The notes under the pieces were generated by a model. The model had not been told where the DNA came from. It was given only the letters and a program-made list of their open reading frames with translations, and searched no databases. Positions 1 to 64,000 of a DNA stretch of 64,000 nucleotides are shown here, one piece after another. The stretch is from Thermococcus sp. GTDB lineage: Archaea; Methanobacteriota_B; Thermococci; Thermococcales; Thermococcaceae. Both the position numbers and the translations under genes were made by a program. The stretch covers positions 1-64,000 of the forward strand of contig NZ_JALVUC010000010.1 of NCBI RefSeq assembly GCF_027023865.1, written 5' to 3'. Position 1 is the first letter of the stretch, and every line of letters begins with the position of its first letter.

Positions 1-342
1 ATGACCGACGTCAACAGGCGCGCTGTCAAAATCGCGAGGAAAAATTTAAAAATCAACGGCGTTAGAAACGCCGAGGTTAGATGGGGGAGCCTCTACGGGC
101 CGGTTAGGGGCGAAAAATTCGATACCATCATTACTAACCCCCCGGTGCACGCCGGAAAGGATGTCCTGAGGGAAATAGTTATAAACGCTCCCCGGCATCT
201 CAACGATGGAGGCCTCCTGCAGCTCGTTATCAAGACAAAGCAGGGGGCAAAGTATATTAAGGCTCTAATGGATGACCACTTCACTGAAGTGAGAGAACTG
301 GCTAAGGGATCTGGCTATCGCGTGTATGCCGGGATCGCCTAG
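1..342 (+). CDS. RsmC-like class I SAM methyltransferase, C-terminal part
   Basis: This is the 3' end of a gene that starts before the window. The reading frame is open from the first base, and the ATG at base 1 is probably an internal Met in the motif-II region (TDVNRRAVKIARKN). The NPPVHAG motif near residue 46 is the NPP-type catalytic motif of N-methyltransferases of the RsmC/small-molecule class, followed by the usual GGLLQLVIKTKQGA strand. The likely role is modification of rRNA or another RNA. The gene ends with TAG at 340-342, inside the D-arm region of the following tRNA-Ser gene. The substrate cannot be told from this fragment. Confidence 0.75.
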   Translation: MTDVNRRAVKIARKNLKINGVRNAEVRWGSLYGPVRGEKFDTIITNPPVHAGKDVLREIVINAPRHLNDGGLLQLVIKTKQGAKYIKALMDDHFTEVRELAKGSGYRVYAGIA

Positions 343-414
343 CCTGGGATGGCGCGGGCCTTGAGAGCCCGTGTCCACTTGGACACCGGGGTTCAAATCC
401 CCGTCCCGGCGCCA
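328..414 (+). tRNA. tRNA-Ser (anticodon TGA)
   Basis: The acceptor arm GCCGGGA (328-334) pairs with TCCCGGC (404-410), followed by discriminator G and encoded CCA (412-414). The anticodon stem CGGGC/GCCCG holds the loop CTTGAGA, giving anticodon TGA. The variable arm GTGTCC-ACTT-GGACAC is long, as expected for Ser, and the T-arm is CGGGG TTCAAAT CCCCG. No intron is present. The 5' end overlaps the upstream methyltransferase CDS by 15 bases. Confidence 0.95.
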
Positions 415-449
415 AAATCCTCTAAGAAGGATGTGGAGGTGTATTCGCA

Positions 450-899
450 ATGACCGAGAATTTCAGACACATCGTCCGTGTGGCGGGTGTTGACCTTAAG
501 GGAGATAAGCAGCTGAGATGGGCCCTCACGGGCATTAGGGGTATAGGAATAAACTTCGCCACGATGGTGCTCAGAGTCGCTGGCATAGACCCGTATATGA
601 AGACTGGCTACCTGACTGACGAGCAGGTTAAGACAATAGAGAAAATCCTCGGGGACCCAGTTGCCCACGGTATTCCTGCTTGGGCAGTCAACAGACCGAA
701 GGACTACGGAACCGGTAAGGACATGCACTTTACTACCGCCAAGCTTGCCATGGCTTGGCGTGAGGATGTCAACAGGCTGAGGAGGATAAAGTCCTACCGT
801 GGCATAAGGCTCGAGCGCGGTCTGCCCGTTCGCGGCCAGAGGACGAGGTCGAACTTCAGGCACGGTAGTACACTCGGTGTCAGCAGAAGGAAGAAGTGA
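450..899 (+). CDS. rps13: 30S ribosomal protein S13
   Basis: The 149-aa product matches archaeal S13p/S18e in length and pattern. It has an N-terminal helix-two-turn-helix region ([20 protein letters not shown], about residues 27-46) and a basic C-terminal tail with [11 protein letters not shown]. It binds the head of the small subunit near the P site and contacts the tRNA and large subunit. It is the first gene of an S13-S4-S11-RpoD cluster transcribed together, starting 35 bases after the tRNA-Ser. The ATG follows the GGAGGTG ribosome binding site at 433-439. Confidence 0.97.
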
Positions 900-909
900 G
901 GTGATGTAA

Positions 910-1452
910 ATGGGAGACCCCAAGAGACAGAGAAAGATGTATGAGACTCCATCTCACCCGTGGATCAAGGAGAGGCTCGACCGTGAGAGAGTCCTCATGA
1001 AGAAGTATGCCCTCAAGAACAAGAAGGAGCTCTGGAGACACGAGACCCAGCTCAAGGAGTTCAGGAGAAGGGCTAGGAGACTCCTCGCCGCCCGTGGAAA
1101 GCAAGCTGAGATTGAGAGAGATCAGCTACTTCAGAGGCTCAGCAGACTTGGCCTCCTTCCTGCAGATGCGATGCTTGATGACGTTCTCTCGCTTGCCCTT
1201 GAGGACGTCCTTGATAGACGCCTCCAGACGATAGTCTTCAAGAGGGGCCTTGCTAGGACCATCGGGCAGGCTAGGCAGCTCATCGTCCATGGCCACATTG
1301 AGGTAAACGGTCAGGTTATCCGCTCTCCAGGTTATCTTGTCCTCAAAGAGGAGGAAGGGGTCATAACCTACTCGAGAAACTCTCCCTTTGCCAAGGAGAG
1401 CCACCCCGAGAGGATGGTTATTGAACAGGCCAAACAGGGTGGTGAAGCATGA
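910..1452 (+). CDS. rps4: 30S ribosomal protein S4
   Basis: The 180-aa product is archaeal S4p, a primary 16S rRNA-binding protein that nucleates assembly of the small-subunit body. The N-terminal part is highly basic ([22 protein letters not shown]). An S4 RNA-binding domain follows at about residues 104-165, with [21 protein letters not shown] inside it. The GAGGTG ribosome binding site (898-903) lies six bases before the ATG. The gene is 10 bases after rps13, and its stop codon overlaps the rps11 start (ATGA at 1449-1452), so translation of the two is probably coupled. Confidence 0.97.
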
Positions 1453-1868
1453 GTGAGGAAGTTCAGCAGGTTAACCTCAAAAGGAAGGAGAAGTGGGGAG
1501 TTGCCCACATCTACTCCTCCTACAACAACACCGTCATCCACATCACCGACCTCACCGGGGCCGAGACGGTCAGCAGGTGGAGTGGTGGTATGGTAGTCAA
1601 GGCTGATAGGGACGAGCCTTCCCCATACGCGGCTATGATAGCCGCCAGGAGGGCCGCTGAGGAGGCCATGGAGAAGGGCTTTACCGGCGTTCACATCAAG
1701 GTTCGCGCCCCAGGAGGAAGCAAGAGCAAAAGTCCCGGTCCGGGTGCTCAGGCCGCAATACGTGCCCTCGCCAGGGCGGGCCTCAGGATAGGAAGGGTTG
1801 AAGATGCCACTCCCATTCCGCACGACGGTACCAGACCGAAGGGCGGGAGAAGGGGCAGGCGTGTCTGA
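1449..1868 (+). CDS. rps11: 30S ribosomal protein S11
   Basis: The 139-aa product is archaeal S11p, part of the small-subunit platform near the E site. [19 protein letters not shown] lies near the N-terminus, and the conserved C-terminal signature [17 protein letters not shown] is complete. The start codon overlaps the rps4 stop. A short intergenic stretch with a T6 run (1883-1888) separates it from rpoD and could act as a partial terminator, since archaeal termination uses oligo-T. Confidence 0.97.
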
Positions 1869-1898
1869 CCCCTTAAAACCTCTTTTTTGGTGATGCCT

Positions 1899-2681
1899 AT
1901 GGAGCCAAAATTCCGGATTCTTGAGAGAAGAGATGACTCGATTAAGTTCATCGTCGAGGGCATCGACGTTCCCTTTGCCAACGCCCTCAGGAGAACCATC
2001 CTCGCAGACGTTCCTACCTTTGCCGTTGACGAGGTCGAGTTCTTTGAGAACGGTTCTGCTCTCTTCGATGAGATAATCGCCCACAGGATAGGAATGATTC
2101 CACTCACCACTCCCATTGAGAGGTTTTCGCTTGATGCACTTGAACTCGATGATTACATCGTTACCCTCTCTCTGGAGGTTGAGGGTCCTGGGATGGTGTA
2201 CTCCGGCGACTTGAAGAGCAGCGATGCAGGTGTAAGGCCAGCCAATGAGGACATCCCGATAGTAAAGCTCGCCGAGGGACAGAAGCTTACACTCAACGCC
2301 TACGCAAAGCTCGGCCGAGGAAAAGATCACGCCAAGTGGCAGCCCGGCTTCGTATACTACAAATACCTCACGGAGATACACGTGAGCAAGGAAGTTCCGG
2401 GCTGGGAGGAACTCAAGGTCCTCGCCGAAAGACGCGGTCTGCCAATTGAGGAAACCGGAGAGGAGTTGGTCGTAACTACCACCAAGGCCTTCTACCTGCC
2501 GGGGAAGTTTGACGAGTACACCGGTGATAAGATACGTGAAGAGGTAATCCCCGGTTCGTTCGTCTTTACCGTGGAAACCAATGGTGAACTTCCCGTTGAG
2601 GAAATAGTGACCACAGCCCTTAAAATCCTTATGAGAAAGAGCGATAGATTTATAAACGAGCTTCATAAACTAGCCGACTGA
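1899..2681 (+). CDS. rpoD: DNA-directed RNA polymerase subunit D
   Basis: Subunit D is the archaeal equivalent of part of the bacterial alpha dimer. It pairs with subunit L to form the assembly platform of RNA polymerase. I chose the ATG at 1899 (MEPKFRIL) because GGTG at 1889-1892 sits six bases upstream. An in-frame ATG at 1893 and further upstream codons are alternatives. The N-terminal dimerisation domain contains [19 protein letters not shown]. The roughly 260-aa product contains no cysteine, so it lacks the Fe-S cluster ligands found in RpoD of some other archaea. It ends one base before the tRNA-Leu gene. Confidence 0.97.
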
Positions 2682-2682
2682 C

Positions 2683-2770
2683 GCGGGGGTAGCCGAGCCT
2701 GGCCAAAGGCGCGGGATTCAGGGTCCCGTCCCGTAGGGGTTCCGGGGTTCGAATCCCCGCCCCCGCACCA
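2683..2770 (+). tRNA. tRNA-Leu (anticodon CAG)
   Basis: The acceptor GCGGGGG (2683-2689) pairs with CCCCCGC, followed by A and encoded CCA ending at 2770. The anticodon stem CGGGA/TCCCG encloses TTCAGGG, giving CAG. The long variable arm is typical of Leu, and the T-arm is CCGGGG TTCGAAT CCCCG. The gene begins one base after the rpoD stop codon, so it is probably excised from the operon transcript. Confidence 0.95.
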
Positions 2771-2832
2771 GTATTTACGCTCACCCCGTTAAACTGTCGG
2801 TTTCCCTGCGAGAGCTTTAAGGAGGTATGTTC

Positions 2833-3198
2833 ATGGTTAAGAGAACCGGACCCACTGACATCAACCTGAGGAGGCTCATCCGCTACCTCAGAAAGAAGTC
2901 GAACGAGGAGGGCGTCAAGATATGGAAGGACATAGCCTGGCGCCTTGAGAGACCTAGGAGGCAGAGGGCTGAAGTAAACGTCAGCAAGATCAACCGCTAC
3001 ACCAAGGAGGGAGACACCATCATCGTTCCAGGAAGCGTCCTTGGTGCGGGCAAGCTCGAGCACAAGGCCACCGTTGCCGCTTGGAAGTTCAGTGAGACAG
3101 CCAAGAGAAAGATATTAGATGCCGGTGGAGAGGTCCTCACCATTGAGGAGCTCATCGAGAGAAATCCCAAGGGTATTGGAGTAGTTATAATGGAGTGA
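2833..3198 (+). CDS. rpl18e: 50S ribosomal protein L18e
   Basis: The 121-aa product matches archaeal L18e (relative of bacterial L15). It has [23 protein letters not shown] at the start and [23 protein letters not shown] in the core. I chose ATG 2833 because the strong GGAGGT site (2821-2826) is spaced six bases from it. The ATG at 2827 would abut that site. This is the first gene of the L18e-L13-S9-RpoN cluster, which is co-directional with the upstream S13 operon and the tRNA. Confidence 0.96.
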
Positions 3199-3204
3199 TG
3201 GGCC

Positions 3205-3633
3205 ATGAGGATTATCAATGCTGAAGGACTTATCCTTGGAAGGCTCGCCTCGAAGGTCGCCAAGATGCTCCTCGAGGGCGAGGAGATAGTCATAGTCAAC
3301 GCTGACAAGGCCATCATCACCGGCAACAGGGAGGACATCTTTGCCAAGTACAAGCAAAGGACCGGACTTAAGACTAGGAGCAATCCAAGAAGGGGGCCGT
3401 TCTATCCAAAGAGGAGCGACGAGATAGTCAGAAGAACCATTAGGGGAATGCTTCCTTGGAAGACCGACCGTGGCAGGAAGGCCTACAGGAGGCTTAAGGT
3501 CTACGCGGGAATCCCAAGGGAGTTCCAGGATGGAGCGTTCGAGACGATAATTGAGGCAGATGCCTCGCGGATTGCTACCCCTAAGTACGTCACCGTTGGA
3601 GAGATTGCCAAGTTCCTCGGTGGAAAGTTCTGA
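3205..3633 (+). CDS. rpl13: 50S ribosomal protein L13
   Basis: The 142-aa product is archaeal L13p, an early-assembling 23S rRNA-binding protein. Family features are [16 protein letters not shown] near residue 11, [16 protein letters not shown] around residue 76, and the [12 protein letters not shown] segment. The gene starts six bases after the rpl18e stop and is followed by rps9 after ten bases, in one operon. Confidence 0.97.
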
Positions 3634-3643
3634 GGTGAGAAAG

Positions 3644-4051
3644 ATGAGGGTCATCCAGACTGCTGGTAAGAGAAAGACGGCCATCGCGAGGGCCACCATC
3701 CGAGAAGGAAAGGGTAGGATAAGGATCAACCACAGGCCGGTTGAGGTAATCGAGCCAGAAATTGCTCGCTTCACCATTATGGAGCCGCTCGTCCTTGCCG
3801 GCGAGGAGATTGTGGGCAAGGTTGACATCGACGTAAGCGTTGAAGGCGGCGGCTTCATGGGGCAGGCCGAGGCCGCGCGCGTTGCCATAGCTAGGGCTTT
3901 AGTTGAGTGGACCAACGACATGAACCTGAAGGAAAAGTTTATGAAGTACGACAGAACCATGCTCGTTGGGGACAGCAGGAGAACCGAGCCCCATAAGCCC
4001 AACCGCTCAACCAAGGGTCCCAGGGCCAAGAGGCAGAAGTCATACCGCTGA
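3644..4051 (+). CDS. rps9: 30S ribosomal protein S9
   Basis: The 135-aa product starts [20 protein letters not shown], the typical archaeal S9p start. It ends with the basic tail [14 protein letters not shown] that reaches the P-site tRNA. I chose ATG 3644 because GAGGTGA lies just upstream (3632-3638). The same frame is open farther upstream inside rpl13, but that part is a shadow. The gene is ten bases downstream of rpl13. Confidence 0.97.
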
Positions 4052-4085
4052 TGCCTTTCCTTTAATATTGAAAGGGGTGATACGG

Positions 4086-4283
4086 GTGATAGTCCCCGTC
4101 AGGTGCTTTACCTGTGGAAGGGTTATAGGAGACAAATACTACGAGTTTAAGGCTAGGGTCGAGAAGGGTGAGGACCCTGAGAAGGTGCTCGACGACCTCG
4201 GCGTTGAGAGGTACTGTTGCAGGAGAACCCTGCTGAGCCATGTCGAGCTGATTGACCAGGTAATGTCGTACAGGGTGTACTGA
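4086..4283 (+). CDS. rpoN: DNA-directed RNA polymerase subunit N
   Basis: The 65-aa product is archaeal RpoN (eukaryotic Rpb10 homologue). It starts [18 protein letters not shown] and carries the zinc-binding pattern CFTC near residue 7 plus the adjacent pair CC near residues 44-45. It helps assemble the D-L-N-P platform of RNA polymerase. The GTG start at 4086 is six bases after GGGGTGAT. The gene belongs to the L18e-L13-S9-RpoN cluster and is followed by tRNA-Pro. Confidence 0.96.
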
Positions 4284-4300
4284 AAAACCGCATTTCTTGG

Positions 4301-4378
4301 GGGGCCGTGGGGTAGCTTGGTCTATCCTCTCGGCTTGGGGTGCCGGAGACCCGGGTTCAAATCCCGGCGGCCCCACCA
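4301..4378 (+). tRNA. tRNA-Pro (anticodon GGG)
   Basis: The acceptor GGGGCCG (4301-4307) pairs with CGGCCCC (4368-4374), followed by A and encoded CCA. The loop TTGGGGT between TCGGC and GCCGG gives anticodon GGG. The T-arm is CCGGG TTCAAAT CCCGG. It lies between rpoN and rpoK on the same strand. Confidence 0.95.
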
Positions 4379-4420
4379 AAATTTGCACTGGTTTCCTGAA
4401 AGTTAGTGGGGGTGGTGGCA

Positions 4421-4594
4421 GTGTTTGAGTATACCCGCTTTGAAAAGGCCCGCATTATAGGGGCTAGGGCACTCCAGATAGCGATGGGAGCGCCAGCCCT
4501 CATAGACGTCCCGGAAGGGATCACGCCGCTTGAAGCTGCTCTGCTCGAGTTCAGGAAGGGTATAATACCTCTCACCGTAATAAGGCCGAGCTGA
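4421..4594 (+). CDS. rpoK: DNA-directed RNA polymerase subunit K
   Basis: The 57-aa product is archaeal RpoK (omega/Rpb6 homologue), which stabilises the assembled polymerase. It has YTRFEKARIIGARALQIAMGAP at the N-terminus and ends LTVIRPS. I chose the GTG at 4421 to give the family's usual length of about 57 aa; an upstream GTG is in frame. The enolase-like gene follows after six bases. Confidence 0.95.
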   Translation: MFEYTRFEKARIIGARALQIAMGAPALIDVPEGITPLEAALLEFRKGIIPLTVIRPS

Positions 4595-4600
4595 TGTGAG

Positions 4601-5632
4601 ATGACGGTGATAGCGAACGTTGTCGGCAGGGTTGCAGTGCTCAGGGGTAGCAGATACTCCGTTGAGGTGGATGTCCTGACAAACTCGGGCTTCGGTCGTT
4701 TTGCTTCACCCGTAGATGAGAGCCCGAGCCTCTACATAGCGGAGGCTCATAGGGCCGTCAGCGAGGTTGACGAGATAATCGGTCCCGAGCTTATAGGCCT
4801 CGACGCGAGCGAGCAGGAGCTTATAGACAGTTATCTCTGGGAGATAGATGGCACAGATGACTTCAGCCACATTGGGGCAAACACCGCTCTTGCCGTTTCG
4901 GTGGCCGTTGCGAAGGCCGCCGCAGGTGTGAGGAAATCTCCACTTTACAGCTACCTCGGTGGAACGTTCACGACAGAGCTTCCTGTGCCGATACTTGAGG
5001 TTGCCAGTGGGGATGACTTTGATTACTACGTTACCGTCCGTGACCTCATGGAGATTACGGATATAGTTGATGCAGCCATAAAAGTCAGCGAAAACGTGGT
5101 TGCTCCTGATATGGGCGTTGAAGCACTATCCAAATCGACTGAGAGGGCATCCAACGAGCTGGGTCTTGATGTTGCGCTCGGCCTTGCCCAAAAGAGACCT
5201 CTCGAAACCGAGGAAGTGCTCTCCCTTGTGGAGGACAACAATATAGCCTATATAAAACCCCTCGGCGACGAGGAGCTGTTCCTTGAACTAATCGCGGGAA
5301 CCCATGAGGTGTTCATAGACGGCGAATACCTCTTCCGTGAGAAGGGCATCCTCGACAGGCGCTACTTCAACGCGCTTTCCATAAAACCCATAAACCTTGG
5401 CACTCTCACCGACTTATACAATCTCGTAAACGACGCGAAGTCGGAGAGGATTGTTCCTATCCTCTCGGAGGCTCGCTACGAGTCCTCCGATGAGGCCCTG
5501 GCTCACGTTGCGGTGGGCCTCCGCTGTCCGGCGATGGTCTTCCGGAAGGACTCCATCGCCAAGCTCAACGAGCTGATAAGAATCGCCGAAGATTTGGGCG
5601 AAAGGGGAAGGATAATAACCTTTGAAGGATGA
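4601..5632 (+). CDS. Enolase-like protein, probably not catalytic
   Basis: The 343-aa product aligns by eye with enolase but is about 85 aa shorter than functional archaeal enolases. The loop with the S-T-G-x-H motif near the N-terminus is missing. The conserved S-H-R-S-G-E segment is replaced by LSEARYESS (about residue 287). The metal-ligand segment I-E-D-P reads IKPL (about residue 219). A lysine in AKLNELIRIAEDLG and one in IKPINLGTLTD remain. This implies loss of 2-phosphoglycerate dehydratase activity. Its fixed place between rpoK and rps2 suggests a role tied to transcription or translation, but that role is unknown. The bona fide enolase is not in this window. Confidence 0.85.
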   Translation: MTVIANVVGRVAVLRGSRYSVEVDVLTNSGFGRFASPVDESPSLYIAEAHRAVSEVDEIIGPELIGLDASEQELIDSYLWEIDGTDDFSHIGANTALAVSVAVAKAAAGVRKSPLYSYLGGTFTTELPVPILEVASGDDFDYYVTVRDLMEITDIVDAAIKVSENVVAPDMGVEALSKSTERASNELGLDVALGLAQKRPLETEEVLSLVEDNNIAYIKPLGDEELFLELIAGTHEVFIDGEYLFREKGILDRRYFNALSIKPINLGTLTDLYNLVNDAKSERIVPILSEARYESSDEALAHVAVGLRCPAMVFRKDSIAKLNELIRIAEDLGERGRIITFEG

Positions 5633-5645
5633 GGAGGTGTAAAGA

Positions 5646-6251
5646 ATGGAGGAATACCTTGTTCCACTCGACCAGTACCTTGCAGCGGGTGTCCATATAG
5701 GCACCCAGCAGAAAACCCAGGACATGAAGAAGTTTATCTACCGTGTCAGGCAGGACGGCCTCTACGTCCTCGACGTGAGGAAGACCGATGAGAGGCTTAG
5801 GGTCGCCGGCAGATTCCTCGCCAGGTTTGACCCAGAGAACATCCTAGCCGTGAGTGTCAGGCTCTACGGTCAGAAGCCCGTCAAGAAGTTCGGTGAGGTC
5901 ACCGGTGCCCGCGCCATACCGGGCCGTTTCCTCCCGGGAACCATGACTAACCCCCAGGTTAAGAAGTTCGTTGAACCTGACGTTCTCATCGTCACCGATC
6001 CGAGGGCGGACCACCAGGCCATGAAGGAGGCCATCGAGATTGGCATCCCAATAGTTGCCCTAGTTGACACCGAGAACTTCCTGAGCTACGTTGACCTTGC
6101 CATCCCCACCAACAACAAGGGAAGGAAAGCTTTGGCTCTTATCTACTGGATCCTCGCGAGGGAGGTCCTTTACAACAGGAAGGGGATCGGGAGCAGGGAG
6201 GACTTCAAGGTTCCGGTTGAGGACTTTGAGATGAGGATCATTAGGACTTGA
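5646..6251 (+). CDS. rps2: 30S ribosomal protein S2
   Basis: The 201-aa product is archaeal S2p (SA family). It has [20 protein letters not shown] near residue 13, the [11 protein letters not shown] segment, and the [25 protein letters not shown] signature. It binds the small-subunit solvent side at the head-body junction. The GAGGTG site at 5633-5638 precedes the ATG. It is the last protein gene of this cluster, and a T-rich stretch (6260-6266) follows before tRNA-Leu. Confidence 0.97.
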
Positions 6252-6291
6252 GGGGGAAGCTTTTTAATTCCCCCTTCTTACTCTGGCTCAC

Positions 6292-6379
6292 GCGGGGGTG
6301 CCCGAGCCTGGCCAAAGGGGGCGGACTTAAGATCCGTTGCCGAAGGGCTACGCGGGTTCAAATCCCGTCCCCCGCACCA
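6292..6379 (+). tRNA. tRNA-Leu (anticodon TAA)
   Basis: The acceptor GCGGGGG (6292-6298) pairs with CCCCCGC (6369-6375), followed by A and encoded CCA. The loop CTTAAGA gives anticodon TAA. The variable arm TTGCCGAAGGGCTA is long, as in Leu tRNAs. No intron is visible. Confidence 0.95.
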
Positions 6380-6381
6380 AA

Positions 6382-6391
6382 GGTTTAAAAG
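6382..6391 (+). promoter_or_regulatory. TATA box for rpl40e
   Basis: GGTTTAAAAG resembles the archaeal TATA box. It lies just after the tRNA-Leu and about 50 bases before the rpl40e start, which suits transcription from about 6412. Confidence 0.5.
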
Positions 6392-6404
6392 CCGTCCCGT
6401 GTAG

Positions 6405-6596
<192 letters not shown>

Positions 6597-6660
6597 GATT
6601 GTTCAGCTTTGCGTCTATTCCTTCTTTTCAGTGTTTTGAATTCTAAAATACTCAAGGTTG

Positions 6661-6990
6661 TCATTCGCCTTTCAGCTTGGAGACCATTTCCTCGAGGAAC
6701 TTAACACCCTCTTGAAGGAGTTTTTCCCCTTCCGGCGTGAGGATGTAGTACTTCCTTGAGGGCTTCCCAGTGTGACTCTCTTGCCATTCCGCAGTCACAT
6801 AGCCCTCTTTCTCAAGCTTGTACAGAACGACATAGGAGCTAACGGTGGCAGGTTCAAACTCAAACGCCTCCCTTATCCTCTCCTTAAGCTCGTAGGCGTA
6901 CATTGGCCTCTCCTTTAGAAGCCTCAGAATGTAAAGCCACAGTACTTCCTTGGTTATCTTGTTCCGGAGCCTCTCCATAGGGGTCGTCAT
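6661..6990 (-). CDS. PadR-family transcriptional regulator
   Basis: The 109-aa winged-helix protein has the PadR signature: LYILRLLKERPMYAYELKERI (about residues 19-39), then SYVVLYKLEKEGYV and GKPSRKYYILTPEG. The C-terminal helix should mediate dimerisation. The ATG follows GGGTGAGAGC. An AT-rich interval (7010-7060) separates it from the divergent FUN14 gene, which may be its target or may share its control region. No ligand can be inferred. Confidence 0.88.
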   Translation of the reverse strand: MTTPMERLRNKITKEVLWLYILRLLKERPMYAYELKERIREAFEFEPATVSSYVVLYKLEKEGYVTAEWQESHTGKPSRKYYILTPEGEKLLQEGVKFLEEMVSKLKGE

Positions 6991-7096
6991 GCTCTCACCC
7001 TGTTTTACAATCTGGAAATATTTTGCGTTTGTTTAATTTAAACGTTTTGGCGATAAGGTTTTATCTTCCGAGGTCTAGTTTTTCCTAGGTGATGGG

Positions 7097-7396
7097 ATGC
7101 AGTTCGACGTTAACACCATGATGGGCGACGTGGGTGTAGGTGCGGTGGTGGGCTTTGTTACTGGCTACGCCATAAAGAAGGTGATGAAGCTGACGCTGGC
7201 TCTCATTGGAGCCTACGTTGCAAGCCTCTTCTGGCTCCAGCAGAAGGGAGTTATAGTGATAGACAAGGATAAGCTCTTTAACCTCGTTGGGCAGTGGAGT
7301 CAGGAGATACTAACAGCAGGAGAGAAGGTAATAGGCCTCCTCCCTGGGACGACGGCTTTCCTTGGCGGGTTCATCCTTGGCTTCCACAAAGGTTAA
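7097..7396 (+). CDS. FUN14-domain membrane protein
   Basis: The 99-aa product shows the FUN14 pattern: glycine-rich membrane segments GDVGVGAVVGFVTGYAIKKVMK near the N-terminus, a second segment LTLALIGAYVASLFWLQQKG, and a last segment TTAFLGGFILGFHKG. FUN14 proteins occur widely in archaea, but their function there is not established. AGGTGATGGG precedes the ATG. The flippase gene follows after 24 bases on the same strand. Confidence 0.82.
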   Translation: MQFDVNTMMGDVGVGAVVGFVTGYAIKKVMKLTLALIGAYVASLFWLQQKGVIVIDKDKLFNLVGQWSQEILTAGEKVIGLLPGTTAFLGGFILGFHKG

Positions 7397-7420
7397 ATTT
7401 CCTTCCCCGCTTCATTTTGC

Positions 7421-8725
7421 ATGAGCTATGAGAGGAAGGTTCTGGTTCATCATTCCCTTGCTTCCATAGTTGCCCTTGGAATTACTGGGCTTGCCAGGCT
7501 TCTCTATAGTGTTATCATAGCTCGCAGGTTCGGCGTTGAAACTCTTGGCCTTGCCAACGCCCTTATCTCCCAAGCATTCTTCCTTGCAATTCCCCTCAGT
7601 TTCTTTGCAGTTGCCGTTAGTAAGTACTCCGCAGAGTTTCTGGGCAGAAATAGTGGGGAATCCATCAGGGCTATCACCCTTCCCGCGTTCCTCCTCCCCT
7701 TCGCCGGTTTGATACTCCTTCCATTCAACGTTTACATTGCTATGCTGGCGGTGTTCAGAGGGGTACAACTTACCCTCAGGGGCTTTCTCTATGGAATTCA
7801 CCGGGGGGAGCACTATGCGTATATAATATCCCTTGCCTTTCTCGGCTTTTTGGTGGGTTTTCTTCTGCCGAACGCCCTAGCACCTTACATCCTCTTCCTC
7901 GGGATTATATCCGCCCTAGCGTGGGCTTACCTTCTCCGCTTTCGGCTCATCAGCCGCCCTCGCGGGAAGGAGCTTCGGCTCATAACATCCTACTCTACTT
8001 TTGCGTTCCTCGGCACTCTTTCGGGTGTTTTTCTCATCCAGGGTCCTTACTTCATGAGCGAGCGACTCTCCAACGCTGAAGTTGCAGGAATGGTCTCCGC
8101 GGTTCTCTCCACGGTGTTTTTGCTTACATATCTTCCCCAGGTTCTTCAGTCTGCCATAATGCCCCTCTTTTCTTACAAGCATGGGAAGAACGAACGGGAG
8201 TACATAAGGCGCCTGGCGGATGAGAGTACCCTCTTTCTCATTCTTGTTACCTCTGCAACCGTTTTTGTCCTCATGCTCTTTGGTAGAGAGCTTCTCTCGC
8301 TCGTCTTTGACTTTAGAATAGGCCCCTCACTTTACATTGCCCTCATGGCGGTTGAGGTTTACATAGCCTACAACCCGAGCATAGTGGCCTTGAACTCCAC
8401 GTCCTACGTTAAGCATGCCACCGCGGTTTCCCTCGCCGGCGCCAGCGTGGCTCTAATCTCGTGGTTTCTCCTCATACCTGCCTTTGGGGACGTTGGGGTC
8501 ATGATTGGCCTGTTCCTAGCTTACGCCTCCATCTTGGTCGGCGTTGCGTGGCTGTCCAACAGGCTCCTACAGGTTTCCCCCAGGGTTTATGAACCTTTGG
8601 CAGTCTCCCTTCTCCTCCAGGTGGCGGTTTTCGTCTCAAAATCCGTGCTCCTCGCAGGTTTTATTGTGTTCCTCGTCTATGAGAGGAAAAACCTTTTGAG
8701 AATAATCTCATCCCTCGGGACTTGA
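7421..8725 (+). CDS. Oligosaccharide flippase-like membrane protein
   Basis: The 434-aa protein is almost entirely hydrophobic with about 12 predicted membrane segments. It begins with GLARLLYSVIIARRFGVETLGLANAL, the usual first repeat of the polysaccharide biosynthesis (RfbX/MOP superfamily) fold. Such proteins move lipid-linked sugars across the membrane for surface glycan or N-glycan assembly. The dolichol-phosphate mannosyltransferase gene just downstream fits that pathway. The tRNA-Pro between them is on the other strand. The exact substrate is unknown. Confidence 0.82.
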   Translation: MSYERKVLVHHSLASIVALGITGLARLLYSVIIARRFGVETLGLANALISQAFFLAIPLSFFAVAVSKYSAEFLGRNSGESIRAITLPAFLLPFAGLILLPFNVYIAMLAVFRGVQLTLRGFLYGIHRGEHYAYIISLAFLGFLVGFLLPNALAPYILFLGIISALAWAYLLRFRLISRPRGKELRLITSYSTFAFLGTLSGVFLIQGPYFMSERLSNAEVAGMVSAVLSTVFLLTYLPQVLQSAIMPLFSYKHGKNEREYIRRLADESTLFLILVTSATVFVLMLFGRELLSLVFDFRIGPSLYIALMAVEVYIAYNPSIVALNSTSYVKHATAVSLAGASVALISWFLLIPAFGDVGVMIGLFLAYASILVGVAWLSNRLLQVSPRVYEPLAVSLLLQVAVFVSKSVLLAGFIVFLVYERKNLLRIISSLGT

Positions 8726-8752
8726 ATCCTCCGGAAAGCACACAGAATAGCC

Positions 8753-8830
8753 TGGTGGGGCCGCCGAGATTTGAACTCGGGTCCCCGGCTCCCGAAGCCG
8801 GAAGGATAGGCCAAGCTACCCCACGGCCCC
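8753..8830 (-). tRNA. tRNA-Pro (anticodon CGG)
   Basis: Read on the minus strand, the acceptor GGGGCCG (8830-8824) pairs with CGGCCCC, followed by A and encoded CCA (8755-8753). The loop TTCGGGA between CCGGC and GCCGG gives anticodon CGG. Its body is very similar to the tRNA-Pro(GGG) at 4301. Confidence 0.95.
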
Positions 8831-8860
8831 ACTATCCGGTGATAAGGGAATTCGCAGGAC

Positions 8861-8868
8861 TTATAAAG
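8861..8868 (-). promoter_or_regulatory. TATA box for tRNA-Pro(CGG)
   Basis: On the minus strand this reads CTTTATAA, 31-38 bases upstream of the tRNA 5' end, at the standard spacing for a thermococcal tRNA promoter. Confidence 0.55.
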
Positions 8869-8903
8869 TTTACGGATTTACTGGATGCGTTGGAGGGGGG
8901 AAC

Positions 8904-9962
8904 GTGAGGGTTTCCATAGTGATACCAACGTACAACGAGAGGGACAACCTTGAAGAGCTGTTTGAGAGGATAAGCAACGCTATGAAAGGTTATGACTATG
9001 AAATCATCGTTGTGGACGATGATTCTCCTGATAGAACATGGGAGTTTGCCCAAAAGCTCTCGGAGAGGTACCCCGTGAAGGCCATTAGGCGGATGGACGA
9101 GAAGGGTCTCTCCTCTGCTGTAATTAGGGGCTTCAAAGAGGCCTCTGGAGATGTTTTCGTTGTCATGGATGCTGACCTTCAGCACCCGCCCGAAAAGATC
9201 CCCGAGCTGGTAGAGGCGATAGAGAAGGGAGCAGACATAGCGATAGCCAGCCGTTACATCCCCGGCGGGGCAGTCAAGAACTGGTACTGGTACAGGAAGC
9301 TTATCTCCAAGGGTGCGATAATGATAGGTCGGCTCGCCCTCCCAAAGATAAGGGACGTGAAAGATCCTGTTAGCGGATTCTTCGCCATCAAAATGGGGGT
9401 CGTTGATGGAATCGAGCTTAATCCGATAGGCTTCAAGATACTCATGGAGATACTCATAAAGGGACACTACAACAAGGTCGTCGAGGTACCCTTCACCTTT
9501 GGTCTCAGGAAGGCCGGCGAGAGCAAGCTGAGCGGGAAGACGATGGTTAAGTACCTGAAGCACGTTTACCGTCTTATGCACTGGGAGGGTGAGCTGGACA
9601 GGATAATCAAGTTCACTCTGGTCGGTCTCTCGGGGGTTTTTGTCAATGAGGGATTTCTCTGGGCTTTCGTTAATTTCCTAGGCTGGGGTAAGATACTCGC
9701 CAACATCCCGGCGACCGAGCTGGCCATCCTCAACAACTTCACTTGGAACGACCTCTGGACCTTCAAGGACCTCAAGAGAAAGCCCCCCTGGAGGCGGCTC
9801 CTTGACTACCACATTGCCGCACTGACAGGGGCGCTGGTTCAGTGGGTTCTCTATGCTGGCTTGGTCTCCCTTGATTTCAACTACCTGATCTCGAACCTAA
9901 TAGGAATAGTGGTTTCCTTTGTCGTCCGTTTCCTCTTCAATAGGCACGTTACATGGGGGTAA
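8904..9962 (+). CDS. Dolichol-phosphate mannosyltransferase with GtrA domain
   Basis: The 352-aa protein has an N-terminal GT2 glycosyltransferase domain (residues 1-230) and a C-terminal GtrA-like domain with four membrane helices (about 232-350). Catalytic and metal-binding features are VVDDDSPD near residue 37 and VMDADLQHPPE with D89, D91 and Q93. These match the published Pyrococcus furiosus DPM synthase in numbering and total length. It transfers mannose from GDP-mannose to dolichol phosphate for N-glycan and surface glycan synthesis. The GTG start follows GGAGGGGGAAC. Confidence 0.92.
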   Translation: MRVSIVIPTYNERDNLEELFERISNAMKGYDYEIIVVDDDSPDRTWEFAQKLSERYPVKAIRRMDEKGLSSAVIRGFKEASGDVFVVMDADLQHPPEKIPELVEAIEKGADIAIASRYIPGGAVKNWYWYRKLISKGAIMIGRLALPKIRDVKDPVSGFFAIKMGVVDGIELNPIGFKILMEILIKGHYNKVVEVPFTFGLRKAGESKLSGKTMVKYLKHVYRLMHWEGELDRIIKFTLVGLSGVFVNEGFLWAFVNFLGWGKILANIPATELAILNNFTWNDLWTFKDLKRKPPWRRLLDYHIAALTGALVQWVLYAGLVSLDFNYLISNLIGIVVSFVVRFLFNRHVTWG

Positions 9963-9970
9963 TCCGCACC

Positions 9971-9980
9971 GTTTAAATAC
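9971..9980 (+). promoter_or_regulatory. TATA box for the KaiC-like gene
   Basis: GTTTAAATAC fits an archaeal TATA box about 35 bases before the GTG start at 10012. Confidence 0.5.
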
Positions 9981-10011
9981 TACCGCACCTTTATACGTTA
10001 GGGGTGAGAGG

Positions 10012-10728
10012 GTGTACGTTGGGGAGCTGCTCAAGAGCCTTGACAGGGTTTCGAGTGGGGTTCTAGGTCTCGATAACCTCTTGGGTGGTGGCTTCATTCC
10101 AGGAAGGATATATCTCATCGTCGGTCCCCCTGGAAGCGGAAAGACAACTATAGGCGTCCAGTTCCTCGTTGAAGGCGCAAAAAACGACGAGAAAGGCCTC
10201 TTTATCTCCTTATATGAGAACCCCACGATTATCACCCAGAACATGCTCCGCTACAATCTAGGACTCCTTGGCTACATCCAGTCGAAGAGGATCGTTTTCC
10301 ATGACTTCGGTGAGGCCCTATTTAGTGCAGGTCGGAAGTTCACCTGGGATGAGGTTCTTGAGGCAATACTCGAGCTTATACAGCGAGAAGAGGGTATTAA
10401 GAGGGTCTACATCGACTCATTCAACTCCCTCGAATCGTCGGTCATTGACCCCGAGAACAAGAGGATGGCGATGGGCAGGTTCATGCGCAAGCTCCATGGT
10501 ATTGATGTCACCGTTCTTTTCTCCTCGGAGATGCTAAGCTCCGAGAATTACACCGACGAGTACTATCTGTCGGATGGTGTTATCGTCCTCCACCACTTCA
10601 TGCGCAACTTCCAGATGGTTCGTGCCCTTCAGGTCCTTAAGATGCACGGCGTTTCCCACGACAGCAACCTCAAGAGGATACGATTCACAGACGAGGGCCT
10701 GAGGGTCTATCAGGAGGCACCCTTCTGA
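10012..10728 (+). CDS. KaiC/RadA-like ATPase, single domain
   Basis: The 238-aa protein begins with VSSGVLGLDNLLGGGFIPG, the entry motif of KaiC-like RecA-fold ATPases. Walker A is GPPGSGKTT (residues 38-46) and Walker B lies in RVYIDSFNSLE (about residue 140). I chose GTG 10012 because GGGGTGAG precedes it and a TATA box is placed correctly. The frame is open farther upstream without start-site support. It forms an operon with the following 141-aa gene (gap 6 bases). Thermococcales carry many such ATPases of unknown signalling role. I see no DNA-recombination features. Confidence 0.85.
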   Translation: MYVGELLKSLDRVSSGVLGLDNLLGGGFIPGRIYLIVGPPGSGKTTIGVQFLVEGAKNDEKGLFISLYENPTIITQNMLRYNLGLLGYIQSKRIVFHDFGEALFSAGRKFTWDEVLEAILELIQREEGIKRVYIDSFNSLESSVIDPENKRMAMGRFMRKLHGIDVTVLFSSEMLSSENYTDEYYLSDGVIVLHHFMRNFQMVRALQVLKMHGVSHDSNLKRIRFTDEGLRVYQEAPF

Positions 10729-10734
10729 GGTGGG

Positions 10735-11160
10735 ATGATGGATAGAGGAGAGGTGAAAAAGCTGGTCAAAGAGGCCTACGAGTTCGGCTACTTCGTGGGC
10801 TACAAGGGGCACAGTGCCTGGGCTGAGTGGGTCAGGAACACACGGGAGAGGCTCTACTCTGAGGCCGAGGGGCTCGGTGTTTACGACGTCGTCAAAGCCG
10901 CATACAACAGAGGGCGCGAGGAAGGTGCCAAGAAGCGCGGGGAGGAGATACACTTTAGCCTCATCGAAAAGGGGACCGTCCGGGAGGAGAATCCGAAGCC
11001 CAAGTTCAAACAGGTGAAGGTTAAAACACCCCCTGAGGAGAAGCTTGAGGAGGAGTTCATCCGCTTCACCGAGAGCACGAAAATCCTTCTTCCTCCGGAG
11101 ATACTGAGCTCCATAAAGAACCTCGAGATTCCGAAGATGCTCCGCCTCGACAGAAAGTAG
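10735..11160 (+). CDS. Hypothetical protein, partner of the KaiC-like ATPase
   Basis: I do not recognise a family for this 141-aa soluble protein. The first 70 residues look like a helical bundle (VKKLVKEAYEFGYFVGYKGHSAWAEW). A charged linker rich in K, P and E follows (residues 75-105), and a short helical tail closes it (EILSSIKNLEIPKMLRL). It starts six bases after the ATPase stop with an AGGTGGG site, so co-expression and a physical link with the ATPase are likely. Confidence 0.75.
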   Translation: MMDRGEVKKLVKEAYEFGYFVGYKGHSAWAEWVRNTRERLYSEAEGLGVYDVVKAAYNRGREEGAKKRGEEIHFSLIEKGTVREENPKPKFKQVKVKTPPEEKLEEEFIRFTESTKILLPPEILSSIKNLEIPKMLRLDRK

Positions 11161-11169
11161 TCCGATGGT

Positions 11170-11178
11170 CTTAAATAA
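11170..11178 (+). promoter_or_regulatory. TATA box for the M28-like peptidase
   Basis: CTTAAATAA lies about 33 bases upstream of ATG 11207. It supports that start over the in-frame codon at 11165, which would place the TATA box inside the gene. Confidence 0.5.
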
Positions 11179-11206
11179 TCTCCACCCTAATCAAGCGGGG
11201 ATCACC

Positions 11207-12898
11207 ATGAGGAGATTTCTTGACAGTGCCAAAGTTTTGGATTCCACCAGGGTTCTACACTACATAGGTGAGATAAGCCAGTTCCACAGGATACAGGGTT
11301 CAAAGGATCTCGTTGGAGCCGTCCGTTTTATCCAGGAGGAGCTTAGCATCTGGGATCTTGACCCCGTTCTCCACAAGGAAACCTACGACGGAAAAACGGA
11401 GTACCTAACCTTCAAATCTCCGGTAGCTTGGGATCCGGTTGAGGGCTTCGTTGAGGTTCTTGGTGAGCGGCTCACTACATCACTCACCCCCCTCGTTGTG
11501 ATGGCCCATTCCCAGTCCGGAGAGGCTGAGGGTGAAGTCCTCCACGTAACGCGGGAGTCCGACTGGAAAGACGCCGGGGGAAAAGTAGTTCTCGTTGAAA
11601 ATGACTGGAGAAACGCCTACAGGAAAGCCAATGAAAGCGGTGCGATAGGTTTCATCGCCTACCGCCGCGACACTGGAGAACACGTTCCTTACATCGGACT
11701 TTTCCTGACCGAGAAAGACCTAGAGTGGGCACATTTACCAGCGGTGGCTGTCCCGGAGACTCTCGCGGAGAGGATGATCGCGAAACTCTCCTCCGGAGAG
11801 TCTGTTACGGCCAGACTCGGGGTAGATGCAGAGCTTCACGAGCGCCAGACCCTCCCGGTGCTGTACGCTGAGGTTGGAAAGCCTCCGTTCATCCTCTTCA
11901 CGGCTCACATCTGCCACCCCAAGCCTGGAGCCAACGACAATGCCTCCGGAAGCGCAATGCTCATGGAGCTTGCACGCGTCCTGGGAAACCTCCACAACGA
12001 TTCTGACCGCTTCGGCTTTGCGTTCCTGTGGGTTCCTGAGTACTATGGAACTGCGGCCTTCATCGAGAGGCATGCTGACCTCAGAAATTACTACGCGGTG
12101 ACAAACCTCGACATGGTGGCCGGCAGTCCAGACCGGAGTGGCTCAACAATAATGCTAGTTAGAACGCCCCTTTCAAGATTCTCAGTCGTTTCCGGCGTCC
12201 TTGAGTATTACCTTGCCCTCGCGAACGGGCGGGGGAGTGACCTGGCCGGAAACCCCACGCCTGCGGTTCCCTTCAGGGCCTACCCCTATGAGATGGGGAG
12301 CGACCACGACCTCTTCAATTTCTTCGGGGTTCCTTCGGTAATGCCCATCACCTGGCCGGACAGGTTCTACCACTCGAGCGGCGACACCATTGACAAAGTC
12401 AGTCTAAATGTTGCCTCCATCATCGGCAGGGCTGTTCTTGCGGCTTCACTCGCTCTCTCCCGTGCCAGTTCTGAGGAGCTGGAGCGCTTTGCAAGGGGCT
12501 ACACGATGAAGTACCTCGGTGAACTTGCTATGGATACAGAAACTGAAGTGGCCGAGAGGCTCGTCATGACCGGTTTGGCCCGTGACGCTTCCTTCCTCGG
12601 CTTTAGGTTGGGGCATCCCTTTGAGGCTCATCCCTGGGTGGTATGGAGGAAGAAGGGGATCTTAACGGCTGACTTCATTAGAAGGAGAAAAGAAAGCCTC
12701 GCTGTGGACTACGAGCGCCTCACGCGCGAGAGAAAGGTTCTCACCCTGCTCCACGAGCTTCTCATGCTTGGAGAACTGCTTCCAAAGGGAGAATCCTTCA
12801 AGGCACTTTCTGAGGAGTACGGTCAGGTCGATGAGGGAAGGTTGGAGAGGTTAATTACCATTCTAGAAGAGGCTGGAGTCGTCTCAGTTCTTGGTTGA
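11207..12898 (+). CDS. M28-like aminopeptidase (DUF4910 type)
   Basis: The 563-aa protein has a zinc aminopeptidase core. TAHICHPKPGANDNASG (about residues 231-247) carries the first metal His and the bridging Asp. WVPEYYG (about 275) carries Glu, TNLDMVAG (about 300) the next Asp, and FYHSSGDTID (about 387) the last His. This is the DUF4910 arrangement related to M28 peptidases. A PA-like insert (residues 100-200) and a C-terminal winged-helix-like region (residues 500-563) flank the core. It has no signal peptide, so it is probably cytoplasmic. Its 3' end overlaps the convergent regulator gene by 15 bases. Confidence 0.8.
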   Translation: MRRFLDSAKVLDSTRVLHYIGEISQFHRIQGSKDLVGAVRFIQEELSIWDLDPVLHKETYDGKTEYLTFKSPVAWDPVEGFVEVLGERLTTSLTPLVVMAHSQSGEAEGEVLHVTRESDWKDAGGKVVLVENDWRNAYRKANESGAIGFIAYRRDTGEHVPYIGLFLTEKDLEWAHLPAVAVPETLAERMIAKLSSGESVTARLGVDAELHERQTLPVLYAEVGKPPFILFTAHICHPKPGANDNASGSAMLMELARVLGNLHNDSDRFGFAFLWVPEYYGTAAFIERHADLRNYYAVTNLDMVAGSPDRSGSTIMLVRTPLSRFSVVSGVLEYYLALANGRGSDLAGNPTPAVPFRAYPYEMGSDHDLFNFFGVPSVMPITWPDRFYHSSGDTIDKVSLNVASIIGRAVLAASLALSRASSEELERFARGYTMKYLGELAMDTETEVAERLVMTGLARDASFLGFRLGHPFEAHPWVVWRKKGILTADFIRRRKESLAVDYERLTRERKVLTLLHELLMLGELLPKGESFKALSEEYGQVDEGRLERLITILEEAGVVSVLG

Positions 12899-13222
12899 GT
12901 CAGCTCCAAGTTCCCTCTCCAGCTCATTTATCCTTTTTATTAGACTCCGTTTTATGTTCTCGAGCACTTCCCCGGGAGAGACCGCGGTGTATGTGTAGCC
13001 TAACCACCCCTGCTCAATTAGATCCCTCCTAAGTATGCCGCTCCTGTACATTCTGATGACGTGTTCCCTGACCGAACGCTCGCTTATCCCGAGCTCCCTC
13101 TGAATCTCGGTTATGCGCATAGGCTCCTTCTTTTCAAGAAGAAGGCGGTATATCATCAGCTCTGTCTTCTTGACTCCCAGTGAGCGCAGTAATGCCTCAA
13201 GTCTCTCATATACGTCGGTCAT
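12884..13222 (-). CDS. Winged-helix transcriptional regulator
   Basis: The 112-aa protein contains a TrmB-like or MarR-like helix-turn-helix: MIYRLLLEKKEPMRITEIQRELGISERSVREHVIRMYRSGILRR (about residues 23-66). I chose ATG at 13222 (MTDVYERLEALL) because GGGTGAG lies just upstream. The open frame reaches farther but lacks a good site. The gene lies between the peptidase (convergent) and trkH (same strand, 72 bases upstream). No target is known. Confidence 0.75.
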   Translation of the reverse strand: MTDVYERLEALLRSLGVKKTELMIYRLLLEKKEPMRITEIQRELGISERSVREHVIRMYRSGILRRDLIEQGWLGYTYTAVSPGEVLENIKRSLIKRINELERELGADSTKN

Positions 13223-13293
13223 TCGTCTCACCCTGGATGAACTTCTTCGAACCCATGAAGAATGGACTTCATAGGTGTTAATAAGCCTTTTCA

Positions 13294-14770
13294 TTACCAT
13301 CTCCAGTAGCTCCTTGTAAAGAGCACAAAGGCGGTTACTATCTCAAGCCTGCCGAGCCACATCAGAAAGAACATCAGAATCCTCGTGGACGGGGGGAAGA
13401 TGAGGTAGTTGGCCATAGGGCCGACGGCCCCGATCCCGGGTCCTATGTTTCCAAGGGTTGCGGCAACGGCACTCATCGAGTCGGCGAGCGTCAGGGTTGT
13501 CCCGTTGGTCGTCCCGTTGATGACGACGATGAGGGATGAGACGATGAAGATAACGAAATAGAGGATGATGAAGGCTAGCACGCCTCTAACAGAACGCTCG
13601 TCAACGGGCTTTCCACCCAACTTGATGGGTTTTACCGACGACGGATGAAAGGCTTGGATGAGCTCCCTCTTGAGGGCTTTAATTCCGATTATCCAGCGGA
13701 CCACTTTTATAGACCCAGCTGTCGAGCCGCTCGAACCCCCGATGAACATAGCGAAGAAGAGCACTGCCTGTGCCGGGAGAACCCAGTTGGCGAAGTTCAT
13801 CGTGGCGTATCCTGTGGTGGTTACTATTGATGTTACCTGAAAGAGGGCCTGCCTGAAAGCTGGAAGGAACGAAAAGCCATACTGCCTGTTGAGCATGGGG
13901 ACAAGGAGGAGGGAGAGTGCAACGAGCACCGACATGTAAGCCCGGAACTCCTCGTTCCTGAGAATCCTGAAGTCACCCCTCAGAAGGTACCAGAAGAGCG
14001 CAAAGTTTGCTCCCGCGAGTATCATAAAGACTATGATAACCCATTGGGTCGCTGGCGAAAACGCCCCCGCTGAGGCCGCTAGGGGGGAGAATCCACCCGT
14101 GCTCATGGTTGTGAACGCGTGGACCAGTGCCATGTAGGCCGTCATCTTCGGAGCCAGTCCGATGTAGTGCAGTAGTGTCAGTATCCCGGTTTCCAGAAGG
14201 GTCAACCCTATGTAGATTGCCCAGAATATCCTCGCCGTCTGGCCTTATATGGGGGGTGAGCTTCTGGAGCTGCGGCCCGGGCGCTTCAAGGCTCATCAGT
14301 TCCGCTCCGCCGACGCTGAGCCTGGGGAGAATTGCTATGGCAAGGACGACTATGCCCATACCTCCGAGCCACTGGGTCAGCTGGCGCCAGAAGAGGATGG
14401 CCTGTGAGGGTTCACTGAAGTTGTTGAGAACCGTTGCTCCGGTCGTCGTAAAACCGCTCATGCTCTCAAAGAGTGCGTTTACAGGGTTCGCCAAGGAGCT
14501 CTTTCCCGAGATGATGTAGGGCAGCGCCCCCATGATCGCCACGGCGAGCCATGAGAGGGACACCAGTAGAAACGCCTCCTTTGTTCCCACCTCCGGGTTT
14601 CTATCGAGCATACGGAGGAGGAGGCCGAGAACAACGCTAATGAGCAGTGGTATCAGGAAGGGTTTCAGAGACGTTCCATCGTTTAGAGCCACAATCAGAG
14701 GCAGGACGAAGGCGAACCCAAGGAGTATTATTATTTCACCTAACAGGGCGAATACCGCTCGGATTCTCAT
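13294..14770 (-). pseudogene. trkH: Potassium uptake protein TrkH, frameshifted
   Basis: Two overlapping frames encode the two parts of one TrkH/KtrB-type potassium transporter. The N-terminal part (14770 to about 14244) carries GFTTTGATVL and QLTQWLGGMGIVVLAIAILPRL. The C-terminal part (about 14240 to 13294) carries TTMSTGGFSPLAAS, VTTTGYATMNF and GGSSGSTAGSIKVVRW. They join at GGCC (14241-14244). Removing one base there gives AGG CAG ACG, restoring the expected R-Q-T-A-R and a 491-aa protein. The gene overlaps the trkA stop in an ATGA. It is either a real null allele or a sequencing error. Confidence 0.88.
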
Positions 14771-15950
14771 ATCTCCAGCTCTCCTAACATTTCGTTTTCA
14801 ACGATGAGAATGGCAACGTCTCCCTTCTCCAATCTAGAGTTTGCCCCGGTGATTATTACCTCCCCGTTTCTTACGATTGGACCGAGGATTGCTCCCACTT
14901 CCTCCGGTGTTTTTCCTGCCAGTTTGTCCCCGACCTCTACGGCTAAGACAGTCACGCCCGGTATTCCGGAGACGATGCCGAGAATACGTTCACTCTTGAT
15001 TCCAATGGTTATCCTCTCGGCGGTCTCGATCTCGGGGCTAACAACGAATACACCATTTTTCTCAAAGAGGTCGCTGAAAAACGCTTCGTGGACTATGGAG
15101 AACATCCTACTGACTCCGAACTTCATGGCCATGAGGCTCGCCAGAAGGTTGTCGCCGTCATCCCCGAGACATGCGACGCCCAAATCCGATAGGTTAAGTT
15201 CCTCTTCGTGCCATAACTCCGGATCAAAAACGTTTCCCTGAATGACTAGAGTAGAATTGAGCTTTTTCGAGGCGTATTCAACCTTTTTCCTGTCCTTCTC
15301 AACGAGCTTGACGTTGTATCCCTTGGTGGAGAGCATCTCTGCGAGCAGTATTCCCGTTTCACTCCCCCCCATTATCAGAACGTTCTTCGACTTCCTGGGT
15401 TTGTACGCTTTCTTTATCTCCCCGAGCGTTCCCACCACGAGCTTTCTTCCCTTGACCTCAACGTTCCATATGTTCCCTGGGGCTGAGAGAACCTCTCCCA
15501 CGTAGAGGTCGCCGTACACCTTTCTCAAAAACCTTACCTCGGGGTACTCGACGACGTTTATTACGCTCCGTGCAACGAGCGGAACGGCACAGACCATTAT
15601 GTCGACACCAAGAACCTCCCTCCCGCGCCCCCATACGTGCAGATAGTCCATGTTCTTGACGCGGGCAATGGTTTTTGGATTTGAGAGGGTCTTCGAGAGG
15701 GAGCAAACGATTATGTTAACGTTGTCGTTGTTGGTCGTGGCTATTACGTAGTCGGCCTCTCTTACACCTGCTCCTTCAAGTGTTTCCGGGAGTGTTGCGT
15801 CGCCTTCAACGGTTAGGACATCGAGAGAGTATTGGAGTTCCTCCACGAGCTTTCCATCTATGTCGACGACCGTGACGTCGTGCCTCCTTGAGAGATGCTC
15901 GGCGACTCGTCTTCAACCCTACCGGCACCAACCACTATTATCTTCTTCAT
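14767..15950 (-). pseudogene. trkA: Trk potassium uptake protein TrkA, frameshifted near N-terminus
   Basis: TrkA is the NAD-binding regulatory subunit that gates TrkH. The gene has an ATG at 15950 (MKKIIVVGAGRV) and a long frame from about 15905 down to 14767 with two RCK_N domains (second one VLIMGGSETGILLAEML) and a C-terminal RCK_C domain. The dinucleotide-binding GxGxxGRRVAE motif is cut by a one-base loss at 15911-15916. Adding one G (GTT GGA AGA CGA) restores V-G-R-R-V-A-E and 394 aa. The gene is 2 bases from the phosphoesterase stop and overlaps the trkH start, so the three form an operon. Confidence 0.88.
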
Positions 15951-15952
15951 TA

Positions 15953-16630
15953 TTATCCCATTTCACTATGATGTGAGAACTTTAAAAGGTTGATGCTTCC
16001 GAGATGAATTCCCTCGGGCAGAAAAAGCTCTGCTGAGGGTGCATCCTTTAAAAACGGCACCATCCTGATTCCCTCACGCACGTCGAAACCCTCTATAAAC
16101 GGGTTTATCGTGGGTAGTATCAGGAACCTACCCGCCCTGACGAAGACCTTAACCTTCCGCGAAACCCCTCCCCTCTTGAAGGTGTATGCCGGGTGTATGT
16201 GGCCAAGGTAAGCTTCGTTGAACTCTACCCTTGGAAGGGTGGTGTGCCCGTGAAGGAACAGGGTATCATCCAGAAGCAGGTAATCAGCAACCTCAACATT
16301 TCTAAACTTCTCCGCGACTTCCCCTATCCTTCCGTCGTGGTTGCCCTTGGTTATAGCCGTTGGGATCCCACGGAGGTCGGAGAAGAAGCCCATTAGGAGT
16401 CTCTTGATCATAAAGCTCAGTCCTATTGGTTCCTTTACGTCGCCAAGGATGATGAGAAGGTCGGGGTCTTCCTCTAATATGAACTCCGCCAGCCTCTCCT
16501 CGAAGTGCGTTCTCACCCTAAGTCCCCTGGAGAGCTCGAACCCTATGTGCGGATCGGCTATGAGAAGCGTCCTTCCGCGCGGTGTCTCCACGTTAAGGGA
16601 AAGCCTTTCAAACTCCTTAAAAAAATCCAT
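15953..16630 (-). CDS. Calcineurin-like metallophosphoesterase
   Basis: The 225-aa protein has the metallophosphoesterase motifs in order: LIADPHIGFE (D-x-H, about residue 25), ILGDVKEP (G-D, about 61), KGNHDGRIG (G-N-H-D, about 95), and LFLHGHTTLP (G-H, about 128). It resembles the archaeal family related to YkuE and DR1281-like enzymes. The substrate is unknown. It is the first gene of an operon with trkA and trkH, and L41e lies 36 bases upstream on the same strand. Confidence 0.88.
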   Translation of the reverse strand: MDFFKEFERLSLNVETPRGRTLLIADPHIGFELSRGLRVRTHFEERLAEFILEEDPDLLIILGDVKEPIGLSFMIKRLLMGFFSDLRGIPTAITKGNHDGRIGEVAEKFRNVEVADYLLLDDTLFLHGHTTLPRVEFNEAYLGHIHPAYTFKRGGVSRKVKVFVRAGRFLILPTINPFIEGFDVREGIRMVPFLKDAPSAELFLPEGIHLGSINLLKFSHHSEMG

Positions 16631-16666
16631 GGAACCACCGGAAGAAACGGTAAAAAAGGAAGGGTG

Positions 16667-16780
16667 TCAGATCAAACCGCGCTCCTTCCTGCGCTGCCTC
16701 TTTAAGCGCCTGACCCTCTTCTTTATCCACTTCCACCTCATCCTTCCCTTCTTTTTCCACTTCCTAGGTCTGCGCTTCAT
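16667..16780 (-). CDS. rpl41e: 50S ribosomal protein L41e
   Basis: This is a 37-aa, extremely basic peptide. It starts [20 protein letters not shown], continues with an arginine/lysine-rich helix and ends KERGLI. This matches archaeal L41e, the smallest ribosomal protein, which forms a single helix at the subunit interface. I chose the ATG at 16780 because GGGGTGATGCTC lies just upstream. ATG 16786 would give 39 aa. The gene precedes the phosphoesterase on the same strand. Confidence 0.9.
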
Positions 16781-16786
16781 GAGCAT

Positions 16787-17144
16787 CACCCCTGAATTCC
16801 TCTCCAGCTTACCTTAAGGTGCCCCTTTTTAAGCTTTTTGCAGTGGGAGGGTTGAATCCCTTCTTCCAGCCCAGGGAGTTCCATTGAAGTTTCTCCACCA
16901 AAAGAACGGCATTTAAAGGCTGATTTGTTCATCTTATTTTCACGTTTTTGTTAGTTCTCTGTTTGATAATTCTAGATTGATTGTGGCTTTAGATACTTAT
17001 TGCGTTTCTCTATAAATCGCAATATCGATAAATAAACTACAAAGTTGTCAATTGGTGCGTATGGCTTTTATAATTCGCGTCTTTAATACTACAACTGTCC
17101 CGCTAACCTTATCTGTCCTTAGGCCAAATTTCTCCGGTGGTACC
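16787..17144. other. Intergenic region, AT-rich, no gene seen
   Basis: This 358-bp stretch lies between the divergent L41e and nitrilase genes. It is clearly AT-rich from about 16910 to 17080, with several TATA-like runs (for example TTTTATAATTC near 17066). It probably holds promoters for both directions. I found no credible ORF or RNA gene in it. An upstream extension of the nitrilase frame to 17052 is open but lacks ribosome binding support. Confidence 0.5.
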
Positions 17145-17939
17145 ATGAAGGTTGCCTATGTCCAGATGAGGCCGGTTTTTCTCGAGCCTGAGGTCAACTA
17201 CTCGAAGGCTGGGGAGCTGATTCGAGTGGCGGCGGACAAAGGTGCAAAGCTCATCGTCCTTCCCGAGCTTTTTGACACGGGCTACAACTTCAGGAGCAGG
17301 GAGGAAGTTAATAGCGTCGCCGGGGAAATCCCTGACGGGCCAACAACACAGTTCCTCATGGAGCTTTCGAGAGAACTTGGGGTTTTCATAGTCGCTGGAA
17401 CCGCTGAGAGAGACGAGCGGGGCAGGCTTTACAACTCCGCAGTTGTTACTGGACCGATAGGAAGTGGCTACATCGGCAAATACCGCAAGGTCCACCTATT
17501 CTATAGGGAGAAGCTCTTCTTCGAGCCTGGCGACCTTGGCTTCCGCGTTTTCAATATAGGCATCGCGAAGATCGGCGTCATGATATGCTTTGACTGGTTC
17601 TTCCCGGAAAGCGCGAGAACACTGGCACTGAAGGGGGCCGACATAATAGCCCACCCCAGCAATCTCGTTATGCCCTACGCTCCGCGGGCGATGCCGATTA
17701 GGGCCTTGGAGAATCGTGTTTACACGGTGACCGCTAACAGGGTCGGTGAAGAGTTCGGACTGAGGTTCATAGGTAGGAGCACGATAGCCTCTCCAAAGGC
17801 GGAAGTCCTAGCGATGGGCAGTGAAGATGGGGAGGAGGTCGGGGTGGTTGAGGTTGACCTCTCCCTCGCGAGGGACAAGAGGATTAACGAGATGAACGAC
17901 ATCCTTAAAGACCGCCGGCCGGAGCACTACTCGCTTTGA
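17145..17939 (+). CDS. Nitrilase-family carbon-nitrogen hydrolase
   Basis: The 264-aa protein has the Glu-Lys-Cys triad of the nitrilase superfamily: E41 in VLPELFDTGY, K115 in GKYRKVHLF and C148 in VMICFDWFFPE. It closely resembles the Pyrococcus nitrilase characterised structurally (PH0642 and its P. abyssi counterpart), which hydrolyses aliphatic nitriles or amides and forms a dimer. I chose ATG 17145 (MKVAYVQMRP) because CCGGTGG lies upstream and the length fits the family. It overlaps the convergent methyltransferase gene by 35 bases. Confidence 0.92.
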   Translation: MKVAYVQMRPVFLEPEVNYSKAGELIRVAADKGAKLIVLPELFDTGYNFRSREEVNSVAGEIPDGPTTQFLMELSRELGVFIVAGTAERDERGRLYNSAVVTGPIGSGYIGKYRKVHLFYREKLFFEPGDLGFRVFNIGIAKIGVMICFDWFFPESARTLALKGADIIAHPSNLVMPYAPRAMPIRALENRVYTVTANRVGEEFGLRFIGRSTIASPKAEVLAMGSEDGEEVGVVEVDLSLARDKRINEMNDILKDRRPEHYSL

Positions 17940-18708
17940 GCTTCGCCACCTTTTTATCCGGTTTTTTGAAGATTAAGACATTTCCAACTGCCTCAATTCC
18001 GTGTTCCTCGCGCCTTATGAGCCCGTGCTCCCTGAAGAAGATGCTTCCTATGGCTAGTTGCGTCGCTATGTCCCAGTAGTGGAAGTCAACGTCGCTTATC
18101 TTCCTGAAGCCCGGGATGATATAGTAACCCCGTTTGAAGGTGCCCTTCACGAAGTCGTAGCCCTCGTGCATCGAGGCGATGGTGTAGTTCTCCCTGTGTC
18201 CTTCGACCAGGAACTCCCTGTAACCTGCCCTGTAGAGTATTCCGTAGACCCTGTCCATGTCCTCTATCATGAAGACTCCGTCGTCGCTGAGGACAAGCGC
18301 GATGTTGGCGAACAGCCTCACCGCGTCGAATGGGTCGAAGTGCGGCATCGTGTAGCCCCAGAGAATCGCTGTATCGTGCTCCCCGACGAGGCTCGCGGTT
18401 TCCCTTGCGTCTCCCTGAACCGTTCTGAGTTCTGGGTTTATACCGGCAGTTTTAAGCCAGTCGTGGGCCAATTCTAGGTCTTCCTTTCTGGCATCGAGCA
18501 CGGTGAGGAGCCTTGCATCGGTCGCCTTTGCAAGGGCGGTCCCCGCTATCCCCGTGCCGGCGCAGAGGTCGAGAACCCTTCCATTCCGCGGAAGCTGTTC
18601 CCGGATTGATTTAAAGAACTCCACTATCCTGTTGAACCTATCCCTCGCCCTTTCATCTTCTGGATTCATCCTCCAGTTTATGTAGCGGTAGAGCTCCTCC
18701 AGGGACAT
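17905..18708 (-). CDS. Class I SAM-dependent methyltransferase
   Basis: The 267-aa protein has motif I RVLDLCAGTGIAGTALAKAT (about residues 44-63), an acidic motif II (VLDARKEDLELA), and a motif-IV-like segment LWGYTMPHFDPFDAVRLF. The C-terminal half is a beta-rich substrate-binding region ending in HGIEAVGNVLIFKKP. No NPPY motif is present, which argues against base methylation and for a small-molecule or protein substrate. The substrate is unknown. The ATG at 18708 is followed by MSLEELYRYINWRMNPED. Confidence 0.8.
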   Translation of the reverse strand: MSLEELYRYINWRMNPEDERARDRFNRIVEFFKSIREQLPRNGRVLDLCAGTGIAGTALAKATDARLLTVLDARKEDLELAHDWLKTAGINPELRTVQGDARETASLVGEHDTAILWGYTMPHFDPFDAVRLFANIALVLSDDGVFMIEDMDRVYGILYRAGYREFLVEGHRENYTIASMHEGYDFVKGTFKRGYYIIPGFRKISDVDFHYWDIATQLAIGSIFFREHGLIRREEHGIEAVGNVLIFKKPDKKVAKLKASSAPAGGL

Positions 18709-18740
18709 GACACCACCACAGGGAGAAGTGAGTCGAGTAA

Positions 18741-18935
18741 TTTAAGGCTATCGGAAGGCTTCATGGTGGCGAGAGGGAGTGCGGCGATAAGACCGCCCGC
18801 GTTTACGTCTTCTACCTCTCGGATGGGGGATTCTTCAATGGTGATTTTCCGGACTACGCCCTGGAGCACGCGGCCCGCATCGCTCTGATAGAAAAGAAGG
18901 AGGGTGGTGAGCTGGTCAGGGTTCTCGAGGGATGA
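18741..18935 (+). pseudogene. Orphan C-terminal coding fragment
   Basis: The frame is open from the base after TAA (18738-18740) to TGA at 18933-18935 but has no ATG, GTG or TTG. From about residue 16 it reads like real protein: GDKTARVYVFYLSDGGFFN, then DFPDYALEHAARIALIEKK and ELVRVLEG. Codon third positions match local genes (GAC, CTC, GAG, AAG). It is probably the last 50 codons of a gene whose 5' part was deleted. I do not recognise the family. It lies between the methyltransferase and SdpI genes, both on the other strand. Confidence 0.5.
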
Positions 18936-19187
18936 CTACCTCCCGACGCTCGCCAGCCTGTATATCGCGAGGAAGACGAAGGCCAAGAATATCCACACCG
19001 AGTAGTTTACCCACTCCACCGATACGCTCTCCAGGTTGTAGAGGACCACAATAAAGGACATCGCAATGAGTCCAAGGTTAATCATCGTGTTGAACTCCGC
19101 CCAGGCCTTCCAGCCACTTGGCGAGAAGTGCCGCATCCTCGCGAAGAAGCCTGGGTCCCTTCCGGTTATCGTAAGGCCGAAGAACAT
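18936..19187 (-). CDS. Small membrane protein, possible C-terminal part of the SdpI-like gene
   Basis: The 83-aa frame has two membrane segments (FNTMINLGLIAMSFIVVLYNLE and YSVWIFLAFVFLAIYRLA) after a basic start. It lies in exactly the same reading frame as the SdpI-like gene upstream, separated by one TGA (19191-19193) and one ACC codon. Either it is a separate gene started at ATG 19187, with GGTG six bases before it, or it is the C-terminal domain of the upstream protein cut by a nonsense mutation. The second view fits the usual length of DUF1648 proteins better. Confidence 0.6.
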   Translation of the reverse strand: MFFGLTITGRDPGFFARMRHFSPSGWKAWAEFNTMINLGLIAMSFIVVLYNLESVSVEWVNYSVWIFLAFVFLAIYRLASVGR

Positions 19188-19190
19188 GGT

Positions 19191-19730
19191 TCACACCATC
19201 AGGGGTATTCCCACGGCTCCCCATGCTTTTGACATGAAGCCGTTCGGGTTTCCCGATGCATCGAAGTGAACAGTCATTGGCTCCGGAAGGGCGCTCCAGT
19301 TAAGTGCGACGAGGAGCAGGTAGGCTCCGAGGGCGACCAGTTGCAGGAGCAGGTATGGTCTTATGTTCACCTCTATCTTCTTCCCAGGGGGCTTCTCCGG
19401 GGCCTCCCTTGAGAGTTCCTCAAGTTCGTACGTCCTCTTGGCGACGGCCACGGATACGCCCACGCCGGCAAGGACCCCGACGATTAGGGCGAGTAGGAAG
19501 GCCTGTATGGAGACCCCCGTGAGGGCCATGATAACCAGGACGAGGGAAAACCCCACGAAGAACAGTCCCCCTGCGGTGTTCGCCTTCCTCCAGGCTTCCT
19601 CCGACATGTAGGTGTACCCAATCCTGACTCCTATGAAGGAGTTCTGTCTGTTCCTGAAGGCCAATGTCAGAATGCCAGCGACTAAGAGGGTCAGGCCTAT
19701 GAAAAGGTCAAAGGCGGTTTGAAACTCCAT
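19191..19730 (-). CDS. SdpI/DUF1648-family membrane protein
   Basis: The 179-aa product has an SdpI-like N-terminal part: membrane segment DLFIGLTLLVAGILTLAF, then NSFIGVRIGYTYMSEEAWRKAN, the hallmark motif. Two further membrane segments and a DUF1648-like motif follow (LPEPMTVHFDASGNPNGF, about residue 152). In Bacillus, SdpI gives immunity to the SDP toxin and works with a repressor; here only the family resemblance is visible. It starts one base after the PadR gene stop, so the PadR-SdpI pair is an operon. It may be prematurely ended by TGA at 19191. Confidence 0.78.
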   Translation of the reverse strand: MEFQTAFDLFIGLTLLVAGILTLAFRNRQNSFIGVRIGYTYMSEEAWRKANTAGGLFFVGFSLVLVIMALTGVSIQAFLLALIVGVLAGVGVSVAVAKRTYELEELSREAPEKPPGKKIEVNIRPYLLLQLVALGAYLLLVALNWSALPEPMTVHFDASGNPNGFMSKAWGAVGIPLMV

Positions 19731-19731
19731 C

Positions 19732-20091
19732 CTACCACCTTCCGTTAACCTTCTCAATGACCAGCACGGTCTCCTTGATTTCATCCCTAAGCTCTTCCAA
19801 AACCTCCCTTCCAAGCTCTGTCAGGCGGTAATACTTCCTCGGTCGTCCTCCTGCTTCAGCCCACTCATCCTCGACCAGGCTAAGCCTCTTCAGTCCCTTC
19901 AGAATGTCGTACAGGGCACCTTCACTCGGAACTAGCTTCCCATTGCTCAGCTCGTTGAGTTTCTTCCTTATAGCGTAGCCGTGAAGCTCGCCTTCCTTCT
20001 CTAGAATAGACAGGACCAAGTAGGAATATAAACCCGAGCGGAGCTCTTTTCTGAGCTTCTTGAGTGCCTTTTCCTTCGGGTTTCCGAGCAA
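19732..20091 (-). CDS. PadR-family transcriptional regulator
   Basis: The 119-aa winged-helix protein has the PadR pattern LVLSILEKEGELHGYAIRKKLNELS (about residues 25-49), SEGALYDILKGLKRLSLV and GGRPRKYYRLTELG. It overlaps neither neighbour but sits one base upstream of the SdpI-like start. It most likely controls its own operon with the SdpI-like protein, as in other PadR/SdpI pairs. That control is inferred from position only. Confidence 0.85.
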   Translation of the reverse strand: MLGNPKEKALKKLRKELRSGLYSYLVLSILEKEGELHGYAIRKKLNELSNGKLVPSEGALYDILKGLKRLSLVEDEWAEAGGRPRKYYRLTELGREVLEELRDEIKETVLVIEKVNGRW

Positions 20092-20134
20092 GTTGTTCCC
20101 TCCCTCGTAGGTGGGAGGGAAATAATAAAAAGCT

Positions 20135-21430
20135 TCACCACTTAACAGTTTCTTTCTCCCGTTCCGCCTTCACCCCTGGCAGGAGCTTTATGAGGTAGAG
20201 CCCAACAGCGAGCATCACCGCGTAGCTCACTCCGAGGATGATGTAGCTCGGGCTGTAGTGCCAGTAGGCCGCGAGGGAATCCACGAACCAGTGGATTAAA
20301 ATCAAAGCCGTCAGGGCCTCCCTGCCCTTGCCTTGCCCGTATGCCCTTGAGAAAATCACGGTCGTGGATGCGTGAAAGAGGAGCGCCAAGAACCTTTCGA
20401 GTGCGCTTAGTAACACTACTGAGCCACCACTTACCATGCTTATCAGTGATACGTAGATGGCCTCCCCAAAACCGAAGCCGGCCCCTATGTAAAGGGCTTT
20501 TCTCTGGCTTTTGCCCCGTGAGGCGTAATACTTAGCGACCTCCTGAAGGAGCCCGGCTATAAAGCCCGTCCAGAGGACGAGGAAAGTGATGTTTGAAACG
20601 CCAAGGAAGGTGGGGATCGATTGAATCAGTGGTTGGATGAGGAGCACGATGAAGAGGAGGACCATGCCGAAGATGACCTCCGCGATGCCAAGCCTCCTCA
20701 CGTAGGCCCAGATAATCAGAAAAGCCAGTAGGGCGCCCAAAATAGGATAGAGGGCACTGGCAGTGGCTTTAAAGGGCACGCCCTTGAGGTGGAATCCATC
20801 CACCTTTCCGTCCCTTACGGTGACGGTAACGGTGTAGGTTCCCTTTGAAGCGGTGACGCGGTAGTAATACGTAATGTAGGGCCCTTCCTCCTCGCGTTTC
20901 ACGAATTCATATGACTGTATCTCGCCGTGAGCCCTTATCAGGCTCTTGCGTATTGCCTCGAAGGAACCCTCGGTGAGGGCTTTTTTCATAATGGGTGAGA
21001 GATACGGCTCAACAATCGAGTAGTTGCCAGTTTTAAGGGCCCCAATCATAGCATCCTGCGGTGTGAGGGCTTTCTCCTGCCTTTTGGAGACCCCCACTAT
21101 CCAGAGCCCCGCTATCTTTCCACCTTGGATGACGAGCTTGAAGCTCACGGAAGCCCTTTCAAAATCGACCCTAACGTACTCGTATCCCCCTTCTGCGCCG
21201 GTGTAGCTCGCGTTGACGAGCCCCCCGTACTTCTCAACGAGCGAACTCCTCAGCTCCACGAACTTGGATTCTGGAAATGCCGACTGCATCTGGGGGCTTA
21301 GATACGGCTCGAGGTAGGAGTACTTCCCTGACCCCATGGCTTTTATGAACGCCCCAGCAGCTCCACTCTGGGCAGTGACTAGGGGAATGAACAGGAGAAG
21401 AAAAACTATGGGGAGAACCCAGGCCCTCAT
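20135..21430 (-). CDS. Membrane protein: two DUF3887-like repeats plus YhfC-like intramembrane protease domain
   Basis: The 431-aa protein starts with a signal peptide (MRAWVLPIVFLLLFIPLVTAQ). Two similar soluble repeats follow (about residues 22-115 and 122-220), each with a K-x-x-Y/N-Y/S motif before EPYLSP. These resemble DUF3887. The C-terminal half has seven or eight membrane helices with QEVAKYYASRG, GAGFGFGEAIYVSL, ALLFHASTTVIFSRA and ILIHWFVDSLAAYW. The conserved Glu and His residues match YhfC/CPBP-like intramembrane metalloproteases. The extracellular repeats may present the substrate. No partner is known. A PadR/SdpI pair lies just downstream. Confidence 0.72.
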   Translation of the reverse strand: MRAWVLPIVFLLLFIPLVTAQSGAAGAFIKAMGSGKYSYLEPYLSPQMQSAFPESKFVELRSSLVEKYGGLVNASYTGAEGGYEYVRVDFERASVSFKLVIQGGKIAGLWIVGVSKRQEKALTPQDAMIGALKTGNYSIVEPYLSPIMKKALTEGSFEAIRKSLIRAHGEIQSYEFVKREEEGPYITYYYRVTASKGTYTVTVTVRDGKVDGFHLKGVPFKATASALYPILGALLAFLIIWAYVRRLGIAEVIFGMVLLFIVLLIQPLIQSIPTFLGVSNITFLVLWTGFIAGLLQEVAKYYASRGKSQRKALYIGAGFGFGEAIYVSLISMVSGGSVVLLSALERFLALLFHASTTVIFSRAYGQGKGREALTALILIHWFVDSLAAYWHYSPSYIILGVSYAVMLAVGLYLIKLLPGVKAEREKETVKW

Positions 21431-21441
21431 CTGCCTCCCCT

Positions 21442-21762
21442 CTACTCGGGCTCTACCATAACGGCCGTTCCAAAGGCGTAAACCTCGGCCATCCTCTGCC
21501 CAACGTTGGAAGTCATGAAGCGCATCCCGACGACGGCGTTGGCACCCATCTTCTCCGCGTTCTCTATCATCCTCTGGAGTGCTATCTCTCTCGCCTCGGC
21601 CATCATCTCGGTGTACTCTTTGACCTCACCGCCAACGAGGTTTCGGAAGCCGGCTATTATGTCCCTGCCTAGGTGCGTTGCCATCACAACCCCTCCCCTG
21701 GCTAACCCCTTAACTTCAACAATGCGGTAGCCAGGAATGCCCTCTGTCGTCACTACAATCAT
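21442..21762 (-). CDS. YbjQ/UPF0145-family protein
   Basis: The 106-aa protein starts MIVVTTEGIPGYRIVEVKGLARG and has EMMAEAREIALQRMIENAEKMGANAVVGMRF, the YbjQ pattern of a small pentameric protein. I chose ATG 21762 because GGGTG is spaced six bases upstream. Upstream in-frame ATGs at 21768 and 21780 are less well placed. The function of the family is not established. The gene is 11 bases upstream of the YhfC-like gene on the same strand. Confidence 0.88.
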   Translation of the reverse strand: MIVVTTEGIPGYRIVEVKGLARGGVVMATHLGRDIIAGFRNLVGGEVKEYTEMMAEAREIALQRMIENAEKMGANAVVGMRFMTSNVGQRMAEVYAFGTAVMVEPE

Positions 21763-21850
21763 ACCCATCACCCGATACATCGAACTTCGAGGTATATTGG
21801 GTGGAGGACTATAAAAGCGTTTCGAAAGGGAAGATGAAGAAGAAAAGGAA

Positions 21851-22450
21851 TCAGACTGAGTTGTAATATATGACGTAGGTGTTGGAGTCGTCGTATATCT
21901 CCTGAGGGGCAACACCGTCGAGGTATTTCCAGCTCCAGCCGGGGTTGGCGTCGATATCAGGTCCGCCTGCCGCCATGTAGGCCGCCCACACGAGCTCGGA
22001 GCAGTAGTAGCTGTCGCCGTAAACATGCTTTGTCCACCACTTCCAGTCGTAGGGCTTGCCAAGCTGCTGGAGGGCGAATTCAACCGCTGCCTGCCTTACG
22101 TAGTTGGTTGTTTTAACCCTGAGAACCGCGACGGTGTCGTACCTCTTGAGGAAGTCGGAGAGGTAGACCAGCCTGACCTCGCTCGGGTTGTCCCAAGCTT
22201 CAACAACCACCCAATCATTGGCATTGTAGTCATAGTAGGCTATTATCCCTGTGTGGGTCCAATAACCGGGTATTACGAGGTCGCTGACAGGGTTGTGCCC
22301 CATGACAATGTCGCCCGGGATAAGCCCGTGCGGGTACGGATGGTGGTAGTTCGAGCCTCCCAGACTCCCCGAAGCCGCGACCGGGTGCATCATGGTCACG
22401 AGAACCAGAAGTCCAACTATAACCCCTGCTGTCGCAAGTTTGCTCCTCAT
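21851..22450 (-). CDS. Secreted YiiX-like permuted papain-fold hydrolase
   Basis: The 199-aa protein has a signal peptide (RSKLATAGVIVGLLVLVTMM...AASG). The mature part has the YiiX/YaeF permuted NlpC-P60 order: LIPGDIVMGHNP, then the catalytic-type His in YWTHTGIIAYY, and later the nucleophile Cys in YYCSELVWAAY. Such enzymes cleave amide or thioester bonds; the substrate in archaea is unknown. I chose ATG 22450 because GGAGGTG is seven bases upstream. The in-frame ATG at 22492 has no such site. It is separated from the YbjQ gene by about 90 bases. Confidence 0.82.
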   Translation of the reverse strand: MRSKLATAGVIVGLLVLVTMMHPVAASGSLGGSNYHHPYPHGLIPGDIVMGHNPVSDLVIPGYWTHTGIIAYYDYNANDWVVVEAWDNPSEVRLVYLSDFLKRYDTVAVLRVKTTNYVRQAAVEFALQQLGKPYDWKWWTKHVYGDSYYCSELVWAAYMAAGGPDIDANPGWSWKYLDGVAPQEIYDDSNTYVIYYNSV

Positions 22451-22653
22451 TTGAAGGCACCTCCGGATTTTGGATTTTAAGTGACCCTTCATGTCTAATA
22501 AATGTTGTGTATGCTATTTTCTGGGCTCTAGTACACCCTGATGTCCCTTTAAATTTTGAATATCCCATAATCAAACAGGTTGTTCAATGTACTAATTGAG
22601 ATTCCTTCATGTTTATGGTTTGATATTGTACTTGACACTGGCCGCCGATGGCC

Positions 22654-22662
22654 ATTTAAACC
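22654..22662 (+). promoter_or_regulatory. TATA box for dph2
   Basis: ATTTAAACC lies about 33 bases before the dph2 ATG at 22691. The interval 22451-22653 is AT-rich and otherwise contains no visible gene. Confidence 0.45.
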
Positions 22663-22690
22663 GTTCCTTAAAATGTAATTGGGTGGTGGA

Positions 22691-23725
22691 ATGCACGATG
22701 TCCCAATGGGTGAGATACTAAAAAAGCTCCGTGAGCTTAACGCTGAGAGGGTGCTCATCCAGACTCCCGAGGGGTTGAAGTCGGAGGCACAGGTACTCGC
22801 GGACTTCCTTGAGGAGAACGGGATATATGCGATAATAAGTGGGGACGTGAACTACGGTGCCTGCGATCCTGCCGATACCGAAGCGAAGAGGCTCGGTTGC
22901 GACGCGCTGATCCATCTCGGCCATAGCTACATGGCGCTCCACCTTGAGATTCCAACGATATTCGTCCCTGCCTTCGCGAAGGTCGACGTCGTTCCTGCCA
23001 TTGAGCAGAACATCGATGAAATCAAAAAGCTCGGGAGGAGGATTGCCCTCGTCACAACGACCCAGCACATCCACCAGCTTGAGAGGGCAAGAGCTTTCTT
23101 GGAGGGGAACGGTTTTGAAGTTCTCATCGGAAAAGGTGACTCCCGCGTCAGCTGGCCGGGGCAGGTTCTGGGATGCAACTTTAGTACCGCCAAGGTGGAC
23201 GCGGATGGTGTTCTCTTCATCGGTGCCGGCTACTTTCACCCTACAGGCGTTGCTATGACAGTTAAGAAACCTACCTTGGCAGTCAATCCCTACTCGGGCG
23301 ATGCGGTATGGATGGACAGAGAGGCCGAGAGGCTTATCAGGAAGCGCTGGGCGCAGATAGCGAAGGCGATAGACGCTCAGAGGTTTGGCGTAATCACGAG
23401 CACCAAGAAGGGTCAGCTCAGGCTCTCTGAGGCGAAGCGCATGGTGAAGCTCCTCCGCGAGCACGGGAAGTACGCCAAGCTCATCGCTATGAACCACGTA
23501 AATTATTTTGCTTTAGAAGGTTTCGACTTTGACGCTTACGTTGTGGTCGCCTGTCCCCGTGTCCCGGTAGATGACTACGAGAGCTGGAGGAAGCCGGTGC
23601 TTACTCCGAGGGAGGTGGAGATACTGCTCGGCCTGCACAATGAGTATGAGTTCGACGAAATAGTCGGTGTTGAGCGGGGGACGGATGAACCACTGGGGTT
23701 ATCATTAAAGGGACCTGTGACTTAA
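22691..23725 (+). CDS. dph2: Diphthamide synthase Dph2
   Basis: The 344-aa archaeal Dph2 is a non-classical radical SAM enzyme that adds the 3-amino-3-carboxypropyl group to a histidine of EF-2. Three cysteines that should hold the 4Fe-4S cluster are visible: GACDPADTEAKRLG (about residue 59), GQVLGCNFSTAK (about 163) and VVACPRVPVDDYESW (about 287). I chose ATG 22691 (MHDVPMGEIL) because GGTGGTGG precedes it. The segment 23492-23662 is duplicated without change at 25978-26148. Confidence 0.93.
   Translation: MHDVPMGEILKKLRELNAERVLIQTPEGLKSEAQVLADFLEENGIYAIISGDVNYGACDPADTEAKRLGCDALIHLGHSYMALHLEIPTIFVPAFAKVDVVPAIEQNIDEIKKLGRRIALVTTTQHIHQLERARAFLEGNGFEVLIGKGDSRVSWPGQVLGCNFSTAKVDADGVLFIGAGYFHPTGVAMTVKKPTLAVNPYSGDAVWMDREAERLIRKRWAQIAKAIDAQRFGVITSTKKGQLRLSEAKRMVKLLREHGKYAKLIAMNHVNYFALEGFDFDAYVVVACPRVPVDDYESWRKPVLTPREVEILLGLHNEYEFDEIVGVERGTDEPLGLSLKGPVT
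23492..23662 (+). repeat. 171-bp segment of dph2, identical to 25978-26148 (copy 1)
   Basis: This stretch of the dph2 3' region is base-for-base identical to 25978-26148 by direct reading (offset 2486). Homology continues on both sides but with clear divergence. Confidence 0.9.
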
Positions 23726-23796
23726 TTGATGAATATTTGGATTTTTTATCTAATCTCTGAATATTTCCCATGGGACTTTTCCTAATAATGGGAACA

Positions 23797-23804
23797 TATA
23801 TAAG
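23797..23804 (+). promoter_or_regulatory. TATA box for the HEAT-repeat gene
   Basis: TATATAAG is centred about 26 bases before ATG 23827. This placing implies a nearly leaderless transcript and supports that start. Confidence 0.5.
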
Positions 23805-23826
23805 TTCCTACTTCAAACACGCTGTG

Positions 23827-25605
23827 ATGACAACCGGAGAAAATATTGGCGGGCTTTTAGGGGAATATCTTTCCTCATGGGAGATAGATAAGGTTATTGA
23901 GTTGGCGCTGAGAGATGATGCCGCCCTGAGGGGACTCTTTAAGCTTCTCCACAGTCGTGATGACGAGATGAAACTTCGGGCATTGATGGCCATTGAAGGG
24001 GTTTTAGAGGCTTTACCTGAAGTTAAACGGCTCTTTCTTGTTCGTGAATTTCTTGATGACCTGATAAATGCTGCTAAAAGCGACAATGACGCGGTCTCAA
24101 TCCGTGCACTCAAGGCCATCGCTCTCCTCATCAACGGCATTCCCCTAGACCCCGGAACGTTTGTGGATTTGGGTCATGTTCTTAAAGACCTCGTGAAGTC
24201 TCGGAGAGAGGATGAGGTTCTCTTAGAGATTCCCCAAGTACTCAAAAATATGCGCGTCCTCTCCCCAAGCCCGCAGGTTCATGATGTCGTGGCTAGACTG
24301 CTCAGGTCTAAGAATCTACGGTTAAAGGCGATGGGTCTGCGCCTTCTCCTCAACGTGAGTGTGTATACCGGGGATCCATCCCTTCTTAAGGACATCTTCT
24401 CTGCTATCGGGGATATGCTGAGCGGAGAGCATGTCTCGCTGGCGGACTTTGCACTTGGTATCCTCCTTGAAATAGCTGAACATCCTCTTATTGAGGAAAT
24501 ACTAGATGACGTTGCGAGAACCTTGACCCTCGTGAAAAACCTGGCCCTGGGGAAGAACCCGGAGCTGGGGGAGAAGGCCCGCTTGGTGGCAGAGAAACTT
24601 GAGGACGCGATTTGCCGGTACTATAATGGAAGGCCTGAAAAGGCAAAGGAGAAGATAAACGAACTCCTGATAGAGGAGCGCTTCCATGAGGCAATCGACC
24701 TTGCACTGGCTGTCGGTGACACCTACATCCTGAAGTGGCTCGCGGAAGTCCTTAAGGAGATGGGAAAGGAAACCCTTAAGATAAACGAGCGCGTTCTCCC
24801 CGGGCTGAGGTACCCGTCTCTGCCCCCAGAGAAAAAGGCCCAGAGGTATCTGAAGCTGCCCTCCCTATCGCAGTTCAAAACATCGAGAAAGAGCGCCCTT
24901 GAGGTGGCGCTCAAAGAACCCCCCTTAGGTGGGGGTAAACTCACAAAGGTGGAGAGGGCTGAGCTGGAGCGTGCCCTTGAGTCAGGGAAAGAGGAGAAAC
25001 TCTTTGAATTATCGAAGGAAAGACCTGAAGTGGTGTTTGAACTGACCCACAAATTGGAGGTGGGTGATAAGTTTGAGAGGATGGATGCCCTTTGGGCGCT
25101 CTCAAAGCTCGCAGAGAAACTTGATGAGGAGAGAACGTTTATCCTAAAGCCTGCTGTGGGACCCTTGATAAGGATTACAAAATCCTCCAACCGCTGGGCG
25201 ACACTGAGGGCCACTAAAACGCTCGCAAAGCTGGCCTCCAAGGCTCCCTACGGGAACGAGATAGTTGGACACTTCCTTGAGGAATACATCTCCAATGAAG
25301 GCGATGGTGTCCTGCCATCCCTTGTGTTCTTCAGCTACTACTTTAGTGAGAGATGGGATGAAAAGACCGCCAGGGCGGTGCTCGCGAAACTCGGTGATTA
25401 CCTTAGGAGTGAGACTCTCTTCGACACCCTCCTCGTTCTCGATGCGCTTGTATCTTCGATCCCTCCTGAGAAGTTGCACCTCCTCAGACCCTTCGTTGAG
25501 AGACTGAAGGAGGTCAAAAAAATTGCCTCATCGGACGAGCAGAAGCTCGCCTTGAGAGTTCTTGAAGGAATAGCAGAGAGGTCCAAGGCCCTGGTCACTT
25601 CTTAG
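23827..25605 (+). CDS. HEAT-repeat protein
   Basis: The 592-aa soluble protein is built almost entirely of paired helices with HEAT-like spacing, for example LRALMAIEGVLEALPEVKRLFL, SIRALKAIALLINGIPL and MDALWALSKLAEKLDEERT. It has no membrane segment or catalytic motif, so a scaffold or protein-binding role is likely. An in-frame ATG at 23770 exists, but the TATA box lies downstream of it. Truncated relatives lie at 26653-26914 (fragment) and 29552-30507. The 3' end overlaps the convergent partner-gene relic. The specific function is unknown. Confidence 0.75.
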   Translation: MTTGENIGGLLGEYLSSWEIDKVIELALRDDAALRGLFKLLHSRDDEMKLRALMAIEGVLEALPEVKRLFLVREFLDDLINAAKSDNDAVSIRALKAIALLINGIPLDPGTFVDLGHVLKDLVKSRREDEVLLEIPQVLKNMRVLSPSPQVHDVVARLLRSKNLRLKAMGLRLLLNVSVYTGDPSLLKDIFSAIGDMLSGEHVSLADFALGILLEIAEHPLIEEILDDVARTLTLVKNLALGKNPELGEKARLVAEKLEDAICRYYNGRPEKAKEKINELLIEERFHEAIDLALAVGDTYILKWLAEVLKEMGKETLKINERVLPGLRYPSLPPEKKAQRYLKLPSLSQFKTSRKSALEVALKEPPLGGGKLTKVERAELERALESGKEEKLFELSKERPEVVFELTHKLEVGDKFERMDALWALSKLAEKLDEERTFILKPAVGPLIRITKSSNRWATLRATKTLAKLASKAPYGNEIVGHFLEEYISNEGDGVLPSLVFFSYYFSERWDEKTARAVLAKLGDYLRSETLFDTLLVLDALVSSIPPEKLHLLRPFVERLKEVKKIASSDEQKLALRVLEGIAERSKALVTS

Positions 25606-25890
25606 ACAGGAGTTTTATTGCCCTTATGACGTCTGCACAGGTCTTGATTTTAATACCGGGGCTTTCTCATCGGATACTCCCTGGAGCATTATGGCGAGAA
25701 TCTCGTACCGAGCCTTGAGGACTTCGAGTATCTTCTCTGCAATAGCCCCCACCCACGTAGTTTTTATGGCCTTTAGGAGGCCTTCCTCGCTCTCCTCTTT
25801 GACTCTCAGGTGGAGCTCCTCACCAAGATCTGAAGGAACATTAAAACCACGGGCGATGGGTGTGGAGCGCTTTGGCGTAATCACGAGCAC
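25595..25890 (-). pseudogene. Relic of the KaiC-partner gene
   Basis: Minus-strand coding similarity to the gene at 26912-27472 is clear: EELHLRVKEESEEGLLKAI then WVGAIAEKILEVLKARYEILAIMLQ. The C-terminal tail is KIKTCADVIRAIKLLSKK after a one-base shift near 25640-25660. The N-terminal half is missing. About 35 codons are lost between two similar M-L-Q/T-L-Q segments, consistent with deletion between short repeats. It ends convergently inside the HEAT gene 3' end, the same arrangement as the longer copy. No function can remain. Confidence 0.7.
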
Positions 25891-26217
25891 CGAGAAGGGT
25901 CAGCTTCGATTGGCCGAGGCGGGGAGGATCGTGGGACTTCTTTGCGAGGGCGGATGTACGTCAAACTTATAACCATAAACCACGTAAATTATTTTGCTTT
26001 AGAAGGTTTCGACTTTGACGCTTACGTTGTGGTCGCCTGTCCCCGTGTCCCGGTAGATGACTACGAGAGCTGGAGGAAGCCGGTGCTTACTCCGAGGGAG
26101 GTGGAGATACTGCTCGGCCTGCACAATGAGTATGAGTTCGACGAAATACTTGATGTTGATCGAAAGGTTGATGAGCCCTTAAAGGTGTCCGTTCATGGCG
26201 TTAAGGATTCTCTTTGA
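25859..26217 (+). pseudogene. Partial second copy of dph2 (3' end)
   Basis: This encodes the last 120 or so residues of a Dph2: RFGVITSTEKGQLRLAEAG, then after a one-base shift near 25945 KLITINHVNYFALEGFDFDA, and so on to DEPLKVSVHGVKDSL. The first 120 bases and the last 60 are diverged from the intact dph2, but the middle 171 bases are identical. The 5' two-thirds of the gene are absent and the frame is broken, so it is non-functional. It abuts the partner-gene relic on the left and overlaps the membrane-protein start on the right. Confidence 0.85.
25978..26148 (+). repeat. 171-bp segment of dph2, identical to 23492-23662 (copy 2)
   Basis: Second copy of the perfect repeat, inside the dph2 relic. 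The perfect core within diverged flanks points to recent gene conversion rather than simple recent duplication. Confidence 0.9.
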
Positions 26218-26575
26218 GATTCTGGAGTTCATTTTCCTCACCCTTTCCGCTTACTGGGGCCTTAAAGAGGCCGCGGAAACCCTTACTTACGTCCGTCTGC
26301 GCGGACTGCTTTTGCTACTGCCGCCCCTACTCGTGGTGACCTTTAAATACGGTGGTTTCTTGGCTTCGTTCGTCCTCGTGATGCTCTTCTTCCTCCTTGA
26401 GAGAACTGGAATTGTGTTATCTCTGATGGCTTCGATCTTCGCATTCACTCTGTTTTTAATAGGTGCAATGGCGAGCACGATAGCCCTTGGAGTGCTGGGA
26501 ACCGCGCTCCATGTTTCCGGATACGAAATGCAGGGCACCCTTCAGGAGCTGCTTCACAGGGCAGTGATGAGGTGA
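26195..26575 (+). CDS. Small membrane protein, unknown function
   Basis: The 126-aa hydrophobic protein has about four membrane segments: [48 protein letters not shown] and SIFAFTLFLIGAMASTIALGVLG. A short soluble tail follows. I do not recognise a family. The frame is intact, unlike its surroundings. It overlaps the end of the dph2 relic by 23 bases and the start of the methyltransferase relic by a few bases, suggesting an old dph2-membrane protein-methyltransferase operon. Confidence 0.65.
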   Translation: MALRILFEILEFIFLTLSAYWGLKEAAETLTYVRLRGLLLLLPPLLVVTFKYGGFLASFVLVMLFFLLERTGIVLSLMASIFAFTLFLIGAMASTIALGVLGTALHVSGYEMQGTLQELLHRAVMR

Positions 26576-26645
26576 GGCGTAAGCACCTCGTGATGATCCT
26601 TCCCGGACTGAAGGACTTCCAGGAGTCTAAGCCGGAGCTGGGAGT
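26571..26645 (+). pseudogene. Relic of the 5' end of the METTL5-like methyltransferase gene
   Basis: The frame from GTG 26571 reads RRKHLVMILPGLKDFQESKPEL. It matches the start of the intact methyltransferase at 28876 (MKKKHLAMILSKLRGF...RPEL) in the conserved K-H-L, M-I-L and P-E-L positions, and AAGCACCTCG is shared exactly. Similarity ends at about 26645, where HEAT-gene sequence begins. It is a gene fragment of about 25 codons with no function expected. Confidence 0.6.
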
Positions 26646-26652
26646 GCCCTAC

Positions 26653-26914
26653 AATTGGAGGTGGGTGATAAGTTTGAGAGGATGGATGCCCTTTGAGCGC
26701 TCTCAAAGCTCATCTTGAAGGCCCCTCATGGTGGCGGTATCCTGTTATCCCTAGAGTTCTTCGGTGGACGGGATGAGAAGGCTACCGGGGTGGTGCTTGC
26801 AAAGCCTCAGGTTACTGGAAGGCTGAAAGGGGTCAAAAAACTACCTCATCGGACGAGCAGAATCTAGTTCTGGGATCCTTGAGGGGATAACTAGGAAATC
26901 CAAGGCCATGGTCA
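26653..26914 (+). pseudogene. Relic of the HEAT-repeat gene 3' end
   Basis: Bases 26653-26711 match 25052-25110 of the HEAT gene with a single difference. That difference turns TGG (Trp) into TGA at 26693-26695. Further on, 26830-26860 and 26880-26920 match the last 100 bases of the HEAT gene (TCAAAAAA...CCTCATCGGACGAGCAGAA and TCCAAGGCC...GGTCACTTCTTAG). The middle is degraded by deletions. It overlaps the partner-gene 3' end convergently, as in the intact cassette. Confidence 0.8.
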
Positions 26915-27472
26915 CTTCTTAGCGAGAAGTTCTATCGCCTTTATCGCGTCCTCCCCGGTCCTTATCCTGATGCCGAGACCCCTCTCGTCGGCTATCTTCT
27001 GGAGCATTGCCTTCGTCGGGAACTCGCCACATATTTTACGAGGATTTCGTAGATCCCTTCGGGGTCAGTCTCCTCTGAGATGTCCTCCATCGCCCCCTCA
27101 AGGCTCTGGAGCGTTATGCTGAGGAAGTCATACTTCACTTTGAGGACTTCGAGTATCCTCTCGGCCATATTACCCACCCACATAGCTTTTCAGGGTATCT
27201 AAAAGGCCCTCCTCACTCTCCTCCTCAACGCTCAAGTGAAGCTCCCTAACCAGGGTCTGAAGGAACATTAAAGCCGCGAACTCCCCGAAAAGGTTCTTGA
27301 CTGCATTGTAGAAGAGCTCTGGGTCATCATCGGCCAGTTCTATGCCCTCCCTGTACTTGGCTTTCAGGTATGCCTCCACTGTGACAAGGAAGTGAGAGCC
27401 AAACTTGCTGAGAAGCTCCTTGGCGGTCGCCACCACCATCCCCCTGTTTATCTCGGAGGGAAGTTCACTCAA
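26912..27472 (-). pseudogene. KaiC-partner helical protein, two frameshifts
   Basis: With two single-base corrections this is a 186-aa mostly helical protein. The first part is MSELPSEINRGMVVATAKELL...ELHLSVEEESEEGLLDTLKSYVGG (27472 to about 27176). Then NMAERILEVLKVKYDFLSITLQSLEGAMEDISEETDPEGIYEILVKY follows after one extra G. Then CGEFPTKAMLQKIADERGLGIRIRTGEDAIKAIELLAKK follows after one missing base near 27020. I do not recognise a family. Its start overlaps the end of the double-KaiC gene by 8 bases, so the two were co-translated partners. Confidence 0.72.
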
Positions 27473-28808
27473 TCTCTATCCCTCCGCTTCCTATTGTGAA
27501 GCGCCTCAGCGTGGGGTCGTTCTCCGAGTGCCGGGCCTTCAATACCAGTACCCTCCTTTCAAGGCTTTCCCCGGCATTTTTGGGCATGTGATATGAGAGG
27601 AACACAAGGTTATCGACGAGGGTGCTGAAGCCGGTGGTGGCTACTTTCTCCCCGTCCTCACTTGTATACGTAAGAAGAACCGTTAGGGCGCGCTCCTTGG
27701 CCAATAACTGGAGGTAGCGGACGGCTTTGATGAACTCCCCCTTGCTCATGTGGGCCTGCATTGCGGACAGGGAGTCTATTATGAGCAGTTCGACGTTTTC
27801 CCTCTCCACGAGGGACTTCATCATGACGTAGTACTCAACGGGTGTCTTCGCCTCCGGAACAAGGGATAGTATCCTGAACTCCCCATCGAGGCCAAGTCTC
27901 TCTTTGGTGTCCCTGAGTCCGGCAACGGTCTCCTCGAAGGCTATGTAGAGAACCTTCCTGTCGGCCTTTGAAATGTTTGAGGCTATGTTGAGGGCCAGTA
28001 TTGTTTTCCCCGAGCCGGCCGGGCCGGCGACGAGAGTTATGCTCCCCTCGTAGAGATCCCCTTCAAGGAGGTCGTCGAAGCTAGGCACATTTGTCCTGAT
28101 GCGCTCCCTTATCTTCTCCTCCACGAATTCTAGACTCGGTGTCGTGAAGACCTCTATCCCCTTTTCGGTGATCACGTACTTGTAGGAGTAACGCTCAAGG
28201 GGCCTGTTGCGCATCTTGGGTATCCTCATGTAGCGCCTGATTATCTCGCCGTACTTTTCCATCTCAAGGACTATAACCCCGTCCGCAACGAACTCCTCTA
28301 TACCAAACCCTATGCCCTCCCCATCATAGGGTATCTCGTCGATCAGGAAGACGAGCATGTTGAGGGCGTTCACAAGTCTGCCTATTATCGAGTGCAGGAA
28401 GGCCCTGAGGTGTACCTCCCCAAAAACCTGGCCGAAGACCGTTATGGAGTCGAAAACGACTATGTCCGGTTTCCACTCCACGAGATCCTTCACGAGTAGT
28501 CCACAAAGTCCTCAAACTCTTCCTTCGGCAGGGTGAGCATGTCGTAGAACCTGAAGAGGTTTCTTTCCTCCATCTCCCTAAGGTCTATCCCCTGGTTCAG
28601 AGCACCCTCGTAGAACTGCCCCTTGGTCTCAGCGAAGGAGACGTAGGCTCCCTTCAGGTCTCTCTTCATGCTGTTGTAGAGGACGTGAAGCATGAGTTGG
28701 GTCTTACCGGCCCCGGGGTTCCCCGCTATTAAGACCATTGAACCCCTGTTGAAACCCCCCGCTCAAAGCCCTGTCGAGGCTCCCTATGCCGGTTGGTATG
28801 ACTTCCAT
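27465..28808 (-). pseudogene. Double-domain KaiC-like ATPase, two frameshifts
   Basis: The gene encodes two RecA/KaiC ATPase domains in tandem. Domain 1 (from ATG 28808, MEVIPTGIGSLDRALSGG) has Walker A GNPGAGKTQ and Walker B DIVVFDSITVFG. Domain 2 has NVPSFDDLLEGDLYEG, Walker A GPAGSGKTI and Walker B ELLIIDSLSAM. The frame breaks in a C6 run (28758-28763 on the plus strand; five needed) and near 28500 (one base missing). With both fixed the length is 447 aa. The family is abundant in Thermococcales and probably acts in signalling. The partner gene overlaps its stop codon. Confidence 0.8.
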
Positions 28809-28875
28809 GTATTCCCCCCAGTAAGGTTTAATGCACAAAAGGTATAAATAGCTTTCCGAAATTCGAACCATTATG

Positions 28876-29487
28876 ATGAAAAAGAAGCACCTCGCGATGA
28901 TCCTTTCAAAGTTACGAGGCTTTGACAGCCCCCGACCGGAGCTTGAACAGTACAGAACCCCGGGAAACGTTGCGGCGGAACTCTTATGGTTGGCCCGCTC
29001 CCTTGGTGACCTTGAGGGAAAGGTCATTGCTGATCTCGGCGCTGGAACCGGCGTTCTCTCAATAGGAGCCTGTCTTATTGGAGCAAAAAAGGTTTACGCG
29101 GTTGAGATCGATGGTAAAGCCCTCGAAACTGCGAGGGAAAACGCCCTCTCTCTCGGCATTGACTGCATCGAGTTTATAAACGCCGACGTTGTGGAGTTCT
29201 CAGGGAAAGCTGACACGATCATCATGAACCCTCCATTTGGAAGCCAGAAACCCCACGCTGACAGGCCGTTTCTTCTGAAGGCATTTGAGCTGGGTGACGT
29301 GGTTTACTCCATCCACATCGCAAAGCAGGAGGTGAGGGCCTTCATTGATTCCTTCGTCTGCGACTCTGGATTTTCAATAACCCACCGGGTAACGATTTCC
29401 TTCGAGATTCCGGCCCAGTTTTCCTTTCATAAAAAACCCCTTGAACGGATTACCACCGACATTTACAGATTCCAGAGGATTGTCTGA
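28876..29487 (+). CDS. METTL5-like RNA N6-adenine methyltransferase
   Basis: The roughly 204-aa protein starts M(M)KKKHLAMILSKLRGF and has the METTL5 pattern LEQYRT, motif I VIADLGAGTGVLSIGACLIGAKKVYAVEID (about residues 51-80) and the catalytic motif MNPPFGSQK (about 118). The eukaryotic homologue methylates an adenine of 18S rRNA with TRMT112. The archaeal enzyme probably acts on 16S rRNA. ATG 28873 or 28876 can serve as start. A degraded copy of its 5' end lies at 26571, upstream of the KaiC cassette. Confidence 0.88.
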   Translation: MKKKHLAMILSKLRGFDSPRPELEQYRTPGNVAAELLWLARSLGDLEGKVIADLGAGTGVLSIGACLIGAKKVYAVEIDGKALETARENALSLGIDCIEFINADVVEFSGKADTIIMNPPFGSQKPHADRPFLLKAFELGDVVYSIHIAKQEVRAFIDSFVCDSGFSITHRVTISFEIPAQFSFHKKPLERITTDIYRFQRIV

Positions 29488-29551
29488 GCGAACCGAAAGG
29501 AATATAACCCAACACCCCTTAATCCTCCGTTAGTGAAATAAGGTGATCATA

Positions 29552-30507
29552 ATGGACGGGGACGCTGGGAACAACCTCCTTGAGCTGGTCACCTCTTGGC
29601 GGTTCAGGGAAGTGGTTCGGCTGGCCCTCGACGATGAGGGCGCGCTGGTTGAGATCGTCCGCCTTCTTCGCTTCGATGATTGTTCTGTTGTAGTGGGTGC
29701 CCTATCCGCCCTTGGGGAGGCCCTCCCTTATCTGAGCGAAGGAGGTAAGTTCAGGGTACTCCGTGAGGGTTTCGATGACCTTATTAGACTTCTCAATTCA
29801 GACGTTCCAGTGGCCCGGAGGGCCATATCCATCCTCAAACATCTCCTCTCCAGTGTTCCCCTCTCACGGAACCACCTTGTGAGTCTCGTGGAGATTCTCT
29901 CTGAGGTCGCTGGGGGTGAGAACGGGCCTATCCTCCTTCATGACCTGTTTGAGCTTGCTTCAAAGCCCCGTCCGATATTCTTTGACGAGCTTGTTGAGCC
30001 GGTCAGGCGGATGGTAACATCAGATAATCCCAACGTTGCACTCCTTGGTGCAAGGCTGGCCGTCACAATGGGAATACCCGTGTTCATCGGTTGGAGGAAC
30101 GTTCTAAATGCCCTCGCCAGGGCCTTGAGAGGGAAGAATGCGGTGGCCGTAGAACTTGCACTTGAAGTTGTTTCAGACCTTGGTTCCCTCCTCCTCGAGG
30201 CTCCGATTCTCTACGTGATTAAAAGCCTCTATCCCCCCTTAAAACGCTCTCTGGTAGTGGGGCCGATGCCGTCATTCGTGGTAGGGCAGTGGAGGTCTTT
30301 GAGAGGTTCCGCAAGGCTGTTTTTAATTACTACAGAACAAGGCCGCTGGAAGCAGGGAATGATGCGGAAGAGCTCCTCAAAGAGGGTTTTACTGAGGAGG
30401 CCTTACTCGTGGCATCAGCCAGTGGGTACTCCGTTAACCTTCTAATGAGAAAGGTTGAAGGTCTCGTCCCAACGCCCAACTTCAAAACGCCATTTACCCC
30501 AGGTTAG
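29552..30507 (+). pseudogene. Shorter HEAT-repeat paralogue, frameshifted
   Basis: The first frame (ATG 29552, after AAGGTGAT) encodes HEAT-like helices similar to the gene at 23827, such as LVTSWRFREVVRLALDDEGALVEIVRLL. It goes out of frame at a C6 run (30233-30238). Adding one C gives LKTLSGSGADAVIRGRAVEVFERFRKAVFNYYRTRPLEA, which matches LEDAICRYYNGRPEKA of the longer paralogue. The corrected length is 318 aa, about half the paralogue, ending GLVPTPNFKTPFTPG. Truncation and frameshift together make function doubtful. Confidence 0.72.
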
Positions 30508-30546
30508 TCTTTTAAGTACCGCCAGTTACCCTCTCAGGTGGCGGCC

Positions 30547-32288
30547 GTGGGAAAGCTCAAGTTATCCGATAGGCATCTCTACGCCCTTGTCGAAGCGATA
30601 AAGCTCGGCGAGGAAGTCAAGCCCAGCCAACAGGCCAAGAGGCGGGCCTTTGTCGGATACAAAATTGAAGGTTGGGAGAACTCCAAGCTGACTGGCATCT
30701 TCTACTCCATACAGCGGAGACTCGGCCTTATCGACGAGATCATCGGGGAGCTGGTGGGGGTTTCTCCGCTCATCCTCGACCCTTGGCTGAGAGCGGCTTT
30801 GAGGGTTGCCGTTGAGGTTGCCATCTTCCGCGCCCCGAACGGGAAGATCATCCAACACCTAAGGGGACTCGCTCAATTTTTATCTAAGAGAACGCACCCC
30901 TACGTTGGTTATTACTACTACGACCTTCTCCCAGAGATTCTGAGCTACGTCCCGGCCATAGACTCTGGAGAGAAGAGGCTGAAGTGGGACTGCCTCTTTC
31001 CCGAGTGGCTCATAAGGAGAATGCGTTTCCTCATTGGTGATGAGGTGAGAGAACTTCTAACGACCCTCAACGAAACTCCTCCAACGAGCATAAGGGTGAA
31101 CCAGCTGAAAGTTACTCCCAGTGAGGTGGGGGACTATCTGAGGAGAAAGAACGTCCGCTTTGAGAGGAGCGAGCGGGTTGAGACCGTCATCAGAATCCTC
31201 GACCCATTCAACCCTGAATGGCTGTTTAACAAAGGGTACGCTGTAGCTCAGGAAGAAGCCCCTGCTGTTGCATCCCTCATCCTGTCCCCAAAACCCGGTG
31301 AGACTGTCGTCGACCTCGCCGCCGCTCCCGGAGGAAAGACAGCTCATATGGCGGAGCTGATGGGGAATGAGGGTAAAATATACGCCTTTGACGTAGATAA
31401 TGCTCGGATAAAGCGGATGAATGGGATGCTCAGACGCACTGGTGTGAGTATAGCCGAGACCATGAGGATCGACGGGAGGAAGGCCCCGGAAATCCTCGGA
31501 GAGGGAATAGCTGACAGACTGACCTCCTCCTCGTCGTGAATGGCGAGGGTTCTGACAAATTAACCCCCCGCCAAACGCGGGAAGGTTTACGGGCACTCAT
31601 CCACCTACTCCCGTTGCCGGTTTCGGTTCAGCCCGAAGGCCCGGTCTCGTGCCCATTACCCCTACCGCAGAGCGGTTTGGGGTTATCGTTCCAAAGACCA
31701 CTCGTGAGTTTCAAACTGCTCAACGGCAGTCTTTCGAAGATGCTTAACAGCGTCAAACCACTCCAAGGGTGGAGTGGTAACTGAAACCCCCCACCTCATC
31801 GGATTGTTTTTAAGTGGCCTCCCCGAGGCCTTATTAAGTTGCAAAAACTTAAAAGGGTTTCGACCGTTGGAAAGCTGGATTGCTGGTTACCGCATCCCCG
31901 TCTTAAAGGACGAGGCTTTTGAGAGAAAAAGGTAATGCTCGACGCGCCGTGCACGAGCGATGGCACCATAGCAAAAAACCCCGAGCTGAGATGGCGCCTC
32001 CGCGAGAAGAACATCCCTAAGGTCGTTGCACTCCAGAAAGAGCTCCTTGAGAGCGCTTGGAAGCTTCTGAAGCCCAGGGGAAGGTTGCTCTACTCCACCT
32101 GTTCGATGTTACCTGAGGAGAACGAGGAGGTAGTGAGGTGGTTCCTCAAAGGGCATGGCGATGCAAGACTCATTCCCCTGCGCAGGCCCTACAGTGAGGG
32201 TTTTCTGGAGGGAACTATGCGAGCTTGGCCTCATATGCACGGAACTATCGGATTCTTCTATGCACTGATTGAGAAGAAGGGGGATTAA
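30547..32288 (+). pseudogene. NSUN/RsmB-type RNA cytosine-C5 methyltransferase, split by a mobile element
   Basis: Exon-like parts 30547-31518 and 31932-32288 form one roughly 442-aa protein when the 413-bp element between them is removed (...GIADR / VMLDAPCTSDG...). It has an N-terminal NusB-like helical domain, a SAM-binding motif VVDLAAAPGGKTAHMAEL, the DAPCTSDG motif with one catalytic Cys, and the second Cys in LLYSTCSMLPEEN. The enzyme methylates cytosine C5 in rRNA or tRNA. In this strain the ORF stops soon after the insertion, and the DAPC and TCS motifs are separated from the rest. The 3' end overlaps the convergent MscS gene by 4 bases. Confidence 0.93.
31519..31931 (-). mobile_element. 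413-bp TnpB-less IS605-type element (MITE)
   Basis: On the minus strand it begins CTTTTTCTCTCAAAAGCCTCG, right after TTAC (31935-31932), and ends GACGAGGAGGAGGTCAG. Both ends match the autonomous copy at 51595-53065. The internal part near its right end (31519-31690) matches the region around the tnpB stop (ACGATAACCCC, GGTAGGGGTAAT, GAGACC), so it keeps the probable omega-RNA region but no tnpB. There is no target duplication, as expected for single-strand IS605 transposition. Deleting it rejoins AGA-GTA-ATG in frame. Confidence 0.92.
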
Positions 32289-33412
32289 GCCTCACCCTTC
32301 TCCTCGGGCTTTCCTTCTACCTTCACCCTCAGCTCATTGGCAAACCAGTTAACCCTCTGCGGGAACGGTATCTCTATGCCCTCTCTGTCTAGGGCTGCTT
32401 TTATCTTCTGGAGGAGCTGGTACTTGGAACGGAGTATGTTCTGGCCCGTCCAAAGGGCACTGGGTACCCACGCCCATATCACCAGGTTTACGGAGCTGTT
32501 CCCAAGATCCTCGACGTAGACCCTCGGTTCGGGTTTCGCCAGAACGTAGGGCTCTTCATTGAGGACCTTCAGGATGGTCTCGATGGCCTTGTCGGCGTCT
32601 GCACTGTACGCTATCCCCACCGTTATCGTTGTCCTCCTCGCAGGATACCTCTGGAGGTTGATGATTTCACTGTTGAAGAGCTTCTCGTTTGGAATCCTGA
32701 CGAGAGTTCCATCCCACTGTCTTATTCTCGTTGAGAGTATACGCATGTCCTCGACGATTCCCTCGAGGATGTTCCCGGAAGAGTCCCTCAACCTCACCGC
32801 GTCTCCTATTTGGAGGGGTTTGTCAAAATACATAAAAACTCCCGAGACGAAGTTCGAAACGACGGTTTGAGCCGAGAAACCTAGGACGATACCGGTTATA
32901 CCCGCGGCTGCTAAGAGAGTGCCAAGCTCACCGCTTATCCCAGCTATGCTCAGGGCCAGGAAGAAGGCCACCGTAACGACGGTGTAGTAAAACAGCTTTG
33001 CCTTTACCTGGGTCTCTGGGAGCTTGCTTTTGGGGGCCCTGACGAGCATGTAATCCTTGGACTTCTTCGCTAGGAGGTAGGAGAAGTAGAAGACGAGTAT
33101 CGCCGTAAGGAGGTTGCTAAGTGGAATACCCCAAAGCTTGTAGGAGAGTATTCCGATCTCCTCGAGAGAGTAGATGAGGGCGATGAACAAGATGAGGTTG
33201 TAGAGAGCAGATGCGGTCTCCTCGTTGATTATCCACACGTAGGTTGTGTTCCTTGTGGCCTTAAGAACCTGGATTTTGATCAATTTGGCGATAACGAAGC
33301 CAGCTACTAGTATCAGGCCGGCTTTTATGAGGGATAATAGGGTAATTCCAAAGGGGGCCGTTCCAAGGGTTCCTGAGAAAACGGTCGTGTTGAGAACGTT
33401 GCTCCCACTCAC
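32285..33412 (-). CDS. mscS: MscS-family mechanosensitive channel
   Basis: The 375-aa protein has an N-terminal set of membrane helices and the MscS pore helix and beta domain: LGTLLAAAGITGIVLGFSAQTVVSNFVSGVFMYFDKPLQIGDAV (about residues 162-205), then IPNEKLFNSEIINLQR. It releases solutes on hypo-osmotic shock. The start overlaps nothing. The DUF432 gene lies 3 bases upstream on the same strand, so the two form an operon. It converges with the NSUN gene. Confidence 0.92.
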   Translation of the reverse strand: MSGSNVLNTTVFSGTLGTAPFGITLLSLIKAGLILVAGFVIAKLIKIQVLKATRNTTYVWIINEETASALYNLILFIALIYSLEEIGILSYKLWGIPLSNLLTAILVFYFSYLLAKKSKDYMLVRAPKSKLPETQVKAKLFYYTVVTVAFFLALSIAGISGELGTLLAAAGITGIVLGFSAQTVVSNFVSGVFMYFDKPLQIGDAVRLRDSSGNILEGIVEDMRILSTRIRQWDGTLVRIPNEKLFNSEIINLQRYPARRTTITVGIAYSADADKAIETILKVLNEEPYVLAKPEPRVYVEDLGNSSVNLVIWAWVPSALWTGQNILRSKYQLLQKIKAALDREGIEIPFPQRVNWFANELRVKVEGKPEEKGEA

Positions 33413-33415
33413 CCT

Positions 33416-34057
33416 TCACCACCTCATTAAGAAGTTCGGTAGGGGCAGTGGTTTTTTGCTCGGTGTCAGCCCCTCCCTCGGCGGCTCTCCCGTGTTGTTC
33501 ACCTCAGGGACGTCTGATTTAAACTCGACCTTTACGAGTGGATAATATGCTCTATAATATGAGTAAAACATCACGGTGCCTGCGATGTACACAACGACGT
33601 GGTCCATTTCCATCCACTTGTTTGTTTTGTTAGTGATCATAATCCTGATGAGTCCCGGTGATTCCGGTTCCGATGCATATACCCCAGATCTCCAGTATCT
33701 TGCTATAGCACCTATTTCTGGGGTTCCATATAGTGCGTACTTTTCACAGGATATCTGGAATCTGTCTACAACTGTGTCTCCTAGGAGAACTTCCGCTTCG
33801 ATTGGAGCGGTTAGATAAAAGTAAAGGGTTTCCCTTGGGGGTATCATTATCCTCTCTTCAAAGTCTATCAGGAGGAGTTTTACTCCGTAGCCTTCTGCCG
33901 GAGCTGGAACAATGCGGAATCCTCCGCGGCTTTTTTTTAATATTACCCTTACATTATCACGCCTATATTTAATCAGCTCTTCCGTCTCCTCCAGCATATG
34001 TATTTTAGTATCCCCTACTTTGACGAACTGAGTCCTAAGTTGATATTCTCCAAACAT
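33416..34057 (-). CDS. DUF432-family protein
   Basis: The 213-aa protein starts MFGEYQLRTQFVKVGDTKIHMLEE and contains PPRETLYFYLTAPIEAEVLLGDTVVDRF, a pattern I associate with the archaeal DUF432 family. It seems beta-rich and soluble except for one hydrophobic stretch (HVVVYIAGTVMFYSYYRAYYP). The function is unknown. It is co-directional with the MscS gene 3 bases downstream, which suggests a role linked to the channel or the envelope. The codons are more AT-rich than in neighbouring genes. Confidence 0.7.
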   Translation of the reverse strand: MFGEYQLRTQFVKVGDTKIHMLEETEELIKYRRDNVRVILKKSRGGFRIVPAPAEGYGVKLLLIDFEERIMIPPRETLYFYLTAPIEAEVLLGDTVVDRFQISCEKYALYGTPEIGAIARYWRSGVYASEPESPGLIRIMITNKTNKWMEMDHVVVYIAGTVMFYSYYRAYYPLVKVEFKSDVPEVNNTGEPPREGLTPSKKPLPLPNFLMRW

Positions 34058-34139
34058 GTTTGGAAAATTGAAAAAGAGGATTTAAAGTTTAGCTCGATGT
34101 TTGCTGACATATCTATGAGTGACCCACACCTTCCACAGT

Positions 34140-34185
34140 CTGACCTTCTTCCTGCCCTGAAGGGCGAGGCTTTCAAAAGAAAAAG
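34140..34185 (-). mobile_element. 46-bp end-to-end remnant of the IS605-type element
   Basis: On the minus strand: after GGTTAC comes CTTTTTCTTTTGAAAGCCTCG (left-end sequence), then CCCTTCAGGGCAGGAAGAAGGTCAG (right-end sequence). Left and right ends are fused at the shared CGCCCTTC hairpin, with all internal sequence lost. The TTAC target and the GGTCAG terminus are both intact. It lies in the interval between the DUF432 and NYN-like genes, upstream of the DUF432 start. Confidence 0.85.
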
Positions 34186-34205
34186 GTAACCATCCCCGCT
34201 CCCGC

Positions 34206-34865
34206 TCAATGTGGTGACCTCAATTTACTGAGTATCTCACAAAACGATAATGGAGTTCCCTCAAGGGTTTTTCCAACGTGTTTAGCTAGGTCGAAGGCTC
34301 CACTTACCTTGGCGATCACAGCTGTATCTGCCGTTGCAACGTTTTCAAACCCCCTAAGCTCGTGGTCTGGGCTTCTCACGAGGTAAACCTCACCGGGCAC
34401 TCCTACCTTTTTGAGGGCTTTTCGCGTCATGGCCGCTACCAGCCCACTCTTTGGATTGCCCTTTCCGTAGAAAAAAACTGCTCTACCAACATTTAACCTC
34501 ATTAAAGCCTCTGCCGTTTTTAAAATAAGCTTCTCGGTCTTCTCATTGATCCTATACTTCCCTTGATATTTGAGATCCCTGACAAGGCCATCCTCACAGA
34601 GCATTGCCCTCCCCTCCATGAGTGACTCGAGTGTTATGAGAACGTTAAATCCATCGATGGCTAAGATTCTCCCCCGAAGATCACTTGACTTCAAGAGTTT
34701 TCTCTCCACCTCTTTGATCCAGCCGTCTGAGAAAACGCATCTCGCCAGCAGGTGCCTCTCCCTTAGGGTCAGGCGGTAGTGGTTGGCCACGAAATCTAGG
34801 GCGTAGGTTTTTCGGTAGCCTCTGTTGAGGAGGTACTTGAAATCGCGGTACGCTTCGCTCAGCAT
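34206..34865 (-). CDS. DUF434/NYN-like protein
   Basis: The 219-aa protein has an N-terminal helical region with YALDFVANHYRLTLRERHLLARCVFSD, a DUF434-type signature. A nuclease-like domain follows with ILAIDGFNVLITLESLM (about residues 68-84) and SPDHELRGF and ATADTAVIAK, where acidic residues could bind metal as in NYN/PIN folds. A ribonuclease role is possible but unproven. The HD gene upstream is on the same strand with a 21-base gap. Confidence 0.75.
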   Translation of the reverse strand: MLSEAYRDFKYLLNRGYRKTYALDFVANHYRLTLRERHLLARCVFSDGWIKEVERKLLKSSDLRGRILAIDGFNVLITLESLMEGRAMLCEDGLVRDLKYQGKYRINEKTEKLILKTAEALMRLNVGRAVFFYGKGNPKSGLVAAMTRKALKKVGVPGEVYLVRSPDHELRGFENVATADTAVIAKVSGAFDLAKHVGKTLEGTPLSFCEILSKLRSPH

Positions 34866-34886
34866 GAATAAAGAAAAGGTGAAGAC

Positions 34887-35663
34887 TTAAATAACCTTCT
34901 CCACGATCTCGTTCTCCATCCCGGTGTGTATCTTGAGTTTCACCTTTTCCCGCAGGAGAGAGCTTTTGACCTTCTTCGTCAGTATTTCGTCCACTTGGAA
35001 GATTCCGGCCGGGTGTTTCATCCATATCTCGATGAGTATCGGGTGCTCTTCATTGCCCTCCCTTATCTCGACCCGCTCGATGGCCAGCGCCGAAACCGCG
35101 TGTATATCGACCTTGTCCTTCTTGTAGGCCAACCTGCTCCTCCCCGCTTCCATGTCGCAGCCGTCCGCTATTGTCACGAGGGAGCCCTCTATGGTCGTGC
35201 ACTGAACCTTCTCATCGTGGGTGTATATCGCGTTGAGCGTGAGGGCCTTGAGGAGGAGCGGGTCCCTCTCCTCGAACTTGCCTACGAGCTCTCCTATTAC
35301 CGGCTCCGCGAGAAAGACACTGAACTCGTAGTGTATGTCCCTGTGTATCATGTTGCCTATGTCGTGGAAGAGCGCGCTGAAAGCCACTATGAACTTGCTC
35401 CAACGGTGCGGCTTCCCGAGCTTTTCCGCCGTTGTCTTTATTCCTGCTTTCCTGATTATCCTGAGGAGTTCGAGCGCGCGCCTCGTCGTCAGGAGAACGT
35501 GAACAGGACCGTGGTCGTTGAAGCCGTAGACGTTCAGGACAACGTAGTTGGTTGTGTCAAAGTAGTAGTGGTACTCTCTGAAGGCCCTCTCATACATCCC
35601 GAAAAGCTCTTCATCGCCCATAAGTTCCCTTATCTCAGACAGCAGTTCCTCTTCACTGTACAT
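34887..35663 (-). CDS. HD-domain phosphohydrolase
   Basis: The 258-aa protein has the HD pattern: NDHGPVHVLLTTRRALELL (about residues 49-67) supplies the first His, FSALFHDIGNMIHRD (about 96) the His-Asp pair and a further His, and ADGCDMEAGRSRL (about 166) the later Asp. HD proteins hydrolyse phosphoesters in nucleotides; the substrate is unknown. The C-terminal 60 residues (ILIEIWMKHPAGIFQVDEILTKKVKSS) look like a small alpha-beta domain. It shares orientation with the NYN-like gene. Confidence 0.87.
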   Translation of the reverse strand: MYSEEELLSEIRELMGDEELFGMYERAFREYHYYFDTTNYVVLNVYGFNDHGPVHVLLTTRRALELLRIIRKAGIKTTAEKLGKPHRWSKFIVAFSALFHDIGNMIHRDIHYEFSVFLAEPVIGELVGKFEERDPLLLKALTLNAIYTHDEKVQCTTIEGSLVTIADGCDMEAGRSRLAYKKDKVDIHAVSALAIERVEIREGNEEHPILIEIWMKHPAGIFQVDEILTKKVKSSLLREKVKLKIHTGMENEIVEKVI

Positions 35664-35714
35664 TCTTCCACCTGAGAGAAATGGTGGGGGTGGTGTTTTA
35701 AGGGTTTTGAGAAT

Positions 35715-36137
35715 CTATCCAAGCATCCCCTCAATCTCAAGGATCTTCTTCGAGCGGAGGTAAACAACGGGGATGCCCCTCTCGCGGAGTCTCTTCTTCA
35801 AGCCCTTGTCATTGGTGCATACTATAACCCTCTCGTTCTTGGAGGCGAAGTCGAGGATCTGATCGTCTATCGGTTTTGCTCCAAACTGGCCCACCTCAAC
35901 TGTTTCAAACCGCTCAACCAGCTTCTTCGCCATCCGGATTGCTAAAAGGTCCTTCCCGCGGGACTTCCGCTCTATGATATCAAGCTCTTGGAGTACGACG
36001 TCCGGGACTGCGATTTTGAAGCGAACGTCAAGTACCCTTTTGAGCTCAGAAAAGACGTCGACGCCGAACTGGCCTGGAACGAGGAGGAAGTTCGTGTCCG
36101 GAATGACCATCCACTCCCTCCTCTCTGTTATGGACAT
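35715..36137 (-). CDS. PIN-domain nuclease (FcF1/Nob1-like)
   Basis: The roughly 140-aa protein has the PIN acidic residues: VIPDTNFLLVPGQFGVD (Asp near the N-terminus), VVLQELDIIERKSRG (Glu), KPIDDQILDFASK (Asp) and VCTNDKGLKKRLRERG (Asp). These group with the archaeal VapC-independent PIN proteins related to the rRNA-processing nucleases Fcf1/Utp24. There are two possible starts: ATG 36137 (MSITERREW, with GGTGAT upstream) and ATG 36110 (MVIPDTN, with GGAGG upstream). It lies 27 bases after eIF2-gamma on the same strand, a common archaeal pairing. Confidence 0.88.
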   Translation of the reverse strand: MSITERREWMVIPDTNFLLVPGQFGVDVFSELKRVLDVRFKIAVPDVVLQELDIIERKSRGKDLLAIRMAKKLVERFETVEVGQFGAKPIDDQILDFASKNERVIVCTNDKGLKKRLRERGIPVVYLRSKKILEIEGMLG

Positions 36138-36164
36138 CGGGATCACCGAAGGAAAGGGGAGGAG

Positions 36165-37397
36165 TCACTCCCTTATGAAGCCGTAGCCGATAAGCCTCCA
36201 CCTGCTTCCGACCTGTCTGCTTATGGCAACCCTGTCACCAACCTCGGCGCAGATGGGTATCTGGAGCTTCAGCTCAACGGTGTCCTTCCCGAGACCCGTA
36301 ACGAGACCCATCGTCCTCGCCGTTCCAACGTTGAGGAGGAGAACCTCACGCCTCTTTACTGGCTCGACCCTGAGTTCTTCCTCCGTCCCGACGACACGGT
36401 CGAGGAGATGCACCTCTAGGGTCAGGTCATCCCATACTGGTGGGAGTTTCCCGGGCTTTCCAACGGCGTTTCCTGCCATGAGGTCGCCCTTAGTCAGGTA
36501 CGGGTCGAGTTTGGTTCCAACCCCAACGAGACCGCCTGGATATGCCTCTTCAACGAACCTCCCCCCCGCCTGCAGGGAGACTATCTCCGTCGTTATCGGC
36601 TCGTAGCGTATCCTGCCATGATCCTCGTAGGGAACTCCGGGCCTTATCTCTATCTCCTCGCCGACCTTGAGCTTGCCCTGGATTATCGAGCCACCGATGA
36701 CACCCCCCATGAGCTTCTCCGGCGGCGTTCCGGGTTTGTTGACATCAAAGCTCCTCAGAACGAGCATTTTTGGGGCCTTCCTGGCGTCCCTGTGAGATCG
36801 GGGTATAAACTCCTCAATGGCCGCGAGGAGGACGTCAATGTTGGCACCATGGAGTGCCGAGATCGGGATTATCGGGGCGTTCTCGGCGACGGTTCCCTTA
36901 ACGAACTCCTTTACCTCCTCGTAGCGCTTCATCACGGTCTCCCTGTCCACGAGCTCTATCTTGTTGAGGGCAATGACCACGTTTCTGTTCCCTACTATCT
37001 GAAGGGCCATAAGGTGCTCCCTAGTTTGGGGCATTATCCCCTCGTTGGCTGCTATGACGAGAACGGCTCCGTCCATGAGTGAGGCTCCAGCCAACATCGT
37101 CGTCATCAGGGCCTCGTGACCGGGGGCGTCTATGAACGACACACGCCTTTTGAACTTCGTCTCGTGGCCGCAGTAGGGGCAGATTGGGGAGGTGGAGTAC
37201 CTCCCACAGTTCGGGCACTTCCTTATCTCCGCGTCGGCAAAGCCTATCTTGATTGTGATGCCCCTTCTAAGCTCCTCGCTGTGGGTGTCAGTCCAGATTC
37301 CCGTTAAAGCCCTTGTGAGTGTCGTTTTGCCGTGATCAACGTGACCTACCATTCCTATGTTAACTTCAGCCTGCCTAAACTCCTTCTTCTTAGCCAC
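36165..37397 (-). CDS. eif2g: Translation initiation factor 2 subunit gamma
   Basis: The 410-aa GTPase binds initiator Met-tRNA and delivers it to the small subunit. G1 is GHVDHGKTT, G2/switch I lies in SEELRRGITIKIGF, G3 is DAPGHEALMT, G4 is NKIELV and G5 lies in SALHGANID. The zinc-binding knuckle CPNCGRYSTSPICPYCG (about residues 56-72) is archaeal/eukaryotic. I chose the GTG at 37397 (MAKKKEFRQAEVNIG) because AGGGGTG is spaced six bases upstream; GTG 37406 is in frame. Two beta-barrel domains follow the G domain. Confidence 0.96.
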   Translation of the reverse strand: MAKKKEFRQAEVNIGMVGHVDHGKTTLTRALTGIWTDTHSEELRRGITIKIGFADAEIRKCPNCGRYSTSPICPYCGHETKFKRRVSFIDAPGHEALMTTMLAGASLMDGAVLVIAANEGIMPQTREHLMALQIVGNRNVVIALNKIELVDRETVMKRYEEVKEFVKGTVAENAPIIPISALHGANIDVLLAAIEEFIPRSHRDARKAPKMLVLRSFDVNKPGTPPEKLMGGVIGGSIIQGKLKVGEEIEIRPGVPYEDHGRIRYEPITTEIVSLQAGGRFVEEAYPGGLVGVGTKLDPYLTKGDLMAGNAVGKPGKLPPVWDDLTLEVHLLDRVVGTEEELRVEPVKRREVLLLNVGTARTMGLVTGLGKDTVELKLQIPICAEVGDRVAISRQVGSRWRLIGYGFIRE

Positions 37398-37550
37398 TTC
37401 TCTCACCCCTAAGGGTAGAAGCGATGGGCGCTTATTAAGGTTTCTTCATCACGCTCTCTTGGGGTTTTAGTTGGGTGTGTCTCGGATTATCCTTTTGGCA
37501 TGAAGCGGGGGTAAACAAGCAGATGACTCACAGGGTAGGGGTATCTTGCT

Positions 37551-37976
37551 TCATAGCGGCTCTTCTCTGAAGAAGATTGCCTTTTCATCCTCGCTAAGAG
37601 GGTATCCTGCCTCTGTAAGGAGCTTGGCCGCCATCAGTGCAAATAGCAACCCCAGCAGTCCTAAAATTGCAAGGTTGCCATCTGACCAGCGTCCAGAAAG
37701 AGAAGCTGTTATTGGTATAATCCCTATTATGTAGCGGGAAACCAGGAGGTTATTGGCCACTTTGTCGGCTTTTTCTTTGGGATACACTTTTGATAACGTT
37801 TTCCACTCCTCTCGGTAGATGTGCAGGATTATTGGGGTCATTGCGATTAGCCAGAGTAGGCCAAACTCTACACCAAGCTCCACCCCATACTTCCCGAAAA
37901 TAACGACTAAGACCTCAGCTGCAGCTAGGCGTGTGAGGAAATTATGTACGAACTTTTTCCGGTCGTTGACAATCAT
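37551..37976 (-). CDS. Membrane protein, unknown function
   Basis: The 141-aa product has about four membrane segments: LAAAEVLVVIFGKYGVELG, FGLLWLIAMTPIILHIY, LLVSRYIIGIIPITASL and LAILGLLGLLFALMAAKLL. I chose the ATG at 37976 (MIVNDRKKFVHNF) because GGGGGA precedes it. An in-frame ATG at 38084 would run into the secreted-protein gene. No family is recognised. It lies 68 bases downstream of a secreted protein gene on the same strand, and base composition is AT-rich compared with eIF2-gamma. Confidence 0.65.
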   Translation of the reverse strand: MIVNDRKKFVHNFLTRLAAAEVLVVIFGKYGVELGVEFGLLWLIAMTPIILHIYREEWKTLSKVYPKEKADKVANNLLVSRYIIGIIPITASLSGRWSDGNLAILGLLGLLFALMAAKLLTEAGYPLSEDEKAIFFREEPL

Positions 37977-38044
37977 GGGAGTCCCCCTATAATTTGGATT
38001 TAAGGTAATTAGTCTAATAAGAGATAGGGAAAGAAAATAAAAAT

Positions 38045-38961
38045 TTACTTGTTGCCACTGCCGTTTGAATAGGATGTGGGACATATACCTTTGAAGCAGC
38101 CTGGGCCACTTGGAGGATCAGTTCTCTCGAAATACGTGTCGTATGAAAGTACTACGTTTCCGATAGTCGGCTTCTCCCACCCTTTAATCTGAGAATGTCC
38201 GCTGATAATATCACCGATAGCCCAGGACACCATTCCTGATAATACTTTAGTTCCCGTCGTTCCCAAGAGTGCAATACTCTCTGGGAAGAATACAGAAATA
38301 GCAACGCTTCCAACTGCATTAATGGCACTTGCACGGCTATACGTGTGAATATAATACATTGCAGTGGTCACTTCCAATCCTTGATACTCGAGTTTTGGTC
38401 TAACGCCAACATACATAATAACCACTTGAGATGTCATCATCGACTTTTATTGTTATCTTCATGAATCTAAACCAGTACCCCTTGATCTTTTTTGGTGACC
38501 ATGTTATTAGCCCCATAGAATTTAAGGACCACCCTGAGGGGGGATACTTCAATAACTGGTTGTTCCATATAAAAGAGGTCTTCCCAGTGCCCATTGTGGT
38601 TGTCAATATCCTTTTCTAGTTCCGCTGGGGTATCAATGCCAGATTTTATGTGCCCGTTTTTGTCGACATACACTTGCCAGGGGAGTGTTATTACGATATA
38701 ATCGTTAGGTCCATCTATAATTTTCTCAGTGTGATCCCATTCCCAGTGATATGCTAAATATATCCTCCCTCTATACACATAAGACAGATATGGCTCAAAG
38801 CTGAGGTGCAATTCACTTTTGTCTCCAAAGATCATCGGTCGAACTGGATTCTCAATTGAGTTTTCTGGCGTTGATGTTGCTGCCGCGCTTCCAGCTGTAA
38901 CTCCAACCATTAGCAGTCCCAACAGGACTGCGAACAACGGCTTCCACTTCACAAGGTTCAC
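38045..38961 (-). pseudogene. Secreted protein of unknown function, two frameshifts
   Basis: Three frame segments join to a 303-aa protein with a signal peptide (MNLVKWKPLFAVLLGLLMVGVTAGSAAA). Segment 1 runs to NNMVTKK and breaks in an A6 run (T6 at 38488-38493 on the plus strand; five needed). Segment 2 is GYWFRFMKITIKVDDDISSGYYV and breaks at a tandem ATGT duplication (ACATACAT, 38409-38416). Segment 3 holds a long Gly/Ala/Ser-rich hydrophobic stretch (INAVGSVAISVFFPESIALLGTTG and on to IISG) and a Cys-containing tail (GPGCFKGICPTS). Removing five bases restores one frame exactly. No family is recognised. Confidence 0.65.
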
Positions 38962-39179
38962 CTCTTTGAGGTTTTTGCATTATGGTCTAATCAACTTATC
39001 TTTATAAACTTTTCCTTTTACTCTAAGTAAAAATTCTTCCTTTTTTTCGAGTATAAATTCGTTCCGAGTTAAGTCCCCCTTTTAGAATGAACCAAAAGAA
39101 GGCCAAGTAAAAGAGTTGCATGAAGATGCACTTGGAGAATTCACACGCACGTAGGAAGATCAAAGAAAAGGTTTGAAGC
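38962..39179. other. Intergenic region, AT-rich, no gene seen
   Basis: This lies between the start of the secreted-protein gene and the end of rps6e, both on the minus strand. It carries TATA-like runs (TTTATAAAC at 39001-39009 and TATAAATTC near 39052), probably the promoter of the secreted-protein gene. No ORF, tRNA or strong hairpin is visible. Confidence 0.5.
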
Positions 39180-39557
39180 TCAGAAGACGAGCTTCATGTT
39201 GACCTGCACGACTTCGGGGCTGATAGTGTTGCCCCTGACGGTCTTCTTCCTCCTCTCACCGCGCTCCTTTGGCCTGAAGCCCGGGCCGCGGGAGATGAGT
39301 ATCTTGACCCTCCTTGGGCCGTGGACGTCCGGCCTCATAGCAAAGCCGTCCTTGTCTGTTCCCCCGGTTACCCTGAGCTTAACGTTGCCCGGAATCTCCT
39401 CGCCGAATATCTCTGTGAGGTTGAGACCGAGCTCGCTTGCCGGAACCTCGTCTCCTATGCGCTTTCCAACAAGCTTCTCAGCCTCTTCTCCGCTTATCTC
39501 AACCTGCCTAGCTATGCCGTTCTTCGGGTTCGATATAACCAGCTTGAAAGTAGCCAT
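39180..39557 (-). CDS. rps6e: 30S ribosomal protein S6e
   Basis: The 125-aa product is archaeal S6e. It starts [23 protein letters not shown], has [30 protein letters not shown] in the middle, and ends NMKLVF. Its C-terminus lacks the long phosphorylated tail of the eukaryotic homologue. It binds the foot of the small subunit. The gene is monocistronic and divergent from the Sec61-beta gene; 218 AT-rich bases on its 3' side carry no gene. Confidence 0.96.
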
Positions 39558-39662
39558 TTCCTCCCACCTCCTGTGTCATTAGCGGGATTCATTGGGATAA
39601 CCCCTTATCCACCCCCGGGTGCGGCTCAGCCTTTAAAAAGTTTCTCTTCCATCATCACAACT

Positions 39663-39670
39663 TTTTTATA
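39663..39670 (+). promoter_or_regulatory. TATA box for the Sec61-beta gene
   Basis: TTTTTATA lies 36-43 bases before ATG 39706, as expected for a short-leader archaeal transcript. Confidence 0.5.
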
Positions 39671-39705
39671 CCCGGGCGCGAGCTTTATGTAAAGGGGTGA
39701 GAGAA

Positions 39706-39876
39706 ATGGCGAAGGAAAAGACGACCCTGCCGCCGACGGGAGCGGGATTGATGAGGTTCTTCGATGAAGATACGAGGGCAATAAAGGTTGGACCAAAGGG
39801 AGTCATCGCGATGGCTCTTATCCTAGTGGCGGCCGAGATACTGCTCTTCGCATTCGGGCCTCAGATCTTCGGTTAA
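39706..39876 (+). CDS. secG: Preprotein translocase subunit Sec61-beta (SecG)
   Basis: The 56-aa product starts MAKEKTTLPPTGAGLMRFFDE and has one C-terminal membrane helix (VIAMALILVAAEILLFAFG). This is the archaeal Sec-beta pattern: a cytosolic tail with a PPTGAGL motif and an RFFDED segment before the tail anchor. It is the small accessory subunit of the SecYE translocon. The GGGGTGAGAGAA site precedes the ATG. Its stop overlaps the convergent coiled-coil gene by 4 bases. Confidence 0.93.
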   Translation: MAKEKTTLPPTGAGLMRFFDEDTRAIKVGPKGVIAMALILVAAEILLFAFGPQIFG

Positions 39877-40529
39877 ATGAAGCTCGTCTTCTTCAGTCCC
39901 CTCGCGTTCAGTTCTTCGTTTATTATGTTCCTGACAGCCTCTTCAAGACCTCCTTGGGCGAGGCCGTCAACGTCCTCTTTTATCTTGTCTATGTCGTGCC
40001 TTAGCCCCTCGAGGAGTTTTATGTACTCCTTGGCCATCTCAAGCTGGCCCTCCTGTCTGACCAGTTGCTCCTTGAGGTGTTCAAAGTCGTCCTTCATGAC
40101 CTGGAACTTCCTAAGCTCGTGCTGGAGCTCGTCGATCTGCTTCGTAAGCGAGTAGTTCTCCTCCTTCAGCTTCTCTATCGTTTTGTCTTTTTCCTCAAGC
40201 TCTCTGACGAGGGTGTTGTACTCCTCTGCCACCTCATTGAGCCTCTCAATCTCCCTCAACGGTGGAACCTTCCCGTTCCCGAGGATTATGACATCTGGAC
40301 CGACGTTCACTATGTCGTTCGGCTTTATCTTCAGCTTCTTCTCGCTTGAGAACATGCTCTGTCCCTTTCCAAGGTTCTCAATCTCCCTCATCTTTAGGAT
40401 GAAGTAGAACTGGTCACCCTCGACCTCGACGTTTATATCCGTCACATATCCGAGTATCTTCCCTTCGGTTAGAGATATGACGAACTTGTTTATGAGCTGA
40501 TTGGCCTTCGCCTCGCTCCCTTCGGGCAT
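39873..40529 (-). CDS. PRC-barrel-like domain plus coiled-coil protein
   Basis: The 218-aa protein has an N-terminal beta-rich domain (residues 1-90: INKFVISLTEGKILGYVTDINVEVEGDQFYFILKM...DIVNVGPDVIILGNG) that reads as a PRC-barrel. A long charged coiled coil follows (about residues 95-190: LNEVAEEYNTLVRELEEKDKTIEKLKEEN and on). The tail is short and helical. This architecture recalls CdvA of Crenarchaeota, but here it occurs with FtsZ in the same window. I chose ATG 40529 (MPEGSEAKANQL) with GGTGGTG upstream. The function is unknown. Confidence 0.75.
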   Translation of the reverse strand: MPEGSEAKANQLINKFVISLTEGKILGYVTDINVEVEGDQFYFILKMREIENLGKGQSMFSSEKKLKIKPNDIVNVGPDVIILGNGKVPPLREIERLNEVAEEYNTLVRELEEKDKTIEKLKEENYSLTKQIDELQHELRKFQVMKDDFEHLKEQLVRQEGQLEMAKEYIKLLEGLRHDIDKIKEDVDGLAQGGLEEAVRNIINEELNARGLKKTSFI

Positions 40530-40588
40530 AGAACACCACCGCACATATTTTGAGGGGAGGATACTTAACCTTTCCGGCGCCGGCAAGG

Positions 40589-40597
40589 TTTTATAGG
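40589..40597 (+). promoter_or_regulatory. TATA box for engB
   Basis: TTTTATAGG lies about 30 bases before the engB ATG at 40625. Confidence 0.5.
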
Positions 40598-40624
40598 CTC
40601 GCCCTGACTCCCTCCGGTGAGACC

Positions 40625-41251
40625 ATGATAATATTCGCGGGACGCTCAAACGTTGGGAAGAGTACTCTCATATTCCGCCTGACCGGGAAGTGGGTGAAGC
40701 GTGGGAAGAGACCAGGGGTAACGAGAAAACCTATGGAGGTCAACTGGAGAGGGAGGACGGTAGTCGACCTGCCGGGCTTTGGCTTTATGAGCGGCGTTCC
40801 GAAAAGGGTTCAGGAGAGGATTAAGGACGAGATAGTTCACTTCATCGAGGACAACGCGGATGAGATAGAGTTGGCAGTTCTGGTTGTGGACGGAAAAGCG
40901 GCCCCAGAGATAATCGAGCGCTGGGAGAGGAGGGGGGAGATACCTGTAGACGTTGAGTTCTACGGGTTCCTACGGGAGCTGGGCATACCAACGGTGGTAG
41001 CTGTTAACAAGCTGGACAAGATAAAGAACCCTGAGAGGACAATGAACTTCCTTGCCGAGAAGTTCGGTGTTCCTTACTCCGAAATCGATGAGACCTTTGT
41101 GCCGATATCGGCAAAGTTCGGAAAGAATCTTGACGTACTAAGGGTGCTCATAGAGCGGAAGATGCGGGAAAAGAAGGGAAAACCGGAGGAGAATTCAAAG
41201 GACCTCGAGGACAATGTGGGTGATGGTCTCCTTGACGCCATCGAGGGATGA
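40625..41251 (+). CDS. engB: GTP-binding protein EngB
   Basis: The 208-aa protein is a TrmE-Era-EngA-EngB-Septin-like GTPase of the EngB/YihA family, involved in ribosome assembly. G1 is GRSNVGKST (residues 6-14), switch I contains RPGVTRKPMEV, G3 is DLPGFGFMSG, G4 is NKLDKI and G5 is PISAKFGKN. The ATG at 40625 is preceded by CCGGTGAG. The frame upstream is open without start-site support. The 3' end overlaps the convergent regulator gene by 57 bases. Confidence 0.92.
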   Translation: MIIFAGRSNVGKSTLIFRLTGKWVKRGKRPGVTRKPMEVNWRGRTVVDLPGFGFMSGVPKRVQERIKDEIVHFIEDNADEIELAVLVVDGKAAPEIIERWERRGEIPVDVEFYGFLRELGIPTVVAVNKLDKIKNPERTMNFLAEKFGVPYSEIDETFVPISAKFGKNLDVLRVLIERKMREKKGKPEENSKDLEDNVGDGLLDAIEG

Positions 41252-41659
41252 TATCTCTTCCAGTATTTCGTCGAGCTTCGTTTTATCGGCCTCGACTATG
41301 AGGTCAATGTCCCCCGTGACACGGTAGATTTTCTTTATGTTGATCTTCTTTATGGCCTCGTACACACTCTTCCTCTTGGTCGGCTCTATCCTAACGAAGA
41401 CGAAGACGTCGCCCTTCTTCTCTCCGAGTAAATCCAGGGCCTTGTCGGTGAGGTCGATAAAGCCCCTACCGGTTCTGATATAGCCCCTCTCCTTGAGGAC
41501 CTTGAGGTGGTTGCTGAGCGCCTGCCTGGTAATTCCGAGCTCCTCGGCAAGCTCGTCTTGGGTCTTCTCAACGGTGTGGACCTCTATGGTCTTACCCTCC
41601 TCATGAAACTTCTTGAGGAGCCTTATCTGCCTGGGGGTGAGGGTGTTCTTGTCCTCCAT
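41195..41659 (-). CDS. Lrp/AsnC-type regulator with HTH and ligand-binding domain
   Basis: The 154-aa protein has a winged helix-turn-helix (TQDELAEELGITRQALSNHLKVLKERGYIRTGRGFIDLT, about residues 34-72). A RAM-like alpha-beta domain follows (VFVFVRIEPTKRKSVYEAIKKI...VTGDIDLIVEADKTKLDEILEEISSLDGVKETITHIVL). That order is the Lrp/AsnC layout. I chose ATG 41659 (MEDKNTLTPRQ) because GGAGG is eight bases upstream. Its target is unknown. It has its own promoter region (41660-41820) shared divergently with the kinase gene. Confidence 0.82.
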   Translation of the reverse strand: MEDKNTLTPRQIRLLKKFHEEGKTIEVHTVEKTQDELAEELGITRQALSNHLKVLKERGYIRTGRGFIDLTDKALDLLGEKKGDVFVFVRIEPTKRKSVYEAIKKINIKKIYRVTGDIDLIVEADKTKLDEILEEISSLDGVKETITHIVLEVL

Positions 41660-41792
41660 CTCTAAAACCTCCTTTGCATGTCCCACTTTTACATTTTATT
41701 AAACTAGGGTATGGTCATTGTCAATGTCAAACTTCCGATTCTATACCCATGCCACTTAAACCACTTATAAGCCTTTTCATCACTTCAGTTAG

Positions 41793-41800
41793 ATTTTTAA
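41793..41800 (+). promoter_or_regulatory. TATA box for the polynucleotide kinase gene
   Basis: ATTTTTAA is centred about 26 bases before the ATG at 41823 and no ribosome binding site intervenes, so the transcript may be leaderless. Confidence 0.4.
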
Positions 41801-41822
41801 CGCTCCGTACTTAGTTTAAAAC

Positions 41823-42893
41823 ATGAACAAGGCCTCCTACACGACCGACGTTCCGGAGGACAGGTTTGAGCTGGTCAACGTGATACTCCACACCCCAAAG
41901 AGACCCCTTCGTGTCATGCTAATAGGCGGTTCCGACAGCGGCAAGACGACGCTCCTCACCTTCCTAGCGAACGAGCTTATCAAGGATGGCCTCCGCGTTG
42001 CGGTTGTGGACAGCGACGTCGGCCAGAAGGGTATTCTTCCACCTGCGACGGTGAGTTTTGCCCTGCCAGACGGCCCGTTTTCAAACCCGAGCGAGCTGAG
42101 TGGTACTGCCCACTACTTCATTGGCACGACTTCCCCGGGGCAGTACGTTGGTGAAATGGCTGTTGGTGTTGAAAGATTGGTCAATGGGGCATCATCCCTT
42201 GCGGACGTGGTTCTCATCGATACCACGGGCTTTGTAACCGGCCCTGGAGCCGAGATGAAGCGCCTGAAGGTCGAACTCATAAAACCAGAGTTGACCGTTG
42301 TCCTCGAGCGGAGGGGGGAGATGAAATACCTCTCGAAACTCCTCACCCCGTACACCAAGGTGATTAGACTAGGAATAAGCCCCCACGTGAGAGAGCACTC
42401 TCCCAATGAGAGGGGATCCGTTAGGGAGGAGAAATGGAGGGCCTACTTTGCAGGTTCCTCCCTTGCGGAGGTTGACCTCGGTGAGCTGGCCGTTGGTGGG
42501 ATCTCGCTCTTCCAGGGCAGGCCTCTTTCGACCCAGGAAAAGGAGCTTTTCTCCTCCGTTTTTGGCTGGCTTGTCCTGGCGGGATGGAAGGGAGAACGTT
42601 ACACCGTCATCAAGTCCGATGTTGGAAGGTTTCCAAGGCACTACAATCGGTTCTCCCTCCGGGCGATTGACTTTGAGAAGATGAGCAACCTCATTGTGGG
42701 CTTCGTAGATAAGACCGGCCTCTGCCTTGGCCTAGGAATCCTCAAGTGGATAAACTTCAGTTCACGCGTTGCACAGGTCCTCACGCCCCTTCCTCAGGAA
42801 GTCCTTGAGAACACCGTTGAACTGCGCTTTGGCAGGATACGTGTCCTCGAGACCGGTGAGGAGCTTGGACTTATCGGGAGGGACGAGCTTTAG
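41823..42893 (+). CDS. Polynucleotide 5'-hydroxyl kinase (Clp1/Grc3 family)
   Basis: The 356-aa protein has Walker A GGSDSGKTT (residues 35-43), a Clp1-type segment VVDSDVGQKGILPPATVSFAL (about 60-80) and VLIDTTGFVTGPGAEMKRLKVEL (Walker B region). C-terminal beta domains follow. The Pyrococcus horikoshii homologue (PH0197) phosphorylates 5'-OH ends of RNA and DNA. It probably acts in RNA repair or tRNA maturation. The prenyltransferase gene follows after 44 bases with its own T-rich leader. Confidence 0.9.
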   Translation: MNKASYTTDVPEDRFELVNVILHTPKRPLRVMLIGGSDSGKTTLLTFLANELIKDGLRVAVVDSDVGQKGILPPATVSFALPDGPFSNPSELSGTAHYFIGTTSPGQYVGEMAVGVERLVNGASSLADVVLIDTTGFVTGPGAEMKRLKVELIKPELTVVLERRGEMKYLSKLLTPYTKVIRLGISPHVREHSPNERGSVREEKWRAYFAGSSLAEVDLGELAVGGISLFQGRPLSTQEKELFSSVFGWLVLAGWKGERYTVIKSDVGRFPRHYNRFSLRAIDFEKMSNLIVGFVDKTGLCLGLGILKWINFSSRVAQVLTPLPQEVLENTVELRFGRIRVLETGEELGLIGRDEL

Positions 42894-42937
42894 CAAAGAT
42901 TTTTAAGGCAATCTCCTAAATGAATTAGGTGGCCCTA

Positions 42938-43768
42938 ATGGAACTCAAGGCTTTCATCGAGATTACCCGGCCCCACAACTGTGTTCTCGCTGGAGTAGTT
43001 GGTCTTCTCGGCTCGGTTGTGGCGGCGGGTCACTTTCCCGATGCTCTAATCGCGCTCCTCACCTTCCTTGTGGTCACCCTGGGCTGCGCCGGCGGTAACA
43101 CGGTAAACGACTACTTCGACTACGAGATAGACAGCATAAACCGACCCGATAGACCCCTCCCACGGGGGGCCATGAGCAGGGGGGCTGCCCTTTGGTATGC
43201 GATGGCCCTCTTTGCGGTAGGGCTTTCCCTCGCGGCCCTAATAAACGTCTACGCCCTAGCCCTAGCGGTTGTAGCGTACGCTACGATGTTCCTCTACGCT
43301 TGGAAGCTCAAGCCCCTACCGTTCATTGGAAACCTTGCCGTTGCCGGGCTGACGGGGCTCACGCCCCTCTACGGTGCGGTGGCAGTCGACCACATTGGTC
43401 TGGCCGGAACACTCGCCATTTGTGCCTTCCTCGTCAACGTGGCTCGGGAGGTCGTTAAGGACATTGAAGACGTTGAGGGAGACCTGACCAAGGGCGCCAG
43501 AACCCTTCCGATATTATGGGGGCAGAGGAAAGCGGCTTACGTTGGGGCAATATTTGCGGTGCTGACTGTCATAGCCTCATTTCTCCCGGTTAAGGCGGGC
43601 GTTGGCCTCGGCTACTATGCCATGCTACCGGTAGATTTAATAATCCTCTACGCGGCTTACCTCATACTCCGCTCCCAGGACAAGGTGACCGCCCACAGGG
43701 CGCAGAAGCTACTGAAAATAAGCATTTTCCTTGCGGTGATGGCTTTCCTGATCGCGGCTCTGGTTTGA
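42938..43768 (+). CDS. Digeranylgeranylglyceryl phosphate synthase (UbiA family)
   Basis: The 276-aa membrane protein has the two aspartate-rich prenyltransferase motifs: NTVNDYFDYEIDSINRPDRPLPRG (about residues 58-81) and REVVKDIEDVEGDLTKGARTLP (about 172-193), with about eight membrane helices. It adds the second geranylgeranyl chain in archaeal ether-lipid synthesis. I chose ATG 42938 (MELKAFIEITRPHNC) because AGGTGG precedes it. The small gene at 43782 follows after 13 bases, so the two are probably co-transcribed. Confidence 0.93.
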   Translation: MELKAFIEITRPHNCVLAGVVGLLGSVVAAGHFPDALIALLTFLVVTLGCAGGNTVNDYFDYEIDSINRPDRPLPRGAMSRGAALWYAMALFAVGLSLAALINVYALALAVVAYATMFLYAWKLKPLPFIGNLAVAGLTGLTPLYGAVAVDHIGLAGTLAICAFLVNVAREVVKDIEDVEGDLTKGARTLPILWGQRKAAYVGAIFAVLTVIASFLPVKAGVGLGYYAMLPVDLIILYAAYLILRSQDKVTAHRAQKLLKISIFLAVMAFLIAALV

Positions 43769-43781
43769 GGAGGTGATGCTC

Positions 43782-44168
43782 ATGAAGATGGAACTTTGGG
43801 ATGAACTCGTAAAAGCATTGGAGGAGGACGGTCTCTGGACCGTTGTAACCTTCAAGACCCCCCACGGCCCTGGGGCAACCCTTGAGGAGCTTGCAAAGGC
43901 AGTTGAAAAGGCTGGCTGGCGCGTTACCTTTAAGGCCAACTGGTGGACCGCTGATATACCCTACGGGCTGGCCAGAATGGATCTCAGAAAGGACGGCAGG
44001 GAAAAGATACTGCTTGGAAAGTGGATACTCGGAAGGGAACTTGAACTCGTCAAGCTTGAGAACATGCCCCTCGAAAAGGGACGTGACGAGTTCTTCAGAA
44101 TGGTGGACAGTATAACCTCAACACTGATCTATGACCCCGTGATAAGAACCATGAGGGAGCAGTACTAA
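43782..44168 (+). CDS. Conserved-looking hypothetical protein
   Basis: I do not recognise a family for this 128-aa soluble protein. It has an N-terminal helix (MKMELWDELVKALEEDG), a strand region TVVTFKTPHGPGATLEELAKAVEKAGWRVTFKANWWTADIPYG, and a helical C-terminal half. The layout looks like a small alpha-beta domain. The ATG at 43782 follows GGAGGTGATGCTC with standard spacing. The gene is downstream of the lipid prenyltransferase in an apparent operon. Confidence 0.75.
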   Translation: MKMELWDELVKALEEDGLWTVVTFKTPHGPGATLEELAKAVEKAGWRVTFKANWWTADIPYGLARMDLRKDGREKILLGKWILGRELELVKLENMPLEKGRDEFFRMVDSITSTLIYDPVIRTMREQY

Positions 44169-44235
44169 CCCCCCACCTTTTGGTTTGGTGCGTCCTTTTC
44201 TGGGGCTACCTACTAAAGCAGTAAAGTAGAAAAGC

Positions 44236-45036
44236 TCAGAGCGGCTCGTAGTAGCCTATCTCCGGCTCGTAGATTTCGCCCTCCGCTAGGAGCTGGGTTA
44301 TGGCATCCTCGAGGATGTCCTCATCGAACTCAGAGGAAAGCTTTTTGACGATGAACTTGTGGGATAGCGCTTTTCCCTTCTCCCTTAGGAGTTCCACAAC
44401 CGCTTTCTTGGCCTTCTTGACCTCCAGGTTCTCCTGCGGCTCCTTCTCAGGGGGTTCCTCCTCGAAGAGCTCTTCCTCCAGGTTCCTCTGCTCCAATACC
44501 ATCGTGTATAATTCGTCCATGGTCATCAGCAGGTCCTCGTCAACGCCCTTGTTCTTCGCTATGACCTTTGCCTTGGCCGTTATCCCGTAGCGGTTGTATA
44601 TGTCGAAGGCCAGTCTGGCTTTTTTCGCGTGCTCGGTCTTCTCCTTGAGGGTCTCATAGCGGTGGAGTATCCAGAAGTCCGGGTCGACCTTGGTAACCCC
44701 TTCCACGAGTATCTGCTTATCGTCGCGCCATTCTGCTACTTTCCCGATTACCTGAACCAGGTCTCCCTTCTTCACAAGCCTGATGAAGCGCGTGTCGTCG
44801 CGGAAGCCCAAAACCCATATCGTTCCCGTCCCATCGTCAATCTGGAATTTTCCGTAGGTCTCGTCGTCGCTTATCACTGGCTCCCTGACGACTGTTGCGG
44901 CCACCTTGGCGCGGTAGACCTTTCTCGCGTCCCTTGTTATGAGGTAGTTCGGCTCGAAGTCGCCCTCGCTCCTGACGTAGTAACCGTTTAGGATATCCTT
45001 AATGTAAACTCTGCTCGCTGGAAGGCGCTTTTTCAT
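44236..45036 (-). CDS. rpa32: Replication protein A 32-kDa subunit
   Basis: The 266-aa protein has an OB-fold (YRAKVAATVVREPVISDDETYGKFQIDDGTGTIWVLGF...GDLVQVIGKVAEW, about residues 42-105), an acidic linker and a C-terminal winged helix (VVELLREKGKALSHKFIVKKLSSEFDEDILEDAITQLLAEGEIYE). With RPA14 and RPA41 it forms the heterotrimeric single-strand DNA-binding complex known from Pyrococcus furiosus. Its ATG overlaps the rpa14 stop (ATGA). Confidence 0.94.
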   Translation of the reverse strand: MKKRLPASRVYIKDILNGYYVRSEGDFEPNYLITRDARKVYRAKVAATVVREPVISDDETYGKFQIDDGTGTIWVLGFRDDTRFIRLVKKGDLVQVIGKVAEWRDDKQILVEGVTKVDPDFWILHRYETLKEKTEHAKKARLAFDIYNRYGITAKAKVIAKNKGVDEDLLMTMDELYTMVLEQRNLEEELFEEEPPEKEPQENLEVKKAKKAVVELLREKGKALSHKFIVKKLSSEFDEDILEDAITQLLAEGEIYEPEIGYYEPL

Positions 45037-45410
45037 GATTCCTCACCTCCGAAGAATTCGATGATCCCCTCGAGCTTTGGAATGACTTTCCTCTCAAGCT
45101 CCCTTATCTCCTCAAGGGCTTCAATGTCGGCGTTGCTGAAGTCCTGCACCACCTCGCCGTAGATGTGGACCCCTTCGTCGTTCCTGATGATCCTTCCGAT
45201 GACCCTCACTATCTGACTGTTCTCTGGTAAAACGTTCTCCTCGCTCTCGATGAGTATGACGCCGGTTCCGTCGTCGATCCAGAAGGTGTAGTCCATTTTG
45301 TCCACCTTGAAGGCCTTCCCGATTAGGGAAATGCGCGTGTCGTCTTCTTTTATCTCACTTATTTTCCTCTCGACGGCGGGCTTCCTCCTCTTAAAGCGGA
45401 CCTCCTCCAT
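45033..45410 (-). CDS. rpa14: Replication protein A 14-kDa subunit
   Basis: The 125-aa protein is a single OB-fold (RISLIGKAFKVDKMDYTFWIDDGTGVILIESEE...QIVRVIGRIIRNDEGVHIYGEVVQDF) with a C-terminal helix, the thermococcal RPA14. I chose ATG 45410 (MEEVRFKRRKPA) because GGTGAG precedes it. The frame is open a few codons upstream, overlapping rpa41. It is the middle gene of the rpa41-rpa14-rpa32 operon and overlaps rpa32 by 4 bases. Confidence 0.94.
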   Translation of the reverse strand: MEEVRFKRRKPAVERKISEIKEDDTRISLIGKAFKVDKMDYTFWIDDGTGVILIESEENVLPENSQIVRVIGRIIRNDEGVHIYGEVVQDFSNADIEALEEIRELERKVIPKLEGIIEFFGGEES

Positions 45411-45411
45411 T

Positions 45412-46485
45412 TCACTCACCCCCCTCAAGCTCGGCTATGGCCTTCTTAAGTTCGGCCTTGGCCCTTGATATCTCCCGGCGCGGGTTGACCTCGTCCCATC
45501 CAAAGGCCTTAAGAAGAAGTCCAAGGAACTTGTCGTCCACTGCGTTTCCCCTGACGATTATCTCCCTTCCGAGGAGGTGATAGTACTCGTCCTCGGCCAG
45601 CTTCCTTCCGGCCTCTTTGATGGTCAGGCCGCTTTCAACGAGTTCTCTGAGCTTCTCGGATATCTCCTCAGGGTCGGCCCCTATAAGCTCCGCAGCATCG
45701 TCCCCGAAGAGGGTCGTTCTTATGTAGCCGGTAGAGTCGTCGAGGCCGAAGTCGAGGATAACTACCTTTATCGGCTTGACCTCACCATGTTCTGGGCATA
45801 TCCAGGTGTTCGTTGTTGGGTCGTGGTCTACCTTCCTCCTGCACTGGGGGCATGCGTCATAGGCAGTAACGCGATAGAGCCTAGCTATTGTCCCCCTCAC
45901 TTCAATGAACCTCTCTCCCCCCGTGAGCTCTCCTATCTTTCTCCGCTGGTAGTTGTAGCTTCTGACTTCATCGAGCGGAGGGATCTCCCCAACGCGCGGA
46001 TCTTCCGGGTCGATTATTATCCTTGTTCTGAAGTTGGCGTGGAGCTCTATCCCGTTCCGCCCTTCCCTTACTGTGGGGTCAATGACCTTTATCACATCCC
46101 CCGGGTTGAGTTCGTCGTAGTATTTGACAACAGCGTTGTCCCAGAGGACAAGCCTGGCTTTGCCAGTTGAGTCGTAGATCATGAGGTTTGCGACCCTGCC
46201 AGTAGAACCGTTTCGTTTTTTATACTCTCTGGGGGGGTATTTCCTCATAATCCTGGCGACGATGTTTATACCGGTCATTCCTGGAACGAGGTCTTTTATG
46301 TGGGGAAGTTCCTCGCTTCCTTCGAGGCTGATACCAAGTTCTTCGGCGAGCATAACCGCGGCCGCGTGCTCCGATATGCCCTCGCGCTCCGCTATTTTTC
46401 GTATCCTAGCCTCGATTTCATCCAGTGAGAGGCCCTTTCGTCTCTCAATCCTGCTTATAATCTCCTCCTTTGTTAGCACTCCCAT
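45412..46485 (-). CDS. rpa41: Replication protein A 41-kDa subunit
   Basis: The 357-aa protein is the large DNA-binding subunit. It has an N-terminal helical region (VLTKEEIISRIERRKGLSLDEIEARI), an OB-fold around residues 65-165 (NIVARIMRKYPPREYKKRNGSTGRVANLMIYDSTGKARLVLWD), and a second OB-fold containing a zinc ribbon, ACPQCRRKVDHDPTTNTWICPEHGE (about residues 213-237). I chose ATG 46485 (MGVLTKEE) because GGTGAGTGTT precedes it. The stop is 1 base before the rpa14 ATG. The operon is transcribed on the minus strand. Confidence 0.94.
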   Translation of the reverse strand: MGVLTKEEIISRIERRKGLSLDEIEARIRKIAEREGISEHAAAVMLAEELGISLEGSEELPHIKDLVPGMTGINIVARIMRKYPPREYKKRNGSTGRVANLMIYDSTGKARLVLWDNAVVKYYDELNPGDVIKVIDPTVREGRNGIELHANFRTRIIIDPEDPRVGEIPPLDEVRSYNYQRRKIGELTGGERFIEVRGTIARLYRVTAYDACPQCRRKVDHDPTTNTWICPEHGEVKPIKVVILDFGLDDSTGYIRTTLFGDDAAELIGADPEEISEKLRELVESGLTIKEAGRKLAEDEYYHLLGREIIVRGNAVDDKFLGLLLKAFGWDEVNPRREISRAKAELKKAIAELEGGE

Positions 46486-46588
46486 AACACTCACCTTAAT
46501 GGTAATCATAGTTCCAGGTATTTAAACCTTTCTCTGGTGTCCTATTTTCAAAAAAGGCCTCCCCTTTGGTTCCAGGAGGAACGGGGCT

Positions 46589-47206
46589 TCACTCCTCACC
46601 GGACGTTTTTGGCTCGACAATTTCTGTCTCTTTTACCTTCCCGGAGGAATTTTCATTCCCTCCTTCAATCTTCACGATAAGGTCGCTGTACTCAGCGTGG
46701 ACCACCTTTTTGAAGGTCTCTTTGATTATTACCGGGTTGTTCTCTGGGAACCCATAGAGTTCCGCGAACTTCGATGTCGTTCCGAGGAGCTTCGTTCTCT
46801 CGTAGGGTTCCGCGTATATCATCCCCATGTCAAGTAGCTTCCTTATGTGCTCGTAGGCTTGGCTTCCGCGGAGCTTCACGACTTTACTCTGCTCTATCGG
46901 CTGGAGGTAGGCTATGAGAGCGAGTGTCTTTAGTTCTCCCGTTCTGAGATCAGGTCTTGGCATAAGGTGGGCAACCCTCTGGCTGTATTCCTGCTTGACC
47001 TGCATGACGTATTTATCGCCCAAAACCCGTACAACCTCAACTGCGCTCTTCCTCTCGGCGTATTCAGCGGCAATGAGGTCTATGAGTTTCTCCAGATAGT
47101 CTAGTGACTTTATTCCGAGTGCCCTCGACAGCTCCTTTACGCTTAGGGGTCTACCCGACACAAAGAGGGCCGCCTCCACGAGAGCCTTATCCTCAAGCAG
47201 TCCCAT
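46589..47206 (-). CDS. scpB: Segregation and condensation protein ScpB
   Basis: The 205-aa protein has two winged-helix domains typical of ScpB: LVEAALFVSGRPLSVKELSRALGI (about residues 7-30) and RTGELKTLALIAYLQPIEQSKVVKLRGSQAYEHIRKLLDMGMIYAEP (about 90-136). The tail is acidic. It partners ScpA in the kleisin complex of SMC condensin. I chose ATG 47206 (MGLLEDKALVEAA) because GGGTGG lies upstream. ScpA and SMC are not in this window. The 5S rRNA gene is divergent, 88 bases away. Confidence 0.88.
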   Translation of the reverse strand: MGLLEDKALVEAALFVSGRPLSVKELSRALGIKSLDYLEKLIDLIAAEYAERKSAVEVVRVLGDKYVMQVKQEYSQRVAHLMPRPDLRTGELKTLALIAYLQPIEQSKVVKLRGSQAYEHIRKLLDMGMIYAEPYERTKLLGTTSKFAELYGFPENNPVIIKETFKKVVHAEYSDLIVKIEGGNENSSGKVKETEIVEPKTSGEE

Positions 47207-47264
47207 TATTTCCACCCTCCATATTTCTGAGCCGGATTCTATAACCTTTTCCCTGACCGCAAAC

Positions 47265-47273
47265 TTTATAAAG
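47265..47273 (+). promoter_or_regulatory. TATA box for 5S rRNA
   Basis: TTTATAAAG ends 22 bases before the 5S rRNA 5' end, standard spacing for an archaeal RNA promoter. Confidence 0.65.
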
Positions 47274-47294
47274 TCCACTCGGGAGGTTGGTACC

Positions 47295-47418
47295 GGTACG
47301 GCGGTCATAGCGGTGGGGTCATACCCGGTCTCGTTTCGACCCCGGAAGTTAAGCCCGCCTGCGTTTCCGGTTGTACTGCCCTCCGGGAGGGGGTGGGAAG
47401 CCGGAAACGCCGCCGGCC
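47295..47418 (+). rRNA. rrf: 5S ribosomal RNA
   Basis: About 124 bases begin GGTACGGCGGTCATAGCGGTGGGGTCATACCCGG (quoted here as GGTACGGCGGTCATAG then GTGGGGTCATACCCGG). Conserved elements are the GGTCTCGTTTCGACCCCGG region, GAAGTTAAGCCC and the loop E/helix IV segment around CCTCCGGGAGG. The 3' strand CGCCGCCGGCC pairs with the 5' end. It is not linked to 16S/23S here but stands alone with tRNA-Asp 11 bases downstream. Confidence 0.94.
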
Positions 47419-47429
47419 TCTATTCATGC

Positions 47430-47507
47430 GCCCGGGTGGTGTAGCCCGGCCCATCATACGGGACTGTCACTCCCGTGACCCGGGTTCAAATCCCGGCCCG
47501 GGCGCCA
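47430..47507 (+). tRNA. tRNA-Asp (anticodon GTC)
   Basis: The acceptor GCCCGGG (47430-47436) pairs with CCCGGGC (47497-47503), followed by G and encoded CCA. The loop CTGTCAC gives anticodon GTC. It directly follows 5S rRNA and is probably on the same transcript. A hairpin of the palindromic repeat starts 7 bases after its CCA. Confidence 0.95.
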
Positions 47508-47513
47508 CACTCA

Positions 47514-48256
47514 CAAACTTCGCCTTCGTGAAGTTTGATCAAGGTTTGCATGTCACTTTTAGAAATTCCCAGTTTTGGGAAGGGTTTGCTCTTTCACTTG
47601 TAGGGTTACAGTGTTTCACTGTTAGAATAACACCCTCCGGGTGTTAAGGGGAAGTTGAAACCTTTTTTAGATTGCGTTTTCAGGTGCAAACCCGCTTTGA
47701 GCTTGCGACTTGAGGAGACATGCAAACTCATTCTTGAATTTTTCGGGAAGTTCGCCCTTTGATCAAAAACCTTGTACTGCAAAGTTTGCTTGCTTCGCAA
47801 AGCGCTGATGGAAAGATCGCGTACCTTCTGAAAAACTCAAATTCTCGAGGGGTTTACTCCTCAATTGCCAGTTCTTGAGCGTTTGGTCTTCTCAAGACGC
47901 CCGAAGGGCGCCAGAATAAAGTGCAAGATCTGTTTAAGGACTTCGTTTAGAGGTAATCCCCAAAACTGCACCGGGATATTGAAACGTGCACACCGGTGCT
48001 ATACACTTGTAGTAGATCAAGGGTTATGATTCTTGTTTGAAAGCTCGTTATGGTGGGATTTTCAATTGGAATTGCTTTTTGGATTGTGGATTCCTTATCG
48101 GGAGTGTTTTCAAGTGAGTTCGAGTTTTTAGCGCTCCAACGGAGCGCGGTAAGAGTGAACCCTTTCAAGAGTCCCTCCCGCAAAAATTCACCCTCATTTT
48201 GGCATCTCAAAAAAGAACTACCAACTTTGATGAAACTTTTGCCGAGCAAAAGTTTC
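47514..48256. repeat. Palindromic non-coding repeat block, about two to three units
   Basis: This 743-bp gene-free block fills the gap between the 3' ends of two tRNA genes. Its left end is a hairpin CAAACTTC/GAAGTTTG (47514-47537) followed by ATCAAGG. Its right end is a hairpin GAAACTTTTGC/GCAAAAGTTTC (48232-48256) preceded by TTTGAT. Internal hairpins are AACACCC/GGGTGTT (47629-47645), GCGCCC-like at 47895-47904 and GCGCTCC/GGAGCGC (48131-48147). The right unit shares GCATCTCAAAAA, GAAC and TTTGAT blocks with the repeat at 59315-59611. No credible ORF is present. Small open frames here lack conserved features. Confidence 0.75.
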
Positions 48257-48259
48257 TTA

Positions 48260-48336
48260 TGGAGCCCCGGGCGGGGTTTGAACCCGCGGCCTGCCGCTTA
48301 CCAAGCGGCCGCTCCGCCAGGCTGAGCCACCGGGGC
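48260..48336 (-). tRNA. tRNA-Thr (anticodon GGT)
   Basis: On the minus strand the acceptor GCCCCGG (48336-48330) pairs with CCGGGGC, followed by T and encoded CCA (48262-48260). The loop TTGGTAA between GCCGC and GCGGC gives anticodon GGT. The terminal hairpin of the palindromic repeat ends 3 bases beyond its CCA. Confidence 0.95.
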
Positions 48337-48361
48337 GTCGATGATACGATGCCTGGGGAGC

Positions 48362-48369
48362 TTTATAAA
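48362..48369 (-). promoter_or_regulatory. TATA box for tRNA-Thr
   Basis: The palindromic TTTATAAA lies 26-33 bases upstream of the tRNA-Thr 5' end. It could also serve the plus-strand gene starting at 48434, though the distance is less usual. Confidence 0.55.
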
Positions 48370-48433
48370 TTTTTCCCCTGTCCAGACCGCAACCTTATTT
48401 AGTGGATGGGTGGATAACTCCTCGGGTGAAAAC

Positions 48434-49642
48434 GTGAAGGTTGGGATCGTTTTTGGGATTAGCGAGCTTGCTAACCCTAAGGACTTTGAGAAGAAAGCTT
48501 CGGAGTTTATCACCTCCCTTGCCAGCGAATTCGACGTCGTTGGAGGTTTCTTCATCTCAACTAAGGCGGACTTCAAAGAGGCCAAAGCGACGGTGAACTT
48601 CAACGAGGTTGACACGATAGTCATCTATCCGCTAACCGGCGGCACGGAGGGAGCGTTGAAGGAGTTTACTGTCTACAGGAGGCCGGTTGTCGTCTACGGC
48701 GACCCGTTCAACAACTCTCTCGCTGCGGGAATAGAACTCAGGGAGTACTTCCGCGAGCGGTTAGTCCCATCAACCCTCGTCAAAAACTTCAACGAGCTTA
48801 GGGCAGCTTTACTAGGCTACGACGATATGAGGGAAACCCTAGACAGGTTCCTGAAGATGCGCATCGGTCTGATAGGCCGCGTTTCGCCCTGGCTCATAAA
48901 CGAGAAGTTCGAGTTGCCCTACACGAGGATCAGCCTCAAGAAGTTCTACGAGTACTACGATGCGGTTACGGATGAAGAGGGCTGGAATGCCGTTGAGGGG
49001 ATAGTATCCAAGGCGGCTGAAATTAAAGAACCCGATAGGAAAGCTTTAGTCAAGGCTGGCAGGATATACGTGACGATAGGGAGAATTCTCGAGGAGTACA
49101 ACCTCGATGGTTTTACCATAGGATGTTTCGATCTCATAGGGAAGATCGGCTCAACCCCCTGTCTGGCTTTGGCCATGTTCAACGCCCGCGGAGTCCCCGC
49201 TGCATGTGAGGGCGAGCTTAACTCCCTCTTAGGTATGATGATAGTGCAACGCTTCTTTGGCAAACCTGCCTTTATGGGTAACGTAGCGGACTACGGCGAG
49301 AGTCACCTGATTCTGGCACACTGTACCGCGCCGCTAATCGGGCGTTACGTTCTAAGAAGCCACTTCGAGAGCGGAACCGGTGTCGGTGTTGACGTGCAGT
49401 TACCAAAGGGAAAGGCGAGCCTGCTAAAGATGCGTGGAAGGAAAGCGGTCGTTGCAGGCGTCGAAGTTGTCGGGCAGGAACACAGCAACATGCGCTGCAG
49501 GACGCAGGTCAAGCTCAGAGTCGAGGATGCCGTGGACTTCATAGATGGAACCCTCGGAAACCACCACCTTCTCGTCTACGTCGAGGGTGAGGAACTTGCG
49601 GATCTGCTCAGCGAGCTTGGCTTCGAGGTCATGCTCTACTGA
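48434..49642 (+). CDS. L-fucose isomerase-like protein
   Basis: The 402-aa protein has the layout of the fucose/arabinose isomerase superfamily. An N-terminal Rossmann-like part ends in the substrate-domain motif TIGCFDLIGKIGSTPCLALAMFNARGVPAACEGELNSLLGMMI (about residues 223-265), where Glu and Asp side chains could bind a metal. The C-terminal part (LAHCTAPLIG...FESGTGVGVDVQLPKGKASLLKM) fits FucI-like proteins. The sugar substrate is unknown. The GTG start follows GGGTGAAAAC. Confidence 0.8.
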   Translation: MKVGIVFGISELANPKDFEKKASEFITSLASEFDVVGGFFISTKADFKEAKATVNFNEVDTIVIYPLTGGTEGALKEFTVYRRPVVVYGDPFNNSLAAGIELREYFRERLVPSTLVKNFNELRAALLGYDDMRETLDRFLKMRIGLIGRVSPWLINEKFELPYTRISLKKFYEYYDAVTDEEGWNAVEGIVSKAAEIKEPDRKALVKAGRIYVTIGRILEEYNLDGFTIGCFDLIGKIGSTPCLALAMFNARGVPAACEGELNSLLGMMIVQRFFGKPAFMGNVADYGESHLILAHCTAPLIGRYVLRSHFESGTGVGVDVQLPKGKASLLKMRGRKAVVAGVEVVGQEHSNMRCRTQVKLRVEDAVDFIDGTLGNHHLLVYVEGEELADLLSELGFEVMLY

Positions 49643-49691
49643 TTTTCCTTTCTGTTAAGTTCTAGAAAAGCTAAAGGGAAGAAAAAGAAAC

Positions 49692-51591
49692 TCATGCGGT
49701 CTCTTTTATCCCAGCAAACTTCGCTCCATAGAGCTTCAGGCCCAGCCAGGTAACGAAGCCTGCCCCAACGAGTACCGGGTTCAACGTAACCCCAACAAGG
49801 CCTAAGACCCCAACGAGGCCGCGGACCCATTTCTTCAGGTGTGTTCCGTAGAAGCCGGTCAGCGATATCGCCAGCAGGTACATGACGAAGAGCGTTGCCA
49901 CCATGTAGTAAACCACCTCCAATGTTGCCATGACGCTCCAGTGGGGCACCGTTATGAGGAACATCTTGGGGTGGGTGAAGTAGATGTAAGGTCCGACGTA
50001 GCCCGCGAGCGCGTACTTGACCGCATTCATTGCCGTTTTCCAGAAGTCTCCTCCCGCTATGGCAGAGCCAGCGTAGCTCGCGAGGGCAACTGGGGGGCGT
50101 AACGTCCGCGAGGATTCCGAAGTAGAACACGAAGAAGTGGGCTGCTAAGAGGGCTATGAGGGTTGTGTATCCCGGAACCGGCTGGTCGTAGGGGGGGATG
50201 TTCTGGACGAGCATGTAAATGGCCGGTGCGGAGACGAGTGAGGTTATGATGTAATTCGCGGTGGTTGGAACGCCCATTCCAAGGATGAGGCTGAAGACCA
50301 TCGTCAGGATGAGGAGGAGCCAGAGGTTGCCGCCGGTTAGACTTACGAGACGGTAGCCGATGTTGGTCAGCTCACCGGTCATGGTGAGGACGCCCTGTAT
50401 TAGTCCAGCGGCCGCCGCGGCCAGCATGACGCTGACACTCGTTTTGCCCGCGTCTATCATGGCCTCGTAGGTTGCCCTGTACATCATCTTGCCACTGTCT
50501 ATCTTGGAGTAGTAGCCGACAAGGATCGAGAACAGGATTCCAAAGACGCCGGTCATGAGGACTATCTGCTCCTTCGTCATCATCAGGTACTTCGTGAGGG
50601 CCACGAAGAGCAGGAACGAGGTTGTTATCCAGTACTTCTCGTTGAACTCCACGCCCTTCTTGACGAGTCCGAGACCGGTAAGGACTAGGAAAGTGGCGAA
50701 GAGCGTCAGTGTAGAGACCATGACCCAGTTCTTGCCCGTGAACATGAGGAACGTCGCAAGGAGCGCTATCACCACGTAGAGCTTCTCGTTTCCAGCTATC
50801 TCATCCCTTGAAATCCACGCCACCCAGATGGCAACGCCAAGGGATGAAACCGCGGAGATGTGCGGCGGAATTCCCCAGACGAGGGCAACCGTGATGACAA
50901 CTATGGGCAGGAGGATGTAGAGCTTCCTGATGAAGTAACTCATGGTCTTGAAGGCCTCTGCGGCCATACCCTTGAGTCCAAGCCTCTTGGTCTCGAGGTC
51001 GATGAAGAGGTAAACGCCACCGTAGTAGACCAGCGCCGGAATGACCGCCGCGATTATAAGCCTGTTGTATGGGATGTTGAGGAACTCTGCCATTATAAAG
51101 GCCGCTGCACCCATAATGGGCGGCATCAGCTGGCCGCCGGTTGAGGAGACAGGCTCTACACCTCCAGCTATCTCCGGAGGGTAACCTGTCTTCTTCATTA
51201 GGGGTATCGTGAAAGTTCCGGTGGTTAAGACGTTGGCAACGCTCGAACCGCTGACCATCCCCATGAGGGCGCTCGAGACAACTGCCGATTTGGCTGGACC
51301 GCCGGGCTTCTTTCCGAAGAGCGCTATCATAAACTCCGTTATGTAGTCACTCACGCCTATCTTTAGCAGGAACGCCCCAAAGAACACGAAGGCGAAGACG
51401 TATATCGTCATGACGAAGAACGGGATTCCGAAGATACCCTCGTCGAAGTAGAGCTGCTGGACGAAGCGGCTCCAGTTGAAGCCAATGGCGTAGATGCCGT
51501 AGGCCAGGAAGAGAACCACTATTGCCGGTAGAACCCAACCCAAAACCCTCCTCGTCGCCTCGAGGACGATGGTTATTGCTATTAGACCCAT
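49692..51591 (-). pseudogene. TRAP transporter fused permease, 5'-truncated and frameshifted
   Basis: The gene encodes a DctM-like large permease with many membrane helices, including GMVSGSSVANVLTTGTFTIPLMKKTGYPPEIAGGVEPVSSTGGQLMPPIMGAAAFIMAEFL. The first codons (MGLIAITIVLEATRRVLGW) start only a few bases from the insertion sequence, and the usual N-terminal region of fused TRAP permeases is missing. The frame breaks in a G6 run at 50093-50098 (plus strand). With five Gs, DVTPPVALASYAGSAI continues into the frame ending at 49692 (FAGIKETA). The transporter is most likely inactive. Confidence 0.85.
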
Positions 51592-51708
51592 TACATTTTT
51601 CTTTTACAAGCCTCGCCCTTCGGGGCGGGGTACGAACAACCACCCAGCTAGCCCTTAAGCGGGAAAGCAACACCCTTTTAAAGCCTAAGAACAATACCAT
51701 GCTTTGAA

Positions 51709-52929
51709 ATGAAACGCTCAGTAACCATCAAACTCCAGCCGAGCAAGGAGCAGGAGAAAATCCTTTTTGAGTTAGCTCAAGCCACCGCAGTAATCTGGAA
51801 CAAGCTCAATTACCAGCGTTTAAAACAATTCAAAGAATTCGGCAAGATTGATTTTAATGAAACAGAAAAGGAAGCTTATCACGAGTTCAAGGACTGGATT
51901 GGTGGTTCGACAGTCCAACAATTAGCCAGAAAGAACGCTGAAAGCTGGAGGAGCTTCTTCTCGCTCAACAAGAAGAAAAAGAGTGGAGAATTACCAGAAT
52001 GGTTCAAGCCCAAACCGCCCGGCTTTGTCAGGAAGGAAAACGGGAGGAAAATCTTCATAATTCCCCTCCGGAACGACCAGTACAGGATTACCGGGAATGT
52101 TATCGAACTGCGAAGACTTGGAAAGTTTGGAAGACTGAGGATTCAATTCAAGGGCAGAATTCACCTGAAGGGCAAGCAGGGGCGGCTTGAGATAACTTAC
52201 GACGAGGTAAAGCGGAAATGGTATGCTCACGTTAGCTTCACCGCCGAGGAGAAGCTAATCAACTGCGAGTGGGTTAGTGTTCCGAGACAACCCGTAGGAG
52301 ACCTCTCGGCGGGTATTGACTTAGGAGTAAACAACCTGATGGCCGTTTACGTTGAGAACGGTGAGAGTTTTTTGGTCAATGGAAGACCGCTGAAGAGCAT
52401 TGATTTTTACTGGCAGAAGAGAATAGCAGACTACCAGTCAGAACTCAACAAGTCTGGAGCAAAAACGAGTAGGAACCTCAAAAGAATGCACGAGAAGGCT
52501 AAACTCCAAGCCAAACACTACATCAACACTGCCATGAGACAAACTGTTGAGAGGCTTTATCGTCTCGGAGTTTCGAGGATTGTGGTTGGTTATCCTAAAG
52601 GCATAGCCCGGAACTCTGAGAAAGGCAGAAAGCAGAATTTTCTCCTCTCCCAAGTTTGGCGGTTCAATTACGTTATCAAACGTCTCAAGGAAGTCTCGGA
52701 AGAATATGGTATTCTCGTTGAGGTTGTGAACGAGGCTTTCACTTCTCAATCCTGCCCTCTCTGCGGCCAACGCCATCCTGATGGTAGGATTTTCAGGGGT
52801 TTGTTTAAGTGCTGTAGAGAGGGCGTTGTGATGAATGCGGATTTAGTTGGAGCGTTTAACATTTTAAAGAAGGTGGCAAAAACGATAACCCCGAACTTGG
52901 GTTGGTCTCTATGCCCAAGTGAGGGGTAA
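51709..52929 (+). CDS. tnpB: RNA-guided nuclease TnpB (IS605 OrfB)
   Basis: The 406-aa protein has a basic N-terminal domain starting MKRSVTIKLQPSKEQEKIL and a RuvC-like nuclease with the three acidic residues: Asp in LSAGIDLGVNN (about residue 204), Glu in VVNEAFTSQSCPLCG (about 342) and Asp in MNADLVGAFNIL (about 379). The zinc motif has CPLC, but the second pair is an adjacent CC (LFKCCREGVV) rather than C-x2-C. TnpB proteins cut DNA guided by an omega RNA made from the element's right end. The frame is intact and the catalytic residues are present, so it may be active. Confidence 0.93.
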   Translation: MKRSVTIKLQPSKEQEKILFELAQATAVIWNKLNYQRLKQFKEFGKIDFNETEKEAYHEFKDWIGGSTVQQLARKNAESWRSFFSLNKKKKSGELPEWFKPKPPGFVRKENGRKIFIIPLRNDQYRITGNVIELRRLGKFGRLRIQFKGRIHLKGKQGRLEITYDEVKRKWYAHVSFTAEEKLINCEWVSVPRQPVGDLSAGIDLGVNNLMAVYVENGESFLVNGRPLKSIDFYWQKRIADYQSELNKSGAKTSRNLKRMHEKAKLQAKHYINTAMRQTVERLYRLGVSRIVVGYPKGIARNSEKGRKQNFLLSQVWRFNYVIKRLKEVSEEYGILVEVVNEAFTSQSCPLCGQRHPDGRIFRGLFKCCREGVVMNADLVGAFNILKKVAKTITPNLGWSLCPSEG

Positions 52930-53065
52930 TTGGCCGGAGACCCGGCCAGAGGGGTTGAAGACCTGTTTTAGTTTGGGTTTTAATGAGACCCCTCAAACCT
53001 CCCCGTCCTTAACTAGGGGTTAAACCGTTGGAACCCTTCGCCCTTCACGGCGGGGAGGAGGTCAG
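52850..53065 (+). ncRNA. Putative omega RNA (reRNA) region of the TnpB element
   Basis: In IS605-type elements the guide RNA covers the tnpB 3' end and the right end and reads into flanking DNA. Here this region is GC-rich with palindromes (GGCCGGAGACCCGGCC at 52932-52947). Parts of it (ACGATAACCCC, GAGGGGTAAT, GAGACC) recur in the 413-bp copy that lacks tnpB, implying selection on the RNA or the ends. The guide would be the host sequence after GGTCAG (53066 on). Exact ends are not determined. Confidence 0.4.
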
Positions 53066-53657
53066 GTAGACCTTCTCAATGCTGTTCCATACACCCGCGG
53101 CCTGGAGTATCTGCTGGGCTGCGACGGCGGTGCCGCTTCCGGCCGCTCCAACCGCCACCTTCTTGCCCTTAAGGTCTTGGAGGGTCTTTATGTTGCTGTC
53201 GGCGCGGACAACGAACTGGATGGTCTCAGGATAGAGTGCGGCGATGCCGCGGAGCTTCTTTACGGGTTGCCCTTGAAAGCGTCCAGAACAACTCCGTTGT
53301 AGGCGTAGTAAGCGACATCGTTCTGCATGATGGCCGCCTGTGCATTCCCATCTCCTATAGCCTTGGCGTTAGAAACGCTCGCACCGCTTGTAACCGCTTT
53401 GGCGTTGATTTTTATCCCGGCCTCCTTGGCGCTGTACTGGTTGAGTATGTTCGCATAGGCCGAGCCGAGCGGATAGTAAACACCACTGGTTCCACCGGTG
53501 TAGATTGTCAAACTATAGGACTCCGTTGCGGAGCTTGTAGTACCGGTTCCGGTTCCACTCCCGCCGCCGGAGCTTGTACAACCCGCCATAACAACGGCAA
53601 AAAGCAAAACAGCAACCAACCCAAGGGTGGTTATGGTTTTCCTCCTTTTTACGCACC
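53066..53657 (-). pseudogene. TAXI-family TRAP solute-binding lipoprotein, truncated and frameshifted
   Basis: The protein starts with a lipoprotein signal (VAVLLFAVVMAGCTSSGGG). A TAXI-type binding domain follows: YSLTIYTGGTSGVYYPLGSAYANIL, SVSNAKAIGDGNAQAAIMQNDVAYYAY. One base is missing at 53261-53266 (CCG GTA expected, CCG TA seen). The next frame continues KKLRGIAALYPETIQFVVRADSNIKTLQDLKGKKVAVGAAGSGTAVAAQQILQAAGVWNSIEKVY and is then cut by the insertion sequence. About 140 C-terminal residues are missing. The exact start codon is unclear; the signal region appears to need one base less near 53646. Confidence 0.82.
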
Positions 53658-53864
53658 TCTAAACTACAACGTACATCCATGGTCGAACGACCACATTAGG
53701 ATATTGGAGTACAAATAAAGTTATATAGTTTGCGTTATCTTTCCGTAAATCTTTCGTCTAATATCAGAGTTCCTCGTTAAAAAATCGAAATAAACTATAT
53801 GAAAGTAGAACCCTGGTGGACAAAGCCTTTTAACCCCCTCCCCTTAGGTTGGGCGGGGTTGAAC

Positions 53865-54683
53865 ATGGAGGTTATAATGAGCACGAAAGTAGACCCCGCG
53901 TCGGTCAACATCGTGGAAAAACTGGTGGAGAACTTTGGCTTTAAGGAGACAGAGGAAGTCTTTGACAACAACCCCGTTTACATCAAGGGAAACATGGCGA
54001 TACTGACCACAAACGACGAGATGATATACTATGACAACCTTGATTCGGGGATAGAAAGGCAACTCGGCTTCAAACCTGAGATAATAGCCTTTGCCTCAAG
54101 ACATTCGAGCAGGCAGAAGCTCCCGGCTTTAACTGTCCACGTCACGGGCAACTGGGGAAAAGCGATGTACGGTGGGAAAGACGGGAGTTTGGCCGTAGCA
54201 GAGCCAAGGGCAATGAAGCTCGCCCTCCTTAAGATGAAAGAGTTGAACGACCTCGGCTGGACCGTCTGCTATGAGGCAACTCACCACGGGCCGAGCGAGC
54301 TTGAGGTTCCGAGCTTCTTCATCGAGATAGGTTCGAGTGAGGAGGAGTGGATGAACGATAAGGCCGGCGAAATCATTGCGGAGACGATAGTGCACGTCCT
54401 TGAGAACTACAAAAGGGCGGGCTTCCCCGTTGCCATTGGAATCGGTGGGGGGCACTATGTTCCCAAGCAGACGAAGCGGGCGCTCGAGACCGAGCTTGCC
54501 TTCAGCCACATGGCGCCGAAGTACGCGCATCCTTTAAGCAGAGAAATGCTTCTGAAGGCCATAGAGCGCACCTCTGGAAAGGTTGATGCCATATACGTTG
54601 ACTGGAGGGGTAGCAAGGGGGAAACGAGACAGATGGCAAGGAACCTCGCTGAGGAGCTTGACCTTGAGTTCATAAGAGACTGA
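53865..54683 (+). CDS. dtdA: D-aminoacyl-tRNA deacylase DtdA
   Basis: The 272-aa protein matches archaeal/plant DTD2 (GEK1). It removes D-amino acids from mischarged tRNAs. Conserved segments are [21 protein letters not shown] (about residues 78-98), [28 protein letters not shown] (about 142-169) and [19 protein letters not shown] (about 205-223), rich in His that could hold zinc. I chose ATG 53865 ([15 protein letters not shown]), consistent with the family's length and with GGCGGGG upstream; ATG 53877 is an alternative with GGAGG. It is followed by ftsZ with a separate promoter. Confidence 0.92.
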
Positions 54684-54740
54684 ACGGGCGAAATCTTTAA
54701 AGACGTTGAGCGGAATTCTAAAATCAGCTTCCTTAGCTAA

Positions 54741-54750
54741 ATTTATATAC
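54741..54750 (+). promoter_or_regulatory. TATA box for ftsZ
   Basis: ATTTATATAC lies about 55 bases before the ftsZ ATG at 54801 in an AT-rich interval (54700-54770). Confidence 0.55.
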
Positions 54751-54800
54751 TATGTTCGTACAAAGTGGGATAGGTGTTAAATTGCCCGGAGGGTGGAAGG

Positions 54801-55928
54801 ATGCTGAAGCTGATTGAAGACGCCATTGAGAGAACCGCCACAGCCCCCGATAAGGTAGCGGAGCCCCCTGCTCCGCAGACTGACATTGATGAAGAACTCA
54901 AGAGAATACTCGAGCAGATACAGGCTAAGATATACGTCGTTGGTGTGGGTGGTGCTGGGTGCAACACCATTAACAGGATGATGCAGGTGGGTATACAGGG
55001 GGCCAAGATAATAGCCGTTAACGCCGATGCCCAGGATCTCCTCAAGGTCAGCGCCCACAAAAAGATACTCATTGGTAAGGAGCTTACCCGTGGTCTTGGC
55101 GCTGGAAACAACCCGAAGATGGGTGAGGAAGCAGCTAAAGAGAACGATAGGGATATTAGGGAGGCCATCGAGGGTGCGGATATGGTCTTCATAACCTGCG
55201 GTCTCGGCGGTGGAACCGGAACCGGTGCCGCCCCAATTGTTGCAGAGATAGCCAAGAAGATGGGTGCTCTCACGGTTTCAGTGGTTACGCTTCCCTTTAC
55301 AGTTGAGGGCATTAGGAGAATAAAGAACGCCGAGTACGGCCTTGAGAGGCTCAGGAAGAACAGCGACACTGTAATAGTCATCCCGAATGACAAGCTCATG
55401 GAAGTTGCCCCGAACCTGCCGATACACATGGCCTTCAAAGTTGCTGACGAGATACTCGTCCAGGCCGTTAAGGGTATAACCGAACTCATCACCAAGCCCG
55501 GTCTGGTAAACCTTGACTTCAACGACGTTAGGGCGGTTATGAAGGACGGCGGCGTTGCTATGATAGGTATAGGCGAGAGTGACAGTGAGAAAAGGGCTTT
55601 GGAGGCGGCTCAGCAGGCATTGAACAGCCCGCTCCTTGACGTTGATATCAGCGGTGCCAAGGGTGCCCTTATAAGCATCAGTGGAAGTGATGTCAAGCTC
55701 GAGGAGGCCCAGCAGATAATTGAGCTCGTTACGAGTAAGCTCGACCCCGAGGCACAGGTCATCTGGGGCATCCAGCTCGATGAGGAGCTCAACAAGATGA
55801 TTAGAATACTCATCGTGGTTACCGGTGTCAGCTCCCCCTACGCCGTTGCTGAGGAGCAGGAGTCCAGCGGCTACTACGGTGAGGAGGGGGAGAGAAAGGT
55901 TATTAAACTCGACCTTGAGGAGCTTTGA
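54801..55928 (+). CDS. ftsZ: Cell division protein FtsZ
   Basis: The 375-aa tubulin-like GTPase forms the division ring. [15 protein letters not shown] (about residues 47-61) opens the GTP-binding domain, and the GTP-binding signature [13 protein letters not shown] lies at about 133-145. NADAQDL, the [13 protein letters not shown] segment, and the T7 loop [11 protein letters not shown] are all present. The N-terminal 40 residues form a charged extension with an AEPPAPQTD linker. The start is preceded by GGAGGGTGG. It is followed by secE after 35 bases, a known archaeal order. Confidence 0.95.
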
Positions 55929-55963
55929 CGGCTCCCCTCTCAAAATTTAGTGGGGTGACAACT

Positions 55964-56149
55964 GTGGCAACAGTCATGGAAAAACTTAAGAGTTTCTGGG
56001 TCGAGTCTAAGAGGGTTCTAATGGTCACGAAGAAGCCGGGATGGAGAGAGTTTAAGCTCGCCGTGAAGATAACAGGGCTTGGGATGATACTCATTGGAAC
56101 CATTGGACTTATAATCCGCCTCCTCGGATACGTGTTTACCGGCTCATAG
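55964..56149 (+). CDS. secE: Preprotein translocase subunit SecE
   Basis: The 61-aa product has one C-terminal membrane helix and the SecE/Sec61-gamma pattern SFWVESKRVLMVTKKPGWREFKLAVKITGLGMILIGTIGLIIRLL. I chose GTG 55964 (MATVMEKLK) because GGGGTG is spaced six bases upstream; ATG 55976 is an alternative. With SecY and Sec61-beta it forms the protein-conducting channel. It starts the SecE-Spt5-L11 group between ftsZ and the ribosomal genes. Confidence 0.93.
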   Translation: MATVMEKLKSFWVESKRVLMVTKKPGWREFKLAVKITGLGMILIGTIGLIIRLLGYVFTGS

Positions 56150-56171
56150 CTTTCGATAGATGGTGATGCTC

Positions 56172-56630
56172 ATGGACGAGTCTAGGATATTCACAGTACG
56201 CGTCACGGTGGGTCAGGAAGAAACCACCGCAAAGCTGGTATACAGCAAGGTTAAAACGTACAATCTCCCCATTTATGCTCTACTTGCTCCATCCAAAGTT
56301 AAGGGCTATATCTTTGTGGAGGCCCCTAACAAGAGCGCCGTTGATGAGGCTATTAAAGGAATTCGGCACGCCAAGGGAACCCTTCCTGGTGAGGTTAAGT
56401 TCGAGGAGGTAGAACACTTCCTCGAGGAGAAGCCGGCTGTGAGTGGCTTCGAGCCGGGAGACATCGTTGAACTAATCGCCGGCCCGTTTAAGGGGGAGAA
56501 GGCAAAGGTCGTTAGGGTCGACGAGGGCAAGGACGAGATAGTCGTTGAGCTCGTTGGTTCAATAGTCCCGATACCGGTCACGGTGAGGGGTGAATACGTT
56601 AGACTTATAAGCAAACGTCAGAAGGAGTGA
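56172..56630 (+). CDS. spt5: Transcription elongation factor Spt5 (NusG)
   Basis: The 152-aa protein has an NGN domain (residues 1-85: [46 protein letters not shown]) and a KOW domain (about 95-150: [27 protein letters not shown]). Together with Spt4 it clamps RNA polymerase during elongation. I chose ATG 56172 (MDESRIFTV) because GGTGATGCTC precedes it. L11 follows after 24 bases. Confidence 0.95.
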
Positions 56631-56654
56631 AAGAACCATTCAGAGGTGAGAAAG

Positions 56655-57146
56655 ATGGCACAAGTTGTTGAGGTGCTCGTTGAAGGAGGAAAGGCTTCAC
56701 CCGGACCGCCGCTCGGTCCTGCAATCGGTCCGCTTGGACTCAATGTTAAACAGGTCGTCGACGAGATAAACAAAGCCACCAAGGACTTCGAGGGAATGCA
56801 GGTTCCCGTTAAGATCATTGTCACCGACCCCAAGAAGAAGACCTTCGAGATCGAGGTCGGCGTCCCTCCGGTTAGCCAGCTCATTAAAAAGGAGATAGGC
56901 GCCCCGAAGGGTTCGAGTGAGACTGGCCATACCCCCGTTGGGAACCTCACAATGGAGCAGGTCATCAGGATAGCCAAAGCCAAGCAGGATCAGATGCTGG
57001 CAGCAAACCTTAAGACAGCGGCCAAGGAGGTCATAGGCACCGCACTGAGCATGGGCGTTACAGTTGAGGACAAGGACCCCCGGGAAGTTCAGGGGGAGAT
57101 TGACAAAGGTGTTTACGACGAGATTTTCGCTAACGCCGAAGAGTGA
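56655..57146 (+). CDS. rpl11: 50S ribosomal protein L11
   Basis: The 163-aa product starts [30 protein letters not shown], the L11 N-terminal signature with its proline-rich loop. It has [20 protein letters not shown] and a C-terminal RNA-binding domain ([39 protein letters not shown]). It binds the GTPase-associated 23S rRNA region. I chose ATG 56655, preceded by GAGGTGAGAAAG. A T-rich leader with a TATA box separates it from L1. Confidence 0.96.
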
Positions 57147-57153
57147 GGGAAAA

Positions 57154-57163
57154 GTTTAAAAAT
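57154..57163 (+). promoter_or_regulatory. TATA box for the L1-L10 operon
   Basis: GTTTAAAAAT lies right after the rpl11 stop, about 68 bases before rpl1. T-runs at 57168-57172 and 57185-57191 follow and may end upstream transcripts. Confidence 0.45.
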
Positions 57164-57225
57164 CCCTCTTTTTACGCATCTTTGATTTTTTTGGGCTTAA
57201 ATCAAAACCGAAAGGAGGGCTGTAA

Positions 57226-57876
57226 ATGGCCTTTGACAGGCAGAAAATCGTGGAAGCAGTGAAGGAGGCGAAGGCCCGAGCCAAGCCGCGGCACTTCACA
57301 CAGACCGTCGAGATGGCAGTCAACCTCAAGGAGATAGACCTGAAGAAGCCTGAGAACAGGTTCAAGCTTGAGGTTGTGCTGCCCCACGGTCGTGGGAAGG
57401 AGCCTAAGATTGCGGTCATCGCTGATGGTGCCGTTGCCGAGGCGGCTAAAAAGCTCGGGCTTGATGTGGTTAGTGGAGAACATCTTGAAGAGCTGGCGAA
57501 AAACCCAAGGGAAGCCAGGAAACTCGCCAAGAAGTACGACATGTTTATTGCCGCGGCTCCGTTGATGCCGAAGATCGGTAGGTACCTCGGTAGGTACCTC
57601 GGTCCGAGGAACAAGATGCCACAGGTTGTTCCACCAACAATGACAAACCTCGATCCGATCATCGCCAGGCTCAAGAGAACGGTTAAGCTGCAGCTCAAGA
57701 ACAACCCGGTTGTTCACGCGCCGATAGGAACCGAGGGCATGGACGATGAGAAGCTGACTGAGAACGCTGAGGCGGTTCTCAACGCGATCATTGGAAAGCT
57801 TGAGCGCGGTGAGAACCAAGTGAAGTCAGTGTACGTCAAGACCACCATGGGACCGGCCGTTAAGGTTGAGAGGTGA
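57226..57876 (+). CDS. rpl1: 50S ribosomal protein L1
   Basis: The 216-aa product is archaeal L1p with [26 protein letters not shown] at the start, a split alpha-beta domain, and the signature [22 protein letters not shown] (about residues 112-133). Archaeal L1 often represses its own operon by binding an rRNA-like site in its mRNA leader. The 80-base leader here could hold one, but I could not identify it with certainty. Its stop region overlaps the upstream codons of rpl10. Confidence 0.95.
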
Positions 57877-57881
57877 GGGAG

Positions 57882-58904
57882 ATGGCCCACGTAGCCGAGT
57901 GGAAGAAGAAGGAAGTTGAAGAGCTCACCGAGGTTATCAAGGACTATCCAGTGATAGCGCTCGTTGATGTGGCCGGCGTCCCAGCCTACCCGCTCAGCAA
58001 GATGCGTGAGAAGCTCCGTGGTAAAGCCCTTCTCCGCGTGAGCAGGAACACCCTCATCGAGCTTGCCATAAAGAGGGCCACGGAAGAGCTTAGCAACCCC
58101 GAACTTGAGAAGCTCATTGACTATATCCAGGGTGGGACTGGAATACTCGCCACAGATATGAACCCCTTCAAACTCTACAAGCTCCTTGAGGAGAGCAAGA
58201 CCCCTGCCCCTGCCAAGGCTGGCGCGGTTGCTCCTCACGACGTCGTCATCCCGGCCGGACCGACTTCACTCGCTCCGGGTCCGATCGTCGGCGAGATGCA
58301 GGCCCTTGGAATCCCAGCAAGGATTGAGAAGGGCAAGGTAAGTATACAGAAAGATTACACTGCCCTCAAGGCCGGCGAGATCATTACCGACCAGATGGCC
58401 AGAATCCTCAACGCACTCGGTGTCGAGCCGCTGGAGGTTGGCCTCAACCTACTCGCGGCCTATGAGGATGGTATAGTTTACACTCCAGAAGTCCTTGCGA
58501 TCGATGAGAACGAGTACATCAACATGCTCCAGCGGGCATATACCCACGCGTTCAACCTATCGGTCAACACAGCCTACCCGACGAGCCAGACCATTGAGGC
58601 CATCATCCAGAAGGCCTTCTTTGGAGCGAAGAACGTTGCCGTCGAGGCTGGTTACGTCACACCTGAGACCGTCGAGGAGGTCTTTGGCAGGGCGCTCCGT
58701 GCCGTCCTGCTCATAGCACAGAACCTGCCTGAGGAGCTGCTTGACGAGAAGACCAAAGAGCTTTTAAACGCTCAGGCACAAATGGCAGTTGCCACAGCCT
58801 CTCAGCCGGCTGAAGAGAAGGTTGAGGAGGCGGAGGAAGAGGAAGAAGAGGAGGAAGCCAGCGAAGAGGACGCGCTCGCGGGGCTGGGTGCCCTCTTCGG
58901 CTGA
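57882..58904 (+). CDS. rpl10: 50S ribosomal protein L10 (P0)
   Basis: The 340-aa product is archaeal P0. The N-terminal rRNA-binding domain starts [20 protein letters not shown], a long spine helix region binds the P1 dimers ([24 protein letters not shown]), and the acidic hinge ends in [17 protein letters not shown], the same tail as L12. I chose ATG 57882, with GTGAGGGAG just upstream; GTG 57873 is in frame. It is six bases after the rpl1 stop and followed by rpl12. Confidence 0.95.
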
Positions 58905-58980
58905 ACTTTCCATTTCCCTCGTATCCCTGAATAAATCGTGTAGAATGGATGAAAAATGAAGATGATTGGAGGTGCAAAAA

Positions 58981-59295
58981 ATGGAGTATGTGTATGCCGC
59001 TCTGCTGCTCCACGCTGCTGGTAAGGAGATAACCGAAGAGAACCTTAAGGCCGTTCTTGAGGCCGCTGGTGTTAGCGTCGACGAAGCAAGGATTAAGGCC
59101 CTCGTTGCAGCCCTTGATGGCGTCAACATCGACGAGGTCATTGAGAAGGCCGCTATGCCGGTTGCCGCCCCGGTTGCCGTTGCAGCCACTCCGGTTGCCG
59201 AGGCCCCGGCTGAGGCTGCTGAGGAAGAGGAGGAAGAAGAGGAAGAGGAGAAGGAAGAGGAGGCTCTCGCCGGTCTCGGCGCCCTCTTCGGCTGA
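58981..59295 (+). CDS. rpl12: 50S ribosomal protein L12 (P1)
   Basis: The 104-aa acidic protein has the N-terminal dimerisation domain [31 protein letters not shown], an Ala/Pro/Val-rich hinge (about residues 60-80), a run of glutamates and the conserved LAGLGALFG tail that recruits translation factors. The GGAGGTGCAAAAA site precedes the ATG. The 77-base gap after rpl10 is AT-rich. The gene ends 20 bases before the palindromic repeat next to tRNA-Arg. Confidence 0.96.
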
Positions 59296-59314
59296 ACCCT
59301 CTTCCCTTTTCTTT

Positions 59315-59611
59315 CAAACTTTGCTTTGCAAAGTTTGATCAAAGTTTGTGGTTCCTCTTAACTCTCCAGTTTGAGAGGGGTTCCTTTGAAAACGCTGGAT
59401 CTAATCCTGAATTCCGCTTTATTGGTTTGCGTTTTAACGGGAGTTCAATTTTAACCGACGCCCTCCGGGCGTCAAAGGATGGGAACTCTTTGAGTGGAGC
59501 ATTAATGAAGGAATTCACACCTAAGACAGCTCGTAAAAGAGAATCCCATTGTGCCTTAGCATCTCAAAAAGAACCACGAGCCTTGATCAAACTTCGCGCA
59601 GGTGAAGTTTG
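59315..59611. repeat. 297-bp palindromic non-coding repeat
   Basis: The left hairpin CAAACTTTGC/GCAAAGTTTG (59315-59337) is followed by ATCAAAGTTTGTGGTTC. The right hairpin CAAACTTC/GAAGTTTG (59588-59611) is preceded by GAACCACGAGCCTTGAT. These ends are inverted repeats of each other. A central hairpin GACGCCC/GGGCGTC lies at 59457-59473. No ORF of note is present. The right tip lies 5 bases from the CCA of tRNA-Arg. It is related to the block at 47514-48256. Confidence 0.82.
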
Positions 59612-59616
59612 TTTTC

Positions 59617-59692
59617 TGGCGGGCCCGGCGGGATTCGAACCCGCGGATACCGGCTCCGAAGGCCGGCGCCATGTCCCCTAGGCTACGGGCCC
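59617..59692 (-). tRNA. tRNA-Arg (anticodon TCG)
   Basis: On the minus strand the acceptor GGGCCCG (59692-59686) pairs with CGGGCCC, followed by G and encoded CCA (59619-59617). The loop CTTCGGA between GCCGGC and GCCGGT gives anticodon TCG. The T-arm is GCGGG TTCGAAT CCCGC. It is convergent with rpl12 and separated from it by the palindromic repeat. Confidence 0.94.
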
Positions 59693-59767
59693 ACGGGGGT
59701 AGTTAACCTAGGTCTTTACATAAAGGTTACGGTGAGAAATGAATCCAAGACTGAAAGAGAGAAAAAG

Positions 59768-59962
59768 CTAGACTCTCCTTCTTATGAGTAGGAGAAGAGA
59801 AAAGAGCATCAGAACATCGACGCGCATATTACCTTTTTCTTGGACCCCCTTAATAGGTATTCTGATTCCAAAGTTGGTCTCCCATAAAGTGCCCTGAGAC
59901 ACCAGAATAAGAAAAAAACATGCTATGAGGACTCCCTGGAACCATGCCTGCTTAAAGAGTTT
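59768..59962 (-). CDS. Possible small membrane protein
   Basis: An open minus-strand frame directly downstream of the helical-repeat gene encodes KLFKQAWFQGVLIACFFLILVSQG, a soluble linker, and a hydrophobic C-terminus VLMLFSLLLLIRRRV. Two membrane segments with a basic tail are plausible for a real product. There is no ATG or GTG at the expected place, only an internal ATG giving 17 residues. I list it with low confidence; it may be a fragment or a chance frame. Confidence 0.25.
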   Translation of the reverse strand, partial: KLFKQAWFQGVLIACFFLILVSQGTLWETNFGIRIPIKGVQEKGNMRVDVLMLFSLLLLIRRRV

Positions 59963-61037
59963 ATGGCTCGGCCATCCGGCCCGTTTCGATTCCAAGCTCG
60001 AAAAGCCCTTTGGAGATAAGTCTAAGCCGCTCGTCGTTTTTCCTCTTGGACTCCTCCAGCATCTCGAAGGCAAGGAACTTGAGTATCCTGCTCCTCTTCC
60101 ATTCGTCCGTTGCCCAGAGGAGTACACTAGTTAGGAAACCTCTATCTATTCCCTTGTCCTTCGTCACCTCGTAGGCCACCATCAGCCTCGTTGCTGGATT
60201 GTAAACCTTGCTCAGATACCCTAAAACTTTATCTGGCTCTTTTAGGTGCCTCCTCGCCAGTGCCGAACCAAGGACATCAGCAACCCTCAGATCCTTGAAG
60301 AGATTCTCCGCTCTCGTAGAATCCTCCGCCTCAAGTAACTTCAGCCCTATCTCCTCTAGCAGGTAGCTCCTAAAGGGTTCAACAAGTCCACGGGCTATCT
60401 TCTCAGCTTCTTCAAGCTCCCCTATGCTTATCATCCTCCTGACGTAGTCCACCACGTATTGGTTTCTTTCGGATTCCTTCTCGCTGAACTGGGGTTTTGG
60501 AGGGATTCTGCCTTCAAGCCTCTTTTCAAAGCGCTCTATTATCCCACCCCTCACTTCACCTTTAAGCGGCAGTATCTCCGCCCCCGGCATTATCTTTCCG
60601 TCCTTGTAAACTAGGCCGTAGGGGAGCGGTTTGAGGTCGTCCATGTCACTCTCCGTGAGGTTGAGGTCGCTCAGCCGTACCCCCTTCAACCCCTTCGAGA
60701 TGATTGCCTTCGCTAGGTAGGTGCTAACCGCCCGGAGGGCCTTCTTCCTGAGGAACTGGTTCTTTATTCTCCGCGCCGCCTCAAGCGCCTCCCTGAACTT
60801 TTCATCCTTTGAGAAGAGGTATGAAAGGGAACGGAGGGCCTCGTCCTTTATAGAGGGGACTGTGATTTCTCCGGCTATCTCAACGGCCCTCTCGGGGTCA
60901 TCGGCGTAGGCCTCGACGATCCAGCGGAGGGCGTAGGAGTGCCAATAGGGATCCTCTATGGACTCAGCGGTGCTCAGCGCTTCTTCTCTTTTCCCCTCCA
61001 TCAGCAGGGTCTTTACCGAGAACAGCTTCCTGTCCAT
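59961..61037 (-). CDS. Helical-repeat (TPR-like) protein, unknown function
   Basis: The 358-aa soluble protein is made of paired amphipathic helices: LMEGKREEALSTAESIEDPYWHSYALRWIVEAY, AVEIAGEITVPSIKDEALRSLSYLF and ISIGELEEAEKIARGLVEPFRSYLLEEIGLKLLEAED. This TPR-like spacing is interrupted by a beta-rich insert around residues 120-165 (VRLSDLNLTESDMDDLKPLPYGLVYKDGKIMPGAEILPLKGEV). No catalytic motif is seen, so a scaffold role is likely. Its ATG is 2 bases after the uridine phosphorylase stop, so the two genes form an operon. Confidence 0.75.
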   Translation of the reverse strand: MDRKLFSVKTLLMEGKREEALSTAESIEDPYWHSYALRWIVEAYADDPERAVEIAGEITVPSIKDEALRSLSYLFSKDEKFREALEAARRIKNQFLRKKALRAVSTYLAKAIISKGLKGVRLSDLNLTESDMDDLKPLPYGLVYKDGKIMPGAEILPLKGEVRGGIIERFEKRLEGRIPPKPQFSEKESERNQYVVDYVRRMISIGELEEAEKIARGLVEPFRSYLLEEIGLKLLEAEDSTRAENLFKDLRVADVLGSALARRHLKEPDKVLGYLSKVYNPATRLMVAYEVTKDKGIDRGFLTSVLLWATDEWKRSRILKFLAFEMLEESKRKNDERLRLISKGLFELGIETGRMAEP

Positions 61038-61038
61038 T

Positions 61039-61872
61039 TCAACCCCTCAGCCCTGGGAACCAGACCTTCTTTCCAGCCCTCTCCTTCTCCTCGTCCCACT
61101 CGGCGAGAATCTTCACCGCTTCACTTGCTACCAACGCTGCCCCCTCTTCACCCTTCTTGCCGAACTCGTTGGTAACCCTGTTGGCGAAGACCGAGCAGAC
61201 GCAGCCGGCTCTCAGACCGTATATGTTTGCCAGCGTGTAGAGCGTTGCCGCCTCCATCTCAAAGTTCGTGACGTTGGCCTGCCTGAGGTCGTCCATTATG
61301 TTCCTTGCAAAGCTCGGGAAGTAGTCTCTAAGGCCGGGCCTGCCCTGGCCAAGGTAGAAGCTGTCGGTCGAGGCCGTTATGCCGAGATGGTAGGGAATTC
61401 CCAGCGTTTCGGCAGCCTCGATGAGCGCCAAAGTCACCTCAAGATCAGCTGAGGCGGGGTATTCCACCCTAACGTACTGCTTTGAAGTCCCTTCAAGTCT
61501 AACCGCGGCTTTGGCTATGATCAGGTCACCTATTTCCATCCCGGGCTGTATCGCTCCCGTCGAGCCGACGCGGATGAAGGTGTTCGCTCCTATCGCGGTA
61601 AGCTCCTCGACCGCTATGGCCGTGGAGGGGCCACCTATTCCAGTTGAGGTGACGCTTATTGGGACACCTTTGTACTTTCCAGTGTGAGTTCTGTACTCGC
61701 GGTGGAATGCTATCTCCCTCGCTTCCTCCCAGAGTGGGCTTATCTTTGGAACCCTCTCCGGATCTCCGGGTAGGAGAACGTAGCGCGCAACATCCCCCGG
61801 TTTACAAGCTATGTGGTACTGATATCCCTCCTCGGTTCGGGGTCTCTCGGCTGAAACGAACTTCCCCCCCAT
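61039..61872 (-). CDS. udp: Uridine phosphorylase
   Basis: The 277-aa protein has the nucleoside phosphorylase layout. YVLLPGDPERVPKI (about residues 28-41) is followed by FIRVGSTGAIQPGMEIGDLIIAKAAVRLEGTS (about 97-128), with the phosphate-binding and ribose-binding residues, and by TNFEMEAATLYTLANIYGLRAGCVCSVFANR (about 195-225), the base-binding signature. It converts uridine and phosphate to uracil and ribose-1-phosphate, feeding the archaeal pentose pathway. I chose ATG 61872 (MGGKFVSAERP) because GGTGGTTGCC precedes it. It is divergent from the threonine-synthase-like gene. Confidence 0.9.
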   Translation of the reverse strand: MGGKFVSAERPRTEEGYQYHIACKPGDVARYVLLPGDPERVPKISPLWEEAREIAFHREYRTHTGKYKGVPISVTSTGIGGPSTAIAVEELTAIGANTFIRVGSTGAIQPGMEIGDLIIAKAAVRLEGTSKQYVRVEYPASADLEVTLALIEAAETLGIPYHLGITASTDSFYLGQGRPGLRDYFPSFARNIMDDLRQANVTNFEMEAATLYTLANIYGLRAGCVCSVFANRVTNEFGKKGEEGAALVASEAVKILAEWDEEKERAGKKVWFPGLRG

Positions 61873-61944
61873 GGCAACCACCTTTTTATGCTCCTGTGCA
61901 TTATACTCAGCGTTGGAGCTAAAAAAGCCTTTGGGGCTGAAAGC

Positions 61945-63009
61945 ATGCTCAAGTGCACACGGTGCGGTAGAACCTATCCTGAGACATTTCGCCTGAGATG
62001 TGACTGTGGCGGAACGCTCCTCGTTGAGAGGGGGTATTATGACTTCTTTGGCAGTATCCTCCCATACTTGGACATGAGGAGATACCTAAGCTTCCTCCCA
62101 ATAGGCGGTAATTACCTTCCGCCGGCAGTCCCATCTATAACACCAACGACCTCACTCCAGATCGGTTCGGCCTTTGGCTTATTCAAGCTGGAGTATCTAC
62201 AGCCAAGCGGCTCCTTCAAAGACAGGGGTACCTTTGTCACCGTTGCAAAGCTCATGGAAGGGGGTATAAACGAGGTCGTCATCGACAGCTCGGGCAATGC
62301 GGCTCTGAGCATGGCCCTCTACTCCCTGCCAGCGGGCATAAGGGTTCACGCCTTCGTCTCCTACGATGCGATGCAGGAAAAGCTCTCGCTCCTTCAGAGG
62401 CTTGGAGCCATTGTTCACTTCGTCGACGGGGACAGGATGGAAGTGCACGAGAGGGCCGTTGAGTTCGCGGAGCGCGAGGGGGTAACCTACGTCTCCCACT
62501 GGTTTAATCCGTATTTTCTCGAGGGCACCAAGACGGCCGCCTTCGAGGCCTACGAGCAGGTCGGCGTCCCGGACTACGTTCTGGCCCCGATCGGGAGCGG
62601 GACACTCTTCCTAGGCCTCTGGAAAGGCTTTAAAGAGCTTGAGAAGATGGGTGAAATCACAAGGCTCCCTGTCTTTGTTGCCGTTCAGGCTTCCGGCTAT
62701 GAGAGCCTCTGCGAGCGCTCCAAGCTGTCGAATCCCCTTGCAGACGGCATAGCCATTCCAGAACCGCCCAGACGGGAGGAGATGGAGAAAGTCCTCGGTG
62801 AAACCGGAGGAACCTGCGTGAGCGTTGGCGAGCCTGAAACCAGGGGCGCGTTAAGCTGGCTTAGAAGGGTTGGCTTTCTCGTTGAGCCTACTTCAGCAAC
62901 GGTTCTAGCGGCGATGTGGAATCTAGTCGAGAGGGGGGAGATACCTGACGGTTCAAAAGTTCTCCTGCCTTTGACAGGCTCGGGCCTTAAACTAACCCAA
63001 GGTATTTAA
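61945..63009 (+). CDS. Threonine synthase-like PLP enzyme
   Basis: The 354-aa protein starts with a zinc-ribbon-like CTRCGRTYPETFRLRCDCGG segment, as in archaeal threonine synthases. The PLP-binding lysine lies in EYLQPSGSFKDRGTF (about residue 92), followed by DSSGNAALSMALYS. A glycine-rich phosphate loop APIGSGTLFLGL (about 215) completes the fold type II signature. It could be threonine synthase or a close relative such as cysteate synthase. The ATG at 61945 has only a weak site, and a short leader is likely. MEMO follows with its own TATA box. Confidence 0.82.
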   Translation: MLKCTRCGRTYPETFRLRCDCGGTLLVERGYYDFFGSILPYLDMRRYLSFLPIGGNYLPPAVPSITPTTSLQIGSAFGLFKLEYLQPSGSFKDRGTFVTVAKLMEGGINEVVIDSSGNAALSMALYSLPAGIRVHAFVSYDAMQEKLSLLQRLGAIVHFVDGDRMEVHERAVEFAEREGVTYVSHWFNPYFLEGTKTAAFEAYEQVGVPDYVLAPIGSGTLFLGLWKGFKELEKMGEITRLPVFVAVQASGYESLCERSKLSNPLADGIAIPEPPRREEMEKVLGETGGTCVSVGEPETRGALSWLRRVGFLVEPTSATVLAAMWNLVERGEIPDGSKVLLPLTGSGLKLTQGI

Positions 63010-63011
63010 AC
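63004..63011 (+). promoter_or_regulatory. TATA box for the MEMO gene
   Basis: ATTTAAAC lies 35-42 bases before ATG 63046, overlapping the stop region of the upstream gene. Confidence 0.5.
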
Positions 63012-63045
63012 TTTTAAAGCCAATTACTAAGTGGAGGTGAGTGAA

Positions 63046-63924
63046 ATGGGCGTTAGGTATCCTGCCGTCGCTGGAAGTTTCTATCCTATCGATGAAGAAC
63101 TGGTAGATATGCTTGGGAAGTTTTTTAGTGATTTGGGTGGGGAAGGGAGAAAGAAGAGGATAACAGCCGGCGTTGCACCTCACGCAGGTTACGTCTTCTC
63201 AGGTTATACTGCAAGCAGAACGTATAAGGCGATATTCGAGGACGGTCTGCCGGAGACCTTCGTGATACTTGGTCCAAATCACACCGGCCTCGGCTCGCCG
63301 ATAGCTGTCTATCCGGAAGGCGAGTGGCTAACTCCGCTCGGGAACATCGAGGTCGATGCTGATATGGCAAAAGCAATAGCAAAGCTCTCTGGAATAGCAG
63401 ATCTGGATGAGACCGCCCACACCTACGAGCACTCCATCGAGGTTCAGATTCCCTTCATACAGTACCTTGCCGAGAAGGCCGGAAAGGAGGTCAAAATCGT
63501 TCCAATAGTCCTTGGAATTCAGGACAAAGAAGTTGTTGAAGGCCTTGGAAAGGCCATCTTTGAAGCCTCAAAAGAACTCGGCAGAGACGTCGTGGTTATA
63601 GCAAGCACTGATTTCATGCATTATGGGAGGATGTACGGCTACGTGCCCTTTAGGGTAAGGGCCGAAGAGCTTCCCCACAGGATAAAGGAGTGGGACTTCC
63701 GCGTGATAAGGAGGATCCTCGACTTTGATGTTGGGGGCATGTTCCACGAGCTAAGGGAGATGCGCCATACCATGTGCGGGCCTGGAGGAGTTGGGGCTGC
63801 GATAGTTTACTCTCACCGCTCCGGAGCTCTTGGGGCCGAACTCTTGCACTACACGACCAGCTACGAGGTGAGCCTCTCGACAGACGCGATAGTTGGCTAC
63901 GCGAGCATAGTGATTAGGAGGTAA
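63046..63924 (+). CDS. MEMO1-family protein (AmmeMemoRadiSam system protein B)
   Basis: The 292-aa protein starts [19 protein letters not shown]. It has the metal-site histidines of the MEMO/extradiol dioxygenase fold: [14 protein letters not shown] (about residue 45), [10 protein letters not shown] (about 77), [12 protein letters not shown] (about 127) and STDFMHYG (about 192). The family is found in a three-part set with AMMECR1 and radical SAM proteins; the other two are not in this window. Its activity in archaea is not established. I chose ATG 63046 because GGAGGTGAGTGA precedes it. Confidence 0.9.
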
Positions 63925-64000
63925 TGGTGTTTTCTCTCTTCGTGCATTAATTGTTTTCATGTTTTACCTTTATATCAGAAAATTAAAGAAAAGGGAAACT

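Follow-up and report, generated by a model that had tools for sequence, protein, structure and literature searches.

The window, by which we mean the whole 64,000-nucleotide stretch of Thermococcus sp. DNA that was analysed, contains an RNA methyltransferase gene that is split by 413 bp of other sequence. This raises the question of what the insert is, how it came into the gene and whether it has a function of its own. The locus consists of the following parts.

30538-31518, plus strand: 5' part of the split RsmB/F-type RNA m5C methyltransferase gene, with the SAM-binding motif DLAAAPGGKT (Pfam PF01189 positions 2-82)
31519-31931, minus strand: coding-free 413-bp element of IS200/IS605 type (PATE), inserted 3' of TTAC, as indicated by exact excision and by the family copies
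31932-32288, plus strand: 3' part of the methyltransferase gene, with DAPCT and the STCS cysteine motif (Pfam PF01189 positions 84-198)

The protein joined from both halves matches PF01189 with 202 bits and PDB entry 2yxl with an E-value of 1e-160. With its SAM motif, DAPC motif and TCS cysteine motif it has the features by which an RsmB/F-type NSUN m5C methyltransferase is recognised. The gene is cut between the SAM-binding part and the part with the catalytic cysteine, and its disruption in the present assembly is certain. Because the insert separates DLAAAPGGKT from DAPCT and STCS, neither half should function alone, judging from what is known of the family.

Joining position 31518 to 31932 in silico gives a single open frame of 445 codons. 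Such a repair of the reading frame without target duplication had been proposed in an earlier note on this DNA, and the relatives bear it out: in the DNA of all 30 Thermococcus orthologues read, the gene is uninterrupted at the junction, with no base extra or missing, which makes it very unlikely that the 413 bp are ancestral. Most of these orthologues read ADRV[ML]LDAPCTS across the junction, which matches the in silico excision exactly. The neighbouring methyltransferase and mscS genes are retained beside the locus in many of the 30 relatives. A suspected second insertion at the same place in genome G053, where a contig ends nearby, was rejected, as the contig end has no element sequence.

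The earlier note also spoke of the recent loss of a conserved gene. The gene is near-full-length in about 50 of 61 Thermococcus genomes and absent from some nearly complete ones such as G023, so that on this survey it is widespread in the genus but not universal. G023, G044 (94% completeness) and G045 (91%) gave only paralogue-level matches, and no orthologue of the methyltransferase was found in them. That the disruption is recent is supported, since the remainder of the frame is open and apparently still under constraint (pN ~0.11, pS ~0.7), even though the split copy is the most divergent of the compared set at the amino-acid level. A slightly raised pN is also present in a neighbouring gene. 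Dating the insertion by the divergence of sibling copies was attempted and given up: the nearest copy has 87% identity, so no donor is usable, and the substitutions say only that the frame is still constrained. Upstream of the split gene, the ORF at 29543-30507 has an apparent frameshift near 30290-30445, which may mean that a second gene is decaying or that the sequence is in error there.

The position of the insert at 31519-31931, after TTAC and ending in GGTCAG on the minus strand, had been given correctly before, and so had the match of both its ends to a tnpB-bearing element in the same window:

51595-53065, plus strand: tnpB-bearing element with the same ends as the 413-bp element (tnpB ORF 51709-52929)

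On the minus strand, the flank CGAGCATTAC is followed by the left end CTTTTTCTC, and the right end GGAGGAGGTCAG by the flank TCTGTCAGC. The tnpB copy reads correspondingly CCCATTAC followed by ATTTTTCTT, and GGAGGAGGTCAG followed by GTAGACC. The likeness between the two elements is confined to 83 bp at the right (75%), 26 bp in the tnpB stop region (85%) and 25 bp at the left (84%). Read from left to right along the minus strand, the 413-bp element and its flanks have these features.

31932-31935, minus strand: TTAC target and left cleavage site, retained in the left flank (GTAA on the plus strand)
31916-31919, minus strand: left guide AAAG, identical to GL of IS608 and immediately 5' to the left hairpin
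31896-31915, minus strand: left-end hairpin (from the DNA fold; the left end is common to the tnpB copies)
31848-31860, minus strand: candidate BRE/TATA promoter element AAACCCTTTTAAG for an internal RNA, kept in nearly all family copies
31691-31847, minus strand: element-specific core with conserved hairpins and without a conserved reading frame, unlike the tnpB and tnpA of the same genome
31519-31690, minus strand: putative omega-RNA (reRNA) scaffold, akin to the stop region of tnpB together with the right end (69% against the autonomous copy; element positions 242-413)
31528-31552, minus strand: right guide GAAC, then the right-end hairpin (from alignments and the DNA fold)
31519-31522, minus strand: TCAG right cleavage site, the same in all 18 PATE copies and all 15 mixed PATE/tnpB copies compared
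31503-31518, minus strand: predicted 16-nt guide TCTGTCAGCTATTCCC, host sequence just past the right end (from the ISDra2 reRNA layout, PMC8612924)

The element thus has subterminal imperfect palindromes, the end hairpins, at ends which it has in common with the tnpB copies, and it lies 3' of a short target that is not duplicated. Of the 26 distinct left ends read, 20 are directly preceded by TTAC, against a background of about 2% of the 10-mers in the window. We considered that the element encodes a protein and rejected this, as the 53-aa ORF on the minus strand matches nothing in Pfam and its frame is interrupted by indels in sibling copies. An origin of the 157-bp core from tnpA or tnpB was likewise discarded, since BLAST against all tnpB and tnpA elements of the genome gave no similarity.

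When the 413 bp were used as a query, 37 matches were found in their own genome. About nine of these are complete or near-complete and, besides the self match, have 77-87% identity; the others comprise fragments, pieces at contig ends and the right ends of tnpB elements. The best sibling reaches 87% identity with an E-value of 1e-138, and copies in other species reach 83%. Some match is present in 40 of 61 Thermococcus genomes and in 70 of 94 Thermococcaceae genomes, covering all six genera, although the weakest of these matches consist of the shared ends only. Because the whole 413 bp recur in the same genome and in other species, the matches are not due to chance. The copies lie in unrelated flanks, but their left end is still preceded by TTAC and their right end still reads GGTCAG; indels between them break any reading frame. 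From these comparisons, the insert belongs to a multi-copy, coding-free element family with relatives in other Thermococcaceae genera, which adds to what had been noted before.

The nearest sibling is 13% diverged, so the donor copy is not identifiable. None of the seven sibling copies tested splits a long open frame as is the case in the methyltransferase. Three siblings (L006, L008 and L009) look mosaic, with the left part of L009 resembling L006 and its middle and right parts L008, which suggests recombination between copies or an assembly chimera. The window also holds a much shorter relative, directly downstream of the ORF at 34206-34865, that looks like a PATE with its core deleted:

34140-34185, minus strand: end-only remnant of 46 bp, with TTAC, the left end fused to the right end, and TCAG

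How the element moves can be read from its ends. In IS608, the left cleavage site TTAC pairs with the guide AAAG and the right site TCAA with the guide GAAT (PMC5934647). The corresponding pairs here are TTAC with AAAG and TCAG with GAAC, and both AAAG and GAAC stand directly 5' of the end hairpins, so by comparison with IS608 the guide tetranucleotides match their cleavage sites. In our reading, each member of the right pair has a single substitution relative to IS608 (A to G in the cleavage site, T to C in the guide), and the match is thereby preserved.

The element has no transposase gene. The only Y1 transposase of the genome is encoded elsewhere (C19:242453-242803), where it would be available in trans; it has the HUH motif (HVH) and the tyrosine region, and it matches solved IS200/IS605 TnpA structures with an E-value of 3e-49. 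The sole IS carrying tnpA (C19:240900-243400) itself splits a gene which, from our reading of the sequence, we take to be of sir2 type. At its presumed empty site the halves rejoin as VWSFY and KWRMNLV across TTTAC and AAGTGG. The tnpB beside this tnpA appears to be frameshifted. Across the 61 genomes, the PATE is present in 12 of 15 with tnpA and 12 of 46 without (Fisher p 5e-4, relatedness ignored), and in 19 of 22 with four or more tnpB matches as opposed to 5 of the 39 others (p 2e-8, relatedness again ignored). Single-strand transposition of IS605 type without target duplication, the mechanism named in the earlier note, is well supported because the site is empty in 30 relatives, the TTAC and TCAG ends and the guides are IS608-like, one tnpA is present and the sir2 joint is exact.

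Besides the DNA signals at its ends, the element appears to retain an RNA-coding part. In an alignment with nine tnpB copies, its right ~172 bp correspond to their tnpB stop region and right end, which agrees with the earlier suggestion that a segment related to the tnpB 3' region had been kept. RNAalifold found five helices common to the PATE and the tnpB 3' ends, with 94.4% of cells paired on the shared structure compared to 41-59% in slid controls. On this structure there are 30 double-change cells, and 0 of 500 shuffles scored as high; shuffling leaves relatedness in place, and a large part of the covariation divides the PATEs from the tnpB copies as two groups, so it may rest on few events. 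The last ~172 bp therefore combine derivation from the tnpB 3' end, a right end reaching the element boundary and a scaffold fold shared with tnpB-linked regions, and look like a complete TnpB guide (omega) RNA.

The RNA of TnpB in ISDra2 consists of the tnpB 3' end, the right end and ~16 nt of flank, and its target adjoins the insertion-site motif (PMC8612924). By analogy, the predicted guide here is TCTGTCAGCTATTCCC, which would target the TTAC-adjacent site of the uninterrupted methyltransferase gene. On the grounds of sequence, fold and literature, TnpB would be likely to use this RNA in trans. As the middle of the omega region is unlike the tnpB copies, compatibility with the resident TnpBs is uncertain.

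In the TnpB encoded at 51709-52929 and in other copies the usual RuvC-II glutamate is missing (IVVGYPKG), and an E lies six residues before a zinc-finger cysteine (NEAFTSQSCPLC). This position is that of the 'alternative E' arrangement described in PMC10711439; the RuvC-I motif is IDLG rather than DPG. In the region 49636-53619, the neighbours of the tnpB element are a substrate-binding-type gene, which is truncated and in addition frameshifted near 53260, and a TRAP-type permease gene. A deletion may have accompanied its insertion, since the flanks do not obviously rejoin into one gene.

The right end of the element also overlaps a known RNA family. The Rfam model HgcC (RF00062) matches 31506-31624 with 30 bits against a cut-off of 50. 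The matches of the tnpB copies are below the cut-off as well, and no match in the present genome (G000) or in genome G012 reaches the gathering threshold of 50 bits. Beyond GGUCAG the model extends for another ~15 nt, the place of the guide in an omega RNA. At an E-value of up to 1 there are 63 HgcC matches in the present genome, many of them at left as well as right ends because the two end hairpins resemble each other, and solo ends appear to be widespread in this genome.

G012 is, we assume, probably T. kodakarensis KOD1, and its five best HgcC matches come in the order expected for the T. kodakarensis HgcC loci. The match at 1474300 is a 5'-truncated copy of the 413-bp element inside a split hypothetical gene, consistent, for the presumed strain, with HgcC4 in TK1679. 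In this region (C1:1473000-1476000) the split gene is a small one (MTTYVLWYFKPQYGSY..), and the downstream frame reads on through the element end. Five HgcC RNAs are reported as transcripts of T. kodakarensis; three of them lie within transposase genes, and HgcC4 and HgcC5 lie outside (PMC4247193). The first TnpB paper already points to the T. kodakarensis transcriptome for tnpB-associated RNAs (PMC8612924); in the open literature searched, no paper naming HgcC and TnpB together was found.

We consider it very probable that the insert is a non-autonomous PATE which was moved by TnpA in trans into the methyltransferase gene and which retains a probable HgcC/omega RNA. The Y1 transposase, acting in trans, would have cut the element out of another site as single-stranded DNA and placed it 3' of TTAC in the minus strand of the RsmB/F-type methyltransferase gene, leaving the target unduplicated. 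The element would survive by keeping the DNA signals read by TnpA and, most likely, also through its right ~172 bp, which would still make an HgcC/omega RNA ending in ~16 nt of NSUN sequence. Loaded with this RNA, a resident TnpB would cut the TTAC-flanked empty allele, by which the element would be copied back after excision; expression, loading and empty-site cleavage are steps that we infer.

The element could instead be a substrate for transposition only, its tnpB-like 3' region a leftover near the right end that TnpA requires and any RNA inert. TnpA reads the end hairpins and guide tetranucleotides as DNA, the right end folds into a hairpin as DNA, and the 46-bp copy in the window indicates that an insertion can persist without the long omega part. 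However, conservation and compensatory pairing extend ~170 bp inward, far past the end hairpins, in helices common to the tnpB copies, and in the presumed T. kodakarensis genome one copy of the element lies at a locus with reported HgcC transcription, so that we regard this explanation as rather unlikely. A separate regulatory or structural role of the RNA, in which the ~157-bp core specific to the element would be the working part, is in our view improbable. Conservation of the core across the genera of Thermococcaceae, its several hairpins and its lack of relation to tnpB speak for such a role, as does the 310-nt RNA of the element, which had a better fold than all 100 shuffles (z -3.8), but the unrelated flanks of the copies across genomes fit a mobile element rather than a fixed regulator. 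We give almost no weight to the possibilities that the insert belonged to the gene ancestrally or arose in assembly. The genome is a draft of 26 contigs, several of which end in copies of the PATE repeat; against this, 30 of 30 relatives are without the insert, the two parts beside it belong to one gene and join exactly to the base, and the neighbouring genes are conserved.

The locus is a base-exact natural test case for TnpB in trans, with a coding-free element, a defined guide and a TTAC-flanked target allele, and the loss of the host gene has a measurable outcome in missing m5C. A more tentative proposal, quite possible though short of probable, is that coding-free elements throughout the Thermococcaceae supply trans guide RNAs to resident TnpBs, that a few nucleases protect many dispersed copies, among them one that destroys a host gene, by cutting every empty allele, and that HgcC RNAs are these guides. 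This would give a plausible function to an archaeal RNA family that is listed without one, and the overlap with HgcC goes beyond the earlier note.

Compared with known systems, HgcC (RF00062) resembles an omega RNA with its guide in that the model ends at GGAGGAGGUCAG followed by ~15 nt of variable flank; the matches here lie below the family cut-off, and the family description states no function. The putative RNA of the element is like the ISDra2 reRNA in combining the tnpB 3' end with the right end and a flank guide of ~16 nt, with a target beside the transposon target site; unlike in ISDra2, it is encoded without tnpB and next to TTAC instead of TTGAT. IS608 (ISHp608) has the same TTAC target, the same AAAG left guide and hairpins at both ends, and its GAAT/TCAA pair corresponds by a matched change to GAAC/TCAG, whereas the 413-bp element is archaeal and without tnpA or tnpB.

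Most closely comparable are the PATEs described in Haloquadratum (HqIRS71; PMC3119063) and the PATE-like element with a tnpB 3' remnant in Halanaerobium (PMC7290912). Like these, the 413-bp element is coding-free, with IS605-type ends, subterminal palindromes, no target duplication and a remnant of the tnpB C-terminal region and right end, and by these features it is a PATE, a class already known. The Thermococcaceae element differs from them in its many copies, its conserved element-specific core, its candidate promoter and its apparently whole omega-RNA fold. To the known class it adds a Thermococcaceae family in which this fold seems preserved, a precisely disrupted gene and a connection to HgcC.

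Follow-up and report, generated by a model that had tools for sequence, protein, structure and literature searches.

A structured foldback repeat docking mostly at gene 3' ends in the Thermococcaceae

Eukaryotes are well known to harbour mobile elements that dock next to tRNA genes. Casposons, which create duplications of about 14-15 nt, use tRNA ends. For archaea, the passages of PMC3119063 that concern SMR-A of Haloquadratum walsbyi describe a repeat of about 110 bp that targets other mobile elements. In Thermococcus, according to the parts of PMC5495485 that treat chromosome inversions, inversion endpoints lie within tRNA gene pairs, and an integrase test for inversion at the tRNA-Leu/tRNA-Thr pair failed. 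Here we analyse a foldback repeat that stands beside a Thermococcus tRNA gene. It belongs to a real and widespread family of structured repeats whose docking is unusually exact and occurs mostly at gene 3' ends. This docking, which a preliminary description of the repeat did not include, is the key feature of the family.

The element in the window and the fold of its family

The window, that is the entire 64,000-nt stretch of Thermococcus sp. DNA analysed, carries a complete unit at 59315-59611. The sequence and the coordinates are as first described: a 297-nt quasi-palindrome with hairpins at both ends and in the centre and an arm identity of 0.60. On one side lies the end, at 59295, of an acidic ribosomal protein gene (L12/P1; 58981-59295, plus strand; Pfam PF00428, 66.3 bits). 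On the other, after a gap of 5 nt, follows the 3' end of tRNA-Arg(TCG) (59617-59692, minus strand), which was identified by tRNA call and Rfam. The inverted arms 59328-59359 and 59566-59597 measure 32 nt and are 81% complementary. Inverted-arm comparison also delimits the long-range stem, whose left arm (...GTGGTTCC..., 59338-59359, plus strand; helix 2 of alignment A3, see below) faces a right arm at 59566-59587 (plus strand; covariation in A3). The central hairpin GACGCCC-tcc-GGGCGTC, already recognised in the preliminary description, was located at 59457-59473 (plus strand) and corresponds to helix 7 of A3.

Folding of 59310-59615 was far better than that of shuffled sequences on both strands (z -6.3 on the plus and -6.4 on the minus strand; 0/100 shuffles as good). 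Together with the compensatory changes reported below, this bears out the proposal that the whole unit could fold back as one long structure. The short tRNA-proximal hairpin folded alone was no better than shuffles (z 0.15). Four open reading frames of at least 60 aa overlap the unit mechanically; all have TTG starts and none is gene-like, in keeping with the earlier statement that no gene explains the sequence. When 59250-59700 was searched with Rfam 15 covariance models, the tRNA alone scored above cut-off and the element had no match. Below threshold, the tRNA (59619-59692) gave matches to plastid UTR and mascRNA models, which we take as tRNA-like or chance similarity.

To place this unit among its relatives, the 3' flanks of the tRNA genes of the window's genome were read (45 Rfam matches, plus the tRNA-Trp of locus L112 as the 46th gene). 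Hairpins begin 1-6 nt past the tRNA end and belong to one of a few types: A (CAAACTT...AAGTTTGATCAA), B (GAAACTT...AAAGTTTCATCAA) and C (CAGCCCTT...AAGCGCTGGCGGAA). Two end models, R1 for A/B ends and R2 for C ends, were searched in eight genomes. They were built from 22 and 11 tRNA-proximal ends, respectively, so that proximal ends score highest by construction. Both terminal hairpins of the window's unit are of type A. The tRNA-proximal one (CAAACTT...AAGTTTG; 59588-59611, minus strand), which starts 5 nt past the tRNA-Arg 3' end, lies in an R1 match at 59567-59611 (58.1 bits), and the distal one (59315-59337, plus strand) in a match at 59315-59358 (52.8 bits). At four other loci (L056 at 1409-1495, L081, L089 and L091), type A ends hold extra nested hairpins within the loop, which gives a branched end.

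A second copy in the window is an array of units, defined by R1/R2 matches, that fills the gap between the convergent genes for tRNA-Asp (47430-47507) and tRNA-Thr (48260-48336). It spans 47514-48256, its first unit 47514-47788, and its proximal ends lie at 47514-47558 (plus strand) and 48211-48256 (minus strand). Its tRNA-proximal hairpins folded alone were better than shuffles (z -2.2 and -3.7). All ten R1 matches within the window fall in the element or in this array; R2 contributed two more, a weak one in the array and another at position 40657 (13.1 bits). Unit and array thus belong to one family, as had been proposed, since the array ends match the same model. The internal blocks said to be common to both fared less well: GCATCTCAAAAA occurs at 48202 and 59559, but the window has a single copy of AACTCTTTGAG, and all four copies of GAATTCAC fall outside the array. 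The repeated blocks at 23384-27278 (293 nt at 88% and 59 nt at 98%), presumably the TnpB region, contain no R1/R2 match, in agreement with the claim that the element is unrelated to the TnpB element ends.

Candidate units were then defined as pairs of outward ends 200-345 nt apart. This gave 60 candidates, some of them overlapping, and 31 of the 60 are 290-312 nt long. We oriented 26 and aligned 23 of them (alignment A3), with one unit trimmed by 11 nt; those with the lowest joining scores (L017:1621-1921, L076:1580-1882 and L088:1190-1486) were left out. The structure model, a long hairpin with terminal and central hairpins, was read from A3 itself, which inflates the percentage of paired cells: 87.4% versus 81.7 +/- 0.6 in column shuffles (0/500). 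Pairing fell to 51-53% when the partner was shifted by one column. Cells changed on both sides numbered 70 versus 34.9 +/- 4.8 in column shuffles (0/500). There was no excess of pairs with a double change (16 versus 13.4 shuffled, 69/500) or of further pair types (48 versus 47.5 shuffled, 246/500).

As a stricter control, whole 3' arms were swapped between 19 units thinned to <70% identity. Four of the six helices (45-52/306-313, 117-120/237-240, the central and the terminal one) beat all 1000 swaps, and two (38-44/314-320 and 157-161/206-210) did not. Compensatory pairs in the long-range stem include GTGGTTC/GAACCAC, GTAGCTC/GAGCTAC and GTGATTC/GAATCAC across units, and the central hairpin reads GCGCTCC/GGAGCGC in some units. 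These changes support a predicted long hairpin. Since compensation can also come about when template-switch repair copies one arm of a palindrome into its partner, they speak for maintained pairing and do not imply that RNA is the active form. The preliminary description had staked its reading on copies in related genomes and on compensatory base changes; copies are abundant, compensation exceeds that in column shuffles, and four of six helices surpass every arm swap.

Docking behind tRNA genes and at other sites

A similarity search of the window's genome with the element DNA returned seven places. At six of them a tRNA gene was called; the last, L006, lies at a contig edge and opens within the 3' end of a tRNA. 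A model-supported end follows 21 of the 46 tRNA genes, a degenerate end was recognised by eye at 5 more, and about 20 have none. To quantify docking in four genomes, we used the best 150 of 275 end matches, namely 80 of 181 for R1 and 70 of 94 for R2 (about E 1e-4 or better), and called a match abutting if it lay 15 nt or less from a tRNA 3' end on the same strand. The 80 R1 matches are those of the four genomes among the 150 R1 matches listed for all eight. Of these best 150 in the four genomes, 61 are in direct contact with a tRNA 3' end, another 53 stand no more than 1.5 kb downstream of one, and the other 36 are elsewhere; the 1.5-kb tRNA 3' flanks together make up at most about 3.5% of the genome. 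Counted per genome among the same matches, 19/45, 16/44, 8/44 and 18/44 tRNA genes have an abutting match. Contigs C2, C5 and C24 of the window's draft genome stop within or just past a tRNA gene, which is expected if arrays break the assembly.

To see what lies beside the 36 matches elsewhere, 19 loci covering 33 of them were fetched; one of the remaining three is at a contig edge behind a truncated tRNA, and two are in a second locus set (L140 and L141). The 19 loci comprise 6 intron-bearing or truncated tRNAs, 2 box C/D sR36 genes, 2 CRISPR repeats, 1 RNA-like sequence, 4 protein-gene ends or junctions and 4 unclassified sites (L109, L116, L117 and L122). The six tRNA loci, missed at first, are intron-bearing Trp and Met genes and a tRNA-Ile 3' fragment, recognised by Rfam (L112, L118) or by eye (L107, L114, L123, L124). 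The tRNA-Ile 3' piece (L107, about 325-373) has a B-type end directly behind it, and is possibly a relic of the integration of an element that displaced the original 3' half of the tRNA along with its repeat.

Non-tRNA genes are used as well. At L113 and L125 the end abuts the box C/D sRNA sR36, and the other end of L113 stands behind a second C/D-like RNA that scores below the Rfam cut-off. CRISPR repeats were identified at L121 (1518-1600; array by Rfam) and L119 (1980-2072; by the repeat sequence beside the unit). The C-type end at both begins inside what looks like a CRISPR repeat, in L121 at the array end. Among protein genes, a stop codon precedes the hairpin at L110 and L120 and also the other end of L119, whereas the hairpin of L108 and L111 is turned toward the start of the following gene.

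At L115 the end lies behind a conserved RNA-like sequence that has two GC-rich stems and is not matched by any Rfam family. This sequence (GCCCGACGAGTAT.GGGTTGCGATGACGTCGGGACCCCCAGGGGG...CCCCC) was met in four genomes, at L115 (about 2405-2480, minus strand), L133 (about 982-1060, minus strand), L137 (about 390-468, plus strand) and L140 (about 541-620, minus strand), and in 4/4 an element end follows directly, the end types differing. It may be an unnamed small RNA; its assignment as an H/ACA RNA was dropped, as Rfam gave no support.

The second set consisted of 20 loci picked, not at random, from R1/R2 matches. Nine have a called tRNA, L131 lies behind an intron-bearing tRNA-Met recognised by eye, L133, L137 and L140 are the RNA-like site just described, and L129 is unclassified. 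L139 has an upstream sequence in common with L109, L117 and L122. This sequence might be a short transcript, but the alignment of L109, L117 and L122 also fits an outward-facing promoter region, so these loci were left unclassified. A weak match inside 23S rRNA (L134) was taken as chance. By eye, L132, L136, L141 and L144 lie just 5' of a gene start, which argues against a strict 3'-end rule. At L132, L136 and L141, in three genomes, the end is a C variant (GAGCCCTTT...AAAGCGCTCGCGGAA) behind an apparent ribosome-binding site.

In a control at E 0.01, R1 and R2 gave 0 and 0 matches in 12 loci, namely 11 surrounding 5S genes that lack a tRNA call and a tRNA-Ala(TGC) locus. Thus, not every stable RNA gene is a target, and an association with any stable RNA whatever its kind was rejected.

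Spread, turnover and possible origins

Among the matches listed in an L10 scan, 2 of 14 loci (L033, L034) were Thermococci; the L10 protein of L033, a Thermococcus MAG, shows 92% identity, and we take the family to be Thermococcaceae on this basis. With stricter filters, 76 of its 94 genomes had R1 ends and 18 had none. By genus, they occur in 58/61 (g1), 3/3 (g8), 0/9 (g9), 7/13 (g10), 7/7 (g11) and 1/1 (g12) genomes. R1 misses genomes with C ends only; in G003, for example, which has no R1 match, a tRNA-Val gene carries a C end. G019, of the same genus as the window's genome, has no R1 match and one poor R2 match. Most copies are strongly divergent in sequence, and few insertions are therefore demonstrably recent.

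Turnover is visible at a single tRNA. A survey of tRNA-Arg(TCG) in 41 genomes returned 30 loci (L047-L076), whose 3' ends carry an A/B end in 14 (6 A, 8 B), a C end in 5, a degenerate end recognised by eye in 5, a D-like repeat in 2 and none in 4. The end type thus changes between species at one orthologous site. At L060, L067 and L069, a GC-rich tRNA-adjacent repeat of another type (AACGAAAGACAAGGGGG...) has the same docking point.

Filled and empty sites were found at two protein genes. A unit occupies the cbf5 3' end in 5/9 genomes of genus g10, and this site is empty in 4/9. At the junction, TGGTA is followed by GAAAC in four filled genomes and by GAACC in G092, so that the element's first base completes the stop codon. 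We saw no target duplication by eye. In G085, G086, G088 and G089 the native cbf5 3' UTR of roughly 25 nt is mostly gone; in G092 the sequence past the unit differs. The unit of G085 is only 49-54% identical to the other four, which share 70-94% with each other, so that dissimilar units stand at the same base. The same picture would arise from independent insertion and from an exchange of units at one fixed point. In the window's genome, a C-type unit follows the cbf5 stop directly (L110). In g11/g12, gcvT is filled in 2/8 genomes (a unit with a worn far end in G103 and a short remnant in G101) and empty in 6/8.

On balance, the units are probably a family of about 300-nt, non-autonomous, hairpin-ended foldback elements of MITE or SMR-like kind, with a strong preference for gene 3' ends. 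A unit would be excised or copied and then inserted directly behind a gene 3' end by enzymes acting in trans. Small stable-RNA genes (tRNA, box C/D sRNA, CRISPR arrays) would be the preferred targets, and protein-gene ends and gene junctions the rarer ones. The terminal hairpins (A, B, C and others) would mark the ends, while the whole unit would be kept as a long imperfect hairpin. Repeated insertion at one docking point, nesting and recombination between copies would then produce the tRNA 3' arrays and exchange between species. Copy number, docking position, the structure with its compensatory changes, filled and empty sites, dissimilar units at one base and turnover at an orthologous tRNA are observed; targeted, enzymatic insertion by a mobiliser in trans, with tRNA 3' ends serving as havens, is what we infer. 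Against the foldback-element explanation stand the lack of an autonomous relative or transposase, the 0/80 tRNA-end duplications and a 293-nt identity that runs past a unit (both below), the cbf5 insertions with no duplication by eye, the sites at gene starts and the divergence that leaves few insertions demonstrably recent.

A more far-reaching version, to which we give limited credence, would make the family a new class of mobile elements. Its insertion machinery would read the 3' end of the mature gene product (the tRNA CCA end, the box C/D end, the CRISPR repeat or the stop codon), perhaps coupled to transcription or RNA. It would have colonised the small-RNA genes of most genomes of the family and would supply arrays for chromosome rearrangement.

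The units could instead be a portable 3'-end signal, that is a bidirectional RNA element (terminator, processing signal or protective trailer) selected behind small RNA genes and spreading by replacing native 3' ends. Precise docking and the structure-preserving compensatory changes would suit such a signal, as would the largely vanished cbf5 3' UTR of filled genomes and the T-rich peak that each end type shows at about 42 nt. However, a run of T4+ is not or only weakly enriched over shuffled ends (A 8/31, 0.26 vs 0.25; B 20/42, 0.48 vs 0.37; C 16/30, 0.53 vs 0.32). A signal of this kind also fits poorly with the 18/94 genomes that have no R1 ends, with G019 and its one poor R2 match, and with the roughly 20/46 tRNAs of the window's genome that have no end. 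We regard it as unlikely. A pure transcription-terminator reading was abandoned, the T-run enrichment being too weak for a claim.

Alternatively, tRNA 3' flanks might be swapped as modules by homologous or integrase-driven recombination, the repeats spreading passively by gene conversion and inversion. Shared flanks point in this direction. The first 293 nt of the tRNA-Asp array (47514-48256) are 100% identical to the tRNA-Arg(TCT) 3' flank, and the flanks of tRNA-Arg(CCG) and tRNA-Leu(TAG) share 191 nt at 99% identity. The 293-nt identity extends past the unit end, which suggests recombination and not clean transposition. In addition, 21 of the 30 loci have an L12 gene no farther than 1.5 kb from tRNA-Arg(TCG), 3' of the tRNA in 11 of them and 5' of it in 10. 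With L12 on either side, the tRNA plus its array seems to flip in place, as judged from gene order. Several of the convergent tRNA gaps that we read contain such arrays, which makes them candidates for the recombining sequence in the Thermococcus inversions; the endpoints of these in tRNA gene pairs, as given in the inversion part of PMC5495485, would agree with swapped modules. But such swapping leaves the cbf5 and gcvT stop-codon units with empty sites in relatives unexplained, and likewise the box C/D and CRISPR sites. As an account of the whole family we consider it distinctly doubtful.

Flanking duplications bring up a miniature casposon-like element, in which a Cas1-type integrase would place the unit near tRNA 3' ends and CRISPR repeats and duplicate about 15 nt there. 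Docking at both kinds of site would fit, as would three short C-type copies, situated at the ends or junctions of genes, that are flanked by direct repeats: 17 nt at L108, 16-17 nt with one mismatch at L111 and 15 nt at L120. The L111 repeat could be coincidence because part of it is a ribosome-binding site and start codon. However, these are 3 of 34 C-type matches, and at the 45 B and 32 A matches we found no comparable flanking repeat except one inside an array (L115); all three match counts include overlapping loci. There was likewise no repeat of the tRNA end of 11 nt or more within 1.2 kb on the far side in any of 80 tRNA rows, and the cbf5 insertions have no duplication by eye, so the three repeats may reflect another type of event. 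A casposon-like origin is very improbable. The 0/80 result also led us to reject an att-site reading by a tyrosine integrase.

The search for a mobiliser was otherwise negative. We found no autonomous relative and no convincing coding sequence in a unit. Plasmid and phage records contained no DNA similar to the element, and one 25-base pattern had no match in viral contigs; a 15-base C-end pattern was searched in 2.9 million viral contigs, where chance matches are expected. It is hardly credible that the units are PATE-like IS200/IS605 derivatives mobilised at their end hairpins by a Y1 transposase: they share near-terminal palindromes, no apparent coding capacity and the usual lack of target duplication with PATEs as portrayed in the relevant passages of PMC3119063, but have inverted termini, which PATEs lack there, and Y1_Tnp (PF01797) shows no association with R1 carriage (20/76 R1-positive versus 5/18 R1-negative genomes).

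Comparison with known systems

In the open-access literature searched we found no description of this repeat family; such absence is weak evidence. To our knowledge, it would be new for a tiny archaeal foldback repeat to dock directly behind small RNA genes of several classes. The family offers another, testable explanation for the Thermococcus inversions associated with tRNA genes and a natural assay of how the cell marks the 3' end of a gene.

Casposons resemble the units in their tRNA 3'-end preference and in duplications of about 15 nt. However, neither cas1 nor polB would fit into so short a unit, and most copies have no duplication. MITEs and foldback elements are non-autonomous and multi-copy, have inverted ends and leave filled and empty sites, as the units do. 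By the usual description of a MITE, the unit is short, non-coding and multi-copy with terminal inverted repeats. It differs in that no parent transposon was found, docking is mostly at gene 3' ends and target duplication is mostly not seen.

Integration by tyrosine integrases, with pTN3 as an example in the sections of PMC5495485 that deal with it, also targets tRNA genes in Thermococcus, whereas here there is no far-side copy of the tRNA 3' end and no integrase gene in the unit, and many tRNAs as well as non-tRNA genes are used. PATEs, as the pertinent part of PMC3119063 presents them, are likewise short, with near-terminal palindromes and without a transposase gene. Yet they are kin of IS605-type elements without terminal inverted repeats, while our units have inverted arms and Y1 does not track the family. 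SMR-A, in the same partial account (PMC3119063), shares general traits with the units: both are short repeats of archaea that have terminal inverted repeats and a strong target preference and carry no transposase gene, and SMR-A shows no target duplication, as do most copies here. Here, the units measure about 300 nt (31/60 pairs 290-312 nt), fold back along their whole length and dock at gene 3' ends. The family thus resembles a MITE or SMR-A, the latter as far as that account (PMC3119063) describes it, and has the full set of defining features of neither. The foldback repeat looks like an undescribed, sharply targeted mobile repeat.
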